Shown one piece after another: positions 1-64,000 of a stretch of DNA of 64,000 nucleotides. Position numbers and translations under genes: made by a program. The notes under the pieces were generated by a model. That model saw only the letters and a list, made by a program, of their open reading frames with translations, had not been told where the DNA came from and did not search any database. The DNA comes from Gemmatimonadota bacterium (GTDB taxonomy: Bacteria; Gemmatimonadota; Gemmatimonadetes; Gemmatimonadales; Gemmatimonadaceae). Where the stretch lies: the NCBI GenBank assembly GCA_028287235.1, contig JAQBQB010000010.1:434001-498000 (forward strand), read 5' to 3'. How positions within the stretch are numbered: the first letter of the stretch is position 1; every line of letters begins with the position of its first letter.

Positions 1-306
1 GGGGCTGGCGATGCCGAGGCGCGTGGCGAGCGAGGCGTCGAACAGCTTGTCGTCGGACGCCCACATGAACGGGTTGTTCACGACCGTCGCGCCCTGAAGC
101 ACGGCGTGCTTGAGGTACGCGCGGTAGTACGGAACCTCGTGCGAGATGCGGTCGATGATCACGTCGTAAGGCACCGGCTCGTCCATCGCGGTGCCGCCCA
201 GCGTGACGAACTCGGCTGTCACTCCCTGGTCGCGCTTCGCGACCTCCTCGATGAAAGCCGGCGGAAAGGACCACTCGCGCCCGACGATGAGTCCGATCTT
301 CTGCAT
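1..306 (-). CDS. ATP-grasp (RimK-like) family protein, N-terminal part, truncated by window edge
   Basis: Own translation of the minus strand from ATG at 306: MQKIGLIVGREWSFPPAFIEEVAKRDQGVTAEFVTLGGTAMDEPVPYDVIIDRISHEVPYYRAYLKHAVLQGATVVNNPFMWASDDKLFDASLATRLGIASP; open to base 1. Confidence 0.6.
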   Translation of the reverse strand, partial: MQKIGLIVGREWSFPPAFIEEVAKRDQGVTAEFVTLGGTAMDEPVPYDVIIDRISHEVPYYRAYLKHAVLQGATVVNNPFMWASDDKLFDASLATRLGIASP

Positions 307-319
307 GTCGCCTCGTGGT

Positions 320-1039
320 TCAGTCGTGACCGCCGACGTACAGGCGGATCATGTCGCGCCAGTATGGCCAATCGTGCGCCCACCCGTCCCAAATGCGCAA
401 TGCGTGTCCCACTCCCTTGGACCAGAGCCGCCGGGAGAACTCTTCGTTCTCGCCCCGCAGCCCGTCGTCGCGGCCGATCGCGAGGATCAGATCGAGTCGC
501 TGCAGCGCGGCCATCCGATCCGGGTCGTGCTCGCCGAGTATGAAGTCGGACGGGTTGTAATGGTAGATCGTCGGGTCCGAATAGCCATCGGTCTGTTGGC
601 GGATATCGTACAGTCCGCTGAGTCCAATTGCACGTCCCACGAGGTGCGGATACCGCAGCGCGAAGGTGACGGCGTGGTACGCACCGAAGCTCGCGCCGGC
701 GGCGATCACGAAGCCGCTCGAGTTTCGCCGCCGGGTGAGCGGCAGCACCTCGTCGCGCAGGTAGGCGTCGTACTGCGCGTGCCGGAACGCGCGGTCGCCG
801 GGCCGTTTCCACTTCGCGTACCAACTGTCGGCGTCCACGCTGTCTACGCAGTAGAGCTGAATCCATCCGCGCTCGAGATGTTCGCCGAGCGCGCGAATCA
901 TTCCCTGGTCCTCCCACTCGAAGAACTTTCCCATCGAGGTAGGGAACGCGATCATCGGCGCGCCGCCATGCCCGAACACGAGCATGTCCATGTCCCTTCC
1001 CAGCGACGGGCTGTACCAGCGATGGAATTCGCGGTTCAC
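320..1039 (-). CDS. alpha/beta-hydrolase esterase family protein
   Basis: ORF 320..1129; likely GTG start at 1039 (VNREFHRWYSPSLGRDMDMLVFGHGG...). Nucleophile elbow-like GASFGAYHAV. Confidence 0.75.
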   Translation of the reverse strand: MNREFHRWYSPSLGRDMDMLVFGHGGAPMIAFPTSMGKFFEWEDQGMIRALGEHLERGWIQLYCVDSVDADSWYAKWKRPGDRAFRHAQYDAYLRDEVLPLTRRRNSSGFVIAAGASFGAYHAVTFALRYPHLVGRAIGLSGLYDIRQQTDGYSDPTIYHYNPSDFILGEHDPDRMAALQRLDLILAIGRDDGLRGENEEFSRRLWSKGVGHALRIWDGWAHDWPYWRDMIRLYVGGHD

Positions 1040-1046
1040 GGCTGCT

Positions 1047-1886
1047 TCATGATTGCGCCGCCTGTGATGGGAAGAGGAACTCGAGCACCGGTCCGACGCG
1101 CGCCGCCCAACTCGCCTCGTTGTGTTCACCCCCGTCGGCCTCGAGATACATCAGATCCTCGCCGACCACCCAGCCCTTCTCGACCAGCGCGTCGCGCAGC
1201 AGGCGCGAATTGGCGATGGTCTCCTCGCCTTCGCGCGTGCCCGCATCGAGCCAGATACGCTGCGGCAGCTTGTGCGTCAACGCCGCGACCTCCCTCAGAA
1301 TGACGCGATCGTCCCACCAGACTGACGGCGACAGCACCGCCAGCTTGCCGAACGCGGTCGGATAGCGCAAGCCGAGGTGCATGGTCAGCAAGCCGCCGAG
1401 CGACGAGCCGCCGATGGCGGTGTTCGCCGCCCCGGGGAACGTCTTGTACGTCGCGTCGATGAACGGCTTGAGCTCCTCGACGAGCATGCGGCCGTAGTCG
1501 TCGGCGTGGCCGCCATCGCCTTGGGCTCGCCGCACGGTGGGCGTGTACTCGTCGACGCGGGCTTCACCGGCGTTGTAGACGCCGACGACGATGACCGGCT
1601 CGATCGCGCCCGCGGTGATCAACGCCTGCGCCGTCTCGTCGACGCGCCATTCGTCGCCGAACGACGTCGCCTGATCGAAGACGTTCTGCCCGTCGTGCAG
1701 GTAGAGGGTGGGATAGCGAACGGCGCTCGTCGCGTCATAGCCGGGCGGCAGATAGACGACGATCGTGCGATCGCGCTCGAGATACCTCGAGTGAAAACCC
1801 TCATGGGTTCGAATGTCGCCCGTGAGGGTGTGCGGCCGCACGCTATCCGTGGTCTCGGGGGTGGGATCGGTCATCGGCGGCTGCAT
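1047..1886 (-). CDS. enterochelin-esterase-like alpha/beta hydrolase
   Basis: YLPPGYDATSAVRYPTLYLHDGQNVFD and GGSSLGGLLTMHLGLRYP motifs typical of the putative esterase (Fes/YieL-like) family. Confidence 0.8.
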   Translation of the reverse strand: MQPPMTDPTPETTDSVRPHTLTGDIRTHEGFHSRYLERDRTIVVYLPPGYDATSAVRYPTLYLHDGQNVFDQATSFGDEWRVDETAQALITAGAIEPVIVVGVYNAGEARVDEYTPTVRRAQGDGGHADDYGRMLVEELKPFIDATYKTFPGAANTAIGGSSLGGLLTMHLGLRYPTAFGKLAVLSPSVWWDDRVILREVAALTHKLPQRIWLDAGTREGEETIANSRLLRDALVEKGWVVGEDLMYLEADGGEHNEASWAARVGPVLEFLFPSQAAQS

Positions 1887-2050
1887 AGTTTGTTGGGCAC
1901 ATGCGAAAGTTGGGCCGACCGTGCGAAGCGATCAACTCGACGGCCCCTTGGAGCGCCAGCGTCGCATTGCCGGGCCGGTTGATTAGGAGTTGCTCAACAT
2001 GCGCGGGCCGCCCCTCGCTCCAATGCGGCGCCAGTGCATCCCTCGCCACA

Positions 2051-4342
2051 TCAGACCGCGTCGAGCACCGCCCGCACCTGCCGAGCGAGTTGCTCGGGCG
2101 TGAAAGGCTTCTCCAGGAGCGTCGTACCAGCACGCAATGCATCCCGGAGTTGTGCATTGTCCTCCGCGTATCCCGACATCAACATCACGCGGCCGGCGTA
2201 GCCGAACTGCTCGAGCTCTCGCAGCAACGCACCGCCCGACAGGCCGGGCATGACCACGTCCGACAGGACCAGGTCGAACGTTCTCCCGTCACGGGTGATG
2301 AGCACGAGCGCGTCGCCGCCGTTCACTGCCTCGGTCACCTCGTAGCCGCTGTCGACGAGCACGCGACGAATGATCTCGCGGAGCTTCGGCTCGTCCTCGA
2401 CGAGCAAGATGGTCTCGGTGCCGCGTCGCCGCCGCAGCGCCGGAACGTCGGCCGCGTTGCTCGCTTCGCCTTCGACGGCCGGCAGGAATACCGTGAACCG
2501 GCTGCCCCGTCCCGGCTCGCTCTCGACCTGCACGGCCCCGCTGGCGGCGCGCACGATTCCGTACACGGTCGCCAGCCCGAGCCCCGTGCCCTTGCCCGGT
2601 TCCTTGGTCGTGAAGAACGGCTCGAACACCCGCCGGCGCGTCGCGACGTCCATGCCGAATCCGGTATCGTCGACCGCGATGCTGATGAAGTCGCCCTCCC
2701 CGAGACCGAGCGCCGTTCGCTGCTCGGGAGACAGCGATGCGTGATAGTTCGACCGAATGCTCAATCGCCCGCCACCCGGCATTGCGTCGCGCGCGTTGAC
2801 GGCCAGGTTGATCAATACCTGCTCGAGCTGCATCGCGTCGACGAGCACCGGCTTCGGCAGCGACGCGAGCACCGTCTCGACGCGTACGTCTTCGCCGATC
2901 AGCCGGCGCAGCAGCGCATCCGCTCCGGCGACGACGACGTTCACGTCGACGAGCGACTCCCGCAGCACCTGCTTGCGGCTGAACGACAGCAGCCGCCGCG
3001 TGAGTGCCGCGCCCTTCGCGGCCGCCTCGCGAATCGCCGTGAGGTCGTCGATGGCCGCGGAGTTACCGGACATCTGCCGCTCCAGCAGCTCCGCGTAGCC
3101 GCTGATTGCCGTGAGCAGGTTGTTGAAGTCGTGTGCCATGCCGCCGGCGAGCTGGCCCACCGCTTCCATCTTCTGCGTCTGGCGGGAGCGCTCCTCCAGC
3201 GCCTGGCGCTCCGTGACGTCGTCCACGGTGCCGACGGCGCCGACAGGGTCACCGCTCTCGTCGGCGATCGGCACGCAGTGCACGTGAACGACGCGCTCGG
3301 CGCCGTCGGGTCGCGTGATCCGATAGTCGGTCGTATACGCTTCGTTGCGCTCGACCGCGCGCGCCCATTCGTCGAGCACGCGCGCGCGATCAGCCTCGTG
3401 CACGTAGGTGAGCCATTGGTGCCCCAGAATGTGCTGTTCGCCACAGCCGAAGATCCGCGCCACCTCCGGGTTCACCGACGTCGTTTCGCCGTCGGTGGTG
3501 CAGCGGAAGATGCCGATCGGCGCCATGTGCGTGAGCGACGTGAACTCCTGCTGCGCGATCCGGCTCGCCTGCTCCGCTTCCACGCGGTCGGTGACGTCGA
3601 GCACCGCGCCGAGCAGCGCGGGCCCGTGACGATACATCACGCGCGAGCCGTAGACCTCGCAGAAGATGATGCGATCGTCTTTTCGCAGCCCGCGGAAGCA
3701 GAAGTGCACATGCTCGGCGCCGTTCATTCTCTCGGAGATCATCTCGGCAACGATGGGCCGGTCGTCCGGATGGGCGAGCATCATCGTGTCGGGCAGCGCG
3801 AGCATCTCGTCCACGGTGTAGCCGAAGATGTCCGCCATCTTCGGATTCACGTACATGAACTGGCCGTCGCGCACGAGATACTTGCCGGTGATGGACTGTT
3901 CGGTCATGCCGCGGAACATCTCGTTCGCGACGTGTGCGTTCTCGTCCCGCAGCCGGCGATCGGTGATGTCGGAAAACACGAGCGAGGCGCCGCCGATCGG
4001 GCCGTCGCCGTCGTGGTCGGCGGTCGCCGTCATCTGCACCCAGATCTGCGTGCCGTCGGCCCGGGCAAGCCGCAACTCCCACGTCTCGGGAACGCCGCGC
4101 TGCCACCGGGTAAACCGCGTGCGCGTGTCGAACTCGGCGTCGGGACCCACGAACTCGAACAGGGTGCGGCCGATCAGCCCGGCGAGACCGGGCAGACCGA
4201 GGAGCTCGATCGCGCGCGCGTTGGCGAAGGTGGTGCGGGCGTTCGCGTCCACGACCCAGATGCCGACGTGCGCGACTTCGACAAGACGGCGAAAGCGGCG
4301 TTCGTCCCACGCCCTCGTGGCATTGCCTGCTGCTGTAACCAT
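2051..4342 (-). CDS. multi-PAS hybrid histidine kinase with C-terminal receiver domain
   Basis: Several PAS/PAC segments, H-box [14 protein letters not shown], HATPase motifs ([31 protein letters not shown]), receiver [17 protein letters not shown]. Confidence 0.9.
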
Positions 4343-4380
4343 GGTCGAGATCGCCCGGTCGGCGACGAGTCAGGAGGATT

Positions 4381-6732
4381 CTACAATGTAACTTCGAGTC
4401 GCGCCGACGAGCTTTGCCGACCGGCCGCGATGGCGCCGAGCGGCGATGTTGCGTGCGGGAGGAAGAAGCGCACCGTGGTGCCGCGGCCACGCTCGCTGTC
4501 GAGCACGACACCGCCGCCGGACTGCGTGACGATGCCGTAGACGGTGGAAAGTCCGAGTCCCGTGCCTCTTCCAGGTTCCTTGGTCGTGAAGAACGGCTCG
4601 AATACGTGCGCGCGCGTCGTGTCGTCCATGCCGAGACCGGTGTCGGTGATCGCGACCGTCGCATACATGCCGGCGGGCACGTCGAGCCCATCGGCGCGCG
4701 CGAGCATGGGGAGCTCGACGTTCTCGGTCTGAATCGTGAGCTGGCCGCCCATCGGCATGGCGTCGCGGCTGTTCACCGCGAGGTTCACGAGCACCTGCTC
4801 CATCTGCCCCCGGTCGGCCCGGACCGTCCCAAGATCCGGGGCGAGCCGCAGATCGATCGCGATGTCCTCGCCGATCAACCGCTGCAGCATGGCCACGATC
4901 CCTGCCACGACGTCGTTCAGATCGAGCAGCCGAGGTTGCAACACCTGCTTGCGGCTGTAGGCGAGGAGCTGTCGCGTCAACGTGCTCGCGCGCGTCACGG
5001 CACTGACGATCTCCGTGAGATCGTCGTGCCAGGCCTGTGTCCCCGGCTCGGCTCGGCGCATGAATTCGGCATGGCCGCGAATGACCGTCAACAGATTATT
5101 GAAGTCGTGCGCCACACCGCCCGCCAACCGGCCCACGGCTTCCAATTTCTGCGACTGCAGGAACTGCTGCTCGAGCCGGCGCTGTTCGGTCGTATCCTGC
5201 GCGTGGACGATTACCCGGTCTGCCGGCACGGGACCGATCGTCAACGAGAACGCCCGTGTCTCGTCCACGGAACGCATCGTGAGCTCGATGTCGCGACGAA
5301 TGACCACCTGGTCGCGCAGCGAGCGGAGCATGTCGTCCTGCAGGCCGTCGACGCCCGGAAATGTTTCGCTCACCGTGAGTCCGATCGCGCCGCGAATGAG
5401 TCCGTTGCTCGCCGGCACGGCCGCGGCATTGTAGTCGGCGAGCACGAACGTGTCGCCGTCGCCCTCCAGGCGCCACAGATGGGTGGGCATGGGAATGTTC
5501 TCGAACTGCGCGCGCAACCGCCGTTCGTTCTCCTCGTGCACGACCGCGGCGCGGATGCGCTCCGTCACGTCCACGCCATGCACGAGAATGCCGGACGTCG
5601 AGCCGTTTGCCTCTGTGATCGGCTGATACACGAAATCGAGATAGCGCTCCTCGCGCGGCGCGCCGGGCACGGCCTCGAGCGCGACGCGCACGCCGGTGCC
5701 CAGGTGCGGCTTCGCCGTCGCAAACACCTTGTCGAGCAACGCGATGAAGCCTTGCTCCGCGAGCTCCGGCAGCGCATCGGTGACGCGCGCGCCAATCAGT
5801 GCCCGCCGGCCGATGAGGCGCTCGAACGCGCCGTTCACGCGCTCGAACACATGCTCGGGTCCGCGGAGCACCGCCACGAACGCGGGCGTCTGATCGAACA
5901 GCTCCACCAGGCGGCGGCGCTCGAACTCGAGGTCGGCCAGCAGGCGCTCACGCTCGAGCTCCGCTTTCCGGCGCTCCGAGATGTCGCGAAAAATCGACTG
6001 AATGTTGCCGTCGGGGAGCAGGCTGCTGCTCAGCTCCGCCGCGATGAACCCGCCGTCACGCCGGTGAAGGCGACGCTCGGAGACGACCATCGTACCGGCC
6101 GTGAGCTCGTCGAAGCGAATCGGCCGTTGCGCGAGCTCCTCTTCATCGAGCACGTCGGTGATCCACACGCCCTCCCACCCTTCGGCATCGTATCCGAGCA
6201 GGGCGCAGGCGCGCGAGTTCGCGACGAGAATTGCGCCACCCGGTTCGAACACGACGATGCCATCCGACGCGAAATCGATGCGCTGGCGGTGCTGCGCCTC
6301 GCTCGTGCGCAACGCTTCGATCTCGTGGCCGGCGTCGGTGATGTCGATCATTACGCCTTGCCACCGCGCGGGCCGCCCGCCGTCGCAACGTACGACGTGG
6401 CCGCAATCGCGAAACCAACGAACCGACCCATCCGCGGCCAGCATGCGGTACACTTCGTTGAACGGCTCGCCCGACGTGACACATTCCGCGGCGCGCAGGA
6501 GCACGCGATCGCGATCGTCCGAATGCAGGCGCGCCGGCCACAATCCGGGTGTCGTGCACCACTCCTCTTGAGAGAAGCCAAGACATTCGATTGCCGCGTT
6601 GACGTAGCTCGCGGGCCCCGACAAGTCCGTCGCCACATCGTAGACGATCGCCGGAAAGCCTTCGAACAGTTGCCGCAGCGCGGCCGGTTCAGGAGGCAGC
6701 AACGGCCCCTCGGGGACGCGACTGCCGTCCAT
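4381..6732 (-). CDS. multi-PAS sensor histidine kinase (no receiver domain)
   Basis: Repeated PAS segments, H-box [45 protein letters not shown]; ends shortly after the ATPase domain. Start may be internal because it overlaps the upstream gene by 44 bp. Confidence 0.88.
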   Translation of the reverse strand: MDGSRVPEGPLLPPEPAALRQLFEGFPAIVYDVATDLSGPASYVNAAIECLGFSQEEWCTTPGLWPARLHSDDRDRVLLRAAECVTSGEPFNEVYRMLAADGSVRWFRDCGHVVRCDGGRPARWQGVMIDITDAGHEIEALRTSEAQHRQRIDFASDGIVVFEPGGAILVANSRACALLGYDAEGWEGVWITDVLDEEELAQRPIRFDELTAGTMVVSERRLHRRDGGFIAAELSSSLLPDGNIQSIFRDISERRKAELERERLLADLEFERRRLVELFDQTPAFVAVLRGPEHVFERVNGAFERLIGRRALIGARVTDALPELAEQGFIALLDKVFATAKPHLGTGVRVALEAVPGAPREERYLDFVYQPITEANGSTSGILVHGVDVTERIRAAVVHEENERRLRAQFENIPMPTHLWRLEGDGDTFVLADYNAAAVPASNGLIRGAIGLTVSETFPGVDGLQDDMLRSLRDQVVIRRDIELTMRSVDETRAFSLTIGPVPADRVIVHAQDTTEQRRLEQQFLQSQKLEAVGRLAGGVAHDFNNLLTVIRGHAEFMRRAEPGTQAWHDDLTEIVSAVTRASTLTRQLLAYSRKQVLQPRLLDLNDVVAGIVAMLQRLIGEDIAIDLRLAPDLGTVRADRGQMEQVLVNLAVNSRDAMPMGGQLTIQTENVELPMLARADGLDVPAGMYATVAITDTGLGMDDTTRAHVFEPFFTTKEPGRGTGLGLSTVYGIVTQSGGGVVLDSERGRGTTVRFFLPHATSPLGAIAAGRQSSSARLEVTL

Positions 6733-8254
6733 CCAGCAGCGCTCGCACTTCGGCGCCGAGCACGTCGAGCTCGAACGGCTTGGCGAGGAAGCTCGTATTC
6801 TCCTGCTCGATCTGCTGCGCCGAGATCGCGCCGCGCGTGTATCCGGAGATGAAGAGCACCGCGAGCTTCGGATACCAACGCCGCACGCAGTCGAACAGCT
6901 CGCGCCCGTCCATGTCCGGCATCACCACGTCGGTGACCACGAGGTGGATGGGACGCGCGTGATGCTCGGCGGCGAGCAGCGCGTCGGCGCCGTTCTTCGC
7001 TTCGATCACGTCGTACCCGCGCTCGCGTAGACTGCGCGCCGCGATGTTGCGCACCATCGGGTCGTCTTCGACGAGCAGGATCGTCTCCTCGCCACTGAGA
7101 TCGACGGCGGGCGCATCTGGCGTCGCCGTCGCCCGCGACACGGCCGTCGTGGATGGCAACAGCACCTCCACCACGGCGCCGATCGTCTCGCTCGGCGTCA
7201 CGAGGAGCAGGCCGCCGGCGCCTTCGACGAGATGCCGCACCATCGTGAGGCCAAGCCCGAGATGCGCGTCTTCGTGGCGCGTCGTGAAGTACGGGTCGAC
7301 CGCGCGTATGCTCGCCTCGGGGGTGAGCCCGCGGCCCGTATCGCGAATGCGAATGCTCGCATAGCGGCCCGCGCGCGCGGGCTGGCCGCCGAAGGTGTCG
7401 CCGCCGATCAGGACCACACTCGTCGAGACGACCAGCGTCGCCTGGCCGGAACAGGCGCCGAGCGCGTTGCTCAGCGTCTCGAACAGCGTGACGGCGACGA
7501 TCCGCGGATCGACCGCGAGCCGCTCGGCCGGCGCGGAGAGATCGGTGGAGAAGAGTACGCGCTCGCCGCACACCCGCCGCAGAATGGGCGCAAGCTGGCG
7601 AATCGTGTCGTCGACCGAGATCGAATCGCCAGTGCCCCGCTCCGCCGCGGTAAAGCTCAACAGATGCCGAACGAGACGGGCCGACTGCTGCGCGTGGTCG
7701 CGAAGCGTCGCGATGTCGGCAGCGATGGGATGCCCCGGCACGATCTTGCCCATCATGAGACTGGCAAGCCCGAAGATGGCGGTGAGATTGTTGTTGAACT
7801 CGTGCGCAACGCCCGCGCCGAGCTGGCCCACCACTTCCCACTGCTTGGCGCGCAGGAGCTGGCTCTCCATCGTGCGCTCCATCGTCCGGTCTCGCTCGAC
7901 GAGCAGCGTCAGCGCGCTTTCGTCCGTGTCCCGCGGCAGACGCGTGGCCGTGACGGTGACGATGATTTGGCGGCCGCTCCGCGCCGTGCGCGTCGCGTCG
8001 TAGATCCGGGGCGCCTCGCCGGCATGCAACCGGCCGCGCAGATGCCGCTCGGCATCGCGCAGCGCCTCGGGGATGATGCGCTCGATCGACTCCCCAATCA
8101 TCTCGGTAGCCGACCAGCCGTAGGCGGTTGCCGCCGCGTCGTTCCACTCGACGACGCGTCCGGCGGCGTCGACGATCGATACGGCGTCGGAAATGGTATT
8201 GAGGAGCAGCGGGGGAACAAGGAATTCGGTCTGGCTCATTCGGGCACGCAGCAC
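6689..8254 (-). CDS. PAS hybrid histidine kinase with C-terminal receiver domain
   Basis: PAS, H-box GAGVAHEFNNNLTAI, ATPase motif LGLGLTMVRHLV, receiver ILLVEDDPMVRN...VVTDVVMPDMDGREL. Confidence 0.87.
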   Translation of the reverse strand: MLRARMSQTEFLVPPLLLNTISDAVSIVDAAGRVVEWNDAAATAYGWSATEMIGESIERIIPEALRDAERHLRGRLHAGEAPRIYDATRTARSGRQIIVTVTATRLPRDTDESALTLLVERDRTMERTMESQLLRAKQWEVVGQLGAGVAHEFNNNLTAIFGLASLMMGKIVPGHPIAADIATLRDHAQQSARLVRHLLSFTAAERGTGDSISVDDTIRQLAPILRRVCGERVLFSTDLSAPAERLAVDPRIVAVTLFETLSNALGACSGQATLVVSTSVVLIGGDTFGGQPARAGRYASIRIRDTGRGLTPEASIRAVDPYFTTRHEDAHLGLGLTMVRHLVEGAGGLLLVTPSETIGAVVEVLLPSTTAVSRATATPDAPAVDLSGEETILLVEDDPMVRNIAARSLRERGYDVIEAKNGADALLAAEHHARPIHLVVTDVVMPDMDGRELFDCVRRWYPKLAVLFISGYTRGAISAQQIEQENTSFLAKPFELDVLGAEVRALLDGRQSRPRGAVAAS

Positions 8255-8392
8255 GAGGAAGCGACGAACGCCGTATAGGCGCGATGTAGGCGCTATCCTC
8301 TAAGGCCAGATCGGTGCCGTCCCATACGATTCTCTAACTCGTGTTATTGCAATCTCTTATGATGCAGCATGCCACTTGTCCGGCGCGTGGCT

Positions 8393-8492
8393 CGTCTCAT
8401 TTTGAGACGCGTCGCCCGCCCCGCAGCCTCAACCGGCCGACGCGGGCCCGACCGCTCATTCTCAATTTGAGACACGCGTCTCATTATGAATC
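8393..8492. promoter_or_regulatory. Cluster of three TCTCA-N3-TGAGA inverted repeats (candidate enhancer sites)
   Basis: 8393-8409 CGTCTCA-TTT-TGAGACG (perfect); 8459-8473 TTCTCA-ATT-TGAGAC; 8477-8492 CGTCTCA-TTA-TGAATC. They lie between the response regulator and the downstream kinases. Confidence 0.6.
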
Positions 8493-8494
8493 AC

Positions 8495-9841
8495 TCAATG
8501 TCCGTATGATTTGAGTTTTCTATAGAGCGTCGCCCGGCCGATCGCGAGCCGTTCGGCCGCCTCGGCCACGTTTCCGCCGCACTGTTCCAGCACGCGCTCG
8601 ATGTGACGGCGCTCGACCGACGCGAGCGACAGGTCCTTTGGCACGTGCTCGTGCCGGTCGCGCCGGTCGCCGGTGAGCTCGGCGGGCAAGTGCTCGGCGC
8701 CCACCTCCTCGATTCGCGGATGGAGCATGAGCATTCGCTCGAGGACGTTGCTCAGCTCGCGCACGTTGCCCGGCCAGGCGTACGCGACGAGCAGCTCGAG
8801 CGCTTCGGCGGAAAACCGCACCGTACGTTCGCCGATCCGCGCCGCGAGGGCGGTGGCCAAGCGCGTGGCGAGCGCGACGATCGTGTCGGCGCCGCGCTCG
8901 CGTAGCGCCGGCAAGGTGATCGGAAAGACGGCGAGCCGGTAGAAGAGATCTTGACGAAATTCCCCCGCCTCGACCGCGGCGCCCAGGTCGCGATGCGTGG
9001 CGGCGATGAGCCTCGCGTCGACCACGATCTCCCGCGCGCCGCCCAGGCGGCGAAAGCGCTGCTCCTCGATCACCTTGAGCACTTTCGGCTGGAGCGACGG
9101 TGCGAGGTCGCCCACCTCGTCGAGAAAGAGCGTTCCTCGATGAGCAATCTCGAACAGCCCGGCTTTCTGGGTGCGGGCGTCGGTGAATGCGCCGCGCTCG
9201 TGGCCGAACAGCTCGGAGTCGAGGAACGTGGCGCTCAGCCCGGCCGAGTTGAGCTCGACGAAGTCCGCGCCGGCGCGGTCGGACAGCCGGTGAATTTGCT
9301 TGGCGATCAGCCCCTTGCCCGTGCCGGTCTCGCCCAGGAGCAGCACCGGCGCGCTGCCCGCGGCCGCACGCGCGACGAGCCGGCTCACTTCGCGCATCGC
9401 CGGATCGTCGCCGAGGAAGACGCCGCTCACGCTCTCGGCGACGCGGGCTTCATGATAGCGCGCCCGTTGCTTGAGCACGGCCTTCTCGTGCGCGCGCTCG
9501 ACCGCCGCCTCGAAGTGGCTCAGGTTCACGGGCTTCGCGAGAAAGTTCTCGGCGCCGAGGCGCATCGCTTCCACCGCGGTGGAGACGTCGCCCAGCCCGG
9601 TCACCATGATCACCGTGGCGTCGGGATCGCGGGCGCGAAGGGCGTGCAGCACCTCGAAGCCCCCCACGTCGGGGAGATCGTAGTCCAGCAGCACGAGATC
9701 GGGCCGGGCGGCGTCGTACGCCTGCAAGCCGGCCATGCCCGTGCGCGCCACGTCCGCCGTCCACCCGGCGCGAGTGAGCGCGGTGTTGAGGAAGCCCGCG
9801 GCCGACGGGTCGTCGTCGATGATGAGAACGGTGCGTGTCAC
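8495..9841 (-). CDS. sigma-54-type response regulator (REC-AAA+-Fis HTH, NtrC family)
   Basis: REC domain DLVLLDYDLPDVGGFEV; AAA+ GETGTGKGLIAKQIH; FGHERGAFTDA; Fis-like C-terminus GGNVAEAAERLAIGRATLYRKLKSYG. Confidence 0.92.
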   Translation of the reverse strand: MTRTVLIIDDDPSAAGFLNTALTRAGWTADVARTGMAGLQAYDAARPDLVLLDYDLPDVGGFEVLHALRARDPDATVIMVTGLGDVSTAVEAMRLGAENFLAKPVNLSHFEAAVERAHEKAVLKQRARYHEARVAESVSGVFLGDDPAMREVSRLVARAAAGSAPVLLLGETGTGKGLIAKQIHRLSDRAGADFVELNSAGLSATFLDSELFGHERGAFTDARTQKAGLFEIAHRGTLFLDEVGDLAPSLQPKVLKVIEEQRFRRLGGAREIVVDARLIAATHRDLGAAVEAGEFRQDLFYRLAVFPITLPALRERGADTIVALATRLATALAARIGERTVRFSAEALELLVAYAWPGNVRELSNVLERMLMLHPRIEEVGAEHLPAELTGDRRDRHEHVPKDLSLASVERRHIERVLEQCGGNVAEAAERLAIGRATLYRKLKSYGH

Positions 9842-9856
9842 AGCAGCGACACCAAG

Positions 9857-11698
<1,842 letters not shown>

Positions 11699-11934
11699 CT
11701 ATGAAGAGGATCGGAGGAGAGGATCGGACCGGTGCGTCAACAATACAAGACGATTGACGGGCCGGCATCGTCCCGGGACGGCGGGCTTGGCTTGGAAGCG
11801 GCCTTTTCCGGGCGTCTCTCGAGTCATCGTGAACCCGTGTCAGGTCCGCGCTCAGTAGCGTCCCGTCCGGACGACTTCTTTACGAAACGAGACTCTGGCG
11901 CCAAATCGTGTTGTAGCACACCTTAGAGCCGAGA

Positions 11935-11953
11935 TAGTTCGTCTGCCGAACAA
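11935..11953. promoter_or_regulatory. Candidate operator TAGTTC-GTCTGCC-GAACAA (susC distal site)
   Basis: Same half-sites and same N7 spacer as the sites at 11999 and 38832, with one mismatch in the left arm. Confidence 0.5.
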
Positions 11954-11998
11954 ATTATTCAGGGCCCGATCGTTTTCCGGAATTCCCTGGCCGTGTTT

Positions 11999-12017
11999 TT
12001 GTTCTTTATAAGAACAA
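11999..12017. promoter_or_regulatory. Candidate operator TTGTTC-TTTATAA-GAACAA (susC proximal site)
   Basis: Core of a perfect 23-bp palindrome TTTTGTTCTT-TAT-AAGAACAAAA (11997-12019), about 40 bp before the susC start codon. Confidence 0.65.
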
Positions 12018-12055
12018 AATCGGTCATCGACAAATCCTCCGCGGGAGATCGTCGA

Positions 12056-15000
12056 ATGATGTGGAAGCGTGTCCTCAGCTGTGCCGCCGCCGTTGGCCTT
12101 CTCGCCGGCGCGGCAAACGCGCAGACGGCCGGCGGACGAATCAGTGGTACCGTCACCGATCGTACCGCCGGGGCGCCAATCGCCAATGTCGCCGTCACCG
12201 TCGTGGGCACGCCGCTCGCCGCGCGCACGGGGCCGGACGGGAAATTCTCGATCGGCGAAGTGCCCGCCGGGTCGCGACAGGTGCGCGCGTCGCGCATCGG
12301 CTACGCTCCCACCGATCAACTGGTGACCGTTGCCGCCGGGCAGACCGTGACGGTGAACATCGCCCTCGGTGCGGTCTCGGTCACGCTCGATCAGATGGTC
12401 GTGGTCGGATACGGTACGCAGCGGCGGTCCGATCTCACCGGCGCGGTCGCCACCGTCACGCCCAACGTCGAGCAGACGCCGGTGCTGTCGCTCGAGCAGG
12501 CGTTGCAGGGCGCGGCGCCGGGCGTGATGGTGACGCAGGCGTCGTCGGCGCCGGGCGGCGCGCTGTCGATTCGCGTGCGCGGCGGCTCGTCGGTGACGGG
12601 CAACAACGAGCCGCTCTACGTCATCGACGGCTTTCCGATCGAGAACGATCCCGACGCGCAGAACCCCAGCGACGGCGGACGCGACGCAACGACCACCGTT
12701 CCCTCGAACCCGCTCGCGTCGCTCAACCCGAACGACATCGAGTCGATCGAGATTCTGAAGGACGCGTCGGCCACGTCGATCTACGGCGCGCGCGGCGCGA
12801 ACGGCGTGATCATCATCACGACGAAGCACGGCAACTCCGCGAAGCCGCGCTTCACGCTCGACACGTATACCGGAACGCAGAGTGTGCAGCACCGCTATCA
12901 TCTGCTCAACGCGCAGCAGTTCGCGAACTTCGCGAACGACTGGTCGGCGGCGAATCAGACCGGCGTGATCTTCAGCGACCCGGCCTCGCTGCCGAATACC
13001 GATTGGCAGTCGCTGATTTTCCGCAGCGCGCCGATCCAGAACATCCAGCTCGGCGTGAACGGCGGCGGCAATGGTGCCAACAGCACGCGCTACGCGCTCT
13101 CGGGCGGGGTGTTCCAGCAGCAGGGCGTGGTCGTCAACTCCGGCTTCAAGCGCGCATCGTTGCGCGGCAACCTCGACCAGTCGATCGGCGACAAGTTTCG
13201 GGTGGCCAGCACGGTGACGTTGAGTCGGGTGAACAGCACGTCGGTGCCGACCGACGGCTCGCTGAACGCCGGCGCGGGCGCGGTGGGCGGCGCCATCGAC
13301 TACTACCCCGTTCTCCCGGTACGGCAGCCGAGCGGCGTCTACACGCTGATGTCGCAGAACAGCCCGTCGCCGCTGTTGCAGGCGGGCAACATCGCCAATC
13401 CGGTGTCGATGGCATACGACGTCACCGACAGGTTGTCGGATACGCGCGCGCTGGCGAATGCGTACGGCGAGTATCAGCTCTTCGAGGGTCTCAAGCTGCG
13501 GGTGAGCGCGGGCGCCGATCTCTCCAACCGGGGCCGCGACACGTACTACCCGCGCACGACGCTGCAGGGCTCCCAGGTCAACGGCCAGGCGACGCGCGGT
13601 AAGACGGCGAATACGAGTTTCCTCAATGAGAATACGCTCGCGTACAACCATGCGTTCGGCCCGAACCACCTGGTCGATGCCGTGGCCGGCTACTCGCGGC
13701 AGCAGAACGACCTCGAGACGAACCTGATCCGCAACAGCAATTTCGTGAACGACATCGACGTGTTCGAGTCGATCGGCGCGGGCACGCAGACCGGGGGGCC
13801 GACCGTGGGCTCGTCGCATACGCGGTGGACGCTGGCCTCGTACCTCGGCCGCGTGAACTACACCCTGGCGAACCGGTATCTGTTCACGGTCACGGGGCGC
13901 GAAGATGGATCGTCGCGCTTCGGTGCCGATCACCAGTGGGGCTTTTTCCCGTCGGCCGCCGTGGGCTGGCGCGTGAGCGACGAGCCGTTCATGGCGAAGT
14001 ACACGGCGGTGGAGCTGCTCAAGTTTCGCGCGTCGTACGGCCTGGCCGGTAATCCGTCGATCCGGCCGTATCAATCGATGGCGCACCTGCTGGCGCAGAC
14101 GTACACCTTCGGCGGCACGGTCGTGCCGGGCTACTACGCGGCATCGGTGGGCAACCCGAACCTCGGGTGGGAGACGACGAAGCAGCTCGACGTGGGCGCC
14201 GACCTCGGCCTGTATGGCGGGCGCGTCACCTTTACCGGAGACATTTACCGGAAGACGACGAGCGACCTGCTGCTCGCGGTGAACCTGCCGTTCGAGAGCG
14301 GGTTCGGCACGGCGCTGCAAAACGTGGGGTCGGTGCGCAACAACGGCTACGAGATCGGGCTCACGCTCACGCTGCTCGACGGAAAGTCGCATCGCCTCGG
14401 CTGGACCTCGACGGTCAACTACTCGCACAACAAGAACGCGGTCCTCAATCTGGGCGGTGTGCAGCAGATCTTCGCCAACAGCGTGAACAGCGATCTGAAG
14501 CTCCTCGGCTCGCTCATTCAGGTGGGCCAACCGCTCGGCGTGTTTTACGGCTACAAGACCGACGGACTATTCCGCGACTCCGCATCGGCGGCCGCGTACA
14601 CCGCGGCGGTGAAACCGGTGTCCGGCACGTCGTGGAAGCCGGGGGACGTGAAGATCCTGGACCTCGCCGGCAAGCTGGACGCGAACGGCAAACCGACCGG
14701 GCCGGACGGCGTGATCGACGCCAACGACCGAACGATCATCGGCGATCCGAACCCGAAGTTCAGCGCCGGGTTCATGAACACCTTCAGCCTCGGACGCTTC
14801 CACTTGAGCGGCATGATGGACGCCGTGTACGGCAACAAGATCCTGAACCTGAACAACGTGCGGCTCGAAGCGGGCAGCCCCGCGACGAACATCATCGCCG
14901 ACCGCTACCTCGACGCGTGGACGCCGACGAATCCGAACGCGAAGTATCCGCGCATCAACTACACGCCGGGCACGATCGGCTCCGACATCACGAGCGATTT

Positions 15001-15256
15001 GCTCGAGGACGGCTCGTTCCTCCGGCTGCGCAGCCTGACGCTCGACGCGCTCGTGCCCGAGCGCCTGGTCGCGCGCTACGGGCTCACCAACACGAAGGTG
15101 TTCGTGACCGGCGCGAATCTGGTCACCTGGACGCACTACAGCGGCTTCAACCCCGACGTGAGCAGCCTCGGCATCGGCAACGTGAACCGCGGCGTCGACG
15201 TGGGGCAGTATCCGCTATCGAGAACGTTCACGTTCGGCATCAACCTGACCTACTGA
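12056..15256 (+). CDS. susC-like: SusC/RagA-family TonB-linked outer membrane protein
   Basis: Signal peptide; carboxypeptidase-like plug domain GRISGTVTDRTAGAPIANVAVTVVGT; DQMVVVGYGTQRRSDLTGAV; SIYGARGANGVIIITTK; terminal beta-strand ending YPLSRTFTFGINLTY. Confidence 0.95.
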   Translation: MMWKRVLSCAAAVGLLAGAANAQTAGGRISGTVTDRTAGAPIANVAVTVVGTPLAARTGPDGKFSIGEVPAGSRQVRASRIGYAPTDQLVTVAAGQTVTVNIALGAVSVTLDQMVVVGYGTQRRSDLTGAVATVTPNVEQTPVLSLEQALQGAAPGVMVTQASSAPGGALSIRVRGGSSVTGNNEPLYVIDGFPIENDPDAQNPSDGGRDATTTVPSNPLASLNPNDIESIEILKDASATSIYGARGANGVIIITTKHGNSAKPRFTLDTYTGTQSVQHRYHLLNAQQFANFANDWSAANQTGVIFSDPASLPNTDWQSLIFRSAPIQNIQLGVNGGGNGANSTRYALSGGVFQQQGVVVNSGFKRASLRGNLDQSIGDKFRVASTVTLSRVNSTSVPTDGSLNAGAGAVGGAIDYYPVLPVRQPSGVYTLMSQNSPSPLLQAGNIANPVSMAYDVTDRLSDTRALANAYGEYQLFEGLKLRVSAGADLSNRGRDTYYPRTTLQGSQVNGQATRGKTANTSFLNENTLAYNHAFGPNHLVDAVAGYSRQQNDLETNLIRNSNFVNDIDVFESIGAGTQTGGPTVGSSHTRWTLASYLGRVNYTLANRYLFTVTGREDGSSRFGADHQWGFFPSAAVGWRVSDEPFMAKYTAVELLKFRASYGLAGNPSIRPYQSMAHLLAQTYTFGGTVVPGYYAASVGNPNLGWETTKQLDVGADLGLYGGRVTFTGDIYRKTTSDLLLAVNLPFESGFGTALQNVGSVRNNGYEIGLTLTLLDGKSHRLGWTSTVNYSHNKNAVLNLGGVQQIFANSVNSDLKLLGSLIQVGQPLGVFYGYKTDGLFRDSASAAAYTAAVKPVSGTSWKPGDVKILDLAGKLDANGKPTGPDGVIDANDRTIIGDPNPKFSAGFMNTFSLGRFHLSGMMDAVYGNKILNLNNVRLEAGSPATNIIADRYLDAWTPTNPNAKYPRINYTPGTIGSDITSDLLEDGSFLRLRSLTLDALVPERLVARYGLTNTKVFVTGANLVTWTHYSGFNPDVSSLGIGNVNRGVDVGQYPLSRTFTFGINLTY

Positions 15257-15273
15257 GCGCGAGGAACCGGAAC

Positions 15274-16839
15274 ATGCACAAACGACTGAAGCTGGTCGCC
15301 GCGCTCGGTGTGCTCACCGTGGCGCTGGCCTGCAACGACAAGCAGTTCCTGACCGAGCAACCGTTCGACTTCATCGGTCCCACGAACTTCTACAAGAATT
15401 CCGGCGACGCGCTGGCGGCGATCAACGGCGTCTATGCCGATTTCATCAACAGCACCGGCGACAACTACTACGGCCGCAACTTCGTGATGCTGGTGGAGCA
15501 TCCCACGGAAATGTGGACGTCGCGTTTGTCGGCGACCAACGAGCGCAGCCAGCCGGATGTCTACGCGATTCCAGTAAGCCACGCCTACGTGCAGTCGGTC
15601 TGGGCCTCGGCGTTCGATGCGATCAACCGCGCGAACTCGGTGCTCGACCACGTGCCGGCCATCGACATGGATACGACGTTGCGGTCGCGAGTCGTGGCCG
15701 AGGCAAAGTTTCTGCGAGCGACGCACTACTTCAACCTCGTGCGCATGTACGGGGGCGTACCGCTCAAACTGCACGAGACCGTGGGCCTCGACAGCCTGGC
15801 GATTCCGCGCAACACGGCGGCCGAGGTATACGCGCAGATCGAGCAGGATTTGAAGGACGCCGTCGCCGGTCTACCGCCGGCGAAAACGTACACCGGCGCC
15901 GACGTGGGCCGCGCCTCGCGCGGCGCGGCGAAGACCCTGTTGGCCAAGATGTACCTCCAGCGCGCCGGCACCGGCGTCGGGAGCGCGGCCGACTGGGCGA
16001 GCGGGCTGGCGATGGCGAAGCAGGTGCAGACCGACGGAGACTACTCACTCGTCGCCGACTACAAATCGCTGTTCGACTTCATCGGCGGCACGGTGAACGA
16101 GCGGAACAGCGAGGTGATCTTCGCGATCGAGAACATTCGCGCCTCGGGTTTGGGCGGGCGCATCGGCTCGCACGTCGCGCCGAACGCCACCGCGCCGTTC
16201 CTCGGTGCGTCGACGAACGGATCGTTCGAGGCCGAGAGCATCTGGTTCCACACCTTCCGCGCCGACGACAAGCGGCGCGACGGGACGTTCGTGCTGTCGT
16301 GGAACAAGGGCGGTACGACCGTGACATGGAACGAGACCGGCGCGGCGTCGCAGCCGTACGCGAGCGAGACGCCGTTTCCGCGCAAGTTCCTCGACCCACT
16401 CATGACGGGCACCGGTGCCGAGGAACCCAACTACATCATTCTACGGTACGCCGAGGTATTGCTGATGATCGCCGAGTCGGCGAATGAGGTGAGCGGCGGC
16501 CCGACACCGGAGGCATACGCGGCGGTGAACGCGGTGCGCGCACGAGCCGGAATTCCTGCAATGAGCGCGGGCCTCAGCCACGACGTCTTTCGCGACTCGG
16601 TGTTCAACGAGCGCCGGTGGGAGCTCTCGCTCGAAGGGCCAAACGGCTACTTCGACAGCCAACGGAACTGGACGTGGTCCAAGGCGCGGATCGAGGCGAG
16701 CATGTCGCATGCGAAATCGAGCACGAGCAAATTTCCAAAGGCGAACGGCGGACCGATTCCCGACAAGTACAAGCTCATGCCGATTCCGCAGCGGGCGCTG
16801 GATTTGAATCCGAAGCTGACGCAGAACCCGGGATGGTAG
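15274..16839 (+). CDS. susD-like: SusD/RagB-family nutrient-binding outer membrane lipoprotein
   Basis: Lipobox-like LTVALACNDKQFL; directly follows SusC; SusD features such as RFLRATHYFNLVRMYGGVPL and C-terminal ERRWELSLEG, YKLMPIPQRALDLNPKLTQNPGW. Confidence 0.94.
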   Translation: MHKRLKLVAALGVLTVALACNDKQFLTEQPFDFIGPTNFYKNSGDALAAINGVYADFINSTGDNYYGRNFVMLVEHPTEMWTSRLSATNERSQPDVYAIPVSHAYVQSVWASAFDAINRANSVLDHVPAIDMDTTLRSRVVAEAKFLRATHYFNLVRMYGGVPLKLHETVGLDSLAIPRNTAAEVYAQIEQDLKDAVAGLPPAKTYTGADVGRASRGAAKTLLAKMYLQRAGTGVGSAADWASGLAMAKQVQTDGDYSLVADYKSLFDFIGGTVNERNSEVIFAIENIRASGLGGRIGSHVAPNATAPFLGASTNGSFEAESIWFHTFRADDKRRDGTFVLSWNKGGTTVTWNETGAASQPYASETPFPRKFLDPLMTGTGAEEPNYIILRYAEVLLMIAESANEVSGGPTPEAYAAVNAVRARAGIPAMSAGLSHDVFRDSVFNERRWELSLEGPNGYFDSQRNWTWSKARIEASMSHAKSSTSKFPKANGGPIPDKYKLMPIPQRALDLNPKLTQNPGW

Positions 16840-16904
16840 CCATGTCCGGCACCCTCGCGGCGGCGAGGACGCGCCGCGATCCCTGAGAAAAAGAGCTGGC
16901 CGGG

Positions 16905-17555
16905 CTAGGGTGTCTTCGGCACGGGAGCGAACCGGAAATCGTACTCGAGCTTGATCGTATCGGCGACGCTGAGGACCACCGCCACGCTCGGCTGGTCCAT
17001 TGAGAAATCTTTAAACGTGAACGCGGTCGACGCGGTGCCCACGATGTCGTCGCCCTCGGCCCGTGCACTCACTTTCCACGTCGTGGGCCGCGTGACGCCG
17101 CGCACGGTGAGATCGCCGATCACTTCGAAGGTGCAGGGAGCGGCACCCGGCTTGGCGGTGAGGCCGGTGAACGTCCTGGGCACGAGCTGTACGGTCGGGA
17201 ATTTCTCGGTCTCGAGCGTGCGCTTCTTGATGAACAGGTCGCGGCGGTCCTTGTCGCTCTTGAGGTTCGTCAGCGTGACGGTGATGCGGGAGCTGTCGGT
17301 CACGACCGTGCCGTTCGGCTCGACGAGGAGACCGCCGGTGATGTCGTGCGTGACGCCCACTGCCTCGTTGGGGAAGTCGACGCCGATCAGCTGCTCCTGC
17401 ACCCGGTAGCGCGCTTCGTTTCCGGTGGGGGCGACGACGAAGTGGAGCCGCGCCGGCGCGGGCGCGCCCTTCTTCGCCGTCTTGGATTGGGCGCCAGCCG
17501 AAGCGCCTACGCTCGCCACAATCAGCAGTGCTGCAACGGCAGGTCCGAACTTCAT
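16905..17555 (-). CDS. YceI-like family protein (secreted)
   Basis: Signal peptide then LHFVVAPTGNEARYRVQEQL...GVTHDITGGLLVEPNG...FEVIGDLTVRGVTRPTTWKV...FTFKDFSMDQPSV, typical YceI pattern. Confidence 0.85.
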   Translation of the reverse strand: MKFGPAVAALLIVASVGASAGAQSKTAKKGAPAPARLHFVVAPTGNEARYRVQEQLIGVDFPNEAVGVTHDITGGLLVEPNGTVVTDSSRITVTLTNLKSDKDRRDLFIKKRTLETEKFPTVQLVPRTFTGLTAKPGAAPCTFEVIGDLTVRGVTRPTTWKVSARAEGDDIVGTASTAFTFKDFSMDQPSVAVVLSVADTIKLEYDFRFAPVPKTP

Positions 17556-17640
17556 TCGTGATACCTCGAAACGACGACTGGTCATGAGAGGTGGTGCGGG
17601 AAGCGAGAAAGTTACCGGCCACCGCGCGCGGATGCACGGG

Positions 17641-18297
17641 TCATCCGAGCACGAATGCCGTCAATTCGGCAAAGGAGGCGATCTCGAGGTCGGCCTCGCG
17701 GACCACCGACTCCCGGCGTACGAAGCCGGTGAACGCCGCGAAGCGGTCAACCACGCTTTTGGCGGCGAGATCCGTTATCCCGTCTCCCACCATGAGAATC
17801 GGACGGGCGGCAGACAGGCTCGTAATGACTACGCTTTTGCCCCCGGACGTGCTGAGCGGCGATGCCTCGTCGAACCCGGCATAGGCGCCGCTCGCGTCGA
17901 GCTCGATGTGGACGGCATGGAGATCGGAGGCGCCGAGGCCGAGGTGCTCCGTCAGGGGAAGAATGGCGTTCCGCAGGCCGCCGCTCACCAGCACGATCTG
18001 CGCGCCCGAACGGCGCAGCTTCGCGACAGTCTCGACACAGTCGGGCGCGATCCTGTCGATATAGGCGCGAGCGAGGGCCTCGAGGTCGTCACGTCCGGGC
18101 CGGATCTGCGCGAGCCGCGCGCCGTAGACCTGCTCGAGTGGAAGCTCACCGCGCATTGCCCGGTCGGTCAGTTCGGCGCTGCGGCGGCCCATCTCCGGTC
18201 CGCGCCGCTCGGCGATCCAATCGATGCCCTCGATGCCCGAGACGGTCGAATCGACGTCGAGCACCACCGTCGCGAACGCCGGCGGCCGCCCGGTCAC
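17641..18297 (-). CDS. serB: HAD-family phosphoserine phosphatase-like protein
   Basis: HAD motif I VVLDVDSTVSGIEGIDW, motif II LVSGG, motif IV MVGDGITDL; operon with serA. Confidence 0.8.
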   Translation of the reverse strand: MTGRPPAFATVVLDVDSTVSGIEGIDWIAERRGPEMGRRSAELTDRAMRGELPLEQVYGARLAQIRPGRDDLEALARAYIDRIAPDCVETVAKLRRSGAQIVLVSGGLRNAILPLTEHLGLGASDLHAVHIELDASGAYAGFDEASPLSTSGGKSVVITSLSAARPILMVGDGITDLAAKSVVDRFAAFTGFVRRESVVREADLEIASFAELTAFVLG

Positions 18298-19673
18298 AGC
18301 ACGTTGCCGGGCGCGAACAGACCGAGTGGATCGAGCGCGTTCTTGATCGCCTGCATTACGTCGAGCTGCGCAGGCGAGAGCTGCACGCGGAGCCAGTGGC
18401 GCTTGAGCTTTCCGAGCCCGTGCTCGGCGGCGACCGTACCGCCCATGCCGAGGACCATCGCGATCGTCTCGTCGACGACGCCGTTGATCTGCCGCAGCTC
18501 GTCGGCGTCGTTGGCGATGAAGTTCTGGTGCGGATGTCCGTTGCCGGCGTGCCCGTAGGTGACCGCCTGTTCGACACCGTGCACGTCGGCCAAACGGCGA
18601 GCGCTGTCGAGCGCGTCGGCGAGCCGGCGATACGGCACCGCCCAGTCGGTCGACACCTTGCGACCGCCGTGCGGCCGGCGCGCCGAGCCGCGCTCGTTCA
18701 TGTGGGCGGGCACGGCGTGGCGAAACCGGCGGGCGTCGCGGAGCGCCGCGGCGTCGGCGTAGACGGCGATGTCGGCGGCATCCACGCCGAACTGTTCGCC
18801 GAGCGAGAGCCAGCGGTCGAGAACGGCGTCGGTTTCTTCATCGGCCTCGAAGGCCTGTTCGAGATAGACGAGTGCCTTCGCGCTCTGCATCCACGAGCCG
18901 CCAACTGCGTCGCGAGCGATGGCGAGAGCGGATTCGTCAAAGAACTCTAAACACTGCGGACGCTGAACCGGCGCGGCGTCGCCGCGCTCGCGAGCCGCGG
19001 CGACGAAGGCGAGCGCCTCGTGCTCGCCCGTGAACGGCAGCGCCAGCCCGAGCTCGTGCGCCGGCAGGGGCACGAGCGAGAGCTCCGCCTCGACGATCAC
19101 GCCGAGTGTGCCCTCGCTGCCGACGATCCAGTCCACGGGATCCTGCGCGGCGAAGAAGCCGACGGTGTTCTTCTCGAGCTGCGGCCGGCGCAGATGCACG
19201 AGCTGACCGGAGCCGTTGATCAGGTGCACGGAGCGCACGTGCGCTCGCGTCGGACCGTAGCGCAGCGAGCGCGCGCCCGAGGCATTGCAGGCGATCGCGC
19301 CGCCGATCGTCGCGTCGTGCTCGCTCGTGGGGTCGGGCGCGAAGCGCAGGCCCATCTCCGCCAGCTGCGCGTTCAGCGCGCCCACCGTGACGCCGGGCTG
19401 CACGCGCGCCACGAGACTCACGGGGTCGACGTCGAGCGTCTTGGCCATCGCGGCCATGGACAGCAGCACGCCGCGGTCGACGATCGACGCGGCGGTGGTG
19501 CTCGTCTGCGCACCGGCCGCCGTGATCGGCGTGCGGTCGGCCACGGCGCTGCGAACGAGATCGACCGCCTCCTCAATTGTGGTCGGTCGCGCGACGGCGT
19601 CAGGAATCAGCTCGAGCCCCGACGCGTCGCGCGCATACGCATTGCGAACGTCGAGATCCCGACTGACGTTCAC
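18294..19673 (-). CDS. FAD-binding D-2-hydroxyacid dehydrogenase (GlcD / D-2-hydroxyglutarate dehydrogenase type)
   Basis: PTTIEEAVDLVRSA, GGAIACNASGARSLRYG, GSEGTLGVIVEAEL, GHAGNGHPHQNFIA, AAEHGLGKLKR; 4-bp overlaps with both neighbours. Confidence 0.85.
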   Translation of the reverse strand: MNVSRDLDVRNAYARDASGLELIPDAVARPTTIEEAVDLVRSAVADRTPITAAGAQTSTTAASIVDRGVLLSMAAMAKTLDVDPVSLVARVQPGVTVGALNAQLAEMGLRFAPDPTSEHDATIGGAIACNASGARSLRYGPTRAHVRSVHLINGSGQLVHLRRPQLEKNTVGFFAAQDPVDWIVGSEGTLGVIVEAELSLVPLPAHELGLALPFTGEHEALAFVAAARERGDAAPVQRPQCLEFFDESALAIARDAVGGSWMQSAKALVYLEQAFEADEETDAVLDRWLSLGEQFGVDAADIAVYADAAALRDARRFRHAVPAHMNERGSARRPHGGRKVSTDWAVPYRRLADALDSARRLADVHGVEQAVTYGHAGNGHPHQNFIANDADELRQINGVVDETIAMVLGMGGTVAAEHGLGKLKRHWLRVQLSPAQLDVMQAIKNALDPLGLFAPGNVL

Positions 19674-21343
19674 GCGCTGGTCTCGCTCGGAGGGTCGCCG
19701 GGCGCATCGCCGAAGTTGATCGCCGTGGCCGAACGAACGTCGCGCAAGCTCATGAGCTTGTCGCGCACGGCCTCGGTGACGTTGGCGTCGAGCGAGATCG
19801 CGGCCAGTGCGTTGCCGCCCTGCGTCATGCGCGCCTGGTGATACTCGGCGATGTTCAACCCCGCGTCGCCGAGCACGGTGCCGACGCGGCCGATGACGCC
19901 GGGAACGTCGGCGTTGGTGAGGACGAGCAGCGTGCGGCGCGGCGCGACGTCCACCTTGAAGTCACCGATGCGCGTGAGCCGCGGCGCGGCGTTCGGCACG
20001 GCAACGCCGCCCACGGTGATCGACTCCCCGTTGCCGCGCATGCTCACGCGCACGGCGTGCGCGTCGTCGGGCGACGGCAGCGGCACGGTGGCGAGCGCCA
20101 CACCACGCTCCGTGGCGCGAGCGCGCGCGTTGATGAGGTTGATGCGATCGTCGCCGGTGATCGCGGCGAGCATGCCTTCGGCGGCGGCGGACGTCACGAG
20201 ACCGTCGGCACCGGAGAACTCCTTGCCCACGTGTACCGTCACCTGCTCCACGCTCGGCGCGCCGCGATCGCAGAGCAGCGCGCGGGCGATGGCCGCGGAC
20301 TGGCGTGCCAGCACGAGCGCGCCCTGCAGCTCCTGCCACCGCTCGCGCTCCACGCCGGCCAGGTTCACCGCGCCTGAGAACGCGCCGCTGAGCAGCGCCT
20401 CGCGCACGTCGATGCAGACATCGACGGCGACGTTGCGTTGCCCCTCCGCCGTGGAGGCGCCGAGGTGGGGCGTGAGCACGACATTGTCCATCGTGCGCAG
20501 CGGAGAGTCGGCGGCCAGTGGCTCCTTGGAGTAGACGTCGAGCGCGGCGCCGCCGATGTGGCCACTCGCCAATGCCGCCGAGAGATCGGCTTCGTTGACG
20601 ATGCCGCCACGCGCCATGTTGACGACGATCGCGCCTCGCGGCAGTTGTGCGAGCTCGCGCGCGCCGATGATGCCGCGCGTTTCGTCGGTGAGCGGCGTGT
20701 GGACCGTGACGATGCTCACCTGCTGCAGCAGCTCGCCGAGCGTTCGGGCGCACTCTACGCGGAGCACGTCGAACCGCTCGCGTTGCACGTAAGGATCGTA
20801 CGCGACGACGCGCATGCGGAAGGCGTTCGCGCGCATCGAAATCTCGCCGCCGATGCGTCCGAGGCCGACGATGCCGAGCGTGCGTCCCTGCAGCTCCGTG
20901 CCAATCAGGTCGCTACGATCCCACCGACCGGCGCGCATCGAGCTGAACGCGCGCGGAAGATTTCGCACGAGCGACAGCGTCACACCGAAGAACAATTCGG
21001 CGACCGACACGGTGTTTCCACTCGGGGCGTTGATCACCGCGATGCCGAGCGCCGTGGCTTCGCGCAGGTCGATGTTGTCGGTGCCCACGCCGGCGCGGCC
21101 GATCACACGCAACCGTTTCGCGGCGCGAAGAAATTCGGCGGGCATCTGGGTGGCGCTGCGGCCCACGACGGCGTCGTACTGGCCGATCTCGGGCAGCAGG
21201 TCGCGCCATGGCCTGGTCGGCCGCTCGTCGATGATGAACGACGGCTCTGCACGGAGCAGCTCGACGCCTTGCGGGTCGATCTCGTCGGTGACGAGCACGC
21301 GGAGCTTGCCTGTCGTCGTCCCTGAACTCGTGCTAGCCGTCAT
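19670..21343 (-). CDS. serA: D-3-phosphoglycerate dehydrogenase with C-terminal ACT domain
   Basis: GRAGVGTDNIDLREATALGIAVINAPSGNTVSVAEL, GIVGLGRIG, VVNMARGGIVNEADL, TPHLGASTAEGQ; ACT region DVPGVIGRVGTVLGDAGLNIAEY. Confidence 0.93.
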   Translation of the reverse strand: MTASTSSGTTTGKLRVLVTDEIDPQGVELLRAEPSFIIDERPTRPWRDLLPEIGQYDAVVGRSATQMPAEFLRAAKRLRVIGRAGVGTDNIDLREATALGIAVINAPSGNTVSVAELFFGVTLSLVRNLPRAFSSMRAGRWDRSDLIGTELQGRTLGIVGLGRIGGEISMRANAFRMRVVAYDPYVQRERFDVLRVECARTLGELLQQVSIVTVHTPLTDETRGIIGARELAQLPRGAIVVNMARGGIVNEADLSAALASGHIGGAALDVYSKEPLAADSPLRTMDNVVLTPHLGASTAEGQRNVAVDVCIDVREALLSGAFSGAVNLAGVERERWQELQGALVLARQSAAIARALLCDRGAPSVEQVTVHVGKEFSGADGLVTSAAAEGMLAAITGDDRINLINARARATERGVALATVPLPSPDDAHAVRVSMRGNGESITVGGVAVPNAAPRLTRIGDFKVDVAPRRTLLVLTNADVPGVIGRVGTVLGDAGLNIAEYHQARMTQGGNALAAISLDANVTEAVRDKLMSLRDVRSATAINFGDAPGDPPSETSA

Positions 21344-21419
21344 GAATCGTGCTCCGATTGACGTACGATACTTCAGCGCGGTTCGCCGCAGCTAAAGATG
21401 TATCGTGCGGCACTCGAAG

Positions 21420-22979
21420 TCATCCGAGGAACGAATGCCGGCGCATCCAGCTCTCGCAGATTGTCAGCCAAGCTGACAATGTCGGATTGCCGGGTGCCAG
21501 CCCGAAGCCGTGTCGTCCTGTCTCGAAGATGTGCAGCTCGGTGGGCACCTTGGCGGCGACCAGCGCCTGATAGAACATCACCGAATTCTCCACAGGCACC
21601 GTGGCGTCGTCGGTGGTTGCCACGATGAACGTGGCCGGACTCGCGGCGGTCACCTGCGTCTCGTTCGACATTGCGCGCACTCGCTCGAGCGACGGCTGGT
21701 CGCCAAGCAGGTTCCGGCGCGACCCGCGATGGGCGGATGACTCGGCCATCGTGACCACCGGATAGAGCAGCACGAGAAAGTCAGGTCGCGAGCTGACTCG
21801 CTCGACGCGGTCGGTGTCCGTGGCTGCGCCCCCGTCGAAGTGCGTAGCCGCCGTGGACGCCATGTGCCCTCCGGCGGAGAACCCCATCGCTCCGATACGA
21901 TTCGCGTCGAGTCCCCACGCCGCCGCGTTGGCGCGCACGACGCGGATCGCGCGCTGCGCGTCGCGCAACATGACCGGATCGTGATATCGCGGTGCGAGCC
22001 GGTAGGTGACGACGAACGCCGAAACACCGAGGCCGTTCAGCCAGCGGGCAACGTCGGATCCTTCCTTCTCGAGCGCCAGGTGCTCGTACCCACCGCCCGG
22101 AAAGATCACGACCGACGTTCCGTTCGACCTGCCCGGCAGCGCGGGGAAGCGCGCCATCGACGGCCGGTCGATGATGCTGTCGCCGAGCGCGCCTGGGGCG
22201 CGGCCGTTCCACAACGGAATCGACGACGACTGCGGCACGTCCCTGACGTACTTGCCAAGCGCGATGCCGCTTGCGCGCAGCGCGTTCGCCGCGAGCCTCG
22301 CGACTGCCGTCGCGCCCGCAACAGAGAGGTGCGTGTCGTCCTGCCGGCCGGTCGGATACATCGCCGACGAACCCGGCGCGACCCACACATACAACGTCTT
22401 CGACCGCTCCACGCCCGCGCCGCGGACCAACTCGGCGGTAGAAAGCCCGAGGTCGATCAACGGAACGCTCAACGCTTTCGCCACCTCGCGCACGACTCCC
22501 GGATACGCGCCGTGCGTGTCCTCGAGCTCACCGCGATCGTTGAATTTTCTTCGCACGATGGGGGTGAAGAGAATCGGAATCGCGCCCTTGCCGCGCGCCT
22601 CGCCCACGAACCGCTCGAGGTTGTGGCGGTAGGTGGTATTCGGCGCGGCGTATCGAAGCGAGTCCTCGAGCTTTTCGTCGTTGTGGCCGAACTGAATGAA
22701 TACGTAATCGCCCCGCTTCAATTGGCTCAGCACCGCGCTCCACTTTCCTTCGGCGATGAAGCTCTTGGTGCTGCGGCCGTTCACGGCATGGTTGTGCACG
22801 ACGACGTGTTCGTCGAAGAAGCGCGGGAGCAGCTGGCCCCACCCGCGCTCGGGATTCGTCTCGGGCGTCGGCTTGTCCGCCATCGTGGAGTCGCCGATGA
22901 GATGGACGTCGATCGTCGGCGTCTGAACGATCGGAGTGAGGAGCGCGGCCGCGAGAAGGGCCGAGGAGGCGAGGCGCAT
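21420..22979 (-). CDS. Two-domain carbohydrate esterase: SGNH/CE12-like (rhamnogalacturonan/pectin acetylesterase) fused to alpha/beta-hydrolase esterase
   Basis: N-terminal IDVHLIGDSTMADK...RGWGQLL...FIQFGHNDEK (SGNH blocks); C-terminal VVIFPGGGYEHLA...GFSAGGHMAST...HGFGLA. Confidence 0.85.
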   Translation of the reverse strand: MRLASSALLAAALLTPIVQTPTIDVHLIGDSTMADKPTPETNPERGWGQLLPRFFDEHVVVHNHAVNGRSTKSFIAEGKWSAVLSQLKRGDYVFIQFGHNDEKLEDSLRYAAPNTTYRHNLERFVGEARGKGAIPILFTPIVRRKFNDRGELEDTHGAYPGVVREVAKALSVPLIDLGLSTAELVRGAGVERSKTLYVWVAPGSSAMYPTGRQDDTHLSVAGATAVARLAANALRASGIALGKYVRDVPQSSSIPLWNGRAPGALGDSIIDRPSMARFPALPGRSNGTSVVIFPGGGYEHLALEKEGSDVARWLNGLGVSAFVVTYRLAPRYHDPVMLRDAQRAIRVVRANAAAWGLDANRIGAMGFSAGGHMASTAATHFDGGAATDTDRVERVSSRPDFLVLLYPVVTMAESSAHRGSRRNLLGDQPSLERVRAMSNETQVTAASPATFIVATTDDATVPVENSVMFYQALVAAKVPTELHIFETGRHGFGLAPGNPTLSAWLTICESWMRRHSFLG

Positions 22980-22986
22980 GCGGACC

Positions 22987-25401
22987 TCAGCGTGGCGGGA
23001 ACGTCGGAAGCCAACCATCCAGCACGTTCGACGGTGTGTAACGCTGCGCGTCGTTCGCGCTGAGAACGCGGCGCGCGGCGCTCGCCACGGCACCCGGACC
23101 CGTGGTACCAAACTCGTAGAAGCGCGCGTTCGACGGCTCGTACCACGTCCGAGTACCGGTCGAATCAACCGACGACATGCGATCCCACCCGCGCGCGCCG
23201 ATGTGATCGTCCATCCAGCAATCGACGAATGCGACCGCGCTATTCACGCCGCCGTCCGCGAAGGGATGCCACGGACGGCCGAGCGCCACGGAGTTGGGCG
23301 CCATGTCGCTCCGCTCTTTCTTCAGGCGGCTGTGCACGAAGAGGAACCCGAATTGGTGGTCCGCCTTCGTGCTCGGCGCCGTGATGTATCCGTTGTTCGT
23401 CTGGCTCCCGCGGTCGCGTGAGATGATGTCGCAGTCGTCGAACACGGCCTGCCCCGCACCGAAAATGAAATCGACATGGCCCCACACTTCACACTTGTAG
23501 AAATAGCTGCGGCCGGAGTTCGGGAAGAGGGTGTCCTGGTAGCCGGTGAGCTTCACGTTCGCGAACACGGCGCGGTCGCTGCCGAGGTCCGTCATGAGCG
23601 CGACCGCCTGTGGATTCTTGAATTTCGACCGGTCGCTGTCGGGCTTCGCCGCATTCGCCGGATAGTCGAAGGCGTTTTCGATCGCCATGTTCTCGGCGCG
23701 AAAATCGGGCGCCACGATTCGCAGCGTATAGCTCCCGCGCGTGCCGTATGCGCCGCCGGTGGGCGTTGGAGTGTCCGATGCCGCATCGTAGGTCATCACG
23801 GCGCCGTCGCGACTCTCGCCCAGCAGCGTGACGCGCGGACGGTCCACGGTGAGCTTCTCGCGGTAGCGGCCGTTGCGAATGAACACGATGGCGCGCGCGG
23901 CGCCGTTCGCGGGAAGCGCGGTCAGCGCGCCGCCGATGGTGCGATAGGTGGGCGAGCCGGCGACGACGGCGCCGTCGGTGCCGGTGAACCGGGCGTCGAC
24001 GACCGCCGCGTAATCGCCGCCGCCCACAGGCACGGCCGCCGCGCTGCCCGGGAACGGAACGAACTTGCGCTCGCACTCGAGGCGCGGCGCATCGCTCGTC
24101 GCACCGGTGACTGCGACCCGCTCGCCGGTGATGGCGAGGTTCGACGGGCCCGGACCCCTGGCGATCGTGGCGAACGACGCCTTCACCTTGATCGCGTTCG
24201 GCGTATCGAAGTAGACGTCGTCCCACGACATGCGAAGCGGACGCGCGGCGTCGTAGCCGTCGAGGATGACGTTACCGCCGTCCATGACGCGGACGCCCTT
24301 CAAGCGGATGTCGCGGAACTCCGGAATGAGCTTGCCCGTCGTCTGCGCCGACGCGGTGTAGTGGGTGTCCATCTCGATGACGTTTTTCGTGTTGCGAATG
24401 CAGACGTCCTTGTACTCGATGTCCTGCACGAGCCCGCCCCGGCTCGCGTTCGACTTGATTCGCAATCCGTTGTCCGCCCCGTCGATCGAGAGATCGAACA
24501 CTCGAATCGCGTGCGCTCCCCCGTCCGTCTCGCTTCCGATCGAGATGCCATGGCCGCGATAGAAATGATTGTGCGAGATGGTGATGTTCGAGCTCGGACC
24601 GGTGTTTCCGGCCTTGATCGCGACGTCGTCGTCACCCGTGTTGATGTAGCTGTGCGTGATCGTGACGTTGGTGGCACTCGCCGGATCGATGCCGTCGGTG
24701 TTGCGAGCGCGCTTGTCGGCGGTGTTGATGACGACACCCCATGCCGTGAATCCATTGCCGCGGTCGAAGACCACGTGGAAGTTGGGCGAGTTCTTGAGCG
24801 TGATGCGATACAGCGTGAAGTCGTCCGAACGATTGAGCTGCATGAGGCGCGGGCAGCTCTGATTTTGATTCTTGACCTTCGCCTCCTGGGCGAGATCCCA
24901 CCAGGAGACATCCTTGCCGAGGAGCTTGGCCCAGCCACGGCCGTCGATCGTGCCCGGACCCATGACGCCCGCGCCGTTCGCGCGTTCCGCGGTGAACAGC
25001 GGTTTGCACGCGTGACCTTTTTCGTCCACGGTGCCGCAGCGACCCGGCTCGAGATCGTACTCGCGCGGATCGCGCGAGGCGAAAAGGATCGCGTTCGTGT
25101 CGACGACGACCGTGACGCCGCGCTTGAGCTGGATTGGACCGGCGAGAAAGGCGCGCGCAAGTCCGTTGGCCTTCAGCACGACCGCGTGGCCCACGGCGCA
25201 GCCGTCGATCGCCTGCTGAATGCGCCTCGTGTCCAGCTTGCGCTCGTCGGCGTCGGCGAGCGTCGTATCGGCGACGGGAACGAGCGTGGCGGTGAGCGTC
25301 GCGCACGGCGCGGGGATGTGCGGCTCGACGACGGTCCGGGTGTCCTGCGCGCCGGCCACCGACGCGATCGCGAGCACGGATACGACAACGATTCGTCTCA
25401 T
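22987..25401 (-). CDS. GH28 polygalacturonase - CE8 pectin methylesterase fusion
   Basis: GH28 half: NTDGIDPASATNVTITHSYINTGDDDVAIKAG, SHNHFYRGHGISIGSETDGG; CE8 half: GYQDTLFPNSGRSYFYKCEVWGHVDFIFGAGQAVFDDCDI, LGRPWHPF. Confidence 0.9.
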   Translation of the reverse strand: MRRIVVVSVLAIASVAGAQDTRTVVEPHIPAPCATLTATLVPVADTTLADADERKLDTRRIQQAIDGCAVGHAVVLKANGLARAFLAGPIQLKRGVTVVVDTNAILFASRDPREYDLEPGRCGTVDEKGHACKPLFTAERANGAGVMGPGTIDGRGWAKLLGKDVSWWDLAQEAKVKNQNQSCPRLMQLNRSDDFTLYRITLKNSPNFHVVFDRGNGFTAWGVVINTADKRARNTDGIDPASATNVTITHSYINTGDDDVAIKAGNTGPSSNITISHNHFYRGHGISIGSETDGGAHAIRVFDLSIDGADNGLRIKSNASRGGLVQDIEYKDVCIRNTKNVIEMDTHYTASAQTTGKLIPEFRDIRLKGVRVMDGGNVILDGYDAARPLRMSWDDVYFDTPNAIKVKASFATIARGPGPSNLAITGERVAVTGATSDAPRLECERKFVPFPGSAAAVPVGGGDYAAVVDARFTGTDGAVVAGSPTYRTIGGALTALPANGAARAIVFIRNGRYREKLTVDRPRVTLLGESRDGAVMTYDAASDTPTPTGGAYGTRGSYTLRIVAPDFRAENMAIENAFDYPANAAKPDSDRSKFKNPQAVALMTDLGSDRAVFANVKLTGYQDTLFPNSGRSYFYKCEVWGHVDFIFGAGQAVFDDCDIISRDRGSQTNNGYITAPSTKADHQFGFLFVHSRLKKERSDMAPNSVALGRPWHPFADGGVNSAVAFVDCWMDDHIGARGWDRMSSVDSTGTRTWYEPSNARFYEFGTTGPGAVASAARRVLSANDAQRYTPSNVLDGWLPTFPPR

Positions 25402-26597
25402 CGGGCCGCCTCCTCGACGGTGATCTTGATCGGCGCGGACAGACGTGACGACCACTGATCGAGGTAGCTCCACCAGTCGCGGACGTCGCGGAAGTCACCG
25501 CTGTCCGTCCAACCGGCGCCGATCCAGTAGCTCACCGGTTGGCCCGATTTCGCTCTGGCGATGGCGAGATAGTGGTCGTCCGTCTCCTTCCAATCGGTGA
25601 TGATGTCGCGCGGCACCATCACGGCCGTTCCGAGATCACCGTGACCGCCGTCCTTCGGGTTCACCGGTCCCCACATCGATAGCCAGGCCCACGGCTGCGC
25701 CTTGCTCTCGGAGCCGACGACGCCCTTTCGCTTGACGAGGCCCGTCACCCACGGAATGTCCGTCACAGCAGTCTCCGCGCGGAACACGCTGACGACGTGA
25801 TTGAGGTTCTGGCCCGCGTCGATCGCGATGCGCTTCGTCTCGCTCACACGCAGTCCGCTCGCGTCCCACGGCTGGTACTGCAGCTCGAAGATCGCGCGCA
25901 CAGGTCCGTTCGCGAGAATCTTCCACGATTTGAAGTTGTACGCGCGATAGAGCTGGTCGTTCTTCCAGATGCCGGTGCCGCCGGCGCCGAGCGATTGTCC
26001 GACGTCGTAGAAATCGGCGCCTTCTCCGGTGTCGCGGTGGTAGAGGTCGTGCCCCTTCGCATACCACTTGTCGACGATCGGATCGCGCACGCGCTTGACC
26101 CAGACATCGATGCCGCTACTGAGCAGCGAATCGACCTTCCAGAGTCCCTGGCCGTAGATGCGATACGCGATCCGGTCACTCTCCCACGCGACGTCGTCGC
26201 GCGGATCGGTGTGCGTGGCATAGACGCGCGTGGGCGCCGGCTTGGCGGAGGGCAGCGGACTCGCGGCTTCGATCGTGAACCGCTTAATTTCGGCGGGCGA
26301 AAACGAGCCCTGAAAGATCAACTCGTCGGTCGTGCCGTCGCCGTCGTTGTCGACGGCCTGCGCGGGGATCTCACGGCCCGATGCGACGTCGCGCACGCGA
26401 ATCTGCGCCGGCGTGGCGCCGGCGAGCCGGGCGCGGACGTCGGACCAGCGCAACGCGATCGTCTCGTCGGCGCGAGAAATGTTCAACGTGTTCTCGGCGC
26501 GCACGATGTACGATGGGATCGTTTGAGCCGCGGCGCGGTTGCTCAGCGCCGCGACGGCGAACGCCAGCGGCAGTGTTCGCGTGAGTGCAGAGTTCAT
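25398..26597 (-). CDS. DUF4861-type secreted protein of pectin loci
   Basis: Signal peptide MNSALTRTLPLAFAVAALSNRAAAQ; position between GH28/CE8 and kduD; overall pattern recalled as DUF4861 (recognition from memory). Confidence 0.65.
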   Translation of the reverse strand: MNSALTRTLPLAFAVAALSNRAAAQTIPSYIVRAENTLNISRADETIALRWSDVRARLAGATPAQIRVRDVASGREIPAQAVDNDGDGTTDELIFQGSFSPAEIKRFTIEAASPLPSAKPAPTRVYATHTDPRDDVAWESDRIAYRIYGQGLWKVDSLLSSGIDVWVKRVRDPIVDKWYAKGHDLYHRDTGEGADFYDVGQSLGAGGTGIWKNDQLYRAYNFKSWKILANGPVRAIFELQYQPWDASGLRVSETKRIAIDAGQNLNHVVSVFRAETAVTDIPWVTGLVKRKGVVGSESKAQPWAWLSMWGPVNPKDGGHGDLGTAVMVPRDIITDWKETDDHYLAIARAKSGQPVSYWIGAGWTDSGDFRDVRDWWSYLDQWSSRLSAPIKITVEEAAR

Positions 26598-26634
26598 TGC
26601 AGCTCCTGAAAGGTGGCGCATGGCGGTGCGGGTG

Positions 26635-27402
26635 CTAGCGAGCCATCCATCCGCCGTCGACGACGAGGACATGCCCGTTCACGTAGTTGCTGGCGGCGGA
26701 GGCGAGAAACACAACGGCCCCGGCGAGATCGGCCGGAGTGCCCCAACGGCCGGCGGGGATGCGTCCGCTGATCTCGGCGTAGCGATGCGAGTCGTCGCGC
26801 AGACGCTGGGTGTTGTCGGTGGCGAAATAGCCGGGCGCAATGGCGTTGACCTGCACGTTGTGCGCGGCCCACTCGTTGGCGAGCGCCTTGGTGAGGCCGG
26901 CGACCGCGTGTTTGCTCGCCGTGTAGGCGGGCACGGTGACGCCGCCGCTGAACGAAAGCAGCGATGCCACGTTCACGATCTTTCCCGCGCGGCGCTCGAC
27001 CATGCCCCGGCCGAAGTGCTGGCTCAACAGCCAGACCGCGTCGAGGTTCGTGCGGAGAACGCGGTCCCATTCGGCGATGGGAAAGTCGACGGCGGCGTGG
27101 CGAGCGATCGAGCCACCGTTGTTGACGAGTATGTCGATCGCGCCGGCGACACGATCCACTTCGGCCGCCATCGCCGCCACCGAGGAGCGGCCGGCGAGAT
27201 CGGCGCTCACCGTCCACGCCTTTCGCCCGAGCGCGCGCACTGCGTCCGCCGTCTCGTCGGCACCGCCGCTCTTGGAGCTCGCACACACGACGTCCGCGCC
27301 AGCCTCGGCGAGCGCTTCCGCCATCGCACGCCCGAGGCCGCGGCTCGCGCCCGTGACGAACGCGCGCTTGCCGGCGAGGGAGAATTGATCGAGCACGCTC
27401 AT
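26635..27402 (-). CDS. kduD: 2-deoxy-D-gluconate 3-dehydrogenase-like SDR
   Basis: MSVLDQFSLAGKRAFVTGASRGLGRAMAEALAEAGAD, YTASKHAVAGLTKALANEWAAHNVQVNAIAPGYFATDNTQRLRDD, NYVNGHVLVVDGGWMAR. Confidence 0.85.
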   Translation of the reverse strand: MSVLDQFSLAGKRAFVTGASRGLGRAMAEALAEAGADVVCASSKSGGADETADAVRALGRKAWTVSADLAGRSSVAAMAAEVDRVAGAIDILVNNGGSIARHAAVDFPIAEWDRVLRTNLDAVWLLSQHFGRGMVERRAGKIVNVASLLSFSGGVTVPAYTASKHAVAGLTKALANEWAAHNVQVNAIAPGYFATDNTQRLRDDSHRYAEISGRIPAGRWGTPADLAGAVVFLASAASNYVNGHVLVVDGGWMAR

Positions 27403-28544
27403 CGTTTGAGCTCCGTGGCGGCGAGAATGAAGGCGCCGACTCCCTTATAGTCATTCGACACGACGGGCTCGCTCACGTAGTACTCGTAGGAGCCGTCGCG
27501 CGGTGGATCGCCCCCCAGCCCGGCGACCTTGCAGATACCGTTGATCGAGACGAGACCGTCGGCGCCGACGCTGACGAAGTTGGCGAGCATCCCGTCGAAT
27601 CCGCGCTCGGCGCGGCGGCGAAAGTCTGGCGCGAGATAGCCCATCCGTGCGCCCTTGGCGAACGCATACACGAACATCGCCGAGCCCGACGCTTCGAGAT
27701 AATTGCCGGCGCGGTTCGGCTGATCGAGCACCTGCCACCACGCGCCGGATATCGGGTCCTGCACGCGCGCCACCGCGTCGGCCAACTGTCGTACGACTCC
27801 GAGCAGCTCTGCGCGATCGCGATGCGTCTTCGGCAGGTAGTCGAGGACGTCGACGGCCGCCATCAGGTACCAGCCGACCGCGCGATCCCAGAAGTTCTTT
27901 GACAGGCCGGTTGCCGAGTCGGCCCACGGCTGGCGGCGTACCGAGTCCCAAGCGTGGTAATAGAGACCGGTCTTCGGATCGCGCAGGTGGCGTGCGACGA
28001 GCAGGAACTGTCGGACAACGTCGTTCATCGCGGTGGTGTCGCCGTGACGGCTCGCATACTCGGCGTAGAACGGCTCGGCCATGTACAGGCCGTCGAGCCA
28101 CATCTGCTGGGGATAGATCTTCTTGTGCCAGAATCCGCCGTCGGCCGTGCGCGGTTGTGTGCGCAACTGATCGCGCAACATATCGGCGGCGCGCGCGTAG
28201 CGAGTGTCGCGCGTGCGGTCGGCAAGCGCGAAGAGCGCCCGGCCCTCGTTGATCTGATCGAGGTTGTACTCGCTCGCGGCGTAGGTGAGGATCGTGCCGT
28301 CGGCGCGAACGAGCGAATCGATGCTCCGCTTGACGTATGCCGGGTATTTCGGATCGTGCGTTGCCGCACCGACGCGCTCGAGACCGAGCAGGACGAGACC
28401 GGCGGTGTAGTCCCACTTCTCGTAAACGAGCGGACTTCGACGCATCACCGACTCGGCGACGCGCACCGACCACGGCTCCGATTGTGCCGAGGCGGCGGCC
28501 GCGGTCATGCCGAGCAATGCGAGGGAGTTGCGTAGCTGGTTCAC
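27399..28544 (-). CDS. Unsaturated rhamnogalacturonyl hydrolase (GH105/GH88)
   Basis: KWDYTAGLVLLGLERVG, QMWLDGLYMAEPFYAEYA, WADSATGLSKNFWDRAVGWYLMAAVDVLDYLP; GTG start overlapping the upstream stop. Confidence 0.88.
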   Translation of the reverse strand: MNQLRNSLALLGMTAAAASAQSEPWSVRVAESVMRRSPLVYEKWDYTAGLVLLGLERVGAATHDPKYPAYVKRSIDSLVRADGTILTYAASEYNLDQINEGRALFALADRTRDTRYARAADMLRDQLRTQPRTADGGFWHKKIYPQQMWLDGLYMAEPFYAEYASRHGDTTAMNDVVRQFLLVARHLRDPKTGLYYHAWDSVRRQPWADSATGLSKNFWDRAVGWYLMAAVDVLDYLPKTHRDRAELLGVVRQLADAVARVQDPISGAWWQVLDQPNRAGNYLEASGSAMFVYAFAKGARMGYLAPDFRRRAERGFDGMLANFVSVGADGLVSINGICKVAGLGGDPPRDGSYEYYVSEPVVSNDYKGVGAFILAATELKR

Positions 28545-29968
28545 CGCGCCGGCACCCCGTTGATCGTCGTGCCGCTCAGATCGAGCCCGCGAACGTGCTC
28601 GGTGACATTCCCTTTCGCGACGTTCTCGAAGTGACAATCGATGACCCGCACGTTTTCAATCGGCGCGTTCGCAAATCCCTTCAGGAACAGCCCGTACGCG
28701 CTCTTCCGGCTCGTGACGCGCCGCATCTCGATGTTCCGCGCGATCGGCGTGAACGGTCCGTCCTCGCCCTCTTCGTACGAGAAGTCGATCGACAGCACCG
28801 AGTCCGCGACCTGCCCCACGGTGACGTCGCGCATGTAGATGTCACGGAGGACACCGCCGCGCATCGCGTTGTTCTTGAGGCGCAACGCACGATCGAGGCG
28901 CGGACTGTCCATGCGACAATCGTACGCGAACACGTTCCAGCACCCGCCCGAGATCTCGCTGCCCACGGTGACGCCACCGTGCCCGTCGCGCATCTCGCAG
29001 TTGCGGACGATGATGTTCTCGCTCGGCACGCCGATCCGCCGGCCGTCGGCGTTGCGCCCCGACTTGATCGCGATGCAATCATCGCCCGTGTCGAATACGC
29101 AGCGGTCGATGAGCACGTCGGCGCACGATTCCGGATCGCAGCCGTCGTTGTTCGGGCCGTGACTGCGGATCGTCACGCCGCGCACGGTGACGTTCCGGCA
29201 GAGGACGGGGTGAATCTCCCACATCGGCGAGTTCACGATCGTCACGCCCTCGATCAGCACGTTCCGGCAGCGATATGGCTGGATGAATTGGGGGCGGAAA
29301 TAGTCGCCCTCGCCGAACACGCGCTGCGCGACGGGCACACCTTGTTCGGCCATGGCGAGCAATCGCTGGCGCGACGCGTTGTAATTCGGTTCGCCTTTCT
29401 TCCAGCCGAATTCCGCGCTTCCCTTCCACGGCCACCAGTGCGTGCTGTCCGACTGTCCGTCGAGCGTGCCTTCACCGCTGATCGCGACGTCCTCCTGATC
29501 GATGGCGTAGATGAACGGCGAATAGTTCATCAGCTCCGTGCCCTCGAAGCGCGTCAGCACCGCGGGTAGATAGTGTCGCGGATCCTGGCTGAACGCGAGC
29601 GTGGCGCCGCGCGCGACGTGAAGGTTCACCTTGCTGCGCAGATGGATCGGTCCGGTGAGGAATCGCCCGGCTGGCACGACCACGCGGCCGCCGCCCGCCC
29701 GGGTGCACGCATCGATCGCGCGGCGAATGGCCTCAGTACAATCGGCGCTGCCGCCGGGCATGGCTCCGTACTGTACGATGTCGAAGTCGCGCGGCGGAAA
29801 GCTGGGGGGCACGATCCGCCGGAGGATGTCGGGCACCCGATCCCACGCGCCGCCGTCGGACCGCGGCGCAGTAGCCGGTTTGGCTATCCTGCAGGCGATC
29901 GCTCCGAGCGGAGAGATGAGAGCCGCACCCGTTCCGGCGGCGCGCAGGAAATCGCGGCGGCTCGTCAT
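28541..29968 (-). CDS. GH28 polygalacturonase-like enzyme with predicted Tat signal
   Basis: MTSRRDFLRAAGTGAALISPLGAIAC Tat-like leader; DFDIVQYGAMPGGSADCTEAIRRAIDAC; GPNNDGCDPESCADVLIDRCVFDTGDDCIAIKSGRN; GHGGVTVGSEISGG. Confidence 0.9.
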   Translation of the reverse strand: MTSRRDFLRAAGTGAALISPLGAIACRIAKPATAPRSDGGAWDRVPDILRRIVPPSFPPRDFDIVQYGAMPGGSADCTEAIRRAIDACTRAGGGRVVVPAGRFLTGPIHLRSKVNLHVARGATLAFSQDPRHYLPAVLTRFEGTELMNYSPFIYAIDQEDVAISGEGTLDGQSDSTHWWPWKGSAEFGWKKGEPNYNASRQRLLAMAEQGVPVAQRVFGEGDYFRPQFIQPYRCRNVLIEGVTIVNSPMWEIHPVLCRNVTVRGVTIRSHGPNNDGCDPESCADVLIDRCVFDTGDDCIAIKSGRNADGRRIGVPSENIIVRNCEMRDGHGGVTVGSEISGGCWNVFAYDCRMDSPRLDRALRLKNNAMRGGVLRDIYMRDVTVGQVADSVLSIDFSYEEGEDGPFTPIARNIEMRRVTSRKSAYGLFLKGFANAPIENVRVIDCHFENVAKGNVTEHVRGLDLSGTTINGVPAR

Positions 29969-31221
29969 CGCGTTCTCGGGTGTGACCGCGACCAACTCTC
30001 GAACGCGGCAAGCGTCGCCGCCGGCTTGGTCGTGTACCATCCATAGCCGGACCGGCGATCGGTGAGCCCATTCCAATCGTCGAGCGTGACGCCGTTTCGA
30101 TTGGCCATGATCACGCGGTTCGTGCCGATCTCGTACAGCCGGCCCCAGAGGGGCGCCGCCCCGTCGTGCCGCGCGAGGACATAGTTCACGTAGGTGTATC
30201 CGTTGAGCCGCGGTGCAGAGGCGAGCCAATCCGTTGCCGCGTAGACCGCGCGCACGACTCGCGGCGTCGGAGACGGAATGGACATCAGGAAATCGACGAT
30301 GCTTGCGCTCTCGAGCGCGGTGAGCGACGTCAACTCGTAGCTGCGCGCGCTCGTCGGCGCGAGCGTGAGCGGGTCGTGTTGTTGTCCCCACGCGGTGAGT
30401 GTGTCGTGCACGCGCACCTGCGACGCCAGGATGCAGTCGAGGCCGCGCGTCTCCGCTTCCGCCGCGCGGCGCCGCTGCGCCGATGCGACGTATGGGAATT
30501 CCCCCGCCGCCACCTCGCGAAAGACACGCAGCACGTTCACCGTCGCGTCGTCGTTGAAGGTCGCGGCGTCGTGATAGCTGCCCTCGAGCGGATAGACCTG
30601 CGGCAGACAGCCGTTCGGATACTGCGATGCCAAGAGGTAGTCGATCGCGCGCGCGACCGATCGCTCGTACCGTTCGTCTCGGCGCGCTCGGTCGGCGCGA
30701 TCGAGGAAGTGGATCTGCTCCGTCGTCGCGTCGTTGTCGATCGTCGAGATCCAGTTCCACGTCGTATCCTCGGCGAAATAGCTCTCGCCCACCCGGCGCG
30801 GGTGATCCGCGAAGTCGACGTGCTTCGACCAGCCGCCGTTCGGGGCCTGAAAGCTGAGAATGTTCTCAGCCAGACGGCGCGCCGAGTCGGCCGCGAACCA
30901 GGCCGCGGTCATGTACGGTTTGACGGAGAAGTCGTGCGTGTACGGAGCCCGCGTCATGGCGGCGCGTTTTGCGGCACGCAGCTCTCGGCCCATCGCCGCG
31001 GTGTCGCGCGTGTATCGATCGTGCGAGCGCTGGAGGTACGACGTCCATTCGCGCCGCTGCGCCGGCGCGTACTTCGCGATGCGCGCCACGGTGAGCAGCG
31101 GCAACGTATCGTGCGACGGTCGATAGGCCGGCAGCTTCGAGATGGAGTCCATCGGATTCGGCGTCTGCGCCAGCGCCGCGGACGCGAACAGCCAGAGGCC
31201 GACGGCCGGCAAGCGCCTCAC
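29965..31221 (-). CDS. pelA-like: Pectate lyase, PL10-like
   Basis: ENILSFQAPNGGWSKHVDFADH, TIDNDATTEQIHFL, YLLASQYPNGCLPQVYPLEGSYHDAATFNDDATVNVLRVFREV, YELTSLTALESASIVDFLMSIP; GTG start overlapping the MFS stop. Confidence 0.87.
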   Translation of the reverse strand: MRRLPAVGLWLFASAALAQTPNPMDSISKLPAYRPSHDTLPLLTVARIAKYAPAQRREWTSYLQRSHDRYTRDTAAMGRELRAAKRAAMTRAPYTHDFSVKPYMTAAWFAADSARRLAENILSFQAPNGGWSKHVDFADHPRRVGESYFAEDTTWNWISTIDNDATTEQIHFLDRADRARRDERYERSVARAIDYLLASQYPNGCLPQVYPLEGSYHDAATFNDDATVNVLRVFREVAAGEFPYVASAQRRRAAEAETRGLDCILASQVRVHDTLTAWGQQHDPLTLAPTSARSYELTSLTALESASIVDFLMSIPSPTPRVVRAVYAATDWLASAPRLNGYTYVNYVLARHDGAAPLWGRLYEIGTNRVIMANRNGVTLDDWNGLTDRRSGYGWYTTKPAATLAAFESWSRSHPRTR

Positions 31222-32576
31222 GCCGCGGTCTCCGGTCCGATCGTCACGCGCTGCAGCCGCGGCGCGAGCAGATGGATGACGAGCAGCGCCGCCACGTACG
31301 CCAGCCCGCAGACGACGAAGATCGGCGTGTAGTTGCTGCCGTTGCGCTGCAACACCCACCCGGTGGCGCGCTGAAAGAGCACGCCGCCAAACGCGCCGAA
31401 GAATCCGCCGATGCCGACGACGGACCCGACCGCGAATTGCGGAAACATGTCGCTCGCCAGCGTGAAGATGTTCGCCGACCACCACTGGTGCGCCGCGGCC
31501 GCGACGCTCACGATCGCCACGGCGAGCCACATGTTCGTCGCCGACGGCGCGACCATCGTCGGCACGATGGCGAGCGCCGCAATGAGCATCGTCGTCTTAC
31601 GCGCGGCGTTCACCGAGAAACCGCGCTTGATGAACGCGCCCGACAACCAGCCGCCGAACACCGACCCCACGTCGGCCACGAGATAGATCGCGATGAGCGG
31701 CCCAGCCACCTGCGCCAGCTTGATGCCGTAGCGGGCATCGAGGAATTTCGGAAGCCAATACAAATAGAACCACCAGATCGGATCGGTCATCAGCTTCCCG
31801 AGCGCGAAGGCCCAGGTCTGCCGGTAGCGCAGCAGCTGCGTCCACTTCACAGGAAACGTCGGCTCCACGGGATCGCTGCAGATGTGCGCGAGCTCGGCCG
31901 CGCCGCATTTCGGATGCTGCTGCGGCGGCCGATAGATCAGCAGCCACGCGATCAACCAGAGGAAGCCGAGCGCGCCGGTGGTGATGAACGCGGCGCGCCA
32001 TCCCCAGTTCAACGCGATCCACGGCACCATCAGCGGGGTAACGATGGCGCCAACGTTCGAGCCGGCATTGAAGATTCCCGTCGCCAGCGCGCGCTCGCGA
32101 GACGGAAACCATTCGGCCACCGTCTTGATTGCCGCGGGAAAATTCCCCGACTCGCCCACGCCGAGTGCGAATCGCGCGGCGCTGAACCCCGCCGTGGTGG
32201 CGGCGAGCGCGTGCGCCATCGCCGAGAAGCTCCAGAGAACGATGGCTCCGGCAAATCCCTTGCGCGTACCGATGCGATCCATGACGCGGCCGGCGAACAG
32301 GAAGCCGAGGCCGTAGCCGATCGTCAGCCAGGACACGACGTCGCCGAACTGTTGCTCGTTCCACCCGAGATCACGCTGGAGCGACGGCCCGAGGATGCCG
32401 ATGACCTGTCGGTCGACGTAGCTGATCGTCGTCGCGAAGAAGAGCAGCGCGCAGATCGTCCATCGGTAGTGGCCGATCTTCGCGAGCGCGCCGCTGGCCG
32501 CGAGGCCGGTGGCGCCCGACGCGGCGACCGTCGGATTCGGAATTGTCGAGCGTTCGGGCGCTTTGATGTTCGCCAT
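31218..32576 (-). CDS. exuT: MFS hexuronate transporter
   Basis: RWTICALLFFATTISYVDRQVIGILGPSLQRDLGWNEQQFGDVVSWLTIGYGLGFLFAGRVMDRIGTRKGFA...GESGNFPAAIKTVAEWFPSRERALATGIFNAGSNVGAI is the ExuT/anion:cation symporter signature. Confidence 0.9.
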   Translation of the reverse strand: MANIKAPERSTIPNPTVAASGATGLAASGALAKIGHYRWTICALLFFATTISYVDRQVIGILGPSLQRDLGWNEQQFGDVVSWLTIGYGLGFLFAGRVMDRIGTRKGFAGAIVLWSFSAMAHALAATTAGFSAARFALGVGESGNFPAAIKTVAEWFPSRERALATGIFNAGSNVGAIVTPLMVPWIALNWGWRAAFITTGALGFLWLIAWLLIYRPPQQHPKCGAAELAHICSDPVEPTFPVKWTQLLRYRQTWAFALGKLMTDPIWWFYLYWLPKFLDARYGIKLAQVAGPLIAIYLVADVGSVFGGWLSGAFIKRGFSVNAARKTTMLIAALAIVPTMVAPSATNMWLAVAIVSVAAAAHQWWSANIFTLASDMFPQFAVGSVVGIGGFFGAFGGVLFQRATGWVLQRNGSNYTPIFVVCGLAYVAALLVIHLLAPRLQRVTIGPETAA

Positions 32577-32601
32577 CGGAACCCTCCCCTCCCCGCTTGA
32601 G

Positions 32602-33633
32602 TTACCGCTGCACGCGGCCGCTGCCGTCACCCGAGATGAGCGCTTCGACTTCCGGCACACTCACGCGATTGATGTCGCCGAGTATGGAGTGCTTGAGACA
32701 GGACGCCGCCGTCGCGAACTCGAGCGCCCGCTGATCGTCGCCGGAATAGGCCCGCAACCCGTAGATGATGCCGGCCGCGAAGGAATCGCCCGCGCCCACG
32801 CGATCGACGATGTCCGTGATCTCGTAATGCCTGCTGGTGAGAAAGTCGCGGCGGTTGTGCATCACGGCGCTCCACCCGTTGTGGTCGGCGCTATGGCTCT
32901 CGCGCAGCGTGATGACCTGCCGCTGGAGATTCGGGAAGGTGTCGAGGACGCGCTGCGCCAGCGCGCGGTACTTGTCGTGCGCCAGCTCGCCGCTCTTCAC
33001 GTCGACGTCCACCTCGATGCCGAGCGCTTTCTGACAGTCCTCTTCGTTGGCGATGCCGACCGTCGCGAAGCTCACGAGCTCGCGCATGACCTCCGGCGCC
33101 GTCTTCCCGTACCGCCAGAGATTCTTTCTATAGTTGTAATCAAGGGAGATGGAGATTCCCCGCTCTCGCGCGGCGCGCGCGGCGGCGATCGACAGCTCGG
33201 CGGCCGACGCGCTGATCGCCGGCGTGACGCCGCTGACGTGAAACCAATCGGCGCCGTCAAAGATTTCCGCCCAGTCGAACTCGTTCGCCTTGGCGGTCGA
33301 GATCGAAGAGCCGGCGCGGTCGTACGTCACACGCGACGGACGCTGGTTGGCGCCGTTTTCGAGAAAATAGATTCCCAGCCGCTCGCCCTGCCGTCGCACC
33401 ATCGACGTATCGACGCCGAAGCTCTCGAGCATTGCGATGCACGCGTCGCCGACGTTGTTGGCCGGAACCGCCGAGACCAAGCGCGCGTCCACGCCGAACT
33501 GCGCGAGCGACGCGGCGACGTTCGCCTCCGCGCCGCCGAATGTCGCCTCCAGCACCGGCGACTGAAACAGACGCTCGAAGCCCGGCGACTTGAGGCGCAG
33601 CATGACTTCGCCCAGCGTGACGACACGCGTCAT
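32602..33633 (-). CDS. kdgK: 2-keto-3-deoxygluconate kinase (PfkB family)
   Basis: [50 protein letters not shown]. Confidence 0.88.
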
Positions 33634-34298
33634 ACCGTCACCGCCGTCGCCTTCCCCTGTGCAGCCTCGGCCGCGCGGCGCGACTCATCGCGAATGCGGT
33701 CAAATTGCTTCGCGGCAATCCAGTCGGTGGGCGCCATCCACGATCCACCGCAGGCGACCACTCGCGGGAAGGCCAGGTAGCTGCCGATGTTGCCGGCGTT
33801 GATGCCGCCCGTTGGGATGAACTGCACGTCGACGTAGGGGGCAGCGATCGCCTTCAAGAAGGCGACGCCGCCCATCGGCTCGGCGGGAAAGAACTTCATG
33901 GTCGTGATGCCCGTCGCGAGCACCGCTTCGACTTCAGTCGGCGTGGCGACACCGGGATAGACGGGGATGCCGTGCGCCTGGCAGTAGTCCACGACAGCGG
34001 GACTGAATCCCGGTGCGACGACGAATTGCGCGCCTGCATCGCGCGCCGCGGCCGCCTGCGCCGGTATCAGCACGGTGCCCGCGCCGGCGAACAGGTCGGG
34101 CACCTCCGCCGTGATGCGCCGCAGCGCCTCGGCCGCGCGCGGAGTCCGAAAGGTGATCTCGGCGCACGCCAGTCCGCCGTCGGCAAGCGCGCGCGCGAGC
34201 GGAACGGCGTCGTCGGCATCGTCGATGACGATGACGGGAACGACGCGCACCACGCGAAGCCGCGCGATCACTTTGGCGGAGGAGATGAAGGGCGTCAT
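33630..34298 (-). CDS. kdgA: KDPG / 2-keto-4-hydroxyglutarate aldolase
   Basis: [105 protein letters not shown]. Confidence 0.93.
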
Positions 34299-35776
34299 CA
34301 GATGGTGGCTGGTTCGGTGAGCTGTTGATCGAGCGCCGCGGTGAGACCATGCCGAACGATCCGCACCAGCGCATCGGCCACGGCGTCGGCAAACCCCGGA
34401 ACGGCGCCAAGCTCGGCGCCCCAGAGCGAGCTGTCGGCCACCACGGTGCGCGCCATCGCGGTCACGGCGTCGTCCGAGCGCACGTCGACGTTCTGCCACG
34501 CCGCATGCACGCGATCGCCCTCGGGGTCGTCGGGGACCGCGCGTCCTGCCGCGCGACGCTCAGCCTGCCGCTCGCCGCGCATGAATGCGACATATGCCGC
34601 AAACCCGAAGGCGAGCGTCACCGGCGTGCGGCCGGTGCGCTCGTAGTAGCCGACGATCGACGGCACGATCCGCACGCGCATCTTCGTCGTGTGATAGAGC
34701 GTGATGTCGATCAGCGCGTGACGGAGGTAGGGGTTGGCGAATCGCTCCACCACGTCGCGGGCGAACGCAGGGGCGTTCGGCGCGTCGAGACTCGGCACGA
34801 TCTCGTCGAACATGGCGCGCCGAATGAAACGTCCAATGCGTTCGTCCGCCACGGCGTCGCCGACCGTCTCGAGACCGGCGAGCAGCGCGGCGGACGCCGC
34901 GATCGTGTGCGCGCCGTTGAGCACGCGGACCTTTCGTTCGCGATACGGCCGGATGTCGGGCGACACGATGATCCGCGGATCCTCGCCCGGAAAGCCCAGC
35001 CGCGCGCGCAGCTCGTCGTCGCCCTCGATCGCGAAGAGCGCGTACGGCTCACATACCATCAGCAGGCTGTCTCGGTAGCCGAGCGACGCCTGGATCTGCT
35101 CGGCTTCGGCCGGCGTCGGTGCGCCGGGCACGATCCGGTCGACGAGCGTATTGCAGAACACCACGGCGCGGTCGAGCCAGCGTGTGAAGCGGCTATCGAG
35201 CTGCCACAAGTGGGCCAGCTCATTGACGACCTCGCGCAGCTTGGTGCCGTTGTCGTCGATCAGCTCACACGGCAGCACGACGACTCCGCGCCGCTGGTCG
35301 AAATCGAACACGCGCGCACGCTCCACGAGAAAGCGCGTGAGCTTTCCGGGAAACGACCGCGGCGGCGACGCGTCGTACTCGTCGCTCGGATCGAGCGCGA
35401 TGCCAACTTCGGTCGTGTTCGAGATCACGAGCTCGATCGCCGGGTCGGCCGCGAGGGCGAGCACCGTCGCCCACTCGTCGCGTGCCGAGAGCGCCCGACT
35501 GAGCGAGCTCACGATACGATAGCCCTCGCACGTCTCGCCGTTCGCCATGCCGCGAATCGCCAGCGTGTAGAGTCCCTCCTGCTCGTTCAGGGCCGCGTCA
35601 CGCGTGCTGCCTGTCGATCCAACGGCGACGACGGACCCGTTGAACCGTCCATCGCGGTTCGCTTCGTCGATGAAATACTCGGCGAAGCCGCGCAGGAACG
35701 CGCCGGTGCCGAACTGGACGACCTTCTCGGGTAGCCGCACCGCGGCGATCGCGCGCGAGAGTGTGGGGCGCTCCAT
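34298..35776 (-). CDS. uxaB: Tagaturonate reductase (altronate oxidoreductase)
   Basis: VVQFGTGAFLRGFAEYFIDEANRDGRFNGSVVAVGSTGS, ELVISNTTEVGIAL, VVLPCELIDDNGTKLREVV, VRVLNGAHTIAASAALLAGLETV. Confidence 0.92.
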   Translation of the reverse strand: MERPTLSRAIAAVRLPEKVVQFGTGAFLRGFAEYFIDEANRDGRFNGSVVAVGSTGSTRDAALNEQEGLYTLAIRGMANGETCEGYRIVSSLSRALSARDEWATVLALAADPAIELVISNTTEVGIALDPSDEYDASPPRSFPGKLTRFLVERARVFDFDQRRGVVVLPCELIDDNGTKLREVVNELAHLWQLDSRFTRWLDRAVVFCNTLVDRIVPGAPTPAEAEQIQASLGYRDSLLMVCEPYALFAIEGDDELRARLGFPGEDPRIIVSPDIRPYRERKVRVLNGAHTIAASAALLAGLETVGDAVADERIGRFIRRAMFDEIVPSLDAPNAPAFARDVVERFANPYLRHALIDITLYHTTKMRVRIVPSIVGYYERTGRTPVTLAFGFAAYVAFMRGERQAERRAAGRAVPDDPEGDRVHAAWQNVDVRSDDAVTAMARTVVADSSLWGAELGAVPGFADAVADALVRIVRHGLTAALDQQLTEPATI

Positions 35777-37291
35777 CTACAGCGTCACTCCCTCTTTCCA
35801 GATGGCGATCTCGCGGTAGCCGTTCGTCTCGTTGTTCGCGAGCCGCTCACCCGACGCGACGGCGAGGACGAGCGCGAACAGGTCGTCCTCGAGCTGCGCC
35901 ATCGTCTTCGTGCCGTCGAGCAGCGCACCGGCGTTGAAATCGATCCAGTGCGGCTTCTTCTCGGCGATCGCGCTGTTCGACGACACCTTGATCGTCGGCA
36001 CGGGAAAGCCGAGCGGAGTGCCGCGGCCGGTCGTGAAGAGGAGCAGCGTCGCGCCGCTGACGACCATCGCGGTCGACGACACGCCGTCGTTTCCCGGCGA
36101 TTCGAGCAGCGACAGACCGGGCTCGCGCAGCGGCTCGCCGTAGCGCAGCACGCGGCTCACGGGCGCCCGGCCGCCTTTCTGGATCGCACCGAGCGATTTC
36201 TCCTCGAGCGTCGTGAGACCGCCCGCCTTGTTGCCGGGCGACGGATTCTCGTACACCGGCTGGTTGTGGCGGAGGAAGTAGTTCTTGAAATCGTTGATCA
36301 TCCCGACGATTCCCTCGAATACCGGCTCGCTCACCGCGCGGTTCATGAGCATTTGCTCGGCGCCGAACATTTCCGGCACCTCGGTGAGCAGCACGCTTCC
36401 GCCGAGCGACGTCATGCGGTCGGCCACGCGGCCGAGCAGCGAGTTCGCGCTGATGCCGCTGAACCCGTCCGACCCGCCGCACTTGTGGCCGAGCACGAGG
36501 TCCGACACTGGACACTCAGTTCGCCGGTCGCCGGCGATCCGCTCGATGAGCTTCGCAACGGCGCCCGTGCCTTCCTCGAGCTCGTCGATGACGTCCTGGG
36601 TATTGAAGAACGCGACACGCTCTCGATCGACGTCGCCGGCCAACGCCATCAACTCGCTCAGCTGGTTGTTCTCGCAGCCGAGTCCGAGGATCAACACGCC
36701 GCCGGCGTTGGGATGGCGCAGCAGGCCGGCCAGCACGCGTTGAGTATTCTTTAAATCATCGCCCAGCTGGCTGCATCCGTAGGGATGCGCGAAGGCGTAG
36801 ATGCCGTCGATCTTGCCGGCGTAGCGCTCCGCCGCCTGCTTGGCGATCCGCTCGGCGGCGTGGTTGACGCAGCCGACCGTGTTCAGCACCCACAACTCGT
36901 TCCGCGTGCCGACGCGGCCGTTGGCGCGGCGATAACCCATGAACGTCGGCACGGCGCCCGTCACCGCGCGTGGAGCGGTCGTCGCGGGATGATACTCATA
37001 GTCGAGTGCACCCGACAGGCTGGTGCGGAGATTGTGGGAGTGTACCCAATCGCCGGCCGCGATGGGCGCGCTGGCGTGGCCGATCGGGAGGCCGTACTTC
37101 GTCACCGTCGCGTCGGGCTCGAGGCTCGCGAGCGCGATCTTGTGACCGGGGCCGATGTCCTGCCCCGCGACGACGGACTGCCCGTCGACGTCCACCCGCT
37201 CACCGGCCGCGATGGGCCGCAATGCCACGGCCACATTGTCGCGTTCGGCGATACGGATCGCGGCCGGCGCGGTACGCACCCCGGCACTCAC
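35777..37291 (-). CDS. uxaA: Altronate dehydratase
   Basis: SAF domain then GYRRANGRVGTRNELWVLNTVGCVNHAAERIA, FAHPYGCSQLGDD, LGLGCENNQL, LGHKCGGSDGFSGISANSLLGRVAD. Confidence 0.94.
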   Translation of the reverse strand: MSAGVRTAPAAIRIAERDNVAVALRPIAAGERVDVDGQSVVAGQDIGPGHKIALASLEPDATVTKYGLPIGHASAPIAAGDWVHSHNLRTSLSGALDYEYHPATTAPRAVTGAVPTFMGYRRANGRVGTRNELWVLNTVGCVNHAAERIAKQAAERYAGKIDGIYAFAHPYGCSQLGDDLKNTQRVLAGLLRHPNAGGVLILGLGCENNQLSELMALAGDVDRERVAFFNTQDVIDELEEGTGAVAKLIERIAGDRRTECPVSDLVLGHKCGGSDGFSGISANSLLGRVADRMTSLGGSVLLTEVPEMFGAEQMLMNRAVSEPVFEGIVGMINDFKNYFLRHNQPVYENPSPGNKAGGLTTLEEKSLGAIQKGGRAPVSRVLRYGEPLREPGLSLLESPGNDGVSSTAMVVSGATLLLFTTGRGTPLGFPVPTIKVSSNSAIAEKKPHWIDFNAGALLDGTKTMAQLEDDLFALVLAVASGERLANNETNGYREIAIWKEGVTL

Positions 37292-38778
37292 CGCGACACT
37301 CCGCCCGAGACGAGCCGCGGCCGGCCGTTGTCCAACGAGTGTGCGGGCGTCTGAAAGCGGTAGGTCTCACGGGCCAGCTCGTACGCGAGGGCACGCGCCA
37401 TAACGCGCGCGTCGTCGAGGTCGATCACGTGGCGCGCCACGAGCCCGCCGAGGAAATTCGCGTCGACGCGACGCGACAGGTCGTGGCGCGCGGGAATCGA
37501 GCAAAACGCGCGCGTGTCATCGTTGAAGCCGGCGGTGTTGTAGATGCCGGCCGTCTCGGTGACCTGATGACGATAGCGCGTCATCCCCTCGATGGAATCG
37601 TGGAACCACCATGGTGGTCCGAGCCGAAGGGCCGGATAATGTCCGGCCAGCGGCGCCAGCTCGCGCGCATACGTCGACTCGTCGAGGGTGAACAGCACGA
37701 GCGTGAAGCGCGGATCGTTGCCGTACGCGTTGAGCAGTTCGGTCAGGTTGCGCGTGAACTCGGTCTGCACCGGAATGTCCGCGCCCTTGTCGGCGCCGAA
37801 CTGCTCGGCCACCGCGCGGTTGTGGTCGCGGAGCGCGCCGGCATGGAGCTGCATGACCAGCCCGTCGTCGACCGACATGCGCGCCATCTCGATGAGCATG
37901 TGCGCCTCGAAGCGCATCTGGTCGGCCGCGGTCGCGTCGCCGCGCAAGGCGCGGCGAAACAGCTCGTCGGCGTCGGAGGGGGAGAGTCGCGCGGTGTAGG
38001 GCTCGACGACGGCGTGATCGGTCGCCGTGGCGCCCAACGACCGGAAGAAGCGACGCCGTTCCTGCAGCGCGCCGAGGAATGATGAGAGATCTGTAATCGG
38101 CCCGCCGTGCGCCGCCGCGAGCGCGCTCAGCTCGGCGCGCCAGTCCGGCGCGGCGATGCGGAACACCGCGTCGGGCCGGAAGGTCGGGACGACGCGCCCA
38201 GACCAGCCGGAATCGCGGAGCGCCTGGTGCGCGTCGAGCGAATCGCTCGCCTTGTCGGTGGTGGCGAGCACTTCGATGTTGAACCGCTCGTACAGCGCGC
38301 GCGGGCGGAACTCCGGCGTCGCCAGCCGCTCGGCGATCTGATCGTAGACGACGTCGGCCGTATCGGCGTCGAGCTTTACTCGCACCCCGAACAGGTCGTA
38401 CAGCTCATGGTCGAACCAGGCGCCGGTAGGCGTGCCGCGGAACAGATAGTAGTGCTCGGCGAAGCGCTTCCAGATCCTGCGCGGATCCTGCTCCACCGGC
38501 GTGCCGTCGCGAGACGGCACGCCGAGCGACTCGAGCGGCACGCCGCGCGAGTAGAGCATGCGGAAGATGTAGTGGTCCGGAACGATGAGGAGCGCGGCCG
38601 GCTCGGGAAACGCGTCGTCCGCGGCGAGCAGCGCGGCGTCGACGTGTCCATGCGGACACACGAGCGGCAGGTCGCGGGTCTCTTCGTACAGCGCGCGCGC
38701 CGCCGTCCGTACGCTCGGGTTGGCGTCGAAGAACCGGTCGTCGTGGAGGACGAGGGGCTGAGAGGTTCCGCGTCTCAT
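37288..38778 (-). CDS. uxaC: Uronate (glucuronate/galacturonate) isomerase
   Basis: LVCPHGHVDAALLA, DHYIFRMLYSRGVPLE, FNIEVLATTDKASDSL, FRPDAVF, VMQLHAGALRDHNRAV. Confidence 0.94.
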   Translation of the reverse strand: MRRGTSQPLVLHDDRFFDANPSVRTAARALYEETRDLPLVCPHGHVDAALLAADDAFPEPAALLIVPDHYIFRMLYSRGVPLESLGVPSRDGTPVEQDPRRIWKRFAEHYYLFRGTPTGAWFDHELYDLFGVRVKLDADTADVVYDQIAERLATPEFRPRALYERFNIEVLATTDKASDSLDAHQALRDSGWSGRVVPTFRPDAVFRIAAPDWRAELSALAAAHGGPITDLSSFLGALQERRRFFRSLGATATDHAVVEPYTARLSPSDADELFRRALRGDATAADQMRFEAHMLIEMARMSVDDGLVMQLHAGALRDHNRAVAEQFGADKGADIPVQTEFTRNLTELLNAYGNDPRFTLVLFTLDESTYARELAPLAGHYPALRLGPPWWFHDSIEGMTRYRHQVTETAGIYNTAGFNDDTRAFCSIPARHDLSRRVDANFLGGLVARHVIDLDDARVMARALAYELARETYRFQTPAHSLDNGRPRLVSGGVSR

Positions 38779-38831
38779 TCAGGGCTCATTTTCGTATCCA
38801 CCCGGCGGATCGGCTTGCAGCGGGTCTGCAT

Positions 38832-38850
38832 TTGTTCAAATTACGAACAA
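38832..38850. promoter_or_regulatory. Candidate operator TTGTTC-AAATTAC-GAACAA in uxaC/ROK divergent region
   Basis: Perfect TTGTTC-N7-GAACAA palindrome, identical half-sites and spacing to the susC proximal site. Confidence 0.65.
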
Positions 38851-38975
38851 TATCGGGAATGCGTTAGTCCTTTTGTCCACCCAGGGTATATTGGCCGTTG
38901 GCGGAGCGAAGGTACGACCCGATGGCGTTCAACCGTAAACCGATGGGGTACAATGTCTTACGTTGAACCGGCCGC

Positions 38976-40196
38976 ATGAGGAAGATCAACACTCGCAGCT
39001 TCGTTCGGGCCACCCGCTCCACCCCGCGCGAGATCAACCGCCAGATCCTGCTCAACCTCGTCCGCGAGCATCAGCCGATCTCGCGGGCCGACATCGCCCG
39101 CCGAATGCACGTGGGCCGCGGGATGGTCACGTCGCTCGTCAGCGAGCTCCTCGTGGACGGCTCCATCTATGAAGGCGCGACCATCGACGCGCCGCGCGGC
39201 CGCAAGCCGATGATGCTGTACGTGCGCACCCACGACCGCCTCGTCGTGGCGATCGACGTCCGCTTCACGCTCACGTACGTCATGCTGTGCGACTTCAACG
39301 GGAACAGCATCGCGCTCGAGACGTTCGAGACCGTGGTCGATCCCGCCGCCTTCGTCGCCACGCTCGGCCGCATGATTCCCAAACTGCTCAAGGCGCATCG
39401 CGCGGCCGGCAAGTGCAACGGCATTGGGCTCGTGGTGCCGGGCATGGTGGACCAACGCACCGGCCGAGTGCTCAATGCGCCGCAGCTCGGCTGGCGAGAC
39501 ATCGACGTGCGCGACGCGCTCGCCGACGCCACGGGCTTTCCTGTGCACATCGAGAACGCGCCAATCGCGTGCGCGCTGGCAAAGATGTGGCTCGGCCAGC
39601 GCGGCGGCGACGCGCCGCGAGACTTCGTCTACGTCACGGTGTCCGACGGCTTCGGCGCCGGCGTGGTCGTCAACGGCGAAGTCGTGCGCGGACACGACAG
39701 CTCGGCGGGCGAGTTCGGCCACGTGGCGGTCGACCCACGCGGACCGGTGTGCCTGTGCGGATCGCGCGGCTGCATCGAGGCGTACACGTCCAACCTCGCG
39801 ACGGTCTCACGCTACCTGGGCCGCGAGTTCTCGCCCGCCGCCGCGCGCGAGCTGTTGCACGAGTCGGGCATCACCATCGATCAGGTCATCGCGCGCGGAC
39901 GATCGGGCGACGCGGCGGCGCTCGCGGCGCTCGAGGAAACCGCGCGCTATCTCGGACGCGGCCTTTCGATGATCGTGAACACGATCAACCCGGAGCAGAT
40001 CTTCGTCGGCGGCGAGATCACGGACCTGTGGGACCGCCTCGCGCCGATCATGCGCGAAGTGATCGAGGCGCGGGCGCTCACGTCGCGCGCCGCCGCGACG
40101 CCATTGATTCCCGACTCCACGGGAACGTATCCGCGGTTGCGTGGCGCCACGGCGCTGGTTGCGGCGCCCCTCTTCGCAGCGCCGCGGGTCGCGTAG
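38976..40196 (+). CDS. ROK-family transcriptional regulator (HTH + ROK sugar kinase-like domain)
   Basis: HTH ISRADIARRMHVGRGMVTSLVSELL; ROK signature and Zn motif GHVAVDPRGPVCLCGSRGCIEAY; divergent from uxaC. Confidence 0.92.
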   Translation: MRKINTRSFVRATRSTPREINRQILLNLVREHQPISRADIARRMHVGRGMVTSLVSELLVDGSIYEGATIDAPRGRKPMMLYVRTHDRLVVAIDVRFTLTYVMLCDFNGNSIALETFETVVDPAAFVATLGRMIPKLLKAHRAAGKCNGIGLVVPGMVDQRTGRVLNAPQLGWRDIDVRDALADATGFPVHIENAPIACALAKMWLGQRGGDAPRDFVYVTVSDGFGAGVVVNGEVVRGHDSSAGEFGHVAVDPRGPVCLCGSRGCIEAYTSNLATVSRYLGREFSPAAARELLHESGITIDQVIARGRSGDAAALAALEETARYLGRGLSMIVNTINPEQIFVGGEITDLWDRLAPIMREVIEARALTSRAAATPLIPDSTGTYPRLRGATALVAAPLFAAPRVA

Positions 40197-40755
40197 ACGC
40201 CTTTCCGCGTTTCGTGGCCGGCCGCGGAATCACCGTGTCGACGGGTTCGGGAAAGCGATACGTGCCGGAGAAGGTGACGAGCGAGTCGATGCGCGCCAGG
40301 AACGCGGGACCTACTCCGCTCACACGGCGCAGCCCGTCGCGATTGAGAAACGGTCCGTGTTGGAGACGGTCGGCCACGATGCGTTTCGCCATCGCGGCGC
40401 TCACTCCTGGCAACGAGTCGAGCTGCGGTGCGCTGGCCACGTCGAGGTCGAGCTTGCCGCGAATGTGGCCCGGACCGTCGGCCATCGTGGCGAGCGATGA
40501 CTTCGCCGCCGAGTCGCGCGCGGTTGCTCGGCGCGTGCTATCCGTCGTTGGCCGCGTCGAGGCTCGGCGTCCACGGCCCTTCCCTCCCCGACCGGCGCGC
40601 GCCGACGAGTCGGCGGCCTGCGCCTGGCGCTCGAGCGCGGGTTGGACTGCGGGGGCTTCGTCCCGGCCCGCCGCGCGAAGGACTCGGACGCCGGCACCGA
40701 GGACCGCGACGGAGGCGATGAAGATGAGGGCTTTATGATCGGATTGGAGGGGCAT
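40078..40755 (-). CDS. ComEA-like helix-hairpin-helix protein
   Basis: LDLDVASAPQLDSLPGVSAAMAKRIVADRLQHGPFLNRDGLRRVSGVGPAFLARI; N-terminal membrane anchor; C-terminus overlaps the ROK 3-prime end. Confidence 0.7.
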   Translation of the reverse strand: MPLQSDHKALIFIASVAVLGAGVRVLRAAGRDEAPAVQPALERQAQAADSSARAGRGGKGRGRRASTRPTTDSTRRATARDSAAKSSLATMADGPGHIRGKLDLDVASAPQLDSLPGVSAAMAKRIVADRLQHGPFLNRDGLRRVSGVGPAFLARIDSLVTFSGTYRFPEPVDTVIPRPATKRGKASTRPAALRRGAPQPAPWRHATADTFPWSRESMASRRRAT

Positions 40756-40825
40756 GGAACGAAGGTACGGCGGCGGCGTTTGGAAGCGGCATCAATAGAA
40801 CGCGAGTGAAATCGCTGGATTGCGC

Positions 40826-40875
40826 GGAGCTCGTAGTTCGGAGCTCGATGCTCAAGGCTCGCTGCTGGCGCTCGG
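40826..40875. repeat. Copy B of the GCTCGTAG...GGCTCGCTGCTGG(C/G)GCTCG repeat
   Basis: Nearly identical over about 47 bp to 61786-61832. Confidence 0.6.
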
Positions 40876-40945
40876 CCGAGAGCAGCTTGTTCGCATCCCG
40901 GGCGTCTCAGTATCTTCCTATCGACACTCTATACGTGAGCCACCT

Positions 40946-41278
40946 ATGGCCGCACGCTCCACGTCGCTCCTCCAAGGCACCCTCGACCTGCTCATCCTGC
41001 GCGCCCTGTCGCTTCAGGAGCTGCATGGACTCGGCGTTGCGCGGCGCGTCGAGCAGCTCACCAACGGCACCTTTCAGGTGAAGCCCGGATCGCTGTTCCC
41101 GGCGTTGCATCGGCTGGAAGAGGCGGGCTGGCTCGCGGCGTCGTGGGGCGTCTCGGAGAACAACCGGCGCGCGAAATTCTATCGGCTCACGAAGACGGGG
41201 CGCCAGCAGCTGGAGCGCGAGACCGGCGAGTGGAACCGGATCTCCATCGCGATCACCGCGGCGCTGCACGCCACCTGA
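40946..41278 (+). CDS. PadR-family transcriptional regulator
   Basis: MAARSTSLLQGTLDLLILRALSLQELHGLGVARRVEQLTNGTFQVKPGSLFPALHRLEEAGWL...NNRRAKFYRLTKTGRQQL. Confidence 0.93.
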   Translation: MAARSTSLLQGTLDLLILRALSLQELHGLGVARRVEQLTNGTFQVKPGSLFPALHRLEEAGWLAASWGVSENNRRAKFYRLTKTGRQQLERETGEWNRISIAITAALHAT

Positions 41279-41464
41279 GCGAACGGCAACGAACGGCACC
41301 TAACGGCCGCGTTCGTTGGTCAACCTTCGGATTCCACGGGGGTAGAGAGTGCGACCCGCCGATGGCGGCCGAACCACAACCGAACACCTCGCCGCGATAC
41401 GGCCCGACGCCAGAAGCCAGTAGCCGCGTTATGCTTAACGCTGCTCTCACATACGAGACTGCCC

Positions 41465-43147
41465 ATGAAGTTGCTGTCCTCCCTGTTCCTGACGGCGTCG
41501 TTCGCGATCGCCGCATGCGGCGCGCCGGCCACGGTCGCCACCACGGTGCCCGCGCCGACCCCGGTCCGCGAGCAACCCACCGCCGCCGCCGTATCGGTCG
41601 GACGAGTGCCGGCCGTCACGCTCACCGAGGCGCCACGCAACTGGCAGCTGCTCGACGAAGCGTCGGATCACGTGCCGGGCATCAGCGCCGAGCGCGCGAT
41701 GAAGGAGCTGCTGGCCGGTAAGTCGCCGCGGCGCACCGTGCTCGTGGCGATCATCGACAACGGCATCGACACGTCGCACGTCGACCTCAAAGCGAACCTC
41801 TGGGTGAACCCGAAGGAGATCGGCGGCAACGGCAAGGACGACGACAACAACGGCTTCGTCGATGACGTGCACGGCTGGAACTTCATCGGCGGACGCGACG
41901 GCGCGGACGTCCACTGGGACACCTTCGAGGTGACGCGCGAATACGCGCGCTGCCACGGCAAAGCGGCCGCGAGCGGTGTGCCGGCGATCAGCGACGCAGC
42001 GCGCTGCACGCAGATCGACGCCGACTACGACAAGCAGCGCAAGTCCATTGAAGGGTCGGTCGGGAACTACCGCGAGATTCACACGATGTTGCAGCAGATC
42101 CTGCCGGTGCTCCAGAAGGCGGTCGGCAGCGATTCGTTGACCACCGAGCGGGTGCGCGCCGTTCCGATGTCGTCGGCCCAGGTGACCCAGGCGCGGCAGG
42201 TCTATCTCGAGCTCGCGGCGCAGGGCGCCACGCCGTCGGTGATCGAGGACGGTCTCGCGTCGCTCGAGGGTCAACTCAAGTACGCGCTCAACCCGGACTA
42301 CAATCCGCGCACCGTCGTCGGCGACAACTACGCCGATCCGAGCGAGCATCGCTACGGCAACGGCGACGTGATGGGGCAGGACGCGAAACACGGTACGCAC
42401 GTCGCGGGCATCATCGGCGCGGTGCGCGGAAACGGCACCGGCATCGACGGCATCGCGCCGGCGGTCAAGTTCATGATGATCCGCACGGTGCCCGACGGCG
42501 ACGAGCGCGACAAGGACGTGGCCAACGCCATTCGCTACGCGGTGGACAACGGCGCGCAGATCATCAGCATGAGCTTCGGAAAGGCCTACTCGCCGTTCAA
42601 GGCGGCGGTCGACGAGGCGGTGAAGTACGCGGACTCGCACGGCGTGCTGATGGTGCACGCGGCGGGCAACGACGGCGCCGACTTGAGCAAGGGAAAGAAC
42701 TTTCCGAACCAGTACTACATCGGCGGCGGCCGCCCGCGGAACTGGATTGAAGTGGGTGCGTCGTCGTGGAAGGGCGGCGACAGTCTCGCGGCGCCGTTCT
42801 CCAACTACGGCCACGAACAAGTGGACGTGTTCGCCCCCGGCGTCGACATTCTCTCGACTATTCCCGGCAACAAGTACGAGCGCGACAGCGGCACGAGCAT
42901 GGCCGCGCCCGTCGTGAGCGGACTCGCGGCACTGGTGATGGACTACTATCCGAACCTCACCGCGTCCGACGTTCACGACATCATCGTGAAGTCGGTGACC
43001 AAGTTGAGCGATCAGATGGTCGTGCGGCCGGGCGAAGACAAGCAGCGCGTGCCGTTCGGATCGCTCTCGGCGTCGGGCGGAATCGTGAACGCCTACAACG
43101 CGCTGAAGATGGCCGACGAGATGAGCAACGGAAAAGCGCGGCCGTAA
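41465..43147 (+). CDS. S8 (subtilisin-like) serine peptidase, secreted
   Basis: Catalytic motifs VAIIDNGIDTSHVDLKANLW (Asp), HGTHVAGIIGAVRGN (His), SGTSMAAPVVSGLAALV (Ser); lipoprotein-like leader ASFAIAACG. Confidence 0.94.
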   Translation: MKLLSSLFLTASFAIAACGAPATVATTVPAPTPVREQPTAAAVSVGRVPAVTLTEAPRNWQLLDEASDHVPGISAERAMKELLAGKSPRRTVLVAIIDNGIDTSHVDLKANLWVNPKEIGGNGKDDDNNGFVDDVHGWNFIGGRDGADVHWDTFEVTREYARCHGKAAASGVPAISDAARCTQIDADYDKQRKSIEGSVGNYREIHTMLQQILPVLQKAVGSDSLTTERVRAVPMSSAQVTQARQVYLELAAQGATPSVIEDGLASLEGQLKYALNPDYNPRTVVGDNYADPSEHRYGNGDVMGQDAKHGTHVAGIIGAVRGNGTGIDGIAPAVKFMMIRTVPDGDERDKDVANAIRYAVDNGAQIISMSFGKAYSPFKAAVDEAVKYADSHGVLMVHAAGNDGADLSKGKNFPNQYYIGGGRPRNWIEVGASSWKGGDSLAAPFSNYGHEQVDVFAPGVDILSTIPGNKYERDSGTSMAAPVVSGLAALVMDYYPNLTASDVHDIIVKSVTKLSDQMVVRPGEDKQRVPFGSLSASGGIVNAYNALKMADEMSNGKARP

Positions 43148-43151
43148 GCCA

Positions 43152-43318
43152 GTGTCATCCTAGCGTAGCGTAGTGTCATCCTGAGCGTAGCGAAGGATCG
43201 CTTTCCATGGAGAGCGATCCTTCGTCGTATTCACTCCTCAGGATGACACTCGTTGCAAACGATCGCTTTCCATGGAGAGCGATCCTTCGTCGTATTCACT
43301 CCTCACGATGACACTCAT
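43152..43318. repeat. TGTCATCCTGAGCG-family palindromic repeat with internal tandem duplication between convergent genes
   Basis: tgtcatcctgagcgtagcgaaggatcgct...agcgatccttcg...cctcaggatgaca followed by a second copy of the right part (cgatcgctttccatggagagcgatccttcgtcgtattcactcctcacgatgacac). Confidence 0.85.
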
Positions 43319-44280
43319 TTCACCAGCGTCACCGCCACGTCACCCACCACCTGCAGGCTCTTCGCCGAAATCTTGTCGAAGGTGTCCTGCGTGGTGTGGT
43401 GATAGTTCGGGCTCACCGGCGTGAACGCATCGTGGACTCTTGGCAGCACGCCAAACTGGATGTCGATGATGTCGATGACGCGCAGGCCCTTCTTCAGGAG
43501 CGGCAGGTGGTCGTCGGTGATCTGCTGCCCGACCTGGTTGATGAAGTACTTGCCGTAGCCCAGCTCCGCGGCGGTGGTCCAGACGCGGTTCACGACTTCG
43601 GGGGCCATCTGCACCGAGTTCGCCTCTTGATAGATCTGTAAATCGGCGTCGCCGATCATGTCGAACAGCGCGCCGTACAGCGGCTTGTAGTCGGGCGACG
43701 GCAGATGGTCGGCGAAATACTGCGACCCGAACAGCGCGTCGCGGTAAGCACCGGTGGTGTCGGGATCGAAGCCGCCCCAGTCCTCGCCGTCGACGAACAG
43801 CAGGTCGACGCCGACCGACGGCGGTGTCTTCTTGAAGACATCGGCCATGGCGACGAACATCCCGACTCCCGACGCGCCGTCGTTTGCCGCCGGAAACGAC
43901 TGCGTCTTCGCGCCGAGGTTCGGATCCTCGTCCGCGGTGGGACGGGTGTCCCAATGGGTGAGGTACAGCACGCGCTGCGTCGCGGTGGGATTGAAGCGCG
44001 CGAGGATGTTCCGCAGCGGCAGCTTCACGCCCTTCGCGGTCGTCTGCGTCCAGCTCTGCACGATCACGCTGTCGGTGCGCTTCTTCATCTCGGCGACGAT
44101 CCAATCCCCCGCTTTCTCGTGCGCGGGTGTTCCGGGCACGCGCGGTCCGAAGTCGAGCTGCGCTTTGGCAAAGCCCAACGCGGCCTGGCCGTCGAACGAG
44201 GTCTTGGGACCGGAGAAGCGGTCTTTGACTTGGTCGCAGCCGGCGAGCAGGACGAGCAGGAGGAGAGTCGATTTACGCAT
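43315..44280 (-). CDS. M28-family metallopeptidase / glutaminyl-peptide cyclotransferase-like lipoprotein
   Basis: Lipobox LLVLLAGCDQ; LDFGPRVPGTPAHEKAGDWI; YLTHWDTRP; NDGASGVGMFVAMADV; DLLFVDGEDWGGF. Confidence 0.88.
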   Translation of the reverse strand: MRKSTLLLLVLLAGCDQVKDRFSGPKTSFDGQAALGFAKAQLDFGPRVPGTPAHEKAGDWIVAEMKKRTDSVIVQSWTQTTAKGVKLPLRNILARFNPTATQRVLYLTHWDTRPTADEDPNLGAKTQSFPAANDGASGVGMFVAMADVFKKTPPSVGVDLLFVDGEDWGGFDPDTTGAYRDALFGSQYFADHLPSPDYKPLYGALFDMIGDADLQIYQEANSVQMAPEVVNRVWTTAAELGYGKYFINQVGQQITDDHLPLLKKGLRVIDIIDIQFGVLPRVHDAFTPVSPNYHHTTQDTFDKISAKSLQVVGDVAVTLVK

Positions 44281-44402
44281 GAGCTGGAACTTCCGAGAGG
44301 ATTATTGATGAAAGACGGCGGCCAACAAGAACAACTGCAGAGCACGGACAAGAACCGGTTTTGACGGACGGTCACGGTCCGTGTTCGTCCGCGATCCGCA
44401 GC

Positions 44403-47400
44403 TCACGGCTTCGGCCCACCAAACACTCGCAGCTCCAACACCGTCGAGAACACGGTCTGCGCAAATTTCCGGCTCAGATTGTTGTCGAACGTCACGATCT
44501 GCGAGCCCTGGAACGTGAACGTCAGATTCTCGTTCAGGTTGGTATCCGCCGTGAGATTGAACGATTGCCGCCCGTTGTCCTGCAGCCGGCTTTGAAACAC
44601 GCCGGTCTCGCTCAACACGTTCGTCGTATTGCGGCTCGATTGGAAGCTGGCGCGCGTGCGAAGGTCGCTGCGCAGTCCCAGCCCCCAGCTCTCGGGAATA
44701 TGGAACGACCGGCCGGCGTCGATACTGAACTCGTTCACGTGCGTGAGCGCAGTGCTTCCGGGAAGACTGTCGATGCGCCGGCTCAAGCTGTACCGCGCAC
44801 CGGTGCTCAAGCTTCCGCGCCCGGCCCATACCACCGATCCACCGAGCGGAAAGGTCTCGATGTGAGTATGGCGGATCTCCGAGGGCGTGTCGGTGAACAG
44901 GCTCGGCAGCGAGACCGTGACGTCGCTGCGCACGTAGCCGACGTTCGCGTCGAGATTGGATATCGCCCCCGTCACCACCGCCGGCCGATACGCCCAACGG
45001 AGGGTGGCGTCGGGGAATTGCGTCTGCGAGCCGTTCACCTCCGCCTGCGACGCATCGGGCCGGCCGATCCAGTTGAGCGTATTGGTGCGGCTGTAGCGAT
45101 TGACGAACGACGTTCCGAGCGGCAGCAGCACCACGCCCGAGGCGGCCAGCACGCCGGTCTGCCCCGCCGTGCTCGCGCTGATGCCGTTCACCGTGCGGAA
45201 CGAGCCCGGTCCGCCGAGGCCGAACTGAAAGAGGAGCGGCGCGCCGACGGGGGCGGCGTCGAGCGCCGAGAGCAGACTGCGCGTGTACGACACGTCGACT
45301 GGCGCGAACAGCGTTCCGATCCGCCGTACGAAGCTCGAGTCGCGCGAGTAGAGCGTGAACGCTCTCGCGATGTCGACGGTGGTGCCGACGCTCGCGGTCT
45401 GCGCCGCGGTCATGCGCCGCGGCAGCGTGAACGACGCCGCCGTCGCCAGCGAGTCGCGCGCGGCGAGCACGCTGTCCACGCCCACGACTCCGGGCAGCGG
45501 CACGAGCGAGCGGACGTTCGGATCGCGCAGCATGCTGAATTGCGTGCCGAACTCGCCGCGCGGGCGAAGCCACGCCGAGAACGCCGGCGAGAAGGCGACG
45601 CTCGTGAACATCGAGCGGTCGCGCTCGAAGCCGGCGTTCGCGCCGAACAGATCGCGGCGCTGGTGCGTCGCAACCACGGCCATCGTACTCGTGTCGCCGT
45701 AGTTGCGCAGGTCGCGCACCGACTGAATCTCCCAGCGCGCATTGAGCCCGCTCGTGGGCCGAAGCTCCAGCACGCTGCCGTTCCGCCAGAGCCGGCTCTC
45801 CGCCACGCTCACCGATGGCTGGTCGGTCGCCGCGCCGCCCGGCAGGATGAACGACAGCCGGCGGTCCGACGCGCGCACCACGCCGCTCGTAAACCGGAGC
45901 TGCGCCGGATTCCAGCGGAACGCGCTCCCGCGCAACGTGCTGATCGGCCCGGCCTGCAACACCTCGGGCAGCGCGCCGAGCACGCCGTCGAACCAGACGG
46001 GCAGATGCAGGGTGCGCGCGCTATCGTCGGTCACGAGGTAGTCGACACCGACGGTGAAATTGTGCGCGTTGCCGTCCTGGTACTCCGTACGGTCGATGCC
46101 GCTCACGTAAGTACCGGTGGCCGAGAGGTTGTTGATCAACGGTCCGAGGAACGCCGAGCTCACCGGCGTCGTGCGCCGAACGCTCAGGCTGTACGTCGTC
46201 AAGTCGGTCTTCGGGGTTCGAAGTCCGGGAATTCCCTTCCCCGGAATGTCCGTCTGCGACAGATACAGCGGGTCGTTGGCCAATGAGACTTTCGTGATCG
46301 TCAACGGGAGCGAAAACCCGACGCCGCGCGGCAGCAGCTTCTCGAGGTTCACCGTCGACGCCATGTCGACGTTCCGCTCGGACAGGAACGTCGGCTGCTC
46401 GGCGAGCTGGCGGAAGTTCGGATCGCGGTTGCTGACGTTGACGCGGAAGTCGGCGAACCCGCCGGCGTTCGCCGTCATCGAAATCTGTCCGGCGTAACCC
46501 GCCGTGTTGACTTGGTGGTCGAGCCGAATGTCGTCGACCCAGAGCTCGAGGGTGTCGCCCGGTGCAATGCTCGACGCGCCCGCCGTTGCGGCGACGCGCA
46601 CGATGCCGACCGCCAGCTCCTGCACCGCGGCGAGATTGGGCGCCGTCACCGCCGGGTCGACGGTGTAGACCATGTAGCCGTTGTCGCACGCGGCGAAGCG
46701 GTGGCTCACCTGTCCCACGGGCAGGGGCGACGCGACGATGATCGCCGAATCGACACCCGTACAGGCGATCGATTCTTTCTTGCCCGCGAGATACTCCTTT
46801 TGAATCTGCGCGCGCAATGCGACGAACCGGTTGAAGTCCAACGCGACGTCGGTCCACGCGGCAGCGGTCTGTCCGCTGCTCGCCGGCGTGCGATAGAGAT
46901 AGAAGTTGTTTTCGTCGCGCCCGACCTTCACGTACATCTGCAGGTCGCCGTTCTGGCCCCAGCCGTCGCCATGACCGCGGCCCCAGACGCGCAGCTGCTG
47001 ATAGCCGAGGTAGTACTGCGGGCCGGCGGGGAAACGGAAGAACGTCTCGGCGCGATGGTAGACCGGCATGTTGCCGGCCTGAATCCGCATCGAGTGCTCA
47101 TTGATCTGGGTGAGGCCCGTGGAGAATTGCGCCAGCTTGGTGTCGGCCTCGTCGGTCACGCCCGGCGGCGGTTGGTAGACGAGCGTGGCGCTGGAGTCGT
47201 TCGTGCCGATCGACGATGCGATGACGAAGCCGCCGTCGGGCTGGATGCCCGCCACGCCGCGCAGCGTCTGGCTGCTGCGCACGAGCCAGGGCGCGCCGGT
47301 CACGCGCAGCTCGGCGATCGGCACCTGCGTCGTCTCTTCGGGATCCTCGGCCTCGCCCGACACCACCGTGAGGCGCAACGCACGAATGCGACGGCGGTTG

Positions 47401-50400
47401 ACGTCGTTGAGCGAATCGGTCGGCGCCTTGAACGGAACGCTGACGAGCACCCAGCGGCGCGTGCGCACCTGCGGCGCGCCGCGCACCAGGATGGTGTCGG
47501 TGAAGCTGCCCCCCACGCGACGGTACTTGGCCGGATCGCTCAGGTCGATCACGTAGCGAAGCAAGCGCTCGTTCTCGCGCTGAGCGCTGTTGAAGTTGAG
47601 CGCGTTGTCGAGATCGATGTCCTCTTCGTCGAGCCGTCGATTGCCCACGGTGCAGTTGGTCCGCGGATCGCCGAGCGCGTCAAGCGCGCCCACGAGCGCG
47701 TGACAGAGGCGCACCTTGGTCTCGCGGCGCACCACTGCTCCCGGCAGACTGCCGTCGACCACGACGAGCGTATCGGCGACGTCGCCCGGCAGACCGCCGT
47801 CGTTCACGTCGGCGTTGAAGTTGCGTGAGAAGCGGTCGCGCTCCGTGTCGAGCGAATCGAACCCCTGCACGCGCTTGCCGGTGAACAGGCTGTCGACCGT
47901 GCCGCTCGAATTGCGCTGTAGCGTGAGCGTCGACGGTGAGAAGCGCAGCGAGTTCTCGGAGACGTCACCGAAGTCGAAGATCATCGTGGGGTTCGTCTTC
48001 CGCGCCGAAACGCTCGTGTCGACGAGCGTCCAGAACTCGAGCTGCTCGTCGCCGGTGAGATCGATGCCCGCGGGGCGAAGCACGGTGCGGATCGATCGCC
48101 ACCGCCGGCCCGCCGGCTGCGTCGGCAGCGTCCAGTCGTACCGCCTCGGCCCCTGCTTGTAGCCGCCGAGCTGGTCGAGCGGCAGCAGCGAGAGCCAGAG
48201 CAGCTGTTCGGGAAACTGCACGCCGCCGCCGGAGAAGCTCGCGAGCGGATCGATGTTCTTGAGCGTGACGATTCGCCGATCGCCGCCGAACGATTTCACG
48301 TTCGTCTGCCACACCAACGTCGCGGCGCGACTCTGCTCGAAGAACGCCGACCCGAACTGCGACCGCAGCGTGTGCCCGTACGCGGGCATGCTGCTGAAGT
48401 CCCACGCGATGTCGCCAAGGGCGATCAGCACGCCGCCCGCTCCCTCGAACGACTCGACGTATGCCGTGCCCTGGTTGCGGGCGAATAGCTGCGGATGGCT
48501 GCTCGCCATCTCTCCTTGAATCGCGAAGCGCGACGGCGCCTTCGTGTCGCCGAAGGGCAACCGGCTGACGAGCGACGTGAGCGCGGGAACGTCCCAGTGA
48601 AACTGTCCCGTCACGCCGGCGGTGAGCGTGGAGCTTCCCTGAAAGCCGAGCTGCGGACGAGTGAATGACGTGCTCTGCGACTGGTTGATCGCGCTCAGCG
48701 CGAGACTGCCGTGGCTCAGCGGAAGCTCGGTGACGAAGCCGGCGAGCGTGGTCGGGGTGGGCGCGAATCCGGGATTGTCTTCATAGCGCACTTCGACGCG
48801 GCGCTGCGTTCGGAGCAGGGTGTCGGGCCGCAGGAAGTCGATGCGCCCGAGATCGTAGTCGATCCGATAGTCGAGGTCGCGCACGAGCGGGCGGCCCTCG
48901 AGCAGCACGCGCTCGGAGCCGGGCCGCATCTGACTTGCGCCCAACGAGATGATGCTGCCCTCGTCCGAGCCCACGCTCTGATAGCGCAGGCGCAAACGAT
49001 AGATGGTCGTGGGGCGTTGCGGCGAGTTGAGGAATTGACCGGGCACGGTATAGATCGCGTCGTTCGTCGGATTCCCCGCGACGACGAGTCCTCCGCCGCC
49101 GGCCGCGTCGCGCGCGGCGAACGGATGGAGCGACGGCAGCACCACGAAGTAGTCGCGAATGATCTTCGAGGCGTCGAGCGCCTGCGGTCCGCCGTTGCGC
49201 ACATCGGGAGCGCCGGCGCCGAGGTTGAAGATGCCGTCGCTCACGCGCGGCCAGACCCGGTTGTCGTAGTCGAACTCCGCCGGGTTCGTCGCCTGCGACA
49301 GGCCGAACATCTGAAGGAACGTGGCGTCGCCGCCCGCCAGCGGGTGCTCGAGCGAGCCGCTGCCCGCCACGACACGTACCTGCGCCGACGAGCGGATGAG
49401 TCCCTCGCCGGCGAGCCGGTAGACGGAGCGGATCTCATTCCGAAAGGCCGGCGACGTGGGGCCGACGTTCGGATCCATGACCAGGTTGGCGATCTGCTCG
49501 CGACCCGTCACCAGCTGGAGGTCGGGGGTGCCGCCGGTGGTCGTCCACACGGTGTCGCGGCCGTTCAACTTGACGTTGTACGCGACGACGAGCCGCTCGT
49601 TGTCCTGATTGAGCTCGCGCACGAGCACGAACCACAGCAGCGACGGATCCATGTAGTAGTCGACACCTTCACGCAGCAGATCGTACGTCTGCCGTCCGCC
49701 GCCCGGGTCGCCTTGCAGTCGAAACTGCGGGCCGTTCGGATTTTGCGGCTGCGTGCCGAACTGCAGCCGGTAGAGGCGCACGAGCGTGGGGCGCAGCGTG
49801 TCGGGCAACACGTTCCGCGCCTGCAGCATCTGTGAGCGATTTAGTATATCAATATTTGGATAGGCGCGTCCGAAGCGCGCCGGATCCACGGTGAAGAAGA
49901 AGCGCCGCGGCTCGACCTGGTAGTCTTCCACGTCGCGCTCCGCACGCTGCTCGGCGCGGCGGCCCACGGTGAACTGCTGGCTCTGGACCACGTTCCCCGT
50001 CTGGCGCGCGGCGATCATCTTGAGGCTCAGCGCGCCGAACTGCCACGCCGATTGAAAGCCGTAGTTGCCGCTGGGAAGCGACGACGTGAGAAAGCGAGAG
50101 GCGGGCGGCGTGAAGTTGATGTTGCCCACGTCGAGCCGCTGAAGGTGCGCGCCCGGCTTTCCTTCGTAATAGAGCGACACGGTGTTCGACGCGTCGAACT
50201 CCCGGTTCATGTCGTAGTCGACGTTGACGTGGAACTGGTCGCCGATCGTGCCCGCGCTCTTGAGCGTGCCCTTGAAGTCGAAGTTGGGCGGCAGGAGGAA
50301 CTTGGCCCGGCAGCCCGACGCCGAGCTGAGCTGCGTGTTGATCTGCGCGAACTCGACCGAGTTGCAGCGGAGGTTGAGATCCCGCTCGCTCTTCGACTCG

Positions 50401-50654
50401 ACGCGCAGGTTGAATTGCACGGGTAGATCGAGACCCGGAATGGCGATATTTCCGGCCCGCCGTGTCGTGTCGGTGTCGGCGGGGGGGCGCGGCATCACGA
50501 TGCGGCGCGCCGAGTCTGCCAGCGGCCTCGTGGGGCGCGACGACGTATCCCGCGGCGGTGTTTGTGCATGCAGCCTTGCGGCGCACAGCAACGCGGGAAT
50601 GATGAGAGCCCAGGGCGCCCAGGGGCGCGTCGCAGGAGATTCGGGTCGCACCAA
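44403..50654 (-). CDS. sprA-like: SprA-like giant outer membrane protein (type IX secretion translocon-related)
   Basis: 2083-aa ORF with signal peptide; FHVNVDYDMNREFDASNTVSLYYEGKPGAHLQRLDVGNINFTPP...LQFGALSLKMIAARQTGNVVQSQQFTVG and VLLEGRPLVRDLDYRIDYDLGRIDFLRPDTLLRTQRRVEVRYEDNPGF resemble SprA repeats. Confidence 0.8.
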   Translation of the reverse strand: MVRPESPATRPWAPWALIIPALLCAARLHAQTPPRDTSSRPTRPLADSARRIVMPRPPADTDTTRRAGNIAIPGLDLPVQFNLRVESKSERDLNLRCNSVEFAQINTQLSSASGCRAKFLLPPNFDFKGTLKSAGTIGDQFHVNVDYDMNREFDASNTVSLYYEGKPGAHLQRLDVGNINFTPPASRFLTSSLPSGNYGFQSAWQFGALSLKMIAARQTGNVVQSQQFTVGRRAEQRAERDVEDYQVEPRRFFFTVDPARFGRAYPNIDILNRSQMLQARNVLPDTLRPTLVRLYRLQFGTQPQNPNGPQFRLQGDPGGGRQTYDLLREGVDYYMDPSLLWFVLVRELNQDNERLVVAYNVKLNGRDTVWTTTGGTPDLQLVTGREQIANLVMDPNVGPTSPAFRNEIRSVYRLAGEGLIRSSAQVRVVAGSGSLEHPLAGGDATFLQMFGLSQATNPAEFDYDNRVWPRVSDGIFNLGAGAPDVRNGGPQALDASKIIRDYFVVLPSLHPFAARDAAGGGGLVVAGNPTNDAIYTVPGQFLNSPQRPTTIYRLRLRYQSVGSDEGSIISLGASQMRPGSERVLLEGRPLVRDLDYRIDYDLGRIDFLRPDTLLRTQRRVEVRYEDNPGFAPTPTTLAGFVTELPLSHGSLALSAINQSQSTSFTRPQLGFQGSSTLTAGVTGQFHWDVPALTSLVSRLPFGDTKAPSRFAIQGEMASSHPQLFARNQGTAYVESFEGAGGVLIALGDIAWDFSSMPAYGHTLRSQFGSAFFEQSRAATLVWQTNVKSFGGDRRIVTLKNIDPLASFSGGGVQFPEQLLWLSLLPLDQLGGYKQGPRRYDWTLPTQPAGRRWRSIRTVLRPAGIDLTGDEQLEFWTLVDTSVSARKTNPTMIFDFGDVSENSLRFSPSTLTLQRNSSGTVDSLFTGKRVQGFDSLDTERDRFSRNFNADVNDGGLPGDVADTLVVVDGSLPGAVVRRETKVRLCHALVGALDALGDPRTNCTVGNRRLDEEDIDLDNALNFNSAQRENERLLRYVIDLSDPAKYRRVGGSFTDTILVRGAPQVRTRRWVLVSVPFKAPTDSLNDVNRRRIRALRLTVVSGEAEDPEETTQVPIAELRVTGAPWLVRSSQTLRGVAGIQPDGGFVIASSIGTNDSSATLVYQPPPGVTDEADTKLAQFSTGLTQINEHSMRIQAGNMPVYHRAETFFRFPAGPQYYLGYQQLRVWGRGHGDGWGQNGDLQMYVKVGRDENNFYLYRTPASSGQTAAAWTDVALDFNRFVALRAQIQKEYLAGKKESIACTGVDSAIIVASPLPVGQVSHRFAACDNGYMVYTVDPAVTAPNLAAVQELAVGIVRVAATAGASSIAPGDTLELWVDDIRLDHQVNTAGYAGQISMTANAGGFADFRVNVSNRDPNFRQLAEQPTFLSERNVDMASTVNLEKLLPRGVGFSLPLTITKVSLANDPLYLSQTDIPGKGIPGLRTPKTDLTTYSLSVRRTTPVSSAFLGPLINNLSATGTYVSGIDRTEYQDGNAHNFTVGVDYLVTDDSARTLHLPVWFDGVLGALPEVLQAGPISTLRGSAFRWNPAQLRFTSGVVRASDRRLSFILPGGAATDQPSVSVAESRLWRNGSVLELRPTSGLNARWEIQSVRDLRNYGDTSTMAVVATHQRRDLFGANAGFERDRSMFTSVAFSPAFSAWLRPRGEFGTQFSMLRDPNVRSLVPLPGVVGVDSVLAARDSLATAASFTLPRRMTAAQTASVGTTVDIARAFTLYSRDSSFVRRIGTLFAPVDVSYTRSLLSALDAAPVGAPLLFQFGLGGPGSFRTVNGISASTAGQTGVLAASGVVLLPLGTSFVNRYSRTNTLNWIGRPDASQAEVNGSQTQFPDATLRWAYRPAVVTGAISNLDANVGYVRSDVTVSLPSLFTDTPSEIRHTHIETFPLGGSVVWAGRGSLSTGARYSLSRRIDSLPGSTALTHVNEFSIDAGRSFHIPESWGLGLRSDLRTRASFQSSRNTTNVLSETGVFQSRLQDNGRQSFNLTADTNLNENLTFTFQGSQIVTFDNNLSRKFAQTVFSTVLELRVFGGPKP

Positions 50655-50803
50655 ACCCTAAAGGTGGGGTAGGAACCCGCCAACGGTCCCTGGCAAGCCT
50701 TGTCTTGGAACGGGTGGCGGGTGGAATATACAGACCGTACAGGGCCGTACAACCCTGTGGAGCGCTTAGAGTTGGCAGTCTGCGGAGAGCTCGACCAAGG
50801 CCC

Positions 50804-52597
50804 GTGAAAATAATCACCCGGTACGTCCTGAAGGAGCATGTCGGACCCTTCGTGTTCGCCCTGTCGGCGCTCACGTCGCTACTGCTGTTGCAGTACATCG
50901 CGCGGCGCTTCGGGGACCTGGTTGGCAAGGGCCTTTCCTGGAACGTGATCACCGAGTTTCTGCTGCTCTCGATCCCGTTCACGCTGGCCATGACCCTGCC
51001 CATGGCCATGCTCGTGGCCGTCCTCTACGCGTTCAGCCGCTTGGCGTCGGAGAACGAGATCACCGCGCTCAAAGCCGGCGGCGTCTCGACGCGCGGCCTG
51101 ATGGTGCCGGCTGTCGCCGCCGCCACCGTGCTCGCGATCTTCATGCTCTGGTTCAACGACCAGGTGCTGCCGCGCGCGAATCACGAGCTGGCCACGCTCC
51201 AGGTGGCGATCCTGCGCACCAAGCCGACGTTCGCGCTGAGGCCGCAGGTTATCAACACGGTCAAGGAAAGCCAGTACTATCTGCGGGCCGGCCAGATCGA
51301 CGAAGAGACCGGTCTGATGAAGGACGTCACGATCTACGACGTCAACGACAACAACCGCCGGCGCACGATCTACGCGGACAGCGGCATGCTCGCGCTCACG
51401 CCGAACATGCGCGACCTCTCGCTCCACCTCTTCAAGGGCTGGATGCTGCTCGCGCCGACGAACCAGCCGGGGCAAGTCAGCCGCGTCTATTACAAGGAGG
51501 ATCTGCTCAAGGTCCGCGACGTGGGCAATCAGTTTCAGTCGATCAACGCCGACACCGCGTCCAAAGGCGACCGCGAGATGTCGGTGTGCGAGATGCAGCG
51601 GCAGTATGAGATCGCGAATGCGTCGGTCCAACGCGCACACACCGACAGCCTGATGGCCGTGTGGCGGATGCGCGACGCGCGCGGCGACCACGTGCCGCAG
51701 CCCGGGCTGCCCATACTGACCAAAGCGGGCGGAATTGGCGCGGCCTATTGCAGCTTGATCACCAAGTATTTCCACGTGCAAACGGCCAACGCCGCCGAGG
51801 TGCCGAAGCGGCGGCAGCAACCGGAGTCGATCTGGGTCTCCGTCAATGGCAAGTCGACGAAGGTGCAGGCTGACAAGCTTCCGCCAAATGCGTACTACGC
51901 GAACGGGCTCCCCGCGGGCGTGCAGGCGATCAAGGAACGGGCGCTCGCAGATTCGGTGCGCGTCGCTGCCGCCGCGGCGAAACCAGCCACTCCGGCCACT
52001 CCAGCCAACCCGGCCAACGCTACTACGCCGACGATCACTCCTGGAGTGGCCGTCGCAACTCCTCCCGGCGCAACGCCGCCGGGCGCGACTCCGCCGCCGG
52101 TGAGCGCGAGCATCCCAGCGGTGGCGAACGGCGGCGTGAACGTGGGCACGGCGATGGAGCTCAGCGATGCGCATCTCCGTCTCGACGAAGCCCGGTACCG
52201 CCGCAACCGCGCCGGCGTGGAGATTCAAAAGAAGTTCTCGCTCGCCTTCGCGTGCATCGTGTTCGTGCTCGTCGGTGCCCCCTTGGCGGTGCGCTTTCCG
52301 CGCGGCGGCGTGGGCCTGGTGATTGGCGCGAGCTTTCTGATCTTCGCCATCTACTACATCGGCCTGATCGGCGGCGAGTCGCTGGCGAACAAGAACATCA
52401 TCTCGCCCTTCTGGGCGATGTGGGCCGACAACATCGTCTTCTTCATCGCCGGGCTGCTCCTCATGACGCGCATGGGCCGCGAGGGCGGCACCGGCCGCGG
52501 CGGCGGCGTGGCGGAGCTCCTCGAAGGCGTGCGCGCCCGGTTCGCACGGCTCGGTCGCCGCGTTGGCCGCGGCAGCGCCGGTCACACTCCCATCTGA
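50804..52597 (+). CDS. lptF: LptF/LptG-family (YjgP/YjgQ) LPS export permease
   Basis: KIITRYVLKEHVGPFVFALSALTSLLLLQYIARRFGDLVGKGLSW...SENEITALKAGGVSTRGLMVP; GTG start; Pro/Ala/Thr-rich insertion before the C-terminal TM helices. Confidence 0.85.
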   Translation: MKIITRYVLKEHVGPFVFALSALTSLLLLQYIARRFGDLVGKGLSWNVITEFLLLSIPFTLAMTLPMAMLVAVLYAFSRLASENEITALKAGGVSTRGLMVPAVAAATVLAIFMLWFNDQVLPRANHELATLQVAILRTKPTFALRPQVINTVKESQYYLRAGQIDEETGLMKDVTIYDVNDNNRRRTIYADSGMLALTPNMRDLSLHLFKGWMLLAPTNQPGQVSRVYYKEDLLKVRDVGNQFQSINADTASKGDREMSVCEMQRQYEIANASVQRAHTDSLMAVWRMRDARGDHVPQPGLPILTKAGGIGAAYCSLITKYFHVQTANAAEVPKRRQQPESIWVSVNGKSTKVQADKLPPNAYYANGLPAGVQAIKERALADSVRVAAAAAKPATPATPANPANATTPTITPGVAVATPPGATPPGATPPPVSASIPAVANGGVNVGTAMELSDAHLRLDEARYRRNRAGVEIQKKFSLAFACIVFVLVGAPLAVRFPRGGVGLVIGASFLIFAIYYIGLIGGESLANKNIISPFWAMWADNIVFFIAGLLLMTRMGREGGTGRGGGVAELLEGVRARFARLGRRVGRGSAGHTPI

Positions 52598-53694
52598 TGC
52601 GCATCCTTCGTCCGCTCGACCGGTACGTCTTCAGCGAGTTCTGGAAGATCTTCATCGTCACGGGATTGGGCTTTCCGCTCCTCCTCGTGGTCACCGATCT
52701 CACCGAGAACATCGAGAAATATCTCAATCGCCACATCTCGAGCCGGGATCTCGTCCTCAGCTACATCTATTTCATTCCCGACTCGATGTTCATGGTGCTC
52801 CCCGCCGCAGTGCTGTTCGCGACGGTGTTCTCCATCGGCGCGTTCACGCGCCACGCCGAGGTCACGGCGGCCAAGGCGTCGGGGATCAGCTTCTATCGGC
52901 TGATCCTGCCGATCTTCGTCGGCGCGGTCTTCGCCTGCGGCCTCGACCTCGTGCTCGGGGAGATTTCGCCGATCACGAACTCGCGGCGCAGCGCGCTGCT
53001 CCAGGAGGACAAGGCGCAGGTGGGCACGAGCCGCTTCAACTTCGCCTACTCGGGCGAGTATGGCCGCGTCTACAAGGCCTTCGAGCTGCGGACCGACTCC
53101 GGGCAGATGCACTGGCTGCAGATCGAGCGGAAGGGATCCGGCGCGAGCTATCCGACGTATCTTCTCACGGCGGACACGGCGACGTACGACGCGCGCAACG
53201 CGGCCTACGGTTCGCCATGGACGCTGAAGCGCGGAGACCTCAACATCATCACGGACACCGGGCCCACGTTCACGATCTCGTTCGCGTCCGCGCGCGACGT
53301 GCATCTCACGGAGCGGCCGGCCGAGATGATGGCGAAGCCGCCCGATCCGCACAACATGCGGTACAAGGACATCACGCGATTCATCAACGCGATCGAGCGG
53401 TCGGGGGGCGACGCCAACGTGTCGCGCGTCGAGCGCGCGCTCAAGATCGCCGTGCCGGTCACCTGCATCATCATTGCCCTGTTCGGCGCCCCGCTCGCCA
53501 CGAGCACCCAGCGCGGCGGCTCGGCATACGGCATCGCGGTGAGCCTTGCCACCACGATGATCTTTCTGCTCATGATTCAGCTGACCAAGGCGGTAGGGAG
53601 CAAAGGCGTGATCACGCCCGACTTGGCGGCCTGGATACCAGGCATCCTGTTCGGGATGTTCGGGCTCGTATTGCTCGCCCGGGTTCGCACGTGA
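52597..53694 (+). CDS. lptG: LptF/LptG-family (YjgP/YjgQ) LPS export permease
   Basis: MRILRPLDRYVFSEFWKIFIVTGLGFPLLLVVTDLTENIEKYL...HAEVTAAKASGISFYRLILP; tandem with lptF. Confidence 0.85.
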   Translation: MRILRPLDRYVFSEFWKIFIVTGLGFPLLLVVTDLTENIEKYLNRHISSRDLVLSYIYFIPDSMFMVLPAAVLFATVFSIGAFTRHAEVTAAKASGISFYRLILPIFVGAVFACGLDLVLGEISPITNSRRSALLQEDKAQVGTSRFNFAYSGEYGRVYKAFELRTDSGQMHWLQIERKGSGASYPTYLLTADTATYDARNAAYGSPWTLKRGDLNIITDTGPTFTISFASARDVHLTERPAEMMAKPPDPHNMRYKDITRFINAIERSGGDANVSRVERALKIAVPVTCIIIALFGAPLATSTQRGGSAYGIAVSLATTMIFLLMIQLTKAVGSKGVITPDLAAWIPGILFGMFGLVLLARVRT

Positions 53695-54530
53695 GCAATC
53701 CCCCGGTGTCTCGGCAAACCGAGACGTATCCGGTCGTCCAACGCACTTCGATCCGGTTCTTTCGGCGCATCGCCCGCGGGACGATGGGCATCTTCCGCGA
53801 CATCGGGCTGCGGACGTATTTCTTCCGCGACATCGGCCGCGCCTTCGGCGATCCGGCGACGTACGCGCCGGAGACGATCCGCCAGATGAAGAACATCGGC
53901 GTCGATTCGATCCCGCTCACGGTGATCGTGGCGGCGTTCATCGGCGGCGTCATCGCGCTGCAGACGCGCTACCAGCTCTTGCCGGGCGTGCAGCTCTCGA
54001 TCATCGGGCTCGCCACACGCCTCATGATCATTCTCGAGCTCGGACCGCTGCTCACGGGACTGGTGCTCACCGGCCGGGTGGGCGGCCGCATGACCGCCGA
54101 GATCGGAACGATGCGCGTCACCGAGCAGATCGACGCGCTCGAGACGCTCGCCTACGATCCGATCGCGTTTCTCATCGTGCCGCGGCTCCTGGCCGCCACG
54201 GTCATGCTCCCGGCGCTCGTCGTGCTGGCCGACGCCGTGGGCGTCATGAGCGGATACCTCGTGTCGGTGCGCGTGACCGACGTGACGGCAGCCGACTTCA
54301 TCACCGGGCTGCGCCTCGGATTCGGCACCTTCCAGGTGGTATACAGCCTGCTCAAGGCGATGATGTTCGGAATGGCGATCGCGCTGGTTTGCTCCTATGA
54401 GGGTTACATTACCGAGGCCGGAGCCGAAGGCGTAGGCCGGTCCACGGCGCGCGCGGTGGTGATCGCCTCCGTCACGATTCTGGTGCTCGATGCGTTGACG
54501 GCCGCCATCCTGGCTCCCTTGCTCCAATAA
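53691..54530 (+). CDS. mlaE: MlaE-family ABC transporter permease
   Basis: IPLTVIVAAFIGGVIALQTRYQL, LELGPLLTGLVLTGRVGGRMTAEIGTMRVTEQIDALETLAYDPI; GTG start overlapping lptG stop. Confidence 0.92.
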   Translation: MSNPPVSRQTETYPVVQRTSIRFFRRIARGTMGIFRDIGLRTYFFRDIGRAFGDPATYAPETIRQMKNIGVDSIPLTVIVAAFIGGVIALQTRYQLLPGVQLSIIGLATRLMIILELGPLLTGLVLTGRVGGRMTAEIGTMRVTEQIDALETLAYDPIAFLIVPRLLAATVMLPALVVLADAVGVMSGYLVSVRVTDVTAADFITGLRLGFGTFQVVYSLLKAMMFGMAIALVCSYEGYITEAGAEGVGRSTARAVVIASVTILVLDALTAAILAPLLQ

Positions 54531-55447
54531 TGAAACGTCGCGACGAAGTCACGGTCGGAATTTTCATCACGGTATCGGTCATCGTCCTCGTTCTCGGGAC
54601 GCTGTGGCTCGCGCGCGGTGGGCTGAAGTCGGGATATCCGCTGTACACCCGCTTCCAGTGGGGACAGAACCTCAAGCAGGGCCAGCCGGTGCTGCTCGCC
54701 GGCGTGAGCGTGGGCTACGTGGGCGACGTAACGCTCCGGCGCGACGGCTACCTCGACGTCATGCTGAGCGTCGGCGACAAGTATCAAATCCCCAAGGGCT
54801 CGAAGGCGACGGTCAAAGCGGTCGGGATCTTCGGCGACGTCGCGGTCGCGCTGACGCCGCCGATTCCCGTGCCCCCGGTGTCCTATGCCCCCGGCGACAC
54901 CGTGCCGCCCGGCCCGCCGAGCGCCGACGTGAACGAGATCATGGACCACGTCGACTCGATCGGGCGCGACGTCTCGGCGCTCACCGCTGCGTTGCGCAAG
55001 CAGGTCGTCGACGCCGGCACGCTCACGGACATCCACAAGACGATTGCCGCCACGGCGGCACTGTCGGCGCAGTTGCAGGCGGTGGTCGCCGAACAGAATC
55101 GCAACGCGACGCGCACGATGAACTCGTTCGCCGACGCGGCGAACAACATCAGCAAGTCCGCCGACCGCGTGAGCCGCCTCGCCGACTCGTCCCAGATCGC
55201 CGCGTCGCTCGCGAATGTTCGTCAAACTACCGAGAACGCGGCCCGCCTTTCCGCGGCGCTCGATTCCACGAACATGCAGCTCCGCGCCCTGCTCGCCCAA
55301 GCGCAGAATGGCGACGGGACGATCGGGAAGTTCATGAAGGACTCGCTGCTCTATTCCGACATGCGGCATCTCATGATCCGCGCCGATTCGCTGTTGGCCG
55401 ACATCAAGGCGAATCCTCGGAAATACATCAATCTCAAGATCTTCTGA
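54530..55447 (+). CDS. mlaD: MCE/MlaD-family phospholipid-trafficking protein
   Basis: MKRRDEVTVGIFITVSVIVLVLGTLWLARGGL...FQWGQNLKQGQPVLLAGVSVGYVGDVTLRRDG, MCE domain. Confidence 0.9.
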   Translation: MKRRDEVTVGIFITVSVIVLVLGTLWLARGGLKSGYPLYTRFQWGQNLKQGQPVLLAGVSVGYVGDVTLRRDGYLDVMLSVGDKYQIPKGSKATVKAVGIFGDVAVALTPPIPVPPVSYAPGDTVPPGPPSADVNEIMDHVDSIGRDVSALTAALRKQVVDAGTLTDIHKTIAATAALSAQLQAVVAEQNRNATRTMNSFADAANNISKSADRVSRLADSSQIAASLANVRQTTENAARLSAALDSTNMQLRALLAQAQNGDGTIGKFMKDSLLYSDMRHLMIRADSLLADIKANPRKYINLKIF

Positions 55448-55580
55448 TCGTTGAGGCCGTCGACATCGCGGAGATCGATCGCGATCGTCGCGGGTTTGAC
55501 GCTCTAGGATGCTGCTCTCTGTTCCGAGCGCTCAGAGCAGAGAACAGTATCCAGGAGTATGTCGCTCGCAGCGCTCGCGA

Positions 55581-56960
55581 TTAATGCGATTCCATCCGAC
55601 GGCGCGCTTTGGTCCCGACCGTCACAAAGTAGACCGGGATCCCGAGCAGGATCACGCCAAACACGGCGAGCGTGGGCCAACGGCTGCTAGGGTCGATCAA
55701 CGCGTTGGTCAGTAGATACAGCGTCGCCAGCACGAACAGGATTGGCGTGAGCGGATACAGCGGCGTGCGGAACGGCGGCGCATACTCGGCGTCGGCGCGT
55801 TTGCGGAAGACGAAGATCGACGCAACGCCGAGGGCGTAGAAGGGAAGGATCGCCGTGACGAACGTATCGGCGAGCTGCTCGAAGGTCCGCAGCAGCACGA
55901 AGATCACGCCGAGGATCGCGACGAGCGCGATCGACAGATAGGGCGTCTGGAAGCGGGGATGCACCGATGCGAACTTCTTGAAGAGCATTCCCTCGTCAGC
56001 CATCGCGAAGAAGATGCGCGGCGACGTGAGAATCGAGCCGTTGAGCGTGCCGAACGTCGAGAGCATCACGGTGAGCGACACGAAGGTCACGCCGCCCGCG
56101 CCCACGAGCCGGAGCGCCACGTCGGCGGCGACGAGCTTGGATACGCGAATCTCGTCGACGCTCATCACCGACAGATACGCAATGTTCGCCAGCAGGTAGA
56201 TCCCGATCACGCCGAGCGTGCCGAGGATGAGCGCGCGCGGCACGTTGCGCCGCGGGTCTTTCACCTCGCCGGAGACGAAGGTGAGATCCGCCCAGCCGTC
56301 GTACGCCCAGAGCACGGACACGAGTGCCAATCCGAACGGCGCGATGGAAAAGCTCCCCGGCGGCGCGGCGGGAGTGAAATGTCCCCCGGTCCGCGGCAGC
56401 CCAATCGCGATGGCCAGCACGACGATGAACAACAGGCCGAAGTACTTGGCGACCGTCGTGATGTTCTGCACGAACGACCCCGTTCGCATTCCGACGTAGT
56501 TGAACGTTGCCGTGACGAGGATCGCCAGCGCGGCGACGTAGTGCACGTAGGAGTCGTTCGGCGCGATGCTCGGATCGCGGCCGAGCACGCGCATGAAGTA
56601 CTCGGCGAAGGTCGTCGCGATGGCGCCGAGCGAGGCGGCGCGGATGATCGTGAGCTCGGACCAGCCGAAGAGGAACGCCGGCAGTCGTCCGAACGCCTTT
56701 TGAATGAAGACGAAGATGCCGCCCGTGTCGGGAAACGCCCCGGCGACCTCGGCCAGCGTGAGCGCGCCGCAGAGCGCGAGCAGACCGCCCACCACCCAGA
56801 CGCTCATCAACGGCACCGGGCCGGGGAGTCTGTTGGCGACGCCGGCCGGCGTGCGGAAGATTCCGGAGCCAATCGTCGAGCCGACGACGACGGCTACGGC
56901 GCTCCAGAGGCCGAGTTGGCGAGGAAGCGCCGGGGAGCGAGTGCGGGGGGTTTCGGGCAT
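55581..56960 (-). CDS. APC-family amino acid permease
   Basis: LGLWSAVAVVVGSTIGSGIFRTPAGVANRLPGP, ALCGALTLAEVAGAFPDTGGIFVFIQKAFGRLPAFLFGW. Confidence 0.9.
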   Translation of the reverse strand: MPETPRTRSPALPRQLGLWSAVAVVVGSTIGSGIFRTPAGVANRLPGPVPLMSVWVVGGLLALCGALTLAEVAGAFPDTGGIFVFIQKAFGRLPAFLFGWSELTIIRAASLGAIATTFAEYFMRVLGRDPSIAPNDSYVHYVAALAILVTATFNYVGMRTGSFVQNITTVAKYFGLLFIVVLAIAIGLPRTGGHFTPAAPPGSFSIAPFGLALVSVLWAYDGWADLTFVSGEVKDPRRNVPRALILGTLGVIGIYLLANIAYLSVMSVDEIRVSKLVAADVALRLVGAGGVTFVSLTVMLSTFGTLNGSILTSPRIFFAMADEGMLFKKFASVHPRFQTPYLSIALVAILGVIFVLLRTFEQLADTFVTAILPFYALGVASIFVFRKRADAEYAPPFRTPLYPLTPILFVLATLYLLTNALIDPSSRWPTLAVFGVILLGIPVYFVTVGTKARRRMESH

Positions 56961-57010
56961 CGCGGAAGGTGGAGAGTTCGAGGGGTTGGGTCCAGGGTGT
57001 ATGGACAGAA

Positions 57011-57041
57011 GGGTATAGGGTCTTGGGTATAGGGTTGAGGG
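57011..57041 (+). repeat. G-quadruplex-capable telomere-like G tract
   Basis: GGGTATAGGGTCTTGGGTATAGGGTTGAGGG: five G3 runs with 4-nt loops. Confidence 0.6.
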
Positions 57042-57049
57042 AAGGTGTG

Positions 57050-57070
57050 CGGCGCGCCGTGGGCGCGCCG
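57050..57070. repeat. Perfect hairpin CGGCGCGCC-GTG-GGCGCGCCG
   Basis: 9-bp perfect stem read directly from sequence. Confidence 0.7.
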
Positions 57071-57106
57071 CTTCGGTATGGGGATGCCGACAGGTCTTCC
57101 CATCAA

Positions 57107-57125
57107 GTCGCGCCGCAGGCGCGAC
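57107..57125. repeat. Perfect hairpin GTCGCGCC-GCA-GGCGCGAC
   Basis: 8-bp perfect stem read directly from sequence. Confidence 0.7.
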
Positions 57126-57131
57126 GTACCT

Positions 57132-57163
57132 CCCCTAGACCCTAACCCCGAGACCCTAAACCC
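57132..57163 (-). repeat. Second G-quadruplex-capable telomere-like tract on the minus strand
   Basis: CCCCTAGACCCTAACCCCGAGACCCTAAACCC on +, i.e. GGGTTTAGGGTCTCGGGGTTAGGGTCTAGGGG on -. Confidence 0.6.
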
Positions 57164-57234
57164 TGGTGTGGAAACCCTGCACTTGAGCCTCCCATCCTGT
57201 AGCTTTTATTGTTGCTCCCCTAGCCGATTTCCCA

Positions 57235-57492
57235 ATGTCTTTTCTGCTCGCTGACGTGATCTTCTGGATCGCCGTCGCGTGTTGCACGGTCGCCCAGTTG
57301 GCGATCATTCGTTCCGCGACCGTTTCTCCGGCGCGTGTTGCCGGTGGCGCACCGACGTCGGGCGCGCGCCGCGCCGCCGAGATTGCCTGGGCTGTCCTGC
57401 CGGGCATCGCTCTCGCCGCCGTATTGGTATTCACCTGGCGGGCGATGCACGTGGCGCGGGTCACGAGCGCCGTCGTCGCGGGCCAGCTCTGA
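57235..57492 (+). CDS. Small two-TM protein resembling the membrane hairpin of cytochrome c oxidase subunit II
   Basis: 85 aa; MSFLLADVIFWIAVACCTVAQLAIIRS...RRAAEIAWAVLPGIALAAVLVFTWRAMH resembles COX2 TM2 (EIAWTVLPA...); overlaps the ctaA start (TGATG). Confidence 0.5.
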   Translation: MSFLLADVIFWIAVACCTVAQLAIIRSATVSPARVAGGAPTSGARRAAEIAWAVLPGIALAAVLVFTWRAMHVARVTSAVVAGQL

Positions 57493-59141
57493 TGCGGTCC
57501 GTTCGCCGGCTTTCGATCGCGGCGCTCGTCGTCGCGTGTCTGCATCTCGTCTTCGGCGCCATCGTGCGCATCTCCGGATCGGGGATGGGGTGCGGCGACC
57601 ATTGGCCGAAGTGCTACGGCTATTGGATTCCGCCGTTCAGCCGTCCCGACCTGATCGTCGAGGTGAGCCACCGGTATCTCGCGTCGATTCTGGTGCTCAC
57701 GGTGTGCTCGATGGCGTTCGTGGCGTTCCGTCATCGCCGGGACGAGGGGGTGTCGGGGCCGGGTGGCGTGCTTCGTACCGCGATCGGCGCGGTCGGCGCG
57801 GTGTTCTCGGCGGCGATCCTCGGCGGCGTCACGGTCAAGATGGGCAACGCGCCCTGGGCAACGGTGCTGCATTGGCTGAACGCGATGACGCTCCTCGCGC
57901 TGGTGGCGGCGACGGCGATTCGCGCCGGCGCACTCGGCGGCGATGGCGCGCGAAAGCAGCACGGCACCGCGCGCGCCGCACGGTCCGCGTTCGCCGCGGC
58001 GATGCTGGCGATCTTCGCCGTCGCGCTCGGCGGCTTGACGGCGAAAATTCCGGGCGCGGCGGTCGCGTGCACCACGGTGCCGTCGTGTGGACGGAATGCG
58101 AGCGTCGACACGGCGGCGGTGATGGTGCAGATGACTCATCGCACGCTCGCCATGCTGCTGGTGCTGCACCTGTTGGGCATGATGATGATGCTGCGTAAGC
58201 GGCGAAGCGAGGAGGCGCCGGTCGTGGTGCGTGCGGCGACGATCGCGTTCGGGATGGTGATCCTGCAGCTCGCCGTGGCGTCGTCGATGGTTCTGTTTCA
58301 TCTCCCGCCCGTGCTGCGGTCGTTGCACGAGGCAACGGGGGTGGGGATCTGGTTGAGCTGTTTCGCGCTGGCGTATTTGGCGCGGCGAGTTGGGAGAGGA
58401 GCGAGCGAAGACGGACGAGTGGGTGCGGGCGGTGTCACGCCAGTCGTGCATGTCGACGCTGCTTGTCATCCTGAGCGCAGCGAAGGATCGCGTCGCGAGG
58501 ACGGCGATCCTTCGGTCGCTACGCTCCCTCAGGATGACAACGCGGGAATCGCGATGCTCGCGCCGGTTCACAACGCGGGAATCGCTACGCTCGCACCGGT
58601 TGACACCGCGGAAGTCACCACGCTCCCGCAGAACGAGCATGTCGACGCCGATCGTCATCCTCAGCGCAGCGAAGGATCGCTTCGCGACGACGGAGATCCT
58701 TCGGTCGCTACCCTCCCTCAGGATGACAATGCGGATGTCACGACGCTCGCGCGGGTTGACAACGCGGAAAACGCCACGCTCGCGCAGGACGTGCATGTCG
58801 ACGCCGATCGTCATCCTGAGCGCAGCGAAGTATCGCTTCGCGACGACGGAGATCCTTCGGTCGCTACGCTCCCTCAGGATGACAATGCGGGAATCGCGAT
58901 GCTTGCGCAGAACGACAACGCGGGAATCATTACGCTCGCTCCGGAGAAGCATGCGGTGATCGCGGCGGTCGCGTCGGAGGAGGATACAGGCGCGGCGGCG
59001 ATCGTCTCCCATGACACGGTTACCGCGCCCTCCGTTCCGGACGACGTAGCACCGCTCCGCTCGCCTGCCCTGTCCCCCATCTCTCCACTCCCCCTCAAAC
59101 ACACCATGGCCGTCATCGTGGCGCGGGGAGCCGACCTGTGA
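57492..59141 (+). CDS. ctaA: Haem A synthase (COX15/CtaA) with repeat-rich C-terminal extension
   Basis: HLVFGAIVRISGSGMGCGDHWPKCYGYWIPP, EVSHRYLAS, GVTVKMGNAPWATVLHWLNAM, GLTAKIPGAAVACTTVPSCG, MTHRTLAMLLVLH; extension from about residue 305 to 549. Confidence 0.85.
   Translation: MRSVRRLSIAALVVACLHLVFGAIVRISGSGMGCGDHWPKCYGYWIPPFSRPDLIVEVSHRYLASILVLTVCSMAFVAFRHRRDEGVSGPGGVLRTAIGAVGAVFSAAILGGVTVKMGNAPWATVLHWLNAMTLLALVAATAIRAGALGGDGARKQHGTARAARSAFAAAMLAIFAVALGGLTAKIPGAAVACTTVPSCGRNASVDTAAVMVQMTHRTLAMLLVLHLLGMMMMLRKRRSEEAPVVVRAATIAFGMVILQLAVASSMVLFHLPPVLRSLHEATGVGIWLSCFALAYLARRVGRGASEDGRVGAGGVTPVVHVDAACHPERSEGSRREDGDPSVATLPQDDNAGIAMLAPVHNAGIATLAPVDTAEVTTLPQNEHVDADRHPQRSEGSLRDDGDPSVATLPQDDNADVTTLARVDNAENATLAQDVHVDADRHPERSEVSLRDDGDPSVATLPQDDNAGIAMLAQNDNAGIITLAPEKHAVIAAVASEEDTGAAAIVSHDTVTAPSVPDDVAPLRSPALSPISPLPLKHTMAVIVARGADL
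58464..58884. repeat. Three in-frame copies of the 76-bp TGTCATCCTGAGCG-family palindromic element inside ctaA, interleaved with a 33-bp repeat
   Basis: Units 58464-58539, 58653-58728, 58809-58884; encoded peptide HPERSEGS(R/L)R(E/D)DGDPSVATLPQDD and 11-aa repeat DNAGIAxLAPV. Confidence 0.9.
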
Positions 59142-60031
59142 GCGAAGCCATCGTCGTCGAGTCCCGCGCGCGCTCGTTCGTGCGCGACCTCGTCGCACTC
59201 ACCAAGCCGCGGATCATCTCGCTGCTGCTCGTCACGACCATCGTGCCGATGTTCGTCGCGGGACATCCCAGCTGGCAGCTCGTCGTCGCCGTGTTCGTCG
59301 GCGGATACCTGATGGCCGGCGGCGCGAACGCCGTGAACATGTACATGGACCGCGACATCGACGACCGGATGTCGCGCACGCGCCTGCGTCCCATTCCGAG
59401 CGGACGCATGCAGCCGCGCGAGGTGCTGGCGTTCGGCATTCTGCTGTCGACCACCGCGACGTGGCTCCTCGCGCAGGCCGCGAACGTTCTCACCGCGGCT
59501 CTCGCGCTCGCGGGCTTTTACTTCTACGTCTTCGTCTACACGCGGTGGCTCAAACGGAGCACACCGCAGAACATCGTGATCGGCGGCGCGGCGGGCGCGT
59601 TCCCCCCGCTCGTCGGCTGGGCGGCGGTGACGAACCGCGTCGACCTCTTCGCCATCTATCTCTTCCTGATCGTGTTCTACTGGACGCCGCCGCACTTCTG
59701 GGCGCTCGCGCTGCTCAAGCAGAAAGACTACGGCCGCGCCGGCGTTCCGATGGCGCCGTTGGTTTGGGGCGAGCGCGAAACGAAGCATCAGATGTTTTGG
59801 TACACTTTGATACTAATTCCGCTCACGCTGCTCCCCTACGTGTTCGGCGTGCTCGGACCGGTCTACCTCGTGCTCGCCACGCTCCTCGGCGCCAAGTTCG
59901 TGTATGAAGTCGTGCGTGTCGCGCGAGCGAGCGACTGGACGAAGCCGGCGTGGCACCTGTACAAGTTCTCGCTGCTCTATCTCGCGCTCATCTTCGCCGC
60001 GATGGTCGTCGACCGCGGGCTGCTCGCATGA
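59138..60031 (+). CDS. ctaB: Protohaem IX farnesyltransferase
   Basis: LVALTKPRIISLLLVTTIVPMFVAG, GGANAVNMYMDRDIDDRMSRTRLRPIPSGRM, YFYVFVYTRWLKRSTPQNIVIGGAAGAFPPLVGWAAVT; GTG start overlapping the ctaA stop. Confidence 0.95.
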   Translation: MSEAIVVESRARSFVRDLVALTKPRIISLLLVTTIVPMFVAGHPSWQLVVAVFVGGYLMAGGANAVNMYMDRDIDDRMSRTRLRPIPSGRMQPREVLAFGILLSTTATWLLAQAANVLTAALALAGFYFYVFVYTRWLKRSTPQNIVIGGAAGAFPPLVGWAAVTNRVDLFAIYLFLIVFYWTPPHFWALALLKQKDYGRAGVPMAPLVWGERETKHQMFWYTLILIPLTLLPYVFGVLGPVYLVLATLLGAKFVYEVVRVARASDWTKPAWHLYKFSLLYLALIFAAMVVDRGLLA

Positions 60032-61800
60032 CGCAAGCTTCGGCGGAGCCGAGAAAGCTCCGTTCCCCAAAACCGCTGGGTCGACTTCTTCCGCGCCTGC
60101 GACCGTATCGCGCCAGGCTCGCCGTCGCCGCCGTGTGCCTGGTCGTCGCCGCCGCCGTCGGGCTGATCTTTCCGCAGGTCGTACGACATCTGCTCGACGC
60201 CGCGTTCCAGCAGCACGACCGCGCGCTGCTCGACCGGATCGCGCTCGGACTGATCGCGCTGTTCGCGCTCCAGGGCGTGATGAACTTCGTGCAGGTCTTC
60301 CTGCTGACGTCGACGACGGAGCGCGTCATCGCCTCGTTGCGCGAAGACGTCTTTGCGCACCTGGTGCGGCTGTCGCCCGGCTTCTTCACCGACCGCCGGA
60401 CCGGCGAGCTCACGAGTCGTCTCTCGGCCGATCTCGCCGTGTTGCAGTCGCTGATGAGTACCTGGATCTCGGAGATGTCGCGCCAGATCCTGTTTCTCGC
60501 CGGCGGCATCATCCTGCTCACGCTTACACACCCGCGTCTCACCGCGACCACGCTCGCCGTCGTGCCGATCGTCGTTACCGCGGCGTTCGTGTTCGGCCGG
60601 CGTCTCAAGCGCGCGAGCTCCGGCGTGCAGGACCGCGTCGCCGAAGCGATGGCCGGCGCCGACGAAGCGTTCTCGCAGATCCGAACCGTGCAGAGCTTCC
60701 ACCGTGAGGCGGAGGAGACGCGCCGCTATCGCGCGCAGCTCGCCGACGTCGTCACGGCCGCGGTGGCACGCGCCAAGATCCGCGCGCTGTTCTTCGGCGT
60801 CGTCGGCTTCGTCGCGTTCGGCGGCGTGGTCGCGGTGCTCTGGGAAGGCGGCCAGCTCGTGCTCGACGGCGCGCTCACGCCCGGCGAGCTCGTGTCGTTC
60901 CTGTTGTACGCGATCACGATCGCCGCGGCCGTCGGCGCGCTCGCGTCGCTGTTCGGCAGCTACCAGGAAGCACTCGGCGCCGCGTCGCGCGTCTTCGAGC
61001 TGTTGGAGACGCACCCCGCCGTGGCCGAGCCCGAGCATCCGCATCCGCTCGCCAAGCCGGTGCGCGGCGAGGTCGCGTTCGAAGGTGTGAGCTTCGCCTA
61101 TTCGCCCGACCTGCCCGACGCGCTGACCGAGATCGACCTGCACATCGGCCCGGGCGAAGTCGTGGCGCTCGTCGGCCCGTCGGGCGCGGGCAAGACCACG
61201 GTCGCGTCGCTCTTGCCGCGCTTCTGGGACGTGACCTCCGGCCGCGTGACGCTCGACGGCACCGACATTCGAGATCTCTCATTCGCCGACCTTCGCGGGG
61301 CCGTCGGCATGGTGCCGCAGGAGCCGGCGCTGTTCAGCGGAACGATCCGCGAGAACATCGCGTACGCACGGCCCGATGAAGCCGGGCCGCCGCCCAGCGA
61401 GGCTGAGATCGTCGCCGCCGCCCGCGCCGCGCACGCAATGGAATTCATCGAGCGTCTGCCGCACGGCCTCGACACGAAAGTGGGCGAGCGCGGCGTCAAG
61501 CTTTCAGGCGGCCAACGCCAACGCCTCGCGATCGCACGGGTCTTTCTCAAGAACCCCGCGGTGGTGGTGCTCGACGAAGCAACGTCGAGCCTCGACACCG
61601 AGAGCGAGCGCGCGATCGAGGCGGCAATGGAAGATCTGCTGCGCGGCCGCTCGACGCTGATCATCGCGCACCGGTTGAGCACTGTTCGGCGGGCGGACCG
61701 GGTAGTCGTGCTGGATCGCGGACGGATCGTGGAGACTGGGACGCATGCCGAGCTGCTCGAGGAGAACGGGCTGTACGCATTGCTGGCTCGTAGCTCGTAG
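60028..61800 (+). CDS. ABC transporter, MsbA/BmrA-type exporter (TMD-NBD fusion)
   Basis: Walker A LVGPSGAGKTTVAS, signature LSGGQRQRLAIARVFL, Walker B VVVLDEATSSLD; ATG overlapping the ctaB stop. Confidence 0.93.
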   Translation: MTQASAEPRKLRSPKPLGRLLPRLRPYRARLAVAAVCLVVAAAVGLIFPQVVRHLLDAAFQQHDRALLDRIALGLIALFALQGVMNFVQVFLLTSTTERVIASLREDVFAHLVRLSPGFFTDRRTGELTSRLSADLAVLQSLMSTWISEMSRQILFLAGGIILLTLTHPRLTATTLAVVPIVVTAAFVFGRRLKRASSGVQDRVAEAMAGADEAFSQIRTVQSFHREAEETRRYRAQLADVVTAAVARAKIRALFFGVVGFVAFGGVVAVLWEGGQLVLDGALTPGELVSFLLYAITIAAAVGALASLFGSYQEALGAASRVFELLETHPAVAEPEHPHPLAKPVRGEVAFEGVSFAYSPDLPDALTEIDLHIGPGEVVALVGPSGAGKTTVASLLPRFWDVTSGRVTLDGTDIRDLSFADLRGAVGMVPQEPALFSGTIRENIAYARPDEAGPPPSEAEIVAAARAAHAMEFIERLPHGLDTKVGERGVKLSGGQRQRLAIARVFLKNPAVVVLDEATSSLDTESERAIEAAMEDLLRGRSTLIIAHRLSTVRRADRVVVLDRGRIVETGTHAELLEENGLYALLARSS

Positions 61801-61937
61801 CTCGTAAGCTCACGGCTCGCTGCTGGGGCTCGCCTTCACCTATCGTGTGGCTCGGTCGGCATCGCGACCTGTAAGACGAGCCCCAGCAGCGAGCCATGAG
61901 CCAGCGAGCCTACAGCTATGAGCTCGCTTACTACGAG
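61786..61937. terminator. Long inverted repeat between convergent genes; candidate bidirectional terminator
   Basis: Perfect 19-bp arms GGCTCGCTGCTGGGGCTCG (61814-61832) and CGAGCCCCAGCAGCGAGCC (61877-61895), with outer GGCTCGTAG motifs at both ends. Confidence 0.6.
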
Positions 61938-62761
61938 CCCGGCCCAATCTTCATCGCGACGTCTAGCTTCGCTGCGCCGCCGCCCGCCACCACGACTTGT
62001 TGCTCTACCGGCTTGCCCGCCCCCTCGTGCCACACCATCACCTTGTACGTCCCGGGCGGGAGCGAATCGATCTTGAAGCTCCCGTCGCTCCCCGTTACCG
62101 CGAAGTACGGGTGATCGAACACCGCGATGTATGCGTGCGTCCACGGATGTAGCGCGCACCGCACTTCCACGATCCCGGACTTCTTCGCCAGCCGCTCGCT
62201 CGCCACGACCTGGCCGGCGTTGAAGAACGGCATCTTCGTCAGCGTGTCGTTCGTGCCGACCGGCATGAACACGAGCTTGTGGAGCAGCTTGTCGTCGTTC
62301 GTGACGTTCACCGTGGTGCCGACGACCGCCGCCTGCACGCGCGGATCGACCACGCAATCCTCGCTGGAGAGGTCGATGCGCTTCGAGACCGGCAGCGGCT
62401 TGCCCGTCTTCATGTCGGCAATCCACACGACCGAGTTCGAGAGACCCTTGTCGCTCGCCACCACTGGACCTTCCGCCATCTTGCCGCACACCGGCTGGTC
62501 GACCGTCACGGGGACGCTGTCCTTTCGCGGCGCTCCGTCGAGCTTGATCGTGCCGGCGATCGATCCGACCGCGCCCAGCGGCCCCGCCTTGTAGGCGGTG
62601 CCGCCGAGATCGACGGTGCCGGCCGCGGAATCGTCGGTCTTGGCCTTCGCGGACAGGCGCGTCTTCGCGGGGCTTCCAGCGGGAGCATCCTTCGAGCACG
62701 CAGCTAGCACGGACGTAGCAAGCAGAGCAGCGGAAATGCGACGCGCGAGGAGTCCGGTCAC
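61931..62761 (-). CDS. Cupredoxin/plastocyanin-like and carboxypeptidase-regulatory-like lipoprotein
   Basis: Lipobox LATSVLAACSKD; VVGTTVNVTNDDKLLHKLVFMPVG...VEVRCALHPWTHAYIAVFDHPYFAVTGSDGSFKIDSLPPGTYKVMVWHEG; GTG start assumed at 62761. Confidence 0.75.
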   Translation of the reverse strand: MTGLLARRISAALLATSVLAACSKDAPAGSPAKTRLSAKAKTDDSAAGTVDLGGTAYKAGPLGAVGSIAGTIKLDGAPRKDSVPVTVDQPVCGKMAEGPVVASDKGLSNSVVWIADMKTGKPLPVSKRIDLSSEDCVVDPRVQAAVVGTTVNVTNDDKLLHKLVFMPVGTNDTLTKMPFFNAGQVVASERLAKKSGIVEVRCALHPWTHAYIAVFDHPYFAVTGSDGSFKIDSLPPGTYKVMVWHEGAGKPVEQQVVVAGGGAAKLDVAMKIGPGS

Positions 62762-62785
62762 GATTCTGGCAATGGTTAGAGAGCG

Positions 62786-63766
62786 ATGATGACTATCCCG
62801 GGGGGCAAACGACGCGCCAACCTCGCCCTGGCGCTCTGCGCGGCGTCGCGACTCGCCGCCTGTGGGTCGGCGGCTGCCACCGCGGCCGCAACACCCGTTT
62901 CGACGACCACCTGGGTGTTCTCGGCACCGGGGGACACACGAGGCGACACGGCGCTCAGCGCGGTCGCGCCGCGCATCGACGCCGTCGTCAGCGGGTGGAT
63001 CCAGTTGGACAGCATAACGGGTCTGCCGATTCGACTCCACCCCGACGACGCGGCGCGCTTTCCCTCCGCGGCGCGCCGCCTCGCGCTGGTCACGAGTCTC
63101 CACGGGCAGCGCTTTCATCCGGAGACGGTGCGGCGCGTCGCCGCCGACCATGCCGCGCTCGCGTTGACGGCGGGACGCATCGGAGATTTCGTGGCGGCGG
63201 GCGGCTATCAAGGCGTGGTCTTCGATCTCGAGGGACAGTCGCGTGACGACATCCCGCTGGCGCTGCGCTTCATACGAGCGGCGGGCGACAGCGCGCGCCG
63301 GCGCGGTGCGTCGACGATCGTCGTCGCGCTCCCCGCCGCCGACACGACCGCGTATCCGACGCGCGCATATCTGGCCGCGGCGGACTTCGTCACGATCATG
63401 CTGTACGACGAACATGGTCCGACGTCCGCGCCGGGTCCCATCGCCTCGCCGACATGGGTACGGCGCAACCTCGCGCAGCGGGTGTCCGATGTCGGCGCGG
63501 CGCGGGTGGTCGCGCTCTTCCCGCTGTTCGGCTATCTCTGGCGCCCGAACCAGCCGGCCACGACGCTCAGCCTCGACGCCGCACGCCGCGCGGCGGCCGA
63601 AGCCGGCGTCGAGATCACGCGTGACCCGGCGTCGCACGCGCTCCACGCCAATCTTCCGAACAGCTGGGAGCTCTGGCTGAATGACGCTGAGCTGCTCCGC
63701 GCCTTGCGCTCGGAGGCGGCGGATTTGGGGGTGACGACGATCGCCGTGGCGTCACGACCACTCTGA
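62786..63766 (+). CDS. GH18-like glycoside hydrolase family protein (secreted/lipoprotein)
   Basis: IDAVVSGWIQLDS, GYQGVVFDLEGQ (atypical DxxDxE-like strand), ALRFIRAAGDSARRRGASTIVVALPA, ADFVTIMLYDEHG, ALFPLFGYLW. Confidence 0.65.
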   Translation: MMTIPGGKRRANLALALCAASRLAACGSAAATAAATPVSTTTWVFSAPGDTRGDTALSAVAPRIDAVVSGWIQLDSITGLPIRLHPDDAARFPSAARRLALVTSLHGQRFHPETVRRVAADHAALALTAGRIGDFVAAGGYQGVVFDLEGQSRDDIPLALRFIRAAGDSARRRGASTIVVALPAADTTAYPTRAYLAAADFVTIMLYDEHGPTSAPGPIASPTWVRRNLAQRVSDVGAARVVALFPLFGYLWRPNQPATTLSLDAARRAAAEAGVEITRDPASHALHANLPNSWELWLNDAELLRALRSEAADLGVTTIAVASRPL

Positions 63767-63772
63767 ACAACC

Positions 63773-64000
63773 TGTCATCCTGAGCGAAGCGAAGGATCGC
63801 TCGGCGTGGACAGCGATCCTTCGACTCGCTACGCTCGCTCAGGATGACACGGCTCACAACCTGTCATCCTGAGCGAAGCGAAGGACCGCTCGGCGTGGAC
63901 GGAGATCCTTCGACTCGCTACGCTCGCTCAGGATGACACGGCTCACACCCTGTCATCCTGAGCGAAGCGAAGGATCGCTCCGCGTGGACAGAGATCCTTC
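63773..64000. repeat. Tandem array of the TGTCATCCTGAGCG palindromic element, 89-bp period, at least 2.5 copies, continuing past the window
   Basis: Unit starts at 63773, 63862, 63951; each unit TGTCATCCTGAGCGAAGCGAAGGATC...GATCCTTCGACTCGCTACGCTCGCTCAGGATGACA. Confidence 0.95.

Follow-up and report, generated by a model that had tools for sequence, protein, structure and literature searches.

Introduction

The closest described counterparts of the gene analyzed here are SprA of F. johnsoniae and Sov of P. gingivalis, the outer-membrane translocon of the type IX secretion system (T9SS). In Bacteroidota, this system comprises SprA, PorV, PorU, GldKLMN, SprE and cargo proteins bearing a C-terminal domain (CTD). 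The F. johnsoniae translocon serves as the analogy for the passage of CTD cargo through SprA to a docked PorV (PMC10994853, PMC12635249), and the motor of this organism is needed to release the cargo from SprA (PMC10994853). Four T9SS components were defined as loners in a 2016 survey, which found the complete system in Bacteroidetes only (PMC4793230). Gemmatimonadetes have been listed among FCB phyla possibly equipped with a T9SS (PMC11285876), and SprA is described as FCB-specific and absent from Chlorobiota (PMC12611786). Our literature search, with most subscription journals outside its scope, found no paper naming both SprA and Gemmatimonadota.

Here we describe a sprA gene in a 64,000-nucleotide stretch of DNA, hereafter the window, and its putative partners elsewhere in the same genome. 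A preceding sequence-only reading had considered that the host might not be a member of the Bacteroidota, and the organism indeed belongs to the Gemmatimonadaceae, a family of soil bacteria. Like the Bacteroidota T9SS, its genome combines SprA with a PorV-family carrier and candidate CTD cargo, but it differs by yielding no C25/PorU match and by holding very few CTD proteins. These features are probably best explained by a reduced type 9-like route in which SprA and PorV export few cargos without a sortase. As SprA has been recorded from FCB phyla before, what we regard as new is the reduced set without PorU, whose carrier and cargo candidate are co-lost with SprA.

Results and Discussion

The sprA gene occupies positions 44403-50654 of the window (minus strand) as one uninterrupted ORF with a TTG start, encoding a protein of 2083 aa. 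Its N-terminus is signal-peptide-like, the predicted peptide ending in ...LHA directly ahead of QTPP. The sequence-only reading had likened the protein to SprA and proposed an HMM search, and against the NCBIfam equivalog model TIGR04189 (SprA/Sov) the product scores 596 bits (E=1.7e-178, cut-off 200). The match falls into three stretches that together span most of the model: an N-terminal module at 49851-50303 (minus strand; model positions 126-274, 100 bits) containing VNVDYDMNREFDASNTVSLYYEG, the main stretch at 45507-49676 (minus strand; model positions 376-1794, 475 bits) containing YRIDYDLGRIDFLRP, and a C-terminal stretch at 44421-44804 (minus strand; model positions 2183-2317, 22.6 bits), window coordinates being contig coordinates minus 434000. 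Both motifs had been quoted as SprA-like beforehand, and both lie within regions alignable to chain 6h3i_A, the SprA of F. johnsoniae. A PDB search with the single sequence returned SprA chains 6h3i/6h3j only, while a profile of 12 Gemmatimonadota SprAs matched the solved chain 6h3i with E=2e-101, covering its positions 168-2049 of 2403 with positions 187-1863 of the 2077 in the profile. A model of residues 540-1716, calculated from an alignment of two rows only and aimed at the presumed giant barrel, reached a mean pLDDT of 25. Judged by the profile alignments, the ORF is a true SprA, its similarity being one of homology and not of chance. The homology to SprA/Sov runs along the whole TIGR04189 model, whereas the protein is shorter than the solved SprA (2083 versus 2403 aa), carries in the host's genus only a short N-terminal tail ahead of the first module, and is encoded next to lptF/lptG.

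This LPS-transport neighbor is an LptF-like permease gene at 50753-52597 (plus strand; PF03739, 270 bits), divergent from sprA and conserved, which is not a T9SS part. Further neighbors in the window are mlaE/mlaD-like genes and an M28-family gene, so that the LPS and phospholipid transport surroundings seen in the sequence-only reading were found as described. Among the loci sampled, the divergent lptF/lptG-sprA arrangement recurs across several families and extends to another class of the phylum, f9 (genomes G001, G003, G005, G007, G009 and G011); mla-like genes adjoin sprA in Gemmatimonadaceae.

SprA was detected in 106 of 150 Gemmatimonadota genomes, 103 of them above the curated cut-off, and the carriers occur at every kinship depth, class f9 included. 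The closest named relative found is a Gemmatimonadaceae MAG, with 62% identity in the best segment. As SprA scores in Gemmatimonas reach 1251 bits, we also weighed an acquisition of sprA from Bacteroidota by horizontal transfer. It is disfavored by a SprA tree that agrees with the families (an unrooted tree of Gemmatimonadota sequences only) and by the lptF/lptG neighborhood common with f9. Since the tree follows the families and several of these have the neighborhood in common, the sequences point to SprA being old in Gemmatimonadota and vertically inherited inside the phylum.

The sequence-only reading had noted that no T9SS cluster lies beside sprA, and whole-genome profile searches placed the PorV and CTD genes of the host on other contigs. 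This missing cluster is less telling than had been assumed, because T9SS genes are often scattered and Gemmatimonadetes have already been named as possible T9SS holders. The genome search proposed there did yield a PorV-family carrier. The host genome (G000) encodes one PorV/PorQ-family protein above cut-off (NF033709, 118.5 bits versus 90), at G000:C29:108185-109174, which stays below the narrower PorV equivalog NF033710 (65 bits, cut-off 250). The gene order at this locus, era-porV-c9-GGDEF-zinc ribbon, is repeated in relatives. A second, weaker PorV-family protein on another host contig (G000:C4, L061:9012-9983; 39.7 bits, cut-off 90) is adjoined by alpha/beta-hydrolase genes. The c9 protein (L060:15383-16366 and relatives) is conserved, has no family assigned and stays beside porV, or beside PorU-porV in f9, which makes it a candidate partner.

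Within the same phylum, the f9 set resembles that of the host in its lptF/lptG-adjacent sprA and in the era-linked block with porV and c9. It differs in that PorU is kept between era and porV (era-porU-porV-c9), and in its 5-14 PorV-family and 11-33 TIGR04183 CTD matches per genome. The f9 PorU is a clear one, at 593 bits against an equivalog cut-off of 420. The C25 model PF01364 finds it in 6/6 f9 genomes but gave no match in the host genome; across all other genomes searched, its only match was a weak one in f6. Because the search succeeds in f9 and not in the host, porU appears to be missing from an otherwise conserved era block, and from these profile matches we consider PorU really missing or replaced in the host's class.

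Candidate cargo was likewise sought at the level of the whole genome. The sequence-only reading had pointed to T9SS C-terminal domains, and here the outcome was divided: TIGR04183 gave nothing above cut-off in the host, while profiles built from CTDs of the phylum revealed a candidate, CTD-1. Two other matches were ruled out as CTD cargo: a TIGR04183 match at host C9 (E=0.04) has an internal position far from the C-terminus, and a profile match at C28 falls in an ApbE-like protein whose FlgD-like Ig stretch is internal. Profile A1, built from the phylum's CTDs and used on 58 genomes, led to three groups. The first comprises proteins of ~1300-1460 aa whose genes, in Gemmatimonas and other families, lie directly beside porV of a second type. 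The second, CTD-1, is a protein of ~350 aa in the host with a signal peptide, a Fn3-like part and the C-terminal domain, encoded at G000:C11, about 73588-74640, with an SMC gene on one side and a metallo-hydrolase gene on the other; it is the only clear CTD candidate in the host genome. The third, CTD-2 (L108-L118, L123-L125, L134, L137, L140, L141, L143, L145 and L146), consists of ~150 aa proteins that have a signal peptide and hardly anything beyond a CTD-like domain; where the neighborhood was read they are encoded beside clpB, and they also occur in SprA-negative genomes.

Are these domains sorting signals at all? They may be ordinary FlgD-like Ig domains, with SprA and PorV handling cargo not recognized here. 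FlgD Ig-like domains match the CTD-1 family about equally well, FlgD_ig hitting 11/11 and TIGR04183 7/11 of the CTD-1 proteins, the host protein itself being below TIGR04183, and CTD-2 persists in several genomes without SprA. Against this stands the placement of the CTD-1/CTD-2-type domain at the extreme C-terminus of signal-peptide proteins, as do the ~1300-1460 aa proteins, whose genes directly adjoin porV and whose CTD is closely related. The CTD-1 profile aligns with the profile of this PorV-linked CTD (hhalign 98.1%, E=1.2e-13), and in G097 an SMC-adjacent CTD protein (33.7 bits, cut-off 23) adjoins a porV of the same clade. Furthermore, CTD-1 (presence defined as E<1e-40) was found in 24/38 SprA-positive and 0/16 SprA-negative genomes of the family (Fisher 8.8e-6, a P value that is too small as relatedness is ignored), 14 SprA-positive genomes being without it. 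We therefore regard the reading as mere FlgD-like domains as unlikely.

SprA and the carrier were found to occur together. With strong PorV defined as E<=1e-18, the 150 genomes divide into 96 with both, 10 with SprA only, 3 with PorV only and 41 with neither. Within the 54 Gemmatimonadaceae genomes the numbers are 38, 0, 1 and 15, respectively (Fisher 1.8e-12, again too small a P because the test ignores relatedness). More telling than these P values is the co-loss in G057 (g9) and G071 (g7), which are without SprA, strong PorV and CTD-1, whereas their congeners have them. Although a gene may go unseen in a draft assembly, both genomes have a listed completeness of at least 96%. Exceptions are G040, with PorV and no SprA, and G058 (L096; a complete assembly in one contig), which has SprA and CTD-2 and no PorV match at E<=1e-3.

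These patterns bear on the proposal of the sequence-only reading that a SprA fold might serve another role, that is, a SprA repurposed for a different outer-membrane task, such as one linked to LPS or lipid export. The adjoining lptF/lptG genes in several families, the mla-like genes in Gemmatimonadaceae and the apparently PorV-free G058 fit such a role. However, the lptF/lptG link is no sign of lost export, since it is shared by f9, where PorU and numerous CTD proteins occur, and within Gemmatimonadaceae the PorV-family carrier and CTD-1 follow the presence of SprA. Repurposing thus appears very improbable to us.

The alternative view of the gene as a T9SS relative held in a reduced form, consisting of SprA, the PorV-family protein and CTD-1, and did not extend to PorU. 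We infer that these three act together, and most likely, by analogy with F. johnsoniae, CTD cargo passes via SprA to PorV. A cargo protein with signal peptide and Ig-like CTD would enter the periplasm by Sec, then cross the SprA channel and be received by the docked PorV-family carrier, the product of the porV gene in the era-porV-c9 block. As PorU, which cuts the CTD and attaches the cargo to LPS, was not found, neither cutting of the CTD nor joining to LPS would follow, and the cargo may either stay PorV-bound or leave unprocessed.

The motor is the point at which a conventional system has to be weighed. The GldL/GldM models TIGR03517 and TIGR03513 matched 0/150 genomes, f9 included, and no control genome matched either; the same holds for GldL_N (PF22827), the short conserved membrane part, with 0/15 genomes at E<=0.1 and likewise no control genome matched. 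Hence the part of the proposed genome search that concerned the motor returned nothing. A complete conventional T9SS, whose motor (GldLM), ring (GldKN) and anchoring components exist but have diverged too far for the models used, is a possibility that we take seriously while holding it short of probable. That f9 has a genuine PorU and numerous CTD and PorV-family matches yet no GldL/GldM match suggests that the motor models miss this phylum, in line with their behavior toward the control genomes. On the other side, GldL_N is also without a match, and the C25 model does recognize PorU in f9 and, one weak match aside, not in the host's class. Since the F. johnsoniae motor frees the cargo from SprA, either a diverged motor or a different mode of release would operate here. 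We tentatively suggest, as a rather doubtful extension of the reduced route, that Gemmatimonadaceae perform SprA-PorV export with neither the PorU sortase nor any motor of the GldLM type. Passage through a barrel of the largest single-chain type known would then be driven otherwise, conceivably just by the folding of cargo on the carrier.

If the reduced SprA-PorV route holds true, selection can maintain translocon and carrier across a whole family in which the sortase, and possibly the motor, is gone. A minimal functional set for type 9 export would thereby be defined, and the very few cargos would make this a natural system for following transport. The T9SS would then be an ancient character of the FCB group, reduced within Gemmatimonadota. 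Both sprA and porV are present in Gemmatimonas strains available in culture, so the question of export is testable.

Downstream of sprA and co-oriented with it lies the M28-family gene, at 43315-44280 (minus strand; Pfam Peptidase_M28), which keeps its position beside sprA in relatives. It encodes a glutaminyl cyclase-like lipoprotein, whose top PDB matches carry the name glutamine cyclotransferase (E=1.7e-58). In a crude scan, Gln directly followed the predicted signal-peptide cut in 36/147 Gemmatimonadota proteins against a background of 3.7%, an enrichment that resembles, outside Bacteroidetes, the Q-rule described for that phylum by authors who argue that it plays no part in T9SS targeting (PMC5837995). 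A secreted-looking S8 subtilase gene is also found near sprA, at 41465-43147 of the window, and recurs in the same genus.
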